Source of the DNA: Nitrospirota bacterium
GTDB taxonomy: Bacteria; Nitrospirota; 9FT-COMBO-42-15; HDB-SIOI813
Direction: 5' to 3'
Length of the DNA stretch: 32,298 nt
Assembly (NCBI GenBank): GCA_016212215.1
Contig: JACRGV010000012.1
Span: forward strand, 1 to 32,298
Below the pieces are notes generated by a model, which was not told the DNA's origin, searched no databases, and was given only the letters and a program-made list of their open reading frames with translations. Made by a program: the position numbers and the translations under genes. Shown here in pieces: positions 1-32,298 of this stretch (its first letter is position 1; every line of letters begins with the position of its first letter).

Positions 1-76
1 GGGTTGAGAAAGACTTTTGTAATTTAACTATTGGGGGCGGCGAAATAAATTGTTTCATTCGAAAATCTCCATAGCT

Positions 77-155
77 CACCCTCCCCCTAACCCCCTCCCG
101 TCAAGGGAGGGGGAATCTTCGGCAATCTTTCATATCTCCCCCCCTTGCGGTAGGG
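77..155. repeat. GC-rich palindromic repeat, family A (1), plus degenerate second copy
   Basis: Positions 77-117 hold a C-rich arm, a CTCCCGTCAAGGGAGG core and a G-rich arm; 136-155 is a partial relative. The same family occurs at about a dozen places in this window. The remainder of 1-242 holds no gene I can support. The repeat lies just downstream of the glycan operon and may help end its transcript, but no clean T-run follows. Confidence 0.75.
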
Positions 156-242
156 TGCCTCATTTTCATCATCCTTTGTTAGCCGGAGGCTCATGACGGT
201 TCGCCCTGCTATCCTCCAGAATTTTGTATGGTGTCACCGGAA

Positions 243-1103
243 TTAGTATCTATACTTTTTTGTAAAATGATTACCCTTGAACAGCCATATAGGCCTGATA
301 ACAGGGTAAAGGAAAGCGGATAAACTTGTTATCTTTCTTGTAAAGGTTCCTACTAACAAAATAATAAATTTTCTCAAAGACAGGATATCTATTATCATAT
401 CAACAAAGGAATATCCGACATCCACATATCTCCAGCCAAGCCCCTCGTTTTCACATCGTTTTATCAAGGAATTCATGTTGTAGCTATGGCCATGATATGC
501 CTGCGCCTCTTCAACATACACAATCTTATAACCCTTTTTATGTAATATAATCTGTAATGATTTATCCTCACTCATAGGAGTATTCCCAAATTTACACTCC
601 ATCCACACATTTCTTCTTATTGCCATATTTGTACATCCTAATCCTATTCCATATTCGCGGACCCATTTCCTTATTTCTCTCGTGAAATAAAAATGACCTG
701 CCTTTTCCCAAAAGAAAATATCTTTTTTTGCCGGTACCACATCCTGCCCCTGAACTACTGAAATATCAGGGGACACAAAGGGTTCCGTCAAATAATAAAG
801 CCATTTCTCATTACATGGAATAACATCCTGAGATAATGTAACAATAATTTCTCCGCCAGCTTTAGAGAAACCAAAATCACGGGCAGGGCCGAAACTAAAA
901 TCTTCCGGCTTCAATTGATATAATCCGATTGGATATTTCCTGATAACATCTAAAGTAGAATCCGTAGAACCGGAGTCAATACAAATTACCTCAAACTTTT
1001 TATCTATCTTCTGCTCAAATACACTCCCCAAAGAATCCTTAAATAACTCTCCTCCATTCTTTGTAAGATATACAATTGAAATATCAATACCTTTATCGTT
1101 CAC
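243..1103 (-). CDS. Family 2 glycosyltransferase
   Basis: Probable GT-A fold glycosyltransferase transferring a sugar from a nucleotide donor during surface-glycan synthesis. The N-terminus has the typical ISIVYLTKNGG strand, then the CIDSGSTDST nucleotide-binding motif near residues 41-50 and a TLSQDVIP segment near 89-96 where GT2 enzymes carry the metal-binding acidic residues; this SQD form is common in rhamnosyltransferase-like members. The C-terminal hydrophobic stretch near residues 235-265 could associate with the membrane. The start is GTG, overlapping the stop of the upstream methyltransferase (GTGA), which argues for translational coupling. At 286 residues it is a usual length. It is the last gene of the wzm-wzt cluster. 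Acceptor and sugar cannot be predicted. Confidence 0.88.
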   Translation of the reverse strand: MNDKGIDISIVYLTKNGGELFKDSLGSVFEQKIDKKFEVICIDSGSTDSTLDVIRKYPIGLYQLKPEDFSFGPARDFGFSKAGGEIIVTLSQDVIPCNEKWLYYLTEPFVSPDISVVQGQDVVPAKKDIFFWEKAGHFYFTREIRKWVREYGIGLGCTNMAIRRNVWMECKFGNTPMSEDKSLQIILHKKGYKIVYVEEAQAYHGHSYNMNSLIKRCENEGLGWRYVDVGYSFVDMIIDILSLRKFIILLVGTFTRKITSLSAFLYPVIRPIWLFKGNHFTKKYRY

Positions 1104-1906
1104 TCTTTAATCCAGAATCCTTGCATGATGTACCCGTCATAAGGAGCAATAATACTGCCGATAATCCTTTCTAATTCAAGGACAAAGCGGTAAATATATC
1201 TACTATTTTCCATTCGCGGGATGTGATCATAAGTATATAATCTCAATTGCCTTAACATAGCCTGCTCACACCGGCGTGTGAATGTATGCGGATTGATATC
1301 CTCCGTTCCCTCCGGTTCATTGGGAACTTCACTCTGAACAGGAACAATAGTAGTCTTGTCCTTAGAAAACGACGTTATTTTATTATAAAGACGTACAGGA
1401 AGTCTTAAGCATTGCCACATCCTTAACAACTGATTGTTATGTTTATATAGTGCATTATTCTCACCCAAAACAGCCAAGAGACCTCCCTTTCTCAACACCC
1501 TCCCAACCTCATCAATTGTTGACTCTATATCTGCAAAATGGTGCCATACCCCATTAGTGACTACCAGATCAAATACACCACTACCGAATGGTAAAACAGC
1601 AACATCCCCTTTTATGAACATATTTTGGGGAGACCGTTTTTTTGCAATTTGAAGCATTGACATTGAAATATCATATCCGACAACGATGTTACCGAAGCAA
1701 TCTAATTCCACAGTGGTTTTACCGGTGCCGCATCCCAAATCAAGAATTCTTTTTAATGTTTGAGATTTGAGAACTTTCCTTAGGTTTTTTAAATTCCACT
1801 TGTCAACTACTTTTGCAGAAATCGGATTGACCCAGAAATCATCATAATTACCGGCATGTTCGTCGTACCAATCCTTTTGTTCTTTAGATTGTGAATCAAG
1901 GCTCAT
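1100..1906 (-). CDS. Class I SAM-dependent methyltransferase (methyltransf_11 type)
   Basis: Motif I is ILDLGCGTG (about residues 54-62 from the chosen start), followed by VVGYDIS (motif II acidic residue) and FDLVVTNGVWHHF (motifs III/IV), so a Rossmann-fold SAM methyltransferase is secure. I chose the ATG at 1906, one base after the TAA of the preceding methyltransferase; a TTG at 1930 would add eight residues inside that gene and seems less likely. About 268 residues. It sits between another methyltransferase and a glycosyltransferase in a glycan export operon, so O-methylation of a sugar or of a nucleotide-sugar or lipid intermediate is likely, but the substrate is unknown. Confidence 0.85.
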   Translation of the reverse strand: MSLDSQSKEQKDWYDEHAGNYDDFWVNPISAKVVDKWNLKNLRKVLKSQTLKRILDLGCGTGKTTVELDCFGNIVVGYDISMSMLQIAKKRSPQNMFIKGDVAVLPFGSGVFDLVVTNGVWHHFADIESTIDEVGRVLRKGGLLAVLGENNALYKHNNQLLRMWQCLRLPVRLYNKITSFSKDKTTIVPVQSEVPNEPEGTEDINPHTFTRRCEQAMLRQLRLYTYDHIPRMENSRYIYRFVLELERIIGSIIAPYDGYIMQGFWIKE

Positions 1907-1907
1907 T

Positions 1908-2621
1908 TTACTGTCCGTCAAATTGAACAACGAATATACTCCTGTAACATTTGCCCATGTTCAACCATCTCCTTATGCTGCAAAGAACCATAGTATAGTG
2001 ATAAATGGTGTTATAGTTATTGATCCAGAGAAACATCAAGAGATTCCGTAAAAGGATATTAACATTATTGGATTTAGAGATTTTGACTCTACGTCCCATA
2101 TTCTTCGCAGCTTCCATAATTCTTTCTTCCACAAACGCCTTATCCGGTAAACCATATTCTAAATGCTCTTCAAAGAAATGGAATGATGTTCCCTTTTTTG
2201 ACATATAATATTGATGATATTTTCTGTCATGTGCCTCAGCATAGGGGCCTGAGGGAAAGGCTATATATACTTTCTTTATAGCTACCCTAAGCAGCTCCCT
2301 TATGACATTCATCCTTAACAAAGGCGGGATATGTTCAAGCATGTCTACTGCTATCACAATATCAAATGTCTTGTCTTTAAACGGGAGAGTTTGGGCATTA
2401 GATGAAACCATGAGTACCTGATCATTTCTGATAGAGTCAAAACTCACATCCACTGCATATATCTTCTCTCCAAGGTAGGGATAAATACCTAAGCCTCCGG
2501 CACCTATTTCAAGGATTTTATTCTTTTGACCGGAACTACGGATGTCATCAACTATTGGAAGATACCGTAAAGCACTATCTGTATGCTGATATTTTAACAG
2601 CCCCTTCCCGCAAGGCTTCAT
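1908..2621 (-). CDS. Class I SAM-dependent methyltransferase
   Basis: The SAM-binding motif ILEIGAGGLGIYPYL appears near residues 36-50, followed by YAVDVS and FDIVIAVDMLEHIPP, the classic methyltransf_11 pattern. Its ATG overlaps the TGA of the phosphodiesterase gene (ATGA), and its TAA is one base before the next methyltransferase start, so these genes are translated as one unit. It is 237 residues long. A hydrophobic, aromatic-rich C-terminal segment (about residues 190-222) suggests membrane proximity. The context is modification of an exported polysaccharide; whether the target is sugar, phosphate or lipid is not visible. Confidence 0.85.
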   Translation of the reverse strand: MKPCGKGLLKYQHTDSALRYLPIVDDIRSSGQKNKILEIGAGGLGIYPYLGEKIYAVDVSFDSIRNDQVLMVSSNAQTLPFKDKTFDIVIAVDMLEHIPPLLRMNVIRELLRVAIKKVYIAFPSGPYAEAHDRKYHQYYMSKKGTSFHFFEEHLEYGLPDKAFVEERIMEAAKNMGRRVKISKSNNVNILLRNLLMFLWINNYNTIYHYTMVLCSIRRWLNMGKCYRSIFVVQFDGQ

Positions 2622-4261
2622 AAACTATCCAGATACCCGAGGCCCTTTAATTTCTCCACTATCTTATCCTTGTCCTCATCTGTATATATTTGTTCCTCAT
2701 TATTTTCAAGTTTATTCTCCTTTGTCCAGCTTTCCCGCTGTATAATTCTGGATTTTTTATATTCCTCAACAAATATCTCTTCAAGAACACGGCCTTCCAT
2801 GTAATCAGGAATGGGAACTCCCATCATATAAAGGATAGTCGGTGCAATATCATACACTCCTGCCCCTGTTATTTGCCCTGCCTTTATATCCAGGCCATTC
2901 GCAATAAATATCCCGTTTCTCCGGTGTTTTCCCATAACAGATTTCTGCAGAGGTAAGAATACAGGACCAGACGGGTCGTTAACATCCTCACTGCAATCGT
3001 ATTCATAATTAGAGGTCTCAAAGACTATGTCCGGAGCTTTTTGCATGTAATCGCCGCTATATATATCTTCTCTGCGATACGCTTTTTGTATGACCCTCTT
3101 TCCATTTTCTGAGTCAGTAAGTTTGAGAAGCCGCTGAATAATATCTTCACGGAGGTTCTCATACTCACTATCCTTTACAATACCTGCAGGAAAACGGCCC
3201 TCGGTATTAATATAAATTCCCATTTCCGTTTCATTGCCGGCAAATGCCTTGGTATCCGACCAATTGATCTGAGCAAGCGAATAGTTTTTCCAGCCTTTCC
3301 ATCTCTCAAAAAAATGTTCCGGTTCTTCTATCTTATCCTGATGGCCGGCCCCCTTATGTTTATATATGCCTTTAAGTTTACGAATCAATGATGTAGTAGA
3401 TTTACCTTTTATTAGGGAAAGAAAACCTTCCTGATAAAGCCAGCGATTAAACATAATCTTTTTATATGTCGGTCCAAAGCCATGGTCTGAAACCAGAATA
3501 ACAGCGGTATCTTCCGGTACTATAGATATAAGTTCCTGAATGGTGTTATCTATTATCTTGTAAAACTCCAAAATGATATTATCTTTTGAAAAGTCTATAG
3601 GATCTCCAAGAACATCCCATACCCAGTGTTGCACCCTGTCAATCCCAACAAATACACAATAAAACAGATCCCATTCTTCGGTTGTAAGAAGATACCTGAT
3701 GGCTTTTTTTCTTAGTTCAGTTACATCATTAAGGTTACGGAGCATTTCATCTTCATTGCTATAACCCATTATATTATAATCAATCCTATAACCCCCGATA
3801 TTCTGAAATAGCTTAGGCTTTAAATCTCTTGGAAAGATAAATTCACATTCCTCGTCAGGAGCTAACATCCCTGATATTACAAATCCATTCAGAGGCTTCG
3901 GAGGATAGGTCATCGGGACATTAACAAGGCCTGTACGATAACCTTGTTTAGATAATAACTCAGGAAAGGTGGGAATCTGGATATCGCGTGAACTTACAAG
4001 TTCTCTGCTGTAAGAATTGACCTTGTGCTTTGTAAAGTCAAAAAGCCCGTGCTTGCCGGGGTTTGTACCGGTGAAGATTGATGACCATGCAGGGGCAGTA
4101 ACAGGTGGAATTGTAGAAGCCAATTCACCATAATTTCCCTTAGACATTAATTTTGAAATAGTAGGTAATTTACCGAGTTCCGCCCATGGCTTAATTAAGT
4201 CAAAGGTAGCGCCGTCAAGACCGATAATGAAAACTTTTTTCTTTGAATTATAGTTATTCAT
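2618..4261 (-). CDS. Alkaline phosphatase superfamily phosphodiesterase (type I phosphodiesterase/nucleotide pyrophosphatase-like)
   Basis: The protein opens with FIIGLDGATFDLIKPW, where Asp16 is the expected first metal ligand. The segment IPPVTAPAWSSIFTG follows (Thr55 is the likely nucleophile), and VSDHGFGP near residue 258 supplies further metal ligands; this order is diagnostic of the PDE/NPP branch of the superfamily. There is no signal peptide, so the protein is probably cytoplasmic. At 547 residues it matches family members often found in glycan gene clusters. It is 27 bp downstream of the Wzt-like ATPase gene and overlaps the next methyltransferase by 4 bp. The substrate is unknown; hydrolysis of, or transfer from, a phosphodiester-linked intermediate of the exported glycan is an inference from context. 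Confidence 0.85.
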   Translation of the reverse strand: MNNYNSKKKVFIIGLDGATFDLIKPWAELGKLPTISKLMSKGNYGELASTIPPVTAPAWSSIFTGTNPGKHGLFDFTKHKVNSYSRELVSSRDIQIPTFPELLSKQGYRTGLVNVPMTYPPKPLNGFVISGMLAPDEECEFIFPRDLKPKLFQNIGGYRIDYNIMGYSNEDEMLRNLNDVTELRKKAIRYLLTTEEWDLFYCVFVGIDRVQHWVWDVLGDPIDFSKDNIILEFYKIIDNTIQELISIVPEDTAVILVSDHGFGPTYKKIMFNRWLYQEGFLSLIKGKSTTSLIRKLKGIYKHKGAGHQDKIEEPEHFFERWKGWKNYSLAQINWSDTKAFAGNETEMGIYINTEGRFPAGIVKDSEYENLREDIIQRLLKLTDSENGKRVIQKAYRREDIYSGDYMQKAPDIVFETSNYEYDCSEDVNDPSGPVFLPLQKSVMGKHRRNGIFIANGLDIKAGQITGAGVYDIAPTILYMMGVPIPDYMEGRVLEEIFVEEYKKSRIIQRESWTKENKLENNEEQIYTDEDKDKIVEKLKGLGYLDSL

Positions 4262-4288
4262 GTGCCATATAATTTCTATTTCTGGATA

Positions 4289-5539
4289 TCATCCTTGAAT
4301 CTTTCCTTTATTACCTGTAACAGTGGTTTCTTTATATAATAGTTTATCATTAAAGTCCCAATGGCCTATAAACTGAACAGGGGCAAGACCAATAAATTCT
4401 CCAGTTACATTAATCTTTTTCACTGTGTAATGGTGTGCGAGGATATGTTGTTTGGTTTCATCAAACACTACTACTGACAGAAAGTACCCACCTGGATTAA
4501 GCTGAAATGAATCTAAATTTACTTTTATATTCATCTTTTCTCCTGAATTATAAATAGGGACTTTCCCATATAGAGAATTTATCTGGGCAACAATTTGCAT
4601 TTCTAAATTTGAGAAGCTGATAATTATAATAGGATATTTTATCTCAAGAGAAATCATAAGTTCAAGATTAATAGATATGTCATCTCCAAAGCAAATCTGA
4701 CTGACATCTTTCTTGCTTTTGCTTTCTATCATTATTTTATATATCTTTGCCTTCCCATTTCCTGATATTATCCCATTTTGAGACTCAAACATTGAAAAAT
4801 AATGATTTATCCCATTAGAAACATCCTTCCCTTGAAAATCTACACTTCCCTTATTCATTACACATACATCACTGCATATCCGCGCAACCTGCGGCAAATT
4901 GTGAGACACCAATATAACAGCGGCATGCTTGATTATCTTTGCTATTGCATTAAAACATTTTACTGTAAATCCTACATCGCCTACAGCCAAGACCTCATCT
5001 ATCAACAAGACATCCGGCTCCATCTGTGCGGCGATAGCAAATCCAAGCCGGACGTTCATGCCGGTGCTATAATGCTTTACAGGGGTATCTATGAAGTCTC
5101 CAAGTCCCGAGAACTCAACAATTTCATCAAACTTTTTTTCTACCTCTTTCCTGCTGAATCCGAGGATAGATCCGTTAATGTAAATATTTTCTCTTCCTGT
5201 CAGCATGGGATGGAAACCGGCAGTAACTTCAATCAGTGCGCCTATTCTGCCATTAATCTCTATTCTGCCTTTATCAGGAGAGATTATTCCGTTGAGTAAT
5301 TTAAGAAGTGTTGATTTGCCGGCGCCATTCGGACCAATCAGGCCGAGGCACTCTCCACGCCGAACCTCAAATGAGACATCATCTACTGACCAGAATTCTC
5401 CTGGCCTGAGCCTGTTTGTATCAGGTTCAATCCCTAACATATTTTTGGTCACATCCTGAATCCCATATAACATGGAACGGTTCAGTGTCTTACAGAATTT
5501 CTTTGAAACGCCTTCTACTCTGACAAGTACATCTGACAT
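4289..5539 (-). CDS. wzt: Polysaccharide/O-antigen ABC exporter ATPase with C-terminal domain (Wzt-like)
   Basis: The nucleotide-binding domain covers about residues 1-245: Walker A GPNGAGKST (69-77), signature YSTGM (157-161), Walker B VLLIDE (177-182) and switch His213. It is of the CPR/TagH/KpsT type that exports polysaccharides. A further 170 residues (about 250-416) form a beta-rich extension like the Wzt C-terminal carbohydrate-binding domain, which in known O-antigen systems recognises a modified, chain-terminating non-reducing end. Methyltransferases in the same operon fit that logic. The permease gene lies 87 bp upstream, separated by a copy of the dispersed repeat. The gene symbol is by role; the true sugar is unknown. 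Confidence 0.9.
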   Translation of the reverse strand: MSDVLVRVEGVSKKFCKTLNRSMLYGIQDVTKNMLGIEPDTNRLRPGEFWSVDDVSFEVRRGECLGLIGPNGAGKSTLLKLLNGIISPDKGRIEINGRIGALIEVTAGFHPMLTGRENIYINGSILGFSRKEVEKKFDEIVEFSGLGDFIDTPVKHYSTGMNVRLGFAIAAQMEPDVLLIDEVLAVGDVGFTVKCFNAIAKIIKHAAVILVSHNLPQVARICSDVCVMNKGSVDFQGKDVSNGINHYFSMFESQNGIISGNGKAKIYKIMIESKSKKDVSQICFGDDISINLELMISLEIKYPIIIISFSNLEMQIVAQINSLYGKVPIYNSGEKMNIKVNLDSFQLNPGGYFLSVVVFDETKQHILAHHYTVKKINVTGEFIGLAPVQFIGHWDFNDKLLYKETTVTGNKGKIQG

Positions 5540-5559
5540 TTGATAACTCCCATAGAATA

Positions 5560-5590
5560 ACCCCCACCCTAACCCTCAATGGGGAGGGAA
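5560..5590. repeat. GC-rich palindromic repeat, family A (2), between permease and ATPase genes
   Basis: A shortened copy (CCCCCACCCTAACCCT followed by AATGGGGAGGG) lies in the 87-bp gap between the Wzm-like and Wzt-like genes, so it would be transcribed within the operon. Confidence 0.7.
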
Positions 5591-5626
5591 TATTATTACC
5601 CACTCAATATGAGCAAGAACTGTTTT

Positions 5627-6475
5627 TTATGCCTGCTCTGCAATTTTTGGTTCTACGAGGTGAAAGCTTCTCCATCCGACCATGAAGATGAGGATACTAA
5701 ATATTATTGATGTAACATAACTTGCCGGATCGGTAATGTGGCCGACTGTTGCAAGGTCACGGCTTGTGTTGAGAAAGGCGCTCACGGGATTGACATAGTT
5801 GATCCAGAATGACATGGGCCAGCTTACCGGAGGAGGATAAACAACAGGCGTTGCAAACATACCTATGCTTAAAATAATTCCAATGACACTGCTGATATCA
5901 CGCATTACTGCATTCAATAATGAGAGGAAGAATCCAAGTCCTGCAACTAACAACAATAGCGGCAATAGAGCAACAGGAATCAGGAGGATAGATACATTTG
6001 GAATAAACCCAACCCAGATAAAAATAATAACTAATAATGGTATCCGGAGTAAAAACTCAAAGATCGTCTGTCCCAGCTTTGAAAGGACAAGTACCTCTCT
6101 TGGAAAGTTGATCTTTGTTAAAAGGGAGCCTGCCTCTGCAAGGCTGTTGGTGGTTGTTGTTATGCCGTGTTGAAACAACAGCCAGACCATCTGCCCGAAA
6201 AATACAAAGGCCGGATAAGGCATATAGGTATTTTTAATCGGAAGGATGTTCATCCCTTTGATCCAGACAAAGGCAAACATCATGGCCAGAGGTGTGAGAA
6301 AGGACCAGAGGATTCCGAGAAAAGACTGCTTATATTTTGCTGATATGTCACGGAGGATGAGCCTCCAGATTAGCTCGCGGGATTCTATGAGTTCACGGAA
6401 CATTAGCGGCCAGATACGGATTCCGGCTTTCATAATGTGGTTGGGTTCGTAGATGGTGATGTGGTTGTTTTTCAT
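5627..6475 (-). CDS. wzm: ABC-2 type polysaccharide export permease (Wzm-like)
   Basis: A 282-residue integral membrane protein with a cytoplasmic N-terminus carrying RELIWRLILRDISAKYKQS, the amphipathic coupling motif seen in Wzm/KpsM/TagG permeases. About six hydrophobic segments follow (near residues 55-75, 88-108, 135-160, 165-190, 195-215 and 255-275). It pairs with the downstream Wzt-like ATPase to flip a finished lipid-linked polysaccharide across the inner membrane. It is the first gene of a minus-strand operon that runs to about position 243. The ATG at 6475 is the only good start seen. Confidence 0.9.
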   Translation of the reverse strand: MKNNHITIYEPNHIMKAGIRIWPLMFRELIESRELIWRLILRDISAKYKQSFLGILWSFLTPLAMMFAFVWIKGMNILPIKNTYMPYPAFVFFGQMVWLLFQHGITTTTNSLAEAGSLLTKINFPREVLVLSKLGQTIFEFLLRIPLLVIIFIWVGFIPNVSILLIPVALLPLLLLVAGLGFFLSLLNAVMRDISSVIGIILSIGMFATPVVYPPPVSWPMSFWINYVNPVSAFLNTSRDLATVGHITDPASYVTSIIFSILIFMVGWRSFHLVEPKIAEQA

Positions 6476-6599
6476 GATTGGTCAAAGGCGTTCAATTTAT
6501 GAACGGTATGGTTGAAAGTAAACAGGCTGCCGCCATTCTATAAACATATTGATCAAATTGTTTTGACTAATGCTAAACTCCATACGGGGCATATTAGCA

Positions 6600-6644
6600 A
6601 CCCCATCCCCACCCTTGCCCTCCCCTTGAAGGGGAGGGAATCTT
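6600..6644. repeat. GC-rich palindromic repeat, family A (3)
   Basis: A near-consensus copy: CCCCATCCCCACCCTTGCCC, then the palindromic core CCCTCCCCTTGAAGGGGAGG and the trailing GAATCTT. It lies in the 233-bp gap between the glycan operon and the antitoxin-like gene; nothing else recognisable is in that gap. Confidence 0.8.
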
Positions 6645-6708
6645 GGATGGCACTACATTGTGACGTAAGTGTCTATCTGTGCTGCTGTTTAATATTTATT
6701 TTTCTGAG

Positions 6709-6912
6709 TTATTTTGTAATTGTTTCTACTATGGATATATCTTTTTTTATCCATTCATTTACTATTGTTGAAACATCTACACCTTTTCTCTTTGAGAATT
6801 CTCTAAGGACTTCCATCATATCAGGTTCAATGTAAATAGGTAGGTACAATACTGTATCTGAACTATAAAATTTACCTCCATCGCCTTTTGAAAAATCGTA
6901 TTCTTTCTTCAT
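6709..6912 (-). CDS. Antitoxin-like small protein (ribbon-helix-helix type), no adjacent toxin
   Basis: This 67-residue protein opens MKKEYDFSKGDGGKFYSSD, a pattern I know from small antitoxin-like or CopG-like proteins. The rest fits a ribbon-helix-helix layout: a strand (VLYLPIYI), a helix (EPDMMEVLREFSKRKGV) and a second helix (DVSTIVNEWIKKDI). Such proteins normally pair with a toxin next door, but neither flank has an ORF that could be one: the upstream side is a terminator and repeats, and the downstream side is a repeat. It may be a solitary antitoxin, a chromosomal transcription regulator, or the survivor of a lost pair. Confidence 0.6.
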   Translation of the reverse strand: MKKEYDFSKGDGGKFYSSDTVLYLPIYIEPDMMEVLREFSKRKGVDVSTIVNEWIKKDISIVETITK

Positions 6913-7004
6913 TTATTTTTCTCATGATACTGGTTTTATCATATTTTTTCCATTCTTCATATTAACCATGAGGTCGTTCAAAATATGAACATTGTACTAT
7001 AAAT

Positions 7005-7033
7005 AAAAACTGCCGGCAATAGCGGCAGTTTTT
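7005..7033. terminator. Bidirectional rho-independent terminator
   Basis: AAAAACTGCCG and CGGCAGTTTTT are exact inverted repeats around a 7-base loop, with A/T runs on both sides, so it can work on either strand. On the minus strand it is the natural end of the thrombospondin-repeat gene, whose stop codon lies about 120 bp upstream. Confidence 0.85.
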
Positions 7034-7043
7034 AGATTACTAT

Positions 7044-7118
7044 CACCCTCCCCCTGCCCCCTCCCGCCAAGGGAGGGGAATAATGAAGAGTACCCCTCTC
7101 CCGCAAGGGGAGAGGGGA
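7044..7118. repeat. GC-rich palindromic repeat, family A (4), two units
   Basis: The unit at 7044-7080 has a CCCTCCCGCCAAGGGAGGGG core; the one at 7091-7118 has a CCCCTCTCCCGCAAGGGGAG core. Both lie between the end of the thrombospondin-repeat gene and its terminator, so they would be in the 3' untranslated region. Confidence 0.75.
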
Positions 7119-7153
7119 TTGTTTTGTCAGGGGATAAACATTTATCAATACAG

Positions 7154-10100
7154 CTATGGCTGTATTACCCTTATCTCATCTGAGCAGGTGAACTGGTTGC
7201 CGTCATTAAAGAAGCCGGATATTCTGAGGAGTATGTCCTGATGGTTCGGCTGTGGGACTCCGGCAACACATGATTGAACTATGTTACGGTCAAACTTTAC
7301 GTGGAGCTTTCTTGAACCATATTGCTCATATCCCGCCATGTGTAAGAGATAATGATTTCCCTGCAAATCAACAGGGGCAAGACAGCCTCCAGGTGTCGGT
7401 TCAGGGAATCTCAGCTCTATGCTTGATGAGGCAGTGTTTATGTCGGATGCCTTGTAAGTTGAGTCTTTTTCAAACTCAATCTCTACCATCACAGGTATAC
7501 CGGATGTATCCTTGTTTAAGGTCTCCGGGTGTACTTCACACTGTACAGGTATTATAGTTGGTGTGCATGTAGGGCTTGGATTTGTCGGACATGCATCACA
7601 TGCATCACCTATCCCGTCCTGGTCTATATCTGCCTGTGATGGATTTGCAGTTGCAGGGCAGTTATCACATGCATCCTGTCTGCCATCAAGGTCTGAGTCT
7701 TCCTGGCTCGGATTGGCATTGTTCGGACAGCCGTCACATACATTACCAACACCGTCATTATCGTAATCTAATTGATTAGTATTCGCTATCGTTGGACAGT
7801 TATCCTGAGAATCAGGTACTCCATCACCATCTGCATCAGGCGGTGGAATGGGTTCACAGGCATCACCTATACCATTTGCGTTTGAATCTGCTTGTGAAGG
7901 ATTATACACATTCGGGCAGTTATCGCAAAGGTCGCCAATGCCATCTAAATCAGTGTCAAGCTGATCAGGGTTTGCAATATTCGGACAGTTATCACATACA
8001 TTACCATCGCCATCACCGTCTGTATCTGTCTGATCTGCATTTGATACTAATGGGCAGTTATCGCATTTATCACCAACAGTATCAGCATCAACATCACACT
8101 GAGTTGTTGCATTAGTTGTTACATTGTCAGCACATGTTTCTGATACATAATTGCCATAATAATCCAAAACATTGGCAATTGGGTTAGATATATTTTGACA
8201 ATTATCCGGTCCATCGGCTATACCGTCACGGTCACTGTCTAAAGACTGACATGCATCACCTGGGTATGTGCCGGGGAATAATATATTATAGTCAGTATTA
8301 TTCTGTGCCGGATTGTACACATACTTACAATTATCACAAACATCACCCTTGCCATCAGGTAATAGACTACCGGTGATACATGATGGAACAGGGTCTAAAG
8401 GATCAAGAGATGCCTGACATATATCATTGTCAAGCTGGTCCGCATTGGCAACATAAGCACAGTTATCACACACATCACCCTTGCCGTCATTATCCGTATC
8501 CGTCTGTGCTGTATTTGGTGCAATAGGGCAGTTATCGCAGACATTTCCTACACCGTCACCGTCTGCATCCGCCTGATCAAGGTTAGAAATTAATGCACAA
8601 TTATCACAGGCATCTCCGAGACTATCAGTATCTGAGTTAGCCTGAGTTGGGTTTGGTATTGTAGGACAGTTATCCTGAATGTCCGGTATCCCGTCTAAAT
8701 CCGTATCCAGAGGAGGTAAACTGCATCCGGGCGTAGCATCACAGACATCACCTATTCCATCGCCATCACAGTCACTCTGATTCTGATTCCAGTGATCTTT
8801 ACAGTTATCTACACTATCCAATATTCCATCAGGGCAAGGGGATGTTCCTGGCGGATTCGGACAACTAAGGTAATCAGAATCCAGAACCGGAGTACCTGGA
8901 GATGCACTCACAGGGACTGCCGGGAGCGGCACAAATCCAAGAGGAGATCCTTGGTCACCGAATGCCCTTAGGCCATACGGATTGACGAGTAAATATGGGT
9001 CTACCTCAATAGCCCATAAACCGTTCTCATTATTTAATGTATTGAAGCATACTGCAGGGTCAGGAGTGAATCCGCCAGGGCCGCAGTGTTTTATATCCTT
9101 TGCAGAGACAAATTTTTCTGCCGGTAAAATCCTTTCAGCCTGCTTTATGCTTGACCACATATAGTGCCCGTCATCTCTCTGGTCACCGCTTTCAAATGTT
9201 GCAGAATCATTAAATATACTCCCATCAGGCAGTGTAACTTTAATCGCCATCTGGGGATATGACATGTTCCCAACTATTGTACTCTCATCAAGGTCAAGTG
9301 TCTGGACATCCAATAAGTGATTAGTAAGAGTAGGTATTAGAAGGAGCGTATTGGTCTTTAACTGTGAACCTGCAAGGTCAGGGCGTCCTGCAAAGACCAT
9401 CTCATAAGAATATGGTATTACACAATTTAATATTGGACGGACATTTTTACAGTCGCCTATATTAGGGTCAGTCGGGCTTGTAGATATATCAAGCTGGTAC
9501 CTGTTAAAGTCCACTGCCTGACCTGCAGGAATAGTATTGCGGACATCCCTGCCGTCAACAATAAACTTATAGACTACCTTCCCTGAACCAAATATAGTTG
9601 AAAGTATCCCATCAGTTATCGGAATCGTATCCCCTGGGTTGGCATCTATATCAACAGGTATAACTGTCCAGTTTCTATCCTTCAGGATGTTTGTCCCATA
9701 AGGACCATCCATGTCTGTTCTCAATGTTGTCCTGCCGTAGGCAGAATTCAGATTTATCAATGTACCTGCAAAATCATCTGTCGGGTCATTGTTTAATCCG
9801 GCATCAGGCACATTTCCGCCGCCGACTATATCCTCATAAGTCCTTGCACCGTTCCCTCCATAGAGCATATATTCAAACACGGACCTGTATGCAGCAGTAG
9901 ATTCGCTCTGATAATCATTATCCCCAATATTCAGATATTTGGCATTATTATCACCATCCATTATCCAGATATAAAAATCAGGTGCAGACGTCCCATCAGC
10001 AATAGCAGGGTCTAATACAAAATAATAGATACCTGTATTATCATCATCACCTCCCCATTCCTTTCTGACATCCCTTGCCCTTGTCTGGCCGAAATAATTG

Positions 10101-10948
10101 ACATCAGGGATCCTTGTTGGGGAAAGATATGAGGTAGATGTTGCGGCTGAGGTTAATTGTACGCCTTTAACATTAATAACCTCCCCATAGTTAGTGCTCC
10201 CTACTTGAACACCCTTTGATGTAACAATATTATCTTCCAGAGTCACGTCAAATGATACGCCATCAGGAAAACCTGTGGGGCCGCTGCAATTATTATTGCC
10301 GTAATCAAGGATGATCCTGTAATCATCAGCCGCATAAGTAGTATGAAGGGCAAAGGTTACGCTTTTCCTATCAGCACTGATAGTAACCTTATCGTTTCCA
10401 GTATCTCCTGCAACATATTCAATTCCCCTATATGGCGCTGATGACAAAACACCGGCAACGCTTGCAGGTTCGAAAAGTAAATCACTGCCATTTAATCTGT
10501 TTGCAGGAGTAATCCACGTATTAAGGTCTGTTATAATACCCACAATCTGGACGTTACTTAACGTACCGTCATTAAACTTTATTGTCCCGTTACTTGCCCT
10601 TACCCAATTCTGACTGCCGCCATCATAAATCCTTAAAAATATAGACTGGATACAATCAGGACTGCCGAATGTCCCCTGATTCCCATTTACAACAAACTTG
10701 TCCGGGTCAACATTATCATAAGCTGATAAATCAGTGGTGGGGATTAAATAATTTTCTCTTAATATTAAGAGGTCAAGGTCACCTGTAGGTGATTTGAAGT
10801 TGCCATTTGTTACTATAAACGTCGTATCATCCACAATCGGCACTGCTGCATCTGCTTTCCCTTTTAACTGGGGCAAGAGGGGTATTAGGAAGGATAGAAA
10901 TAGAATGAAGATGAATGTTCTTGGTTTTATGCTGGATTCTGATCTCAT
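7154..10948 (-). CDS. Large secreted protein with thrombospondin type 3 calcium-binding repeats
   Basis: A 1264-residue exported protein. Residues 1-34 are a signal peptide (basic start, FIFILFLSFLIPLLP core, cleavage likely after ADA). Residues about 35-700 are beta-rich with no family I can name. Residues about 705-1115 contain roughly 14 repeats of the form DxDxDGxGDxCDNCP, the thrombospondin type 3 motif, which binds calcium through Asp side chains and pairs Cys residues; in other bacteria these modules act as rigid spacers in surface or secreted proteins. Some repeats are irregular, with insertions near residues 830-930. A Cys-containing C-terminal domain of about 150 residues follows. 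There is no C-terminal membrane anchor or PEP-CTERM. The ATG is preceded by a GGAG ribosome-binding site. An adhesin or cell-surface structural role is inferred. Confidence 0.85.
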   Translation of the reverse strand: MRSESSIKPRTFIFILFLSFLIPLLPQLKGKADAAVPIVDDTTFIVTNGNFKSPTGDLDLLILRENYLIPTTDLSAYDNVDPDKFVVNGNQGTFGSPDCIQSIFLRIYDGGSQNWVRASNGTIKFNDGTLSNVQIVGIITDLNTWITPANRLNGSDLLFEPASVAGVLSSAPYRGIEYVAGDTGNDKVTISADRKSVTFALHTTYAADDYRIILDYGNNNCSGPTGFPDGVSFDVTLEDNIVTSKGVQVGSTNYGEVINVKGVQLTSAATSTSYLSPTRIPDVNYFGQTRARDVRKEWGGDDDNTGIYYFVLDPAIADGTSAPDFYIWIMDGDNNAKYLNIGDNDYQSESTAAYRSVFEYMLYGGNGARTYEDIVGGGNVPDAGLNNDPTDDFAGTLINLNSAYGRTTLRTDMDGPYGTNILKDRNWTVIPVDIDANPGDTIPITDGILSTIFGSGKVVYKFIVDGRDVRNTIPAGQAVDFNRYQLDISTSPTDPNIGDCKNVRPILNCVIPYSYEMVFAGRPDLAGSQLKTNTLLLIPTLTNHLLDVQTLDLDESTIVGNMSYPQMAIKVTLPDGSIFNDSATFESGDQRDDGHYMWSSIKQAERILPAEKFVSAKDIKHCGPGGFTPDPAVCFNTLNNENGLWAIEVDPYLLVNPYGLRAFGDQGSPLGFVPLPAVPVSASPGTPVLDSDYLSCPNPPGTSPCPDGILDSVDNCKDHWNQNQSDCDGDGIGDVCDATPGCSLPPLDTDLDGIPDIQDNCPTIPNPTQANSDTDSLGDACDNCALISNLDQADADGDGVGNVCDNCPIAPNTAQTDTDNDGKGDVCDNCAYVANADQLDNDICQASLDPLDPVPSCITGSLLPDGKGDVCDNCKYVYNPAQNNTDYNILFPGTYPGDACQSLDSDRDGIADGPDNCQNISNPIANVLDYYGNYVSETCADNVTTNATTQCDVDADTVGDKCDNCPLVSNADQTDTDGDGDGNVCDNCPNIANPDQLDTDLDGIGDLCDNCPNVYNPSQADSNANGIGDACEPIPPPDADGDGVPDSQDNCPTIANTNQLDYDNDGVGNVCDGCPNNANPSQEDSDLDGRQDACDNCPATANPSQADIDQDGIGDACDACPTNPSPTCTPTIIPVQCEVHPETLNKDTSGIPVMVEIEFEKDSTYKASDINTASSSIELRFPEPTPGGCLAPVDLQGNHYLLHMAGYEQYGSRKLHVKFDRNIVQSCVAGVPQPNHQDILLRISGFFNDGNQFTCSDEIRVIQP

Positions 10949-11093
10949 GTCGTTCTCCGTATAATGGTTGCTATGTTATTTAATCTGTTCATTTTGCTTA
11001 TGGCTATTAACTGTTTATAGTTGTTATAGACGAATACACTATTCTTTCACGTTTTATTTTAGCAAGATTAGTGCCATGCGGAGTTTAGGCAGG

Positions 11094-11160
11094 ATGTAAG
11101 AAGTAAGATGCAAGAAGTTAGACATAAGAAACAAGACACAAAACATAAGAAGCAAGACGG
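11094..11160. repeat. Degenerate tandem heptamer-like run (family C)
   Basis: Short words of the type AAGAAGTAAGA, AAGAAGCAAGA and AAGAAACAAGA recur here. The reverse-complement version (TTCTTACTTCTTGC) is found at 19550-19612, and a related AGCAGTAAGC/TTACTGCTTACTG run at 24722-24850. They are low-complexity, non-coding and shared between distant intergenic regions of this window. Confidence 0.6.
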
Positions 11161-11440
11161 AATATGCAAGGATGCTATTGTAGACAACATTGAAGAATCC
11201 TTCGACAGGCATTTCCTGAGTGAAGCCTAAGGGATCAGGATGACATGGTTGGATTTTTTTAACAAAGCTAAGATTATGTATAGAATAGATACATACTGGG
11301 TTTGAATAAAGAACTGGATATGTGTGATGGATGGAACTTGTTGTTATTTAAGGGGTTTACTTGGTGTGGTAGATTGATACAGGGAGTGAGTTAAAATGTG
11401 TCAGAAAGGCAAACATTAAAAGTATGGGTAACAACAAAAA

Positions 11441-11470
11441 GATTCCCGCTTAAAACATGAGGGAATGACG
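11441..11470. repeat. Dispersed palindrome, family B (1)
   Basis: GATTCCCGC and GGGAATGACG flank a 12-base centre. A sister copy in the opposite orientation lies at 17631-17662 (GTCATTCCCG ... CGGGAATC). Both are intergenic. Confidence 0.6.
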
Positions 11471-11567
11471 ACATTTGTTAACCACGCATATATGTCATTA
11501 TTTTATTCTGCTGCAAGTGCCTTTATTATTTCTTGGGTAAGCCGGCAAGGTCAATTAAATGAAGAGG

Positions 11568-11620
11568 ATAATGTCGTTTGACATTATTAACGCCATGCGA
11601 TAATATCATTTTTAATGATA
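11568..11620 (+). promoter_or_regulatory. higBA promoter with two palindromic operators
   Basis: A near-ideal sigma70 promoter: -35 TTGACA at 11578-11583, a 17-bp spacer, and -10 TAATAT at 11601-11606. A perfect inverted repeat ATAATGTC-GTTT-GACATTAT (11568-11587) covers the -35 box. A second one, TATCATT-TTT-AATGATA (11604-11620), covers the end of the -10 box, the expected transcription start and the start codon. Binding of HigA, alone or with HigB, to these sites is the expected autoregulation. Transcription starting near 11613 would give an almost leaderless toxin mRNA. Confidence 0.8.
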
Positions 11621-11896
11621 AAAAGTTTTGCGGCTAAAGAGACTGAAAAACTGTTTAATCGTGAAATAATCCGCAGATTTCCGCAGAGTATACAGCAAAT
11701 TGCTCGTAGAAAACTTGAGATTTTGGATGCAACAGATGTACTTCAAGATTTACTCATACCACCATCTAACCACCTTGAGAAATTATCAGGTGATCGAAAA
11801 GGACAATACAGTATTCGTATCAACAAGCAGTTTCGTATATGTTTTGATTGGCATGACGGAGATGCATACAACGTGGAAATAGTTGATTATCATTAG
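11615..11896 (+). CDS. higB: HigB-type mRNA-interferase toxin (RelE superfamily)
   Basis: The 93-residue protein has the compact RelE/HigB layout: an N-terminal helical region with RKLEILD, the conserved N-H-L-E-K-L-S-G-D-R-K-G-Q-Y-S-I-R core, then INKQFRICFDW and VEIVDYH at the end. Family members are ribosome-dependent endoribonucleases whose activity uses basic residues in the RxGxYSIRIN and FRI strands, all present here. The toxin gene comes first, as is typical for higBA, and its stop is 10 bp before the antitoxin start. The ATG lies inside an operator palindrome with no Shine-Dalgarno sequence ahead of it, so translation may be weak or leaderless. Confidence 0.9.
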   Translation: MIKSFAAKETEKLFNREIIRRFPQSIQQIARRKLEILDATDVLQDLLIPPSNHLEKLSGDRKGQYSIRINKQFRICFDWHDGDAYNVEIVDYH

Positions 11897-11906
11897 GGGG
11901 GAACAA

Positions 11907-12212
11907 ATGGAGAAACAAAAATTAAAACCAATTCATCCCGGTGAAATACTCATGGAAGAATTTCTTAAACCCATGGAAATTAGCCAATATAAATTAGCAA
12001 AGGATATTAACGTACCGGCAAGGCGTATCAATGAGATTGTACAGGGTAAGCGATCCATCACTCCGGATACGGCTTTAAGGTTGTCGCGTTATTTTGGTCT
12101 TTCGGAACGCTTCTGGATAAATTTACAAGCACACTATGACCTTGAAACTGAAAAAGACAAATTAGAAGACAGGTTGAACAAAGAAGTACAGGTTTATTCT
12201 GCTAATGTTTAA
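11907..12212 (+). CDS. higA: HigA-type antitoxin (XRE-family HTH)
   Basis: A 101-residue protein with the signature opening of HigA/VapI antitoxins, PIHPGEILMEEFLKP. A helix-turn-helix follows (about residues 25-65: SQYKLAKDINVPARRINEIV, then GKRSITPDTALRLSRYFG) and then FWINLQAHYDLE. It neutralises HigB and binds operator DNA. I chose the ATG at 11907 because a strong AGGGGGGAA ribosome site sits just upstream; an in-frame TTG at 11883 lies inside higB and lacks such a site. Confidence 0.93.
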   Translation: MEKQKLKPIHPGEILMEEFLKPMEISQYKLAKDINVPARRINEIVQGKRSITPDTALRLSRYFGLSERFWINLQAHYDLETEKDKLEDRLNKEVQVYSANV

Positions 12213-12456
12213 TGCTCAAATCCAATCAAACACCTTGTCAAATTTCTATATACCCATACTTCCTTATAATGGTGTAAGAACTTTCGATGAACTTGGGAAT
12301 CATCAGTATCTATATGGATGCAAATTAAATGATCATCCTATACAGTACCCTGGTACATCCATCTTCCGCTTACTATTACTGAAGAGGAGCACACAAAGAT
12401 GGCCGGAAGATGAGATGCATAAATGTATAGGTTATTTTATGACAGACCCTAAGTGA
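12205..12456 (+). CDS. Doubtful small ORF downstream of higA
   Basis: An 83-codon frame beginning 8 bp before the higA stop. I do not recognise the product: it has no signal peptide, no membrane segment and no known motif. There is no ribosome-binding site ahead of the ATG. The C-terminal part (KRSTQRWPEDEMHKCIGYF) is rich in charged and aromatic residues and not obviously random, so a decayed gene or a short real protein coupled to higA are both possible. The 130 bp after it hold only a repeat. Confidence 0.25.
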   Translation: MFNAQIQSNTLSNFYIPILPYNGVRTFDELGNHQYLYGCKLNDHPIQYPGTSIFRLLLLKRSTQRWPEDEMHKCIGYFMTDPK

Positions 12457-12498
12457 CTTGATTATTACTTGGTTCAGCAGGCGATGTCAATGGAAGGA

Positions 12499-12560
12499 TT
12501 CCCCTCCCTTTGAAGAGGACACCCCCACCCTTCCCTCCCCCGTCATGGGGGAGGGAATAT
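12499..12560. repeat. GC-rich palindromic repeat, family A (5)
   Basis: A CCCTCCCTTTGAAGAGG half-copy is followed by CCCTCCCCCGTCATGGGGGAGG (12533-12555), the latter a palindrome with 8-bp C/G arms. It lies between the convergent ends of the small ORF and the PEP-CTERM gene, where it could serve as a shared transcript end. Confidence 0.75.
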
Positions 12561-12589
12561 TATTGAGCCACTGAATTTGAGAAAGATGC

Positions 12590-13387
12590 TTATTTTCTTA
12601 TGTCACTCTTATTAAAAAGAGGGGAAAGAAAATAAAGGCGGGATATGATTAAGAGGGTTATCATTCCCAGTCCGAATAATAATGCAGTTGACGGCTCCGG
12701 TACTGGGTTTGCTATGGTTACATGAAGGGTGTAGTTTCCAAACGCGTCGGATGCTCCCGTTGTATTAACAGAAGTCGGCCCTGAGTCTCCAAGATAATAT
12801 TTTCCGCCGTTACGAAAGTCTACCGGCGGATTATTGGGGTTGCAGGCCGGCATTACACAATCAGGACGGCCAAGATTGCCGCCTAAAGTACCAGGGGTAC
12901 CTGGACTTGTGTATTCTGTAGATACTGCAATGAAATATACGCCGGCATTAGTAAAATTATAAACACCAAGAAAACTGTCAAAGGTAGAAACAGAACCTGG
13001 GTCTTCATCATAATTTAAGGTATCAAAATCAGCAGCAAGGAGGTTATGGCCTGAATCGTATAAACTGAGTGAATTGCCAATCCAAAGAGAACCAGACTTT
13101 GTAACATCATCTATATCAAAATATCCTATGCCTGTATTTGCTACGGTGAAACGATAATAGTCAACATCAGTAGCCGCTCCATTACTGCCATGTATACTCA
13201 CTGTAGGTAATGTCCCGAAGACATTTGGGTTAGAGTTAATAGAGAAAAAGGCGTCTATGCTTTGTGCTGAAGCAAAGGAATCATTTCCTTCAATTTCTGC
13301 GATTGATGTTGCAAGAGCGTTTCCTGAAAAGGCTGTAATGATTGCTGTAAGTGTAACCAAAACAAGTGTTGTAAGTTTTTTACGCAT
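12590..13387 (-). CDS. PEP-CTERM sorting domain protein
   Basis: A 265-residue exported protein. The signal peptide is residues 1-27 (MRKKLTTLVLVTLTAIITAF then SGNALA). The mature part contains the pre-peptidase-like pattern IAEIEGNDSFASAQSID and a beta-sandwich with YFDIDDV and GVYFIAVS, as in PPC-type domains. Near the C-terminus VPEPST is followed by a hydrophobic helix and a basic tail, the PEP-CTERM signal cleaved by exosortase. The tail is longer than usual (about 14 residues after the helix). I chose the ATG at 13387 because AGGAG lies 7 bases before it; an ATG 15 bases upstream would overlap that site. Exosortase itself is not in the window. Confidence 0.88.
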   Translation of the reverse strand: MRKKLTTLVLVTLTAIITAFSGNALATSIAEIEGNDSFASAQSIDAFFSINSNPNVFGTLPTVSIHGSNGAATDVDYYRFTVANTGIGYFDIDDVTKSGSLWIGNSLSLYDSGHNLLAADFDTLNYDEDPGSVSTFDSFLGVYNFTNAGVYFIAVSTEYTSPGTPGTLGGNLGRPDCVMPACNPNNPPVDFRNGGKYYLGDSGPTSVNTTGASDAFGNYTLHVTIANPVPEPSTALLFGLGMITLLIISRLYFLSPLFNKSDIRK

Positions 13388-13434
13388 GACGGTTCTCCTC
13401 ATATTAAAATTATGTTAATATTCTTAGTATTATT

Positions 13435-13460
13435 AATTAGCAATTTTAATTAGCAATTTT
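13435..13460. repeat. Perfect tandem 13-mer in a divergent intergenic region
   Basis: AATTAGCAATTTT occurs twice head to tail (13435-13447 and 13448-13460). The core ATTAGCAA also occurs inverted as TTGCTAAT at 13500-13507, just before the start of the FG-GAP lipoprotein. The three sites lie between two divergently transcribed surface-protein genes, so they may bind a shared regulator. Confidence 0.6.
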
Positions 13461-13523
13461 CATGCCTGCTTTAAAAACTGACTGGTAATGGTATGAAACT
13501 TGCTAATATCAACTAAGGTATTT

Positions 13524-16352
13524 ATGAAATCAGGAAATTTAATATTAAAACATCTTATATTGATGTTCGCTATTTTTCTTGTTGCGGGATGCGGCGGGAA
13601 GACATCAACAACCACTAACGATGACAACAATAGTGGGAATAATAACAGTACGCATGGGACAAACCTCTCTGAAACTTCTACCAAATCTTCCAATCCAAAA
13701 ATAACATCAGACTCTTCGGGTAATGTTTATGTTACATGGGAAGAGGCTTCTTCCGGCTCAATTACAGAGTTATACCTTGCTGACTCAGCAAATTCCGGCA
13801 ATACTTTCAGCAAACGTAACCTTAATAAAACAGCTAACTGTAATATAAACGGCCATGCAGGAGATATAAGTGTTGCAACAGCCGGCAATGGTTCACCATA
13901 TACGGTGTGGACCGAAGACTGGGGTTCTATCGGTAAAAATATTAAATTTTACGACAATAAATCTTCTTCAAGTTGTAAACCACTCTCTTATCTCGCAAGG
14001 GATGCAGCCTCTCCAATGATCAAGGCCGACAGTAACAGTCAATTGCATGTAGTATGGGAAGAGGATATGGGAGATCAGAAGAGGGATATCTTCTTCCGCC
14101 ACTCTGATAATGGAGGGACTGATTTTATTCCATCAACTGATGCTGAACCTCTGAATATTTCAAACACAGCATCAGACTCAAGCGACCCTATGCTTGGAGT
14201 CTTGGAGGGGACACTTAATTCAGATATTGATATAGTTTGGGTTGAAGGCACTGAAGGGAACAGAAATATATCAATAGCCTCATCCAATGACAGTGGTACA
14301 AGTTTTTCCACCCCGCATAATGTTTCAAACACATTAACTGATTCTAACTGCCCGGTAATAAATGTTACTTCCGGCGGAACAATTTATATTGCATTTAAAG
14401 GAGACTCAGGTATTTATTTTACAAGGAGACAGTCTTATGAATCATTAATCCCTGCCCCTATAAAAATCTCCCCAGGCTCATCTTCACCGTCCTGCCCTGA
14501 GATGGGCGTAGGCTCTAACGGTGCAATTTATACTGTATGGTCCGACAGCGGTGAGATATGGGCGGCCATATCAACTGATGCGGGGCACTCATTTACCGTT
14601 CCTAAAAATATCTCAACTTCTACAGGGCAATCTTCTTCACCAAAGTTGGCATTGGATGGAAACTATCTCAATCTAATATGGGTTGAAGAGGCCATAGGAA
14701 ACGGAGACATCTACTTTTCAGGATCTATTGACAATGGAAAGACCTTTTCATCCCCGAGAAACATATCTAATTCTTCTGAAAAGTCAGGTTCACCTGCTAT
14801 AGCAACAGATGCAAAAAAATATATTTATGCTGCATGGGCGGAAGGTGAAGAGGGAAGTGAAGATATATATTTTGTAAGGGATAACGGGGCACGGGATATT
14901 TCCAAAAGTGCAAAGAAGACCTTAGCACAGTTTATGGATATAAACGGTGACGGCAAGAGCGACATTCTGATAGGGGCACCATCAGATAAAGACGGCAGTG
15001 TTATTGGTAAGGTTTACCTCTTCTTTAGTAACTCAATGGCATTAAAACTTAATGGTTCTGATATTCTGACCACTTCTGCTGACTTAACATTTTCTGAAGC
15101 CTCTGCAGGGGAGCAATTCGGTTTTTCAACTGCCATAGCAGGGGATATAAACGGAGACGGCTATGCAGATATTATTACAGGCGCCCCATACACAAATGAC
15201 AATGCGGATAACAGCGGCACAGTTTATATATATTACGGCAATCAATCCTCATCAATGGACAATACTGCTGATGTCAGGATAAAGGGCCTTGAGGTTAATG
15301 ATCTGGCAGGCTTTTCTGTTTCGTCAGCCGGTGATGTAAATAATGACGGATTTGACGACATAATTATAGGTCTGCCGGAGAAATACTCAAACGGTTCCAC
15401 CCCTTACTCAGGGACAGCAGTTATTTTTTATGGCGGGCCGATTATGGGGATTAAGGCTAACTATCCTGAACTGACACTTAATGATGCTGATGTTGTCTTA
15501 AAAGGTGAGAAAGCACTGGACAAGTTTGGGACTACTGTTGCAAGGGCCGGAGATTTTAACTATGACGGATATGATGATGTAATAGTAGGGGCGCCTTATG
15601 CGGACGGCACAGACGGCTATAACAGGGGACGTGCATATATATTCTTTGGCGGTACAGATATGAATGTTTCTGCTGACGTCAGGATAACAGGCAGTAATGA
15701 TAATGATAAGATTGCAGCCGGCCTGTCAGGCGGCGGGGATGTTGATGGAGACGGGTACTCTGATGTAATTATCGGGGCACCTGAGGCTGATACTGACACA
15801 GGCGTTAACAGGGGCAAGGTTTATATATTTTATGGACTCGATATGAGTGATGGTGAATTAAAAGATATTACAATTGGTGCCGACTCTTCTGGAGTGAAGA
15901 TGACTGTACTTACAGGAAATACAGACCATGAGTTCCTTGGGACATCTGTTGGAAATGCCGGTGATACAAACGGTGACACTTATGATGATATTGCAGCCGG
16001 TGGAAAGTATATGGGGACTGATACAACATTCAGAGGAAAAGCTTATGTATATTATGGATGGCCTTCTATGGACGCTGTAGATACATCACCTGATGTTACT
16101 TTCAGTGCTGAGCACCAAGAAGACCGGTTCGGAAATGCAGTTGCCGGTGCAGGGGATGTTAATGGAGATGGTTATTATGATGTAGTTGTCGGGGCATACC
16201 TTTCAGACGGCAGCGGAACATCATTCAATGACAGGGGAAGGACATACTTGTACACAGGAGGAACCCCGAATCCTGATTCCACCGCAGATATTACCTTTAC
16301 AGGAACCATTGACAACGGATGGTCCGGGTATTCGCTATACAAGATTCAGTAA
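13524..16352 (+). CDS. Surface lipoprotein with BNR-like repeats and a seven-blade FG-GAP (integrin alpha-like) propeller
   Basis: About 942 residues. The N-terminus is a lipoprotein signal: basic start, ILKHLILMFAIFL core and lipobox VAGC with Cys near residue 23, then an Asn/Ser/Thr-rich linker. Residues about 45-450 hold sialidase/BNR-like repeats (recurring S-x-D-x-G-x-x-F and VWVE/AWAE strands). Residues about 470-935 contain seven FG-GAP units with calcium loops such as DINGDGKSDI, DVNNDGFDDI, DFNYDGYDDV, DVDGDGYSDV, DTNGDTYDDI and DVNGDGYYDV, enough for a full seven-blade propeller. The ATG at 13524 follows AAGG with good spacing; a TTG at 13500 is a weaker alternative. It is probably exposed at the outer membrane and may act in adhesion or glycan binding. 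Confidence 0.9.
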   Translation: MKSGNLILKHLILMFAIFLVAGCGGKTSTTTNDDNNSGNNNSTHGTNLSETSTKSSNPKITSDSSGNVYVTWEEASSGSITELYLADSANSGNTFSKRNLNKTANCNINGHAGDISVATAGNGSPYTVWTEDWGSIGKNIKFYDNKSSSSCKPLSYLARDAASPMIKADSNSQLHVVWEEDMGDQKRDIFFRHSDNGGTDFIPSTDAEPLNISNTASDSSDPMLGVLEGTLNSDIDIVWVEGTEGNRNISIASSNDSGTSFSTPHNVSNTLTDSNCPVINVTSGGTIYIAFKGDSGIYFTRRQSYESLIPAPIKISPGSSSPSCPEMGVGSNGAIYTVWSDSGEIWAAISTDAGHSFTVPKNISTSTGQSSSPKLALDGNYLNLIWVEEAIGNGDIYFSGSIDNGKTFSSPRNISNSSEKSGSPAIATDAKKYIYAAWAEGEEGSEDIYFVRDNGARDISKSAKKTLAQFMDINGDGKSDILIGAPSDKDGSVIGKVYLFFSNSMALKLNGSDILTTSADLTFSEASAGEQFGFSTAIAGDINGDGYADIITGAPYTNDNADNSGTVYIYYGNQSSSMDNTADVRIKGLEVNDLAGFSVSSAGDVNNDGFDDIIIGLPEKYSNGSTPYSGTAVIFYGGPIMGIKANYPELTLNDADVVLKGEKALDKFGTTVARAGDFNYDGYDDVIVGAPYADGTDGYNRGRAYIFFGGTDMNVSADVRITGSNDNDKIAAGLSGGGDVDGDGYSDVIIGAPEADTDTGVNRGKVYIFYGLDMSDGELKDITIGADSSGVKMTVLTGNTDHEFLGTSVGNAGDTNGDTYDDIAAGGKYMGTDTTFRGKAYVYYGWPSMDAVDTSPDVTFSAEHQEDRFGNAVAGAGDVNGDGYYDVVVGAYLSDGSGTSFNDRGRTYLYTGGTPNPDSTADITFTGTIDNGWSGYSLYKIQ

Positions 16353-16353
16353 T

Positions 16354-17016
16354 ATGAACCGGCGTAATATACTGCAATTTATTATATTTCTAATATTCTT
16401 AACGATTGTACCCTCTGTTTATTCAGAAGTTACAGATGTACATTTCCTGCGCGGCCGCACTTATCTGTTAGAAGGGAATGAGGTGGATGCATTAAAAGAG
16501 TTTGATAAGGCTGTTGAGATAAACAAGGCAGTTAAAGAAAAACTCTCTTCTGAATATTACAACGCAGGGATAGTGCTTATCAAGGACCCCAAGAAGGCGC
16601 ACATAGGTCTGCATTATTTAATTAATTATCTGATCGAGAATAAGAAAAAGGGGCCGGAGATAGCTGTCCTTTTGCACACTGAGGGGCTTAACATGATTAG
16701 CAGTAATAAATATATTGCCCATATCATGCTGAAAAAGGTTTTGGAACTGAAACCGGAATTAGGAAAAGATGAGGGATTTTATCTGGATTATGATGTCAGG
16801 AGCGCAAACAAGCCGGATGATGTTATAAAAGGCGGCGAAGACTTTGTTGTGAGATTCCCAAGAAGTAGTTTTGTGCCGGAGGTGTTATACATGATAGGGG
16901 ATGCCCATTATAACCTTCAGAATCCGCAGGAGGGCAGGAAGTATTTCAAAGAGGCCGCAGATACATTTCCGGATACAGAGTGGGGGAAGAAGGCGGCAAA
17001 GCGGTTGAAAAACTAA
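16354..17016 (+). CDS. Exported tetratricopeptide-repeat protein
   Basis: A 220-residue protein beginning one base after the stop of the FG-GAP lipoprotein gene, so almost certainly co-translated. It has a signal peptide (MNRRNILQFIIFLIFLTIV then PSVYS, cleavage likely after Ser24). TPR-type helices follow: HFLRGRTYLLEGNEVDALKE with FDKAVEIN at the start, and VLYMIGDAHYNLQNPQEGRK with YFKEAADTFP near the end, the latter resembling BamD/YbgF-like repeats. The open frame extends upstream inside the previous gene, but that part is not expected to be used. A periplasmic scaffold helping the neighbouring lipoprotein is a reasonable guess. Confidence 0.82.
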   Translation: MNRRNILQFIIFLIFLTIVPSVYSEVTDVHFLRGRTYLLEGNEVDALKEFDKAVEINKAVKEKLSSEYYNAGIVLIKDPKKAHIGLHYLINYLIENKKKGPEIAVLLHTEGLNMISSNKYIAHIMLKKVLELKPELGKDEGFYLDYDVRSANKPDDVIKGGEDFVVRFPRSSFVPEVLYMIGDAHYNLQNPQEGRKYFKEAADTFPDTEWGKKAAKRLKN

Positions 17017-17564
17017 AATATTTCTTTAAGAGGGATACGTAGTCCTTGCAAAATCACTGATTCTATCACATCATCCTGTGCATAGCTTTTCTTCAAATCA
17101 AATTGTTCATTATTCAGAATAAATAACTCTACTGTCTTTTCCTGCGGGTCTGCAATCCAGTATTCTTTGACGCCATATTTTGCGTAGATTCTTTTCTTGT
17201 TTATGAGGTCTCTATCTGCTGTTGAAGGTGACAGTATCTCAACGATAAGGTCAGGGGCGCCTTTTATATTGGCATCTGCAATAATACCTGAGTTTTGTTT
17301 TGAGATGAAAAGTATATCAGGTTCAAAGACATTTTCATCCCCAAGAACTACATCGCATGGCGCATAGAAAACAGTACCAAGTTCCTTATCCTTTACATAA
17401 CTCCTAATCAGAGCATTAATATTTCCACTTATTATCTGATGCCGGATATTTGGTGCAGGGGACATTAATAAATCTCCATCAATAAGTTCATAACGTACAT
17501 CATCAGGAGTCTTCATATAATCTTCATAAGTATACCGTGTCTTTTCTTTGAATCGGGTCGCCAT
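17013..17564 (-). CDS. Uma2 family protein (DUF820, PD-(D/E)XK nuclease fold)
   Basis: A 183-residue protein of the usual family length. Visible family motifs are YEDYMKTPDDVRYELIDGDL at the start, EPDILFIS (catalytic-type Asp), then LIVEILSPSTADRDLINKK (Glu, Asp and Lys of the nuclease core) and YAKYGVKEYWIADP. Uma2 proteins are widespread, often in many copies per genome, and their biological role is not firmly known despite the restriction-endonuclease-like fold. It converges with the TPR gene, overlapping its stop by 4 bp, and is followed on its upstream side by a dispersed repeat. Confidence 0.9.
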   Translation of the reverse strand: MATRFKEKTRYTYEDYMKTPDDVRYELIDGDLLMSPAPNIRHQIISGNINALIRSYVKDKELGTVFYAPCDVVLGDENVFEPDILFISKQNSGIIADANIKGAPDLIVEILSPSTADRDLINKKRIYAKYGVKEYWIADPQEKTVELFILNNEQFDLKKSYAQDDVIESVILQGLRIPLKEIF

Positions 17565-17566
17565 AA

Positions 17567-17629
17567 AACCCTCCCACCCCTCAACGTTCCCCTCTCCCCT
17601 GAGGGGAGAGGGCAGGGTAAGGGGAAATC
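17567..17629. repeat. GC-rich palindromic repeat, family A (6)
   Basis: The core CCCCTCTCCCCTGAGGGGAG is a perfect palindrome; C-rich and G-rich flanks extend it. It lies in the 135-bp gap between the Uma2 gene and the end of gltX, next to a family B palindrome. Confidence 0.75.
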
Positions 17630-17630
17630 C

Positions 17631-17662
17631 TTGTCATTCCCGAAGTTTTTTATCGGGAATCT
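17631..17662. repeat. Dispersed palindrome, family B (2)
   Basis: GTCATTCCCG and CGGGAATC flank an A/T-rich centre. It is the opposite-orientation relative of the copy at 11441-11470. Confidence 0.6.
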
Positions 17663-17699
17663 GTTTGTTAAAATATATTAACGGGTTGCGGCTGGGGTG

Positions 17700-19316
17700 T
17701 CAAGAAAGCCTTGCTATCGCCTGTTTGAGACGGTAAATAACTTTCTCTTTCCCAAGTATATCAATGACCTCAAATATACCCGGACTGACAGTTCGACCGG
17801 TAAGGGCAACACGAAGGGGCTGGGCAACCTGCCCCATCTTTACCCCTTTTGCTTCCATAATTGATTTGAATAAAGCGTCTATATTCTCAGATGAAAATCC
17901 CCCCCTTTTTTCAAGGGGGGGCATGGGGGGGTTATTTTCGAGTACATGGTTAGGAAGTTCTTCCAGTCCCTTTAGGACAAGCTCAAGTGTTTCTTTATTA
18001 GATTGTATCAGGAATTTCTTTGCAGCCTCAGGATCAATCTCAACATCATCGAGGAAGAAATACCTCGCTGCGTTAGCCATCTCTACAAGGGTACGACAAC
18101 GTTCACGTAAGGAGATTATGACCTTGGATAGCCATGCTTCATCCTGAACCCCATCCCCACCCCTGCCCTCCCCTTGAAGGGGAGGGAGAACAACAGCACG
18201 AGCACCTTCTCCGAATCTCCCCTCCCCTTGCGGGAGGGGATTAAGGGGAGGGGGGCTTTGACGTAAGTCTACCTCATCTATACCCTCTCCCCTTGCGGGA
18301 GAGGGGTAGGGTGAGGGGGACATAAGACCTTCCTTTACAAGAAATGGTTTTAGACGTTTTATAATATCTTTTGTTTCCAGATGTGCTATGTAATGGCTGT
18401 TCAGCCAGAGTAATTTCTCAGGATTAAATACTGCGGCTGACTTTCCCACGTGCTCAAGTGAGAATTTTTCTATCAACTCTTCAAGGCTGAAGACCTCCTG
18501 GTCTTTGTATGACCAGCCGAGGCGTACTAGGTAATTCACCATCGCCTCCGGCAGGTAACCCATATCCTCATAAGCAGTGACTGCCGTTGCCCCATGCCTC
18601 TTGGAAAGCCTTGTCTTGTCCGGCCCAAGTATCATCGGCAAGTGCGCAAACTGCGGTATTTCATATCCGAATGCGTGATAGAGTTGTATCTGCCTTGGTG
18701 TGTTATTCAGGTGGTCATCGCCCCGAATTACATGGCTTATCTGCATATCAGCATCGTCTACTACTACACAAAGATTATAAGTAGGCCAGCCGTCAGACCG
18801 CATGATAATGAGGTCATCAAGCTGAGCATTTTCATACACAACCCTACCCTTAACTATGTCGTTTACTACAATCTGACCTTCCACAGGCGCCTTAAAACGC
18901 ACTGCGTGCGGCCTGTCCGGTACCGGCTCTGTGATTGTCCTGCACCTGCCGTCATACTTAGGGATTCGCTTTTCAGCAAGTGCCTGTTTCCTCCGCTCTT
19001 CAAGCTCTTCAGAAGTACAGTAACAGTTGTATGCATTTCCTTCGTCAATCAGTCTTTTGACATGGCTTTTATAAAGCTCCATTCGTTCAGTCTGACGATA
19101 CGGGCCTTCATCCCAGTTAAGCCCAAGCCAGTGCATTCCATCAATAATAGCCTTAATGGATTCGTCCGTAGAACGCCCCTGGTCAGTATCTTCAATGCGA
19201 AGCATAAATACACCTTTATTGTGGCGGGCAAACAGATAATTAAATAAAGCAGTCCTAACACCGCCTATATGCAGATAGCCCGTTGGGCTTGGAGCAAATC
19301 TAACGCGAACTGTCAT
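17700..19316 (-). CDS. gltX: Glutamyl-tRNA synthetase with in-frame repeat insertions
   Basis: A class I aminoacyl-tRNA synthetase that charges tRNA-Glu. It has [13 protein letters not shown] (HIGH signature, about residues 7-19), a zinc-type CYC...YDGRC region (98-125), and [11 protein letters not shown] (KMSKS signature, 233-243). At 538 residues it is about 70 longer than the usual 465-470. The excess is two blocks encoded by family A repeats: residues about 332-391 (Pro-rich, then Gly-rich, e.g. [13 protein letters not shown] and [12 protein letters not shown]) and about 461-474 ([13 protein letters not shown]). Both lie in the C-terminal anticodon-binding half, away from the catalytic site, and keep the frame open. 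The start is the ATG at 19316. As this is an essential gene, the product is presumably functional. Confidence 0.93.
17895..17937. repeat. Family A-type repeat inside gltX (second insertion)
   Basis: CCCCCCCTTTTTTCAAGGGG followed by a GGGCATGGGGGGG tail. It is translated on the minus strand as about 14 residues (461-474 of GltX) with no stop. Confidence 0.75.
18146..18323. repeat. Cluster of family A repeats inside gltX (first insertion)
   Basis: At least three repeat units lie in tandem: 18150-18189 (core CCCTCCCCTTGAAGGGGAGG), 18219-18255 (CCCCTCCCCTTGCGGGAGGG) and 18284-18320 (CCTCTCCCCTTGCGGGAGAG). Short unique spacers separate them. The 178-bp block is translated as about 60 residues of GltX. 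Confidence 0.85.
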
Positions 19317-19351
19317 TTATAATTCCCTTTCTCAGTGTTTAATCCTGAAAT

Positions 19352-19612
19352 AACCCCATCCCCACCCTAACCCTCCCCTTGAAGGGGAGGGAATCGAGTT
19401 TTTTGCTAACCCACACCCTTGAAGGGGAGGTAATCAAAATTGATGCTAACCCTCACTCTTGAAGGAGATAGGGAATAAACATTAGCCACCCTCTCCCTCA
19501 GGGAGAGGGTCAGGGTGAGGGTGGGGTTGTGTCATACTTGGTAAATAGTACTTACTTCTTACTTCTTACTTCTTAATTCTTGCTTCTTGCTTCTTACTTC
19601 TTGCCTCTGCTC
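19352..19612. repeat. Family A repeats (four units) and a heptamer-like run between gltX and the lipoprotein gene
   Basis: This 303-bp gap (19317-19619) holds no gene. Units lie at 19352-19394 (near consensus), 19407-19435 and 19444-19474 (degenerate), and 19488-19529 (CCCTCTCCCTCAGGGAGAGG core). A run of TTCTTACTTCTTGC-like words follows at about 19550-19612. Confidence 0.75.
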
Positions 19613-19619
19613 ACTCTCT

Positions 19620-20396
19620 TCATTCCTTCCACTTCGTAGCAATCACGTGATTTATAGCATCAGTCAGTGTATCATTGATTGCATTCTGCATTACTGACGG
19701 TGTAAATAAAACAACCTTAGGCTCTGACTGACTCTGTACGTTCATGGTAAAACCGGTTTTATCATCTACCTTATATATCTTCATCTTCATGCGTACATCC
19801 ACCTTGATATTGGTGCGTCCTGTCTTTGCAATTGCGTAGGCCCACAGGTAATCTATCTTTCCGGACAATACTATATTAGGAGGACTCTGTTTTATGGCCT
19901 CAGGGTCAGTGCCTGGTTTTAATATTTCTGTTTGATAGCCTTTTATTTTTAATGCCCTGACAAGTGCCTGAGTTACAGCATCACTGACGGGTGATGGATT
20001 TGACTCGAAGTTATCAATCTTTCCCATCAGTCTTTTACTCTTGCCGATCATCCTCTTTTCAGTCCGCGCATCCTCAAAAGGTATAACCGCAATCCGTTCC
20101 TGCTCCTGCTTTACCGCAACAGCTTCAGACAACGGAGGGGCGTACGCAAGGTCAATGACATAAGTTACAGGAGGGGTACAACCTGAGAATATTATGGGTA
20201 CAAGCAAAGTACATATGAGGAACAAACTAACTAAGGATGTTGAAAATAAAACCCCCTCACCCGGACCCTCTCCCGCCGGGGGAGAGGGTGCTACGTTTAT
20301 TCCCCCTCCCTTGACGGGAGGGGGGTAGGGGGAGGGTGAGCAACGATAATTCTCGTCTGATAATAATTGAATAAATTTAATAATCTTCATATTCAT
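19620..20396 (-). CDS. Outer-membrane-type lipoprotein with repeat-derived insert ahead of its signal core
   Basis: The ATG at 20396 overlaps the pal stop (ATGA), giving 258 residues and translational coupling. The lipobox is IFSGC with Cys73, preceded by LVSLFLICTLLVPI. Between the N-terminal MNMKIIKFIQLL and this core lie about 31 residues (19-49) encoded by two family A repeats, so the signal peptide is about 72 residues instead of about 20-25. The mature domain (IAVIPFEDARTEKRMIGKSK ... ALKIKGYQTEIL ... VLSGKIDYLWAY ... VVLFTPSVMQNAINDTLTDA) resembles YajG/LPP20-like assembly lipoproteins; I cannot name it with certainty. Whether it is still exported with this long N-region is an open question. 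Confidence 0.78.
   Translation of the reverse strand: MNMKIIKFIQLLSDENYRCSPSPYPPPVKGGGINVAPSPPAGEGPGEGVLFSTSLVSLFLICTLLVPIIFSGCTPPVTYVIDLAYAPPLSEAVAVKQEQERIAVIPFEDARTEKRMIGKSKRLMGKIDNFESNPSPVSDAVTQALVRALKIKGYQTEILKPGTDPEAIKQSPPNIVLSGKIDYLWAYAIAKTGRTNIKVDVRMKMKIYKVDDKTGFTMNVQSQSEPKVVLFTPSVMQNAINDTLTDAINHVIATKWKE
20250..20342. repeat. Family A repeats (two units) inside the lipoprotein gene
   Basis: The units are 20250-20291 (CCCTCTCCCGCCGGGGGAGAGG core) and 20303-20337 (CCCTCCCTTGACGGGAGGGG core). They are translated on the minus strand as about 31 residues without a stop. Confidence 0.85.
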
Positions 20397-20995
20397 TCCG
20401 CCAGAACGAAATGTGCACGCCGGTTCTGTTGCCAGCAATCTTCACTGTGTTCTGCACAGAATGGTTTTTCTTTTCCAAAGGTAATTACAGATATTCTTGT
20501 TGAATCTATCCCAAGACTGGAAAGGTACTTTTTTGCTGATACTGCCCTTCGTTCGCCTAATGCGAGATTATAGTCTGTGGTACCCCGCTCATCTGCATGT
20601 CCTTCAACAACAAGGTTCTTAAAGCCTATCTTTCTAAGTACAGTAGAGTTGTGATTAAGCGTCTCTACTCCGTCTTCTCTTATGATATACCTGTCAAAAT
20701 CAAAAAACACGTCACCCACCCCTTTTTCAGAAGCAGGTGTACGTCCGGATGTTATGTCACCGGATTCTCCACTTTTCCCATTTCCGCGTATGACATCAGG
20801 CTGTGGTACAGGCGGCTCTGCAACTGTTTCATAAACCGGAGAAGGTTCCGACGGCAGTAATCCCTGCTCCGGCTTCTCAATCTCTTTTATATCTGTAGTA
20901 GATACCTTCTTAGTGCAGCCGCTTGCGATTATCATAATGGGTACGACAAGAAACGCAATGCTAATCATAATCTTTGATATTATCCGTATTTTCAT
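20393..20995 (-). CDS. pal: Peptidoglycan-associated lipoprotein Pal (OmpA family)
   Basis: A 200-residue lipoprotein: signal MKIRIISKIMISIAFLVV with lipobox IASGC (Cys27), then a Pro/Glu-rich linker, then an OmpA-like peptidoglycan-binding domain (about residues 93-200). The key features are VFFDFDRYIIRED, the loop VVEGHADERGTTDYNLALGE that binds diaminopimelate, RAVSAKKYLSSLGI and the end NRRAHFVL. Pal tethers the outer membrane to peptidoglycan and works with TolB; no tol genes are in the window. It overlaps the following lipoprotein gene by 4 bp. A long palindromic leader lies just upstream and may affect its mRNA. Confidence 0.94.
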   Translation of the reverse strand: MKIRIISKIMISIAFLVVPIMIIASGCTKKVSTTDIKEIEKPEQGLLPSEPSPVYETVAEPPVPQPDVIRGNGKSGESGDITSGRTPASEKGVGDVFFDFDRYIIREDGVETLNHNSTVLRKIGFKNLVVEGHADERGTTDYNLALGERRAVSAKKYLSSLGIDSTRISVITFGKEKPFCAEHSEDCWQQNRRAHFVLAE

Positions 20996-21011
20996 CCGAA
21001 AATCCCTTCCG

Positions 21012-21073
21012 GCGGGACAAGAAAACCCCGCCTATCCATATCTACGAGGATAGGCGGGACTTTCTTGTCCCGC
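21012..21073 (-). promoter_or_regulatory. Large hairpin in the pal leader
   Basis: Two 26-base arms around a 10-base loop, ending 16 bp upstream of the pal start codon. On the minus strand the only two non-Watson-Crick pairs are G-U wobbles; on the plus strand the same positions are A-C mismatches. Each arm is itself a smaller palindrome (GGCGGGAC ... GTCCCGC), so cruciform alternatives exist. This fits an RNA element in the pal 5' untranslated region or a mobile palindrome. Confidence 0.75.
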
Positions 21074-21126
21074 TGATTTTTATGCCCCTTTGTGAAACCC
21101 CGTTTCATGACGGTTCACCTGAATAT

Positions 21127-21279
21127 AACCCCATCCCCACCCTAACCCTCCCCTTGAAGGGGAGGGAATAAGCTCTGCCCCCTCTCCCTCAGGGAGAGCT
21201 GCAATTAAATTCCTTCCAAATCCCTCCCCCCTCTTTTGCGGGGGGAGGCAGGAGGGGGGATCAGGGTGAGGGTGGGGTT
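21127..21279. repeat. Family A repeats (three units) between pal and the small exported protein
   Basis: Units lie at 21127-21169 (near consensus), 21177-21199 (CTCTCCCTCAGGGAGAGC) and 21220-21279 (longer, CCCCTCTTTTGCGGGG core). The last one runs up to the stop of the small exported protein. The interval 20996-21278 contains no gene. Confidence 0.75.
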
Positions 21280-21671
21280 CACTTTGCCCTCTTTATCCTT
21301 ATGCTCTTTGCTATTAATGCCAGCGGCTCTCTGAGGTAATGCATGGATACATCGTCACCCTGCACTACCTCTGAAAGAACTGCATGTTTTCCATCAACTG
21401 TTATCTCAGTGTCGCTGTTGACCTGTGCACCTACTGTAATGTCCTGCCCCTTCCATGTTTTGGAGGTTATTACAATAGTATTAGGTATGGCATTAGTATT
21501 TACAGCAACTACTGTCCCTGATACCCATCTCTTTATCGCTGCCTGCCCCTTTTCATCAAGTGCATGGGCATACATAACAACTGCGAATTGCAGTATCAAT
21601 AGAAGTAATAATACATCATACCTCCACAGCCTTCTCAATCGGCGGAACCTCCCTCTTTGGTTCAGTTGCAT
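21279..21671 (-). CDS. Small exported beta-rich protein (DUF5666-like)
   Basis: About 130 residues with a signal peptide: basic RFRRLRRLWRYD, hydrophobic core LLLLLILQFAVVMY and likely cleavage after AHA. The mature part (WVSGTVVAVNTNAIPNTIVI, then TVGAQVNSDTEITVDGK, then VVQGDDVSMHYL) reads like a small OB/DUF5666-type beta barrel of unknown function. The start is uncertain: the ATG at 21671 (or TTG at 21680) lies inside the end of aclA, giving an overlap of about 55-65 bp, but starting after the aclA stop would remove the basic part of the signal peptide. No strong ribosome-binding site is seen, so coupling to aclA is likely. Confidence 0.7.
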   Translation of the reverse strand: MQLNQRGRFRRLRRLWRYDVLLLLLILQFAVVMYAHALDEKGQAAIKRWVSGTVVAVNTNAIPNTIVITSKTWKGQDITVGAQVNSDTEITVDGKHAVLSEVVQGDDVSMHYLREPLALIAKSIRIKRAK

Positions 21672-23457
21672 ACTTAGCAAGGTATGGATGCAGACGGATC
21701 AGACGTGCACCCTGCTGTTTCTGATCTATCCAGTGCCCAATCAGGCCCATAGTACGTGCAAGGATGAAGAACCCGTTCAGGCTCTCAACCGGGAACCCGA
21801 GGTCAAGCAATACCACTGCAATAGTACCGTCCACGTTCAGGATCAGATTTTCTTTTTTCGTTGTAGTTATCTTTTCTACCTCAAGTGCAAAATCAAGATG
21901 AGGAAGCGGACGTCCAAGACTCTTTGCAAAAGAGACAAGCTCTTTAACCCTCTTGTCCGGATTTTTAACGCTCTTCACCCTGTGACCAATTCCAGGGACA
22001 GGCCCCCAGTTTGCCTTCATGTATGTAAGAAATTCTTCAACACCCATGTTATTTTCTATGGCATACTTAAACCACCTTCCGGCATCTGTAACTGCACCTC
22101 CGAAACGCGGGCCTATCATTGTTATGCCTGATGCAACTGCCTGTGCCATCGGTATGTCTGCACACGAGGCAAGTATTGTTGCAAGTGCACCGCTGACGCA
22201 TGGGCCGTGGTCTGCCGACAGCATCAATATACGTTTAATAAGTTCCGCCTCATCTGCTGAAATAAGCCGTTTCGTCCAGAGCAGTCCAATAACATGCGGA
22301 ATATCATACCCATTGTTGATAAGTTCTGAGGCAGGATAACCCACATACATCGGTTCATCGCCCCTGTCATCACATATAGTTGATTTTAACAGCGGAGGCA
22401 GTACAACCTCACCGGTCTTTATGGCCTCTTCTATTGACTTGGGCCATTTTGCCAATTGATCTACAGGGATCTCTTTAACAGGAGTTATCACACCCTGTGC
22501 AAGCAATTCCTCATAAGTCTGCTTTATTGCAGGCCCGAGTGCACCATAAGTCTTTGGAACTATCGCACCTGCATTCTTTAATGCCTCTGCCTTACTCCTT
22601 GCACTTCCTTCACCTCTCTGCCCCTCTTTGGCACCTGCATGACCGAACTTCATTCCCTTAGGCAGAACCTCCTGACAGAAGCCTGACACTATTGCAAGCA
22701 GTTTTATCCTGCGTTTTTTAGCCCCATACCACTCCCCTGCCTTTTCTTCTAATGTACCCCCCATCTCTCCGACGATAACAACGGCCTTTGTCTCAGGGTC
22801 ATTCTCAAACATCTCAAGGTATGATACGTAATCCGTTCCGGGATAAGCATCCCCGCCGATTCCAACAGCGGTTGTGATACCGTCTGCAAACTGACTGCAT
22901 ATCCATATAATCTCATTCAGCAGTCCGCCGGACTTTGTTATTACACCAAATGAACCCGGGCGGTGGAGCTTAGAGAGTATCAGGTTTTCATAAGACCCGC
23001 CGACAACCCCAAGCCTGCACTTGCCTGCTGAAAAGATTCCGATTGATGAAGGACCGTTGAACACCTTTCCAAGTTTCTTTGCCTCTTTTGATAGGATTTT
23101 GGCATCCTTCTCAGGAACGCCTTCTGTAATCATTGATACTACCTTAATCTTTTCATCCTTCAGTGCCTCAAGTGCACCGGCAAGCGCCCTGTTAGGTGCA
23201 ATATAAACGAGTGTAGTATTAATCTCAGGAAATGTCTTTGTGGCCTCTGCAACACTGGAAAAGATCGGTACTGCAAGCATCTCACTGCCAAAAGGAATTT
23301 CCGCAGTCTTTCCGGCATCAGGCGGGAATACAAATGCCTTAACATTGAAAGGTTTCTTAATGAGATAAGAAAACTCAGCCATACGCCGGGCGGCATTAAC
23401 ACCTGCCGGACCGCCCTGAATAACAACCCTTGTATTATCATCAGCGACTATACTCAT
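21616..23457 (-). CDS. aclA: ATP-citrate lyase, large (alpha) subunit
   Basis: A 613-residue subunit. Residues about 1-340 resemble succinyl-CoA synthetase alpha: a CoA-binding fold, SGGLLNEI, and the phosphohistidine loop KFGHAGAKEG with His273. Residues about 380-613 form a citrate-synthase-like domain (GPCVSGALATILASCADIP, FGGAVTDAG, GIGHRVKS), which cleaves citryl-CoA to acetyl-CoA and oxaloacetate. With AclB it carries out ATP + citrate + CoA cleavage, the key step of the reverse TCA cycle. The size fits the bacterial two-subunit enzyme. The start at 23457 has an AAGGAGAG site, and the gene is 30 bp after aclB. Subunit naming follows the Chlorobium convention. Confidence 0.94.
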   Translation of the reverse strand: MSIVADDNTRVVIQGGPAGVNAARRMAEFSYLIKKPFNVKAFVFPPDAGKTAEIPFGSEMLAVPIFSSVAEATKTFPEINTTLVYIAPNRALAGALEALKDEKIKVVSMITEGVPEKDAKILSKEAKKLGKVFNGPSSIGIFSAGKCRLGVVGGSYENLILSKLHRPGSFGVITKSGGLLNEIIWICSQFADGITTAVGIGGDAYPGTDYVSYLEMFENDPETKAVVIVGEMGGTLEEKAGEWYGAKKRRIKLLAIVSGFCQEVLPKGMKFGHAGAKEGQRGEGSARSKAEALKNAGAIVPKTYGALGPAIKQTYEELLAQGVITPVKEIPVDQLAKWPKSIEEAIKTGEVVLPPLLKSTICDDRGDEPMYVGYPASELINNGYDIPHVIGLLWTKRLISADEAELIKRILMLSADHGPCVSGALATILASCADIPMAQAVASGITMIGPRFGGAVTDAGRWFKYAIENNMGVEEFLTYMKANWGPVPGIGHRVKSVKNPDKRVKELVSFAKSLGRPLPHLDFALEVEKITTTKKENLILNVDGTIAVVLLDLGFPVESLNGFFILARTMGLIGHWIDQKQQGARLIRLHPYLAKYATEPKREVPPIEKAVEV

Positions 23458-23487
23458 GGTTTTTCTCTCCTTCTTTTATTTGAATTA

Positions 23488-24684
23488 TTAATTACCCTTA
23501 AGGGCATAGTCAACAATATCTGTAAGCGGTGTATATCTGTCAAAGACATGAATATTGAAGCCTTCCTGCTCCAGCGCCCTCATTGCCTCAAGCCCCTCTT
23601 TTTCATAAGGCCCGCCGCGTCTCACCCAGATATGCACGTCTTTTAATTTGCCTTTTGCCTTAACATTCCTGAACCCTGCAATAATGCCTGCGAATGTCTT
23701 CTTAACATTTGTAAAATTTGCGATAGCGCCGCCGACAATTATGTGTTTAAGATCAGGAAGTGAGGCAACCCTTTCGGTAAGTGCCTCAACAGCCCAGTCT
23801 TGCGGGTCTCCTGAGTATTCAGCATAGTTTGCAATCTTGCCGCCCTGTGCAACTATTGCATCTGCATAATAAACGCTTGCTCCGCCGCCTGCAGGAAGCA
23901 ATGCAATGTTTCCGCCCGGGATTTCGATAAACTTTACTGACCCTTTTATCCTTGAATCAATCTCCATAATCTCACGCTCCGGCTCTGTGTAAGGCCTGCC
24001 GAATTCAGAAGCGAATGTGAAATTCCAGTCAGGATGCCTGAACCTTGAATCTGCATCAAGCATTGTCACCATATCAAGTGCAATGAGTTCACCGTCTGAT
24101 GTTATAGAAAGCGGATTTATCTCAAGATACTGTGCATCCTCCTGTTCATAACATTGAAAAAGTTTCCGTGCAAATGCCGCAACCTTTCCAACTAAATCAC
24201 CGGTAAAACCGGATTCTTTAGCCAGATCCTCTAATGAACCATTTGTTGGGGACTCACCGACCTCCACTGACATTCGTTTTATATCCTGCCATCTGGACTC
24301 AACCTCAATACCACCGAAGTTGGCCATCAGTATGTCAGCCCCTTCTCTTGTGGACTTTACTGCAAGGTAATATTCCACTTCATGCGGCACCATCTCGCCG
24401 ATGATAACCTGAGAAATTGTCATTGTGCCGACCGACCTTCCGAGTATCTCCTTAACCGCCCCTTTTGCACCTTTCAGGTCAAGGTCAACCTTCACCAGCC
24501 CTAACTTCATCCTGCTCCCTATTGCCTCATGGGCCTTTGCAACCAGCTTGCTTTCCCTAAGCCACGCATTTGCCTTTGACAGGTGTTCAAGCTGTTCAAG
24601 AGAGGTAACAACAATATGATTCGGAACCTTCATCCCCCATTTCTCAAGGAGATCCATACCGGGACCTTCTAATACCTTTGCCAT
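23488..24684 (-). CDS. aclB: ATP-citrate lyase, small (beta) subunit
   Basis: A 398-residue protein of the succinyl-CoA synthetase beta/ATP-grasp type. Visible parts are MAKVLEGPGMDLLEKWGMKV at the start, the ATP-grasp region with SKLVAKAH and MKLGLVKVDLD, EINPLSITSDGELIALD (metal and phosphate binding, about residues 188-204), and a CoA-ligase-like C-terminal domain with NIALLPAGGGASVYYAD and VGGAIANFTNVKKTF. Length and content match AclB, the usual marker gene for the reverse TCA cycle. It is followed immediately by aclA. The upstream gap of about 290 bp to the DUF2294 gene contains repeats and presumably the promoter. Confidence 0.94.
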   Translation of the reverse strand: MAKVLEGPGMDLLEKWGMKVPNHIVVTSLEQLEHLSKANAWLRESKLVAKAHEAIGSRMKLGLVKVDLDLKGAKGAVKEILGRSVGTMTISQVIIGEMVPHEVEYYLAVKSTREGADILMANFGGIEVESRWQDIKRMSVEVGESPTNGSLEDLAKESGFTGDLVGKVAAFARKLFQCYEQEDAQYLEINPLSITSDGELIALDMVTMLDADSRFRHPDWNFTFASEFGRPYTEPEREIMEIDSRIKGSVKFIEIPGGNIALLPAGGGASVYYADAIVAQGGKIANYAEYSGDPQDWAVEALTERVASLPDLKHIIVGGAIANFTNVKKTFAGIIAGFRNVKAKGKLKDVHIWVRRGGPYEKEGLEAMRALEQEGFNIHVFDRYTPLTDIVDYALKGN

Positions 24685-24721
24685 ATCCTTTCTCCTTTCT
24701 TTAATACTTATGTGAATCTGT

Positions 24722-24939
24722 TAAGTGAGCAGTAAGCGGTTAGCAGTAAGCAGAAAACCCTTCCTCATTACTTGCTGCATCCTTCTAACTTCTGACTTCT
24801 TGATTCTTGCTTCTTACTGTTTACTGCTTACTGTTCACTGGTTACTGGTTTTATACTATTTATGCAACAAATTTGTCAAGAAAAAGTTGCAGTAAAACCC
24901 CATCCCCACCCTAACCCTCCACTTGAAGGGGAGGGAAAG
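24722..24939. repeat. Low-complexity run (family C-like) plus family A repeat (12) upstream of aclB
   Basis: About 24722-24850 has AGCAGTAAGC-type words and then, inverted, TTACTGCTTACTGTTCACTG words, so the two halves can pair. A family A unit follows at 24896-24939 (CCCTCCACTTGAAGGGGAGG core). No gene is supported in 24685-24971. Confidence 0.65.
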
Positions 24940-24971
24940 CTTCTACCTTCAGCCTATCTGCCTATTACCTT

Positions 24972-25337
24972 TTACTTATTCCCTATCTTCTCCACCCGTT
25001 CCGACAGGGTAAACATTATAACCCTCTCCCCCGTATGTGTACTTATATCAGTATGCAGGCTTATAACATCTACGCCTGTAATATCTCCAATAACCCTTGC
25101 CAGTAAATCCTTTGCACTCTCAAGCATAGTGGCCCTGACCTTTTTTATGAGGTCTCTTCCTTCCTGTGTCTTGGTCAGGTGCTTTTCTGCATCAGTAAGC
25201 ACGCCTTTCAACCTTACAAGAATAATGTCATCAACAATATATGTCTTTGTCTCTTTTGGTCCACGGCCCATATATTCAAGCTCAAACTTTGTGATGGCAT
25301 TGCTTATCTCTGCTTCCATCTGTCCTTTACTTTTCAC
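24972..25337 (-). CDS. DUF2294 family protein
   Basis: The core reads MEAEISNAITKFELEYMGRG then PKETKTYIVDDIILVRLKGV, EGRDLIKKVRATML, VISLHTDISTHTGERVIMFT, matching the DUF2294 (Na-translocating-decarboxylase-associated or stress-linked) family as I know it; the function is not established. The start is a choice. A GTG at 25337 has AGGAGG six bases upstream. An in-frame TTG at 25361 also has a strong AGGAGGT site. The ATG at 25379 directly follows a terminator and has no ribosome site. I prefer 25337 (about 121 residues). It lies between icd and aclB on the same strand, but a terminator separates it from icd. Confidence 0.8.
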   Translation of the reverse strand: MKSKGQMEAEISNAITKFELEYMGRGPKETKTYIVDDIILVRLKGVLTDAEKHLTKTQEGRDLIKKVRATMLESAKDLLARVIGDITGVDVISLHTDISTHTGERVIMFTLSERVEKIGNK

Positions 25338-25387
25338 TCTCGTCCTCCTCTGCTTTATCAAATCACCTCCTTTATACATGGAATAAT

Positions 25388-25431
25388 AAAAAAAGCCAAT
25401 AGCAATCTTTTAAACTGATTACTATTGGCTT
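25388..25431 (-). terminator. Rho-independent terminator after icd
   Basis: On the minus strand CTATTGGC pairs with GCCAATAG (arms AAGCCAATAG and CTATTGGCTT), extended inward by GATT/AATC across a single mismatch, and is followed by seven T. It ends about 9 bp before the first ATG of the DUF2294 frame. Confidence 0.88.
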
Positions 25432-25443
25432 ACCTTTCTGCAC

Positions 25444-25473
25444 GGGATTCTTCATTTATCAATGAAGAATCCC
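25444..25473 (-). other. Perfect 13-bp hairpin in the icd 3' untranslated region
   Basis: GGGATTCTTCATT and AATGAAGAATCCC flank a 4-base loop. There is no T-run after it on either strand, so it is more likely an mRNA-stabilising 3' structure ahead of the true terminator than a terminator itself. Confidence 0.7.
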
Positions 25474-25495
25474 TTTCAGCAATGTCTGCCTTTAA

Positions 25496-27739
<2,244 letters not shown>

Positions 27740-27763
27740 CTAAGTAGACCAAAATATTAAACT

Positions 27764-27924
27764 AAAAAGGCCAACACCTTCCATAAAATCCTGAATAGGA
27801 TGTTGGCCTAAACTCCAGTATGCGGTCTCTATAACCGCACCCTGTCATATCTGCCGTATTTTCAATTAAAAAAGCCGATCCTAAATATTTGGGAATGTCT
27901 GACTTATAATCCGACCGGTTCCCA
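27764..27924 (-). promoter_or_regulatory. Structured 5' leader of icd with two terminator-like elements
   Basis: Read on the minus strand, the leader has four elements. TGGGAA (27924-27919) can pair with TTCCCA (27895-27890). The adjacent CCGGTC (27918-27913) can instead pair with GATCGG (27880-27875, one G-U), which is followed by C and six T. A hairpin TGCGGT-7 nt-ACCGCA lies at 27839-27821. A strong hairpin GGCCAACA ... TGTTGGCC with an inner ATCCT/AGGAT stem lies at 27809-27769, followed by five T (27768-27764). It ends about 36 bp before the icd start codon. The layout resembles an attenuator or riboswitch, but I match it to no known class. Confidence 0.6.
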
Positions 27925-27976
27925 CAAGACAATATTATATGAGAAACCTTTCAGAATATCCGCCAGTTTGAAAGGC

Positions 27977-28005
27977 ATTGTATTAAACGTTTATATAGAA
28001 GTCAA
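27977..28005 (-). promoter_or_regulatory. Putative sigma70 promoter of icd
   Basis: On the minus strand -35 TTGACT (28005-28000), a 17-bp spacer and -10 TACAAT (27982-27977). Transcription would start near 27970, giving a leader of about 240 nt. Confidence 0.65.
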
Positions 28006-28030
28006 GAAAAAAATAACACCTAATAAACAC

Positions 28031-28058
28031 TTGACTTTAAAGACCAATTAAATATAGA
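28031..28058 (+). promoter_or_regulatory. Putative promoter of the initiator tRNA gene
   Basis: -35 TTGACT (28031-28036), 16-bp spacer and -10 TATAGA (28053-28058), about 40 bp ahead of the tRNA 5' end and divergent from the icd promoter. Confidence 0.6.
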
Positions 28059-28096
28059 ATACGTCTGCATCAGGAAGCACATATTATTTTTTTTAC

Positions 28097-28173
<77 letters not shown>

Positions 28174-28188
28174 ATTCAAATCAATGGG

Positions 28189-29280
28189 TTAGGAGTTTTC
28201 ACCCTTCTTATAAATCTCCTCAGTGGCAGTTTTGGTGGCAGTTGCGTTTGAAAAATCCCTTCTGGATGGAGTAATTTCAGTTAAACTTTCCACAGCCTGC
28301 CATAAATGAGTTGGTGACAGATGAGCATATCGGTTAAGCATGGCAGGTGACTTCCACCCTCCAAGTGTCATTAAGGTTCTGTCATTTACCCCTTTCATGG
28401 CAAGTCTTGAAGCAAAGGTATGTCTTAAATCATGGAAGCGGAAAGGGGCAAGTCCAGCGGCCTTAATAGCCTTCTCAAAGGTCTTCCTCATTCGACTGTT
28501 ATCATGTGGAAATATCCGGTCTGTCTTTCTATTCTTAAATGCTTCTGATAAGACCTCTTGTACTAAGCTATTCATGGGCATTCTATGAGCTTGTCCGTGT
28601 TTACTCTTCTTTACGGTCAAGATACCAGTATTCCAATCTATATCATCCCATGTCAAACGCAGTAATTCCCCTTGCCGTATACCTGTATTAATGGCGGTCT
28701 TAACAATAGGATGATATGTATTCGATAGGCTTTCAAATAAGGATACTTCTTGCTGGGGTGTAAGGTACCGGACAATTACATTATTAAGTTTGTATTTTTT
28801 TACCTTTGCAGCAGGGTTGACGGATAAAAGGCCGTCCCGGGAAGCCTTGTTATACATAGCCTTTATTAACTCAAGGTGATGGTTAACAGTTGCAGGGGCT
28901 TTCCCCTCTTGTTTTATTTCTGTCAATACATTCTCAATCATAGATGGTGTAATCTTTGATGCGTCCATATCCTTAAAATCAATTAACCATCTTTCAATAA
29001 GGTGATTTTCCCCTTTCGGCCTGCTATGATGAGCGGTAACAAGGGCCAGTCTATCCTTTGCAAGTTCAGAGAACATGACACGTTTACGCTCATACTTTTC
29101 AGGGAACAGGCGGCCTTCCATAGCCTCAACCTTCAACTTCTGATAAAAAGCCTTTGCGGCAGTCTTTGACCCTACCTTCCACCGGCGGCGTTGACCATCA
29201 ATACTTATGTCTACCCACCAGATACCAGACCCTTTTGGTATCTCTATAATACCCTTATCCTTACCGTGTTTTCTTGCCAT
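28189..29280 (-). CDS. Tyrosine-type site-specific recombinase (phage/island integrase)
   Basis: About 363 residues. An N-terminal Arm-type DNA-binding region (WWVDISIDGQRRRWKVGSKT) is followed by a SAM-like core-binding domain (about 70-160) and a catalytic domain with Arg in TGIRQGELLRLTWDDID, Lys in VKKSKHG, the HDLRHTFASRLA box (HxxR), Trp in LGGWKS and the nucleophile Tyr in NRYAHLS, so all catalytic residues are present. I chose the ATG at 29280 because GGAG precedes it by nine bases; an ATG five codons upstream lies within that site. The start overlaps the end of the upstream gene by 20 bp. It integrates and, with the excisionase-like protein, probably excises the element located at tRNA-fMet. 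Confidence 0.93.
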   Translation of the reverse strand: MARKHGKDKGIIEIPKGSGIWWVDISIDGQRRRWKVGSKTAAKAFYQKLKVEAMEGRLFPEKYERKRVMFSELAKDRLALVTAHHSRPKGENHLIERWLIDFKDMDASKITPSMIENVLTEIKQEGKAPATVNHHLELIKAMYNKASRDGLLSVNPAAKVKKYKLNNVIVRYLTPQQEVSLFESLSNTYHPIVKTAINTGIRQGELLRLTWDDIDWNTGILTVKKSKHGQAHRMPMNSLVQEVLSEAFKNRKTDRIFPHDNSRMRKTFEKAIKAAGLAPFRFHDLRHTFASRLAMKGVNDRTLMTLGGWKSPAMLNRYAHLSPTHLWQAVESLTEITPSRRDFSNATATKTATEEIYKKGENS

Positions 29281-30145
29281 GATTTGAATCTCCATTTATT
29301 CTTTTTCTGTTTTGAAAATTCTGTTGTGAAACCCTGTAAGCACACCGTTTAGAGCAATACATTTTCCCTTTATGGTCTATGGTAAAAAATCTTCTGCACT
29401 TCGGATCAGCACATATAGATACAGGGGTTGTAATATCATCAAATAAAGTAGCGTATAGGGCTTGTTTTAGGTTTTTATACAATAAGCAACCTTCCAATTT
29501 ACCTGTTGGCAATATGTTAAATGTTGGCTGAAGACCTTTAAGCTCATCATCAAACACTTTCTGCAAGGAGCTTTCTATGTTGTATTTTAAAAAAGAAACA
29601 TCTTCAATCATTCTTTTTTCCAGTATTTTTGATTCCCTTTTTCCGAGTTCATTCAGTTGGCAGATGCACTGAAGAATATTGCCTAAACGTTCAGAATCTA
29701 TTTTGAGTAAATCTTCAGATATTGTTAAAGAATGTATTAAAAATAAAAGTGCTTTCATCTTTAATATATCTTTGCAAAAATCTTTAAGAAAATACATATC
29801 TGGTGACATACCATCACATTTATTTTCAAGTGCAATTCTGCTTGCTGTATAATCTAAGCTATGTCCAATAATGTCTGGAGCAGAAGAAGGTATCCCTCTA
29901 TTATTGGCATAATTCAGAAGTTCTTCTGTGTTCTCAGGGTCAAGGCTAGCAAATTCAATATAGGGCGGCACAACTTTTTTACTCTTCTTTGAGTCTTGGA
30001 GCTGTTGCCAGGGGTTATATACACCTTCAGGCTTTCCCTGATATTCCATCATTGCCATAAAACACCATTCCCCATATTCAGACTCATCAAGCTCAAACCG
30101 TTGCTTAACAAAGATTTTACTATAATACGATTTTCTATATTCCAT
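29261..30145 (-). CDS. Uncharacterised protein with C-terminal zinc-ribbon (CGNR-like)
   Basis: About 294 residues from the ATG at 30145; an upstream ATG at 30190 would overlap the promoter. Residues about 1-230 are not recognised: mixed helical, no signal peptide or membrane segment. Near the C-terminus SICADPKCRRFFTIDHKGKM and YCSKRCAYRVSQQ give four Cys in a CxxxxC ... CxxxC arrangement followed by a basic QNRKR tail, close to the CGNR zinc finger but with CAYR in place of CGNR. CGNR proteins are often DNA-binding regulators. It overlaps the integrase start by 20 bp, so the two are probably made together; an integrase partner, a regulator or cargo are all possible. Confidence 0.65.
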   Translation of the reverse strand: MEYRKSYYSKIFVKQRFELDESEYGEWCFMAMMEYQGKPEGVYNPWQQLQDSKKSKKVVPPYIEFASLDPENTEELLNYANNRGIPSSAPDIIGHSLDYTASRIALENKCDGMSPDMYFLKDFCKDILKMKALLFLIHSLTISEDLLKIDSERLGNILQCICQLNELGKRESKILEKRMIEDVSFLKYNIESSLQKVFDDELKGLQPTFNILPTGKLEGCLLYKNLKQALYATLFDDITTPVSICADPKCRRFFTIDHKGKMYCSKRCAYRVSQQNFQNRKRINGDSNHGKKTR

Positions 30146-30158
30146 GTTTATGCAAGAT

Positions 30159-30187
30159 ATAGTATATATAACTATTAACAATGTCAA
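30159..30187 (-). promoter_or_regulatory. Putative promoter for the zinc-ribbon/integrase operon
   Basis: On the minus strand -35 TTGACA (30187-30182) with -10 TACTAT at 17-bp spacing (30164-30159), or TATACT at 15-bp spacing. A perfect inverted repeat ATAGT-7 nt-ACTAT (30159-30175) overlaps the -10 region and may be an operator. The resulting mRNA would have a leader of under 10 nt and no ribosome-binding site. Confidence 0.55.
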
Positions 30188-30222
30188 CATATAGTAACAT
30201 CAAAACTAACAAGGGGGTAATT

Positions 30223-30411
30223 ATGCAGACAAAAAAACTTTTAACGGTTGACGAAGCGGCTAATCAACTGGGGCTCAAGTCAACCACCATCCGCAGGCGG
30301 ATACTTGAGAAGACTATTACAACCGTAAAAATCGGGCGGGCGGTTAGAATACCTGTTGAGGCAGTGGAAAGAATAATTGCAGCCGGTTGGCGGGAGTCGG
30401 TGGCTAAATGA
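30223..30411 (+). CDS. Excisionase/AlpA-like helix-turn-helix protein
   Basis: A 62-residue protein with the MerR-like winged helix of excisionase (Xis) and helix_turn_helix_17 proteins: LLTVDEAANQLGLKSTTIRR, then RILEKTITTVKIGRAVRIPV and EAVERIIAAGW. The ATG at 30223 is preceded by AAGGGGG; the frame extends upstream to 30181 but lacks a ribosome site there. It overlaps the helicase gene by 4 bp (ATGA). It probably directs excision by the neighbouring integrase and may also regulate the divergent promoter. Confidence 0.85.
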   Translation: MQTKKLLTVDEAANQLGLKSTTIRRRILEKTITTVKIGRAVRIPVEAVERIIAAGWRESVAK

Positions 30412-31859
30412 CAAAAACTGCAACGGGTTTTAATGCAGCGGATGTTGCTGGCATAAAAGCAAAAAATGCCAAAGACCGTAAGCTATACTTTGAGGGGCCG
30501 GATGATAAAGGGTTTGTACAATATCCTCCGGCACAGCCTGATTTGCAAACCGGCCTTGAATTGGAAACAAATTTCATCTCCTCATTATTTGCGGATACGT
30601 TAAAAGTGGTATCCCTGATGAAAGAGCTACCTGATTTTTCGTCTGATTACTTCATGGATAAGCAATATGCCTTAATCTATGACAAGATCGTAAAGAGGGT
30701 TGACAGCGGCCTTCCATGCGGATTAGAAGACATCGCAGGAGATTTGCAAGGGCAAGTAAGGGCAACAGTAATATCCGAAGCAGCCAATTACTTCCCGGGC
30801 ATGAAAGACCCTCTTTTCTATGCAAGGCAGATACGAGAGGCATACCATAAAAGAACACTCTTCCGGCAGTTTCAGAAAATCAATGATAATTATGATGAGA
30901 TGACACTTGAGGATGTTACAGGAGCAATCAGAAACCTTGTTGCTGAAATTCCTAAGCCTAAAAGTAACTTGTGCATGGTTAGCGCAAGCGATTTTCTTGA
31001 AATGAAATTTCCACCCCGTGAAAATCTCCTTGATCCGTGGCTGCCCACTCAAGGGTTGGCAATGCTTTATGCCATAAGGGGGTTGGGCAAGACACTTCTA
31101 TCACTTTTGATTGCAGTTGTGGTGACAGGTAGCGGCAGCATACATAAATGGAGGGCACAAAGACCCCGTGGCGTCCTTTATTTAGACGGTGAGATGCCGG
31201 CAGTAGTCATGCAAGAAAGATTAGCAAGGGCGATTGAGATGATGGATTCTGAACCCGTTGCGCCTCTAAGAATTATTACCCCTGACCTTCAAGATGGCGG
31301 GATGCCTAACCTTGCGACTTGGGAAGGACAAGAGGCCATTGAACCCTATCTTGAAGGGATTGACCTGATAATTGTTGATAACATCTCAACCCTGTGCCGT
31401 GGAGGGCGGGAGAATGAGGGGGAATCTTGGGAACCTGTGCAAGGTTGGGCACTTAAACAGAGAGCACAAGGCCGATCAGTTCTGTTTGTTCACCATGCCG
31501 GCAAGGGGGGAGCACAGAGGGGCACTTCTAGGCGTGAAGATATTTTGGATACCGTTATAAACTTGAGGAGACCAGGAGATTACACACCTGACCAGGGAGC
31601 TTATTTTGAAGTGCATTTTGAGAAGTCACGGGGCATATATGGAGATAACGTTACACCGTTTGAGATGCAGTTAAAAACATTAGCGTCTAGTAAACAGCAG
31701 TGGAACTTCAAGGATATTGAGGAATCGCTGACTGAAAAAGTTGCAAGAATGCTCAATGATGGTGTTCCTCAGAATGAAATTCCTGAACTACTGAAAATTT
31801 CTAAAGGGACAGTTTCAAAGCATAAAACCAAAGCAATGAACCTTGGATTATTGATATGA
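30408..31859 (+). CDS. RepA/DnaB-like AAA ATPase, putative replicative helicase of the element
   Basis: A 483-residue protein. Residues about 45-165 resemble the helical DnaB N-terminal domain (LETNFISSLFADTLKVVSLM, DKQYALIYDKIV, LFYARQIREAYHKR). Residues about 200-420 form a RecA-type core as in RSF1010-like RepA (AAA_25): Walker A AIRGLGKT near residue 221 (Ala where Gly is usual at the first position, as often seen in this family), then GVLYLDGEMP, Walker B IDLIIVDNIS, VLFVHHAGKGGAQRGTSRRE, and FEKSRG. The C-terminus has a helix-turn-helix (NEIPELLKISKGTVSKHKTK). It suggests that the element replicates autonomously after excision. A putative origin follows directly. Confidence 0.85.
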   Translation: MTKTATGFNAADVAGIKAKNAKDRKLYFEGPDDKGFVQYPPAQPDLQTGLELETNFISSLFADTLKVVSLMKELPDFSSDYFMDKQYALIYDKIVKRVDSGLPCGLEDIAGDLQGQVRATVISEAANYFPGMKDPLFYARQIREAYHKRTLFRQFQKINDNYDEMTLEDVTGAIRNLVAEIPKPKSNLCMVSASDFLEMKFPPRENLLDPWLPTQGLAMLYAIRGLGKTLLSLLIAVVVTGSGSIHKWRAQRPRGVLYLDGEMPAVVMQERLARAIEMMDSEPVAPLRIITPDLQDGGMPNLATWEGQEAIEPYLEGIDLIIVDNISTLCRGGRENEGESWEPVQGWALKQRAQGRSVLFVHHAGKGGAQRGTSRREDILDTVINLRRPGDYTPDQGAYFEVHFEKSRGIYGDNVTPFEMQLKTLASSKQQWNFKDIEESLTEKVARMLNDGVPQNEIPELLKISKGTVSKHKTKAMNLGLLI

Positions 31860-31869
31860 AAAATATGAG

Positions 31870-31878
31870 TTATCCACA
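31870..31878 (+). promoter_or_regulatory. Consensus DnaA box
   Basis: TTATCCACA matches the DnaA-box consensus exactly, 11 bp after the helicase stop codon and 4 bp before the GGAAAC array. Confidence 0.65.
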
Positions 31879-31882
31879 GTTT

Positions 31883-32103
31883 GTTTCCCTGTTTCCCTAT
31901 AGGGGGGGGAAACTGGAAACAATTTACATCAAATTGGAAACTTGGAGGGAAACAAATTGGAAACAAAGAGCCTGAAAGCCTTAGCACTCAAGGTATTGGA
32001 AGGAAACAAGCAGGGAAACAGTAAGGAAACTTTTAGTTTCCATGATGGAAACTCAGAGGGTGTCAGTTTCCCTGAAAGTTTCCCTTCGGAAACTCAAGGA
32101 AAC
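31883..32103. repeat. Array of 16 GGAAAC/GTTTCC motifs, candidate iterons/origin
   Basis: Exact copies begin at 31883, 31891, 31908, 31915, 31936, 31948, 31959, 32002, 32014, 32025, 32036, 32047, 32066, 32078, 32088 and 32098; five are GTTTCC and the rest GGAAAC. Many steps are 10-12 bp, about one helical turn. The array follows the DnaA box and helicase gene and continues into the next CDS. Confidence 0.8.
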
Positions 32104-32298
32104 ACTGCTTTACTTCTTGACCCTTCAGACGTAGAAAACCTTTTCAAGGTACTCAAAATGAAGCTATCAGATTTTAAGCAGGCCGGTCTACTAATCCGGA
32201 TCAAGGCAGGCGTCCTTGACGGTGAGTATATATATCTTGCTTCCAGTGCAAAAGAGGCAGAGACCGGCAAGGCAGAGGGGTTGATCACATACACAGCA
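31957..32298 (+). CDS. Partial CDS starting within the GGAAAC array (continues past window end)
   Basis: The frame is open for 114 codons to the window edge. A TTG start at 31957 has a GGAGGGA ribosome site with about 6-8 bases spacing and gives a product beginning METKSLKALALKVLEGNKQG. The first 50 residues are Gly/Asn/Ser/Glu-rich because they are encoded by the repeat array (GNSKETFSF, FPESFPSETQGN); the following part (LLLDPSDVENLFKVLKMKLS then DFKQAGLLIRIKAG) looks like a folded domain. I do not recognise the family. Similar short leader-plus-repeat proteins occur downstream of replication helicases in integrative elements, from memory, so a replication or mobilisation role is possible. 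Confidence 0.6.
   Translation, partial: METKSLKALALKVLEGNKQGNSKETFSFHDGNSEGVSFPESFPSETQGNTALLLDPSDVENLFKVLKMKLSDFKQAGLLIRIKAGVLDGEYIYLASSAKEAETGKAEGLITYTA

Follow-up and report, generated by a model that had tools for sequence, protein, structure and literature searches.

Covariation of a GGAAAC iteron array with the recognition helix of the adjoining AAA_25 helicase suggests a short-iteron replication origin in a Nitrospirota integrative element

We analyzed a 32,298-bp stretch of Nitrospirota DNA, referred to here as the window, which is an entire contig. An element that starts at a tRNA-Met gene encodes an integrase, a zinc-finger-like protein, an HTH_17 (AlpA-like) protein, and an AAA_25 helicase, and the helicase gene is followed directly by a dense array of short repeats. 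Because the window is the whole contig, the right end of the element is unassembled. The features of the element up to the array are as follows.

28097..28173, plus strand: tRNA-Met (CAT), probable integration site (ARAGORN)
28189..29295, minus strand: tyrosine integrase of the element (Pfam Phage_integrase, E = 1e-31; PHROG integrase, E = 9e-69)
30181..30411, plus strand: small HTH_17 protein, AlpA/excisionase-like (Pfam HTH_17, E = 1.7e-9; PHROG excisionase/regulator)
30408..31859, plus strand: RepA-like AAA_25 helicase with a C-terminal HTH, proposed initiator (Pfam AAA_25, E = 6e-26; match to RSF1010 RepA, 1g8y)
31716..31841, plus strand: codons for residues 437-478, which form the three-helix HTH at the C terminus (AlphaFold model)
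31797..31823, plus strand: codons for ISKGTVSKH (residues 464-472), the recognition helix proposed to read GGAAAC (strongest covariation with the motif once the helicase core is accounted for)
31870..31878, plus strand: DnaA box TTATCCACA

A tRNA-Met gene likewise adjoins the integrase in the relative G092. The PICI gene order of int, an alpA-like gene, and then rep and ori was found in the window at 28189-32103; PICIs as elements are also induced and packaged by a helper phage.

Directly after the helicase gene, a 221-bp segment holds 16 exact copies of GGAAAC/GTTTCC, arranged together with a downstream reading frame as listed below.

31883, 31891, 32036, 32066, 32078: GGAAAC sites, minus orientation
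31908, 31915, 31936, 31948, 31959, 32002, 32014, 32025, 32047, 32088, 32098: GGAAAC sites, plus orientation
31883..31920, inverted pairs: proposed origin core, two minus and two plus sites around CTATAGGGGG; the pattern -8.-18.+8.+ recurs with different motifs
31936..31964, plus strand: first direct GGAAAC triple, steps 12 and 11
32002..32030, plus strand: second direct GGAAAC triple, steps 12 and 11, 66 bp after the first
32036..32103, mixed orientation: six distal sites
31942..32298, plus strand: downstream open reading frame, TTG start at 31942 or 31957, which runs off the contig end and has the array in its 5′ part
31972..31998, plus strand: codons for LKALALKVL, a conserved peptide encoded between the two triples

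Our recount agreed with the 16 exact motifs in both orientations given in an earlier note on this DNA, and its step values were correct (12, 11, 11, and 11 over 32002-32047; 12, 10, and 10 over 32066-32098). Across 2,000 dinucleotide shuffles of 31860-32110, the motif occurred 0.42 times on average and 3 times at most; elsewhere in the window its background was ∼0.08 copies per 221 bp. The helical phasing that the earlier note described was also real, with a mean resultant of 0.71 at a best period between 10 and 12 bp, a value matched by 1 of 1,000 random placements. Genome-wide in the host, the three-motif pattern was detected at two places only, both within the window array. The same note had counted a DnaA box among the ingredients of a plasmid-type origin. 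The box at 31870 is indeed a perfect match and the sole exact one in the window; its role as an origin ingredient was not supported, since the 85 array loci contain 4 exact DnaA boxes versus 4.3 expected (no enrichment) and nearly all relatives lack one. On this non-enrichment in relatives, a plasmid-type origin with DnaA was rejected.

Relatives of the helicase were gathered by protein alone, with arrays ignored. The conserved core of six array-bearing helicases was aligned, and ATPase-core peptide patterns lying outside the HTH and the array were searched in genomes and viral contigs, yielding 166 loci (113 nonredundant at 90% with an HTH). An alignment served as the query because a single-sequence query found no close full-protein relatives in viral contigs. 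Annotated phages and annotated plasmids gave one weak match each, so no characterized member was found among them. Within the phylum, just 9 of the 396 genomes had a helicase relative at E ≤ 1e-15. Cultured hosts among the relatives include Ectothiorhodospira haloalkaliphila (L183) and Herbaspirillum sp. (L205). As the seed alignment came from GGAAAC elements, GGAAAC is overrepresented in the survey; no array other than GGAAAC ones was selected for.

An array was called when, within a 460-bp interval surrounding the stop codon, a hexamer reached at least 7 copies and 0 of 200 shuffles reached that number. By this test, 98 of 158 relatives carried a significant array directly 3′ of the helicase stop, compared with 0 of 148 upstream, 0 of 158 in the gene body, and 1 of 151 further downstream, which bears out the earlier pairing of the array with its helicase in an integrated element. 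Arrays accompanied 91 of the 131 helicases with an aligned HTH versus 7 of the 24 without one, and several of these seven possibly have a DNA-binding domain of another kind at the C terminus. The ∼30% of HTH-bearing relatives without a clear array by this test probably include some with degenerate copies. Separately, a set of AAA_25 relatives (L296-L299, L308) has another C-terminal end, possibly a winged helix, together with CCTTAC or CGCACC arrays, so the role of the HTH may be taken by other DNA-binding domains. At one further locus (L178), 19 GGAAAC sites resemble two array modules in tandem.

Aligning related elements, a check suggested in the earlier note, showed that array number, orientation, and phasing are preserved across families and phyla against an otherwise variable background. 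In G092 and G263, two relatives belonging to another family, the arrays have the offsets of the window, 12 and 11 within the triples and 66 between them. The full pattern -8.-18.+8.+20.+12.+11.+43.+12.+11.+ was found with GGAAAC (L166, L172) and with CGCACA (L227), near-identical geometry was found with GGAACA, GGGACA, and nGCAAC, and the GCACCA class retains the inverted core alone. Over 1,379 between-class pairs, the geometry match was 0.500 versus 0.347 (SD, 0.002) with steps shuffled. The center of the inverted pairs is often CTAG or CTATAG (31 versus 12.2 expected in the first 80 bp). SaPI/PICI-type origins have two sets of iterons on either side of an AT-rich region; here the two triples flank the 43-bp step, and the mean AT profile of the array loci is flat, with no AT-rich unwinding zone on average. 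Orientation and spacing persist while the letters change.

The hexamers found among the relatives include GGAAAC, TGCAAC, CGCAAC, GGGACA, GGAACA, GCACCA, and others, with a conserved unit of 6 to 7 bp and mostly free flanks. Motif similarity was correlated with identity of the recognition helix (r = 0.51, with a partial r of 0.44 once helicase-core similarity was removed; 0 of 300 permutations), and the corresponding values for four AAA-domain segments ranged from -0.04 to 0.04. Columns 281-283 and 286-288, all within the nine-column helix, were the six best of 302 alignment columns. The helix form [KPR][GSR]x[VIA]SK accompanied 16 of 16 GGAAAC arrays and was common to one other locus. Helices of the form [NH][KR]SN paired with CGCAAC in 8 of 8 cases, and those of the form [NH][KR]ST with TGCAAC in 12 of 16 (Fisher p = 0.0013, kinship ignored). 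Tree-independent contrasts, too few for significance, were all in the expected direction. Mapped onto the helicase-core tree, the five main motif classes require 13 or more changes, versus 31 with shuffled labels.

New test loci were fetched later and were <90% identical to the first set. Explicit helix rules, whose patterns were partly post hoc and refined on the first set, gave 12 of 14 new arrays as predicted, with class base rates of 5 to 8 in 35. For prediction from neighbors, the nearest helix identified the motif at 12 of 30 new loci and the nearest core at 7 of 30 (chance, 2.25); the helix-neighbor result is modest, since a single residue can make the difference and close matches were missing for many of the new helices. 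Taken together, the covariation indicates that the letters of an array depend on the recognition helix of its helicase. One locus, L436, has a GGTGAAC array downstream of the helicase stop and a helix, CSKSYVSKV, that violated the GGAAAC rule; this array presumably resembles the published P4 origin repeat.

The AlphaFold model of the helicase (58-row alignment) was confident across most of residues 190-483, comprising a RecA-like domain and then the three HTH helices at 437-450, 455-462, and 466-478 (block pLDDT, 93 to 97). RSF1010 RepA, which has the same helicase fold, was the best solved relative (1g8y; profile E = 5.7e-6; Foldseek E = 1e-10), and the model places the helicase core as a RecA fold of the RSF1010 RepA kind. 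The N-terminal part differs among relatives, with a Toprim domain in L157 and a DnaB-N domain in L158.

We propose that the array is the replication origin of the integrative element, with its hexamers serving as short iterons to which the AAA_25 helicase of that element binds through its HTH, a reading to which we assign a probability of about 0.83. Support comes from the position of the array 3′ of the gene, its geometry, its helix-dependent letters, the predicted RSF1010 RepA fold, and the precedent of SaPI Rep, which uses its C-terminal domain to recognize a short-repeat origin located just 3′ of its gene (PMC7581432). The rep-ori of one Gram-negative PICI allowed a plasmid to be maintained in E. 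coli (PMC6092414). We infer physical binding, helicase loading, and origin function as follows: the HTH would recognize the iterons, initiator and motor being one protein; multiple copies of the helicase would assemble on the helically phased sites, both inverted and direct, and be positioned on DNA within or close to the palindromic core (31883-31920); and unwinding would start after excision or induction.

Alternatively, the array may be a regulatory operator through which the helicase HTH controls transcription of the downstream gene rather than replication. HTH domains often act as repressors, the start of the downstream gene is covered by the array, and the symmetric core could overlap a promoter. 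However, 10 to 19 phased sites would be a large number for an operator, the DNA-reading domain is joined to a replicative-type helicase in every one of these relatives, no array lies upstream of the helicase gene (0 of 148), and by eye the downstream proteins seem to show no relationship in their C-terminal parts. Given in addition that the SaPI precedent is an origin (PMC7581432), we consider an operator unlikely.

It is very unlikely that the array is a partition or incompatibility (centromere-like) site bound by the HTH. Clusters of iterons can serve partition and copy control, but Pfam and PHROG annotation of the window identified no ParA/ParB gene beside the array, and the reader is the helicase itself.

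Most of the array also lies within a reading frame. At 37 of the 85 array loci, across motif classes, this frame encodes the peptide LKALAxKVL at the 43- to 44-bp step. Identities at codon positions 1 to 3 of the peptide were 0.69, 0.82, and 0.49 in the GGAAAC class, a third-position variation expected if the peptide is translated and selected. The surrounding residues, in the same register, follow the motif (GN..GN..ET, AT..AT..QP, RN..RN..GT, GT..GT..GT). That the array is merely a by-product of repeats in the downstream protein, conserved at the codon level, is hardly credible despite this frame and despite one-orientation GGAAAC runs with 6/12-bp steps in some unrelated contigs, as coding repeats would give, because the window sites fall in all three codon phases and both orientations, the same-register residues vary by motif class (GN/ET, AT/QP, RN/GT, GT/RD) while LKALAxKVL is constant, and Legionella relatives keep a similar core despite a differently organized start of the downstream protein. 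The phases, the orientations, and the motif-set residues instead suggest that the array is selected as DNA over a tolerant reading frame; because it overlaps the start of the next gene, the first codons of that gene would be dictated by the iterons. The downstream proteins match no Pfam family. Single-orientation GGAAAC runs with strict 6/12-bp steps (L121, L129, L033, and others) are probably coding repeats and confound pattern searches with this motif; for the window array, a coding-repeat artifact was rejected on the codon phases, orientations, and class-dependent residues. Another contig of the same genome, C97, carries a related, apparently decayed element (L004 5631-9780) with in-frame stop codons in the primase region and a fragment of an integrase. 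The last 171 bp of C97 are shared with the downstream gene of the window; they follow a replication gene of another kind that seems broken, and no array is present, so the downstream gene occurs there without one.

Short iterons directly 3′ of a helicase-initiator gene constitute the SaPI/PICI/SCC layout (PMC7581432, PMC6092414). The plasmid-type origin of the earlier note is revised accordingly, and the short motif length, from which it suggested a possible new origin type, is by itself already known from these systems (PMC7581432, PMC6092414). As in SaPI/PICI Rep-ori and SCC Cch2, whose initiator helicases are self-loading, the repeats of the window lie directly 3′ of the helicase gene, with an integrase and an AlpA-like gene nearby. 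Unlike those systems, which have DUF927 or Primase_Cterm/D5 helicases, the element has an AAA_25 helicase with a predicted RecA fold and three-helix HTH; because the helicase class differs, it would work like SaPI Rep yet stand outside that family. Motif-helix covariation over many hosts and the two fixed triples with an inverted core set it further apart. RSF1010 has a separate initiator, RepC, on 20-bp iterons, whereas here reader and motor are predicted to be in one protein and the sites are 6 to 7 bp. The phage P4 alpha protein (ori/crr) is a primase-helicase that recognizes short repeats via its C-terminal domain; it probably belongs to another helicase class and binds DNA with a different fold. 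Classic iteron plasmids (pSC101, R6K, RK2 type) have longer iterons, DnaA boxes, and a separate Rep that recruits host DnaB. The window resembles them in its phased repeats and nearby DnaA box and differs in a unit of 6 to 7 bp rather than 17 to 22 bp and in a DnaA box that is not conserved. A literature search, with subscription papers mostly outside its range, returned no description of the helix-to-motif relation or of the origin of this helicase family; the helicase class, the tracking of the HTH helix by the motif, and the overlap with coding sequence look new.

More tentatively, at somewhat below even odds, the HTH and the array would form a compact, transferable origin-addressing cassette with a readable amino-acid-to-base code, re-lettered often on a fixed scaffold, written over the start of the neighboring gene, and perhaps serving unrelated folds (the DUF3987 protein of L102). 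The HTH codons adjoin the array, which suggests that the two can move as one cassette. As examples of the code, helices with N in place of T in [NH]KS[TN] pair with CGCAAC and not TGCAAC, and those with R in place of K in KGxVS[KR] pair with GTAAAC and not GGAAAC. If the proposed origin is right, origins and initiators could be paired from sequence alone for a large group of orphan integrative elements, whose hosts include Pseudomonadota, Nitrospirota, Thermodesulfobacteriota, and others, and the 85 natural helix-motif pairs could be used directly to work out how HTH domains recognize DNA. They also raise the question of how more than 10 sites can be re-lettered in concert with no shift in spacing.

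GGAAAC sites were also observed within genes. At L102 (1-1439), a DUF3987 helicase of a different fold class ends in an HTH with the helix SKGTVTK, and six GGAAAC sites lie within its own gene; this may be an unrelated helicase that uses the same helix and motif. A search for relatives of this protein returned itself only. Runs of GGAAAC spaced at 11 bp lie inside phage replication-like genes at L022 (4144-4384), L032 (424-568), and L059 (7501-7749) and are possibly origins inside initiator genes.
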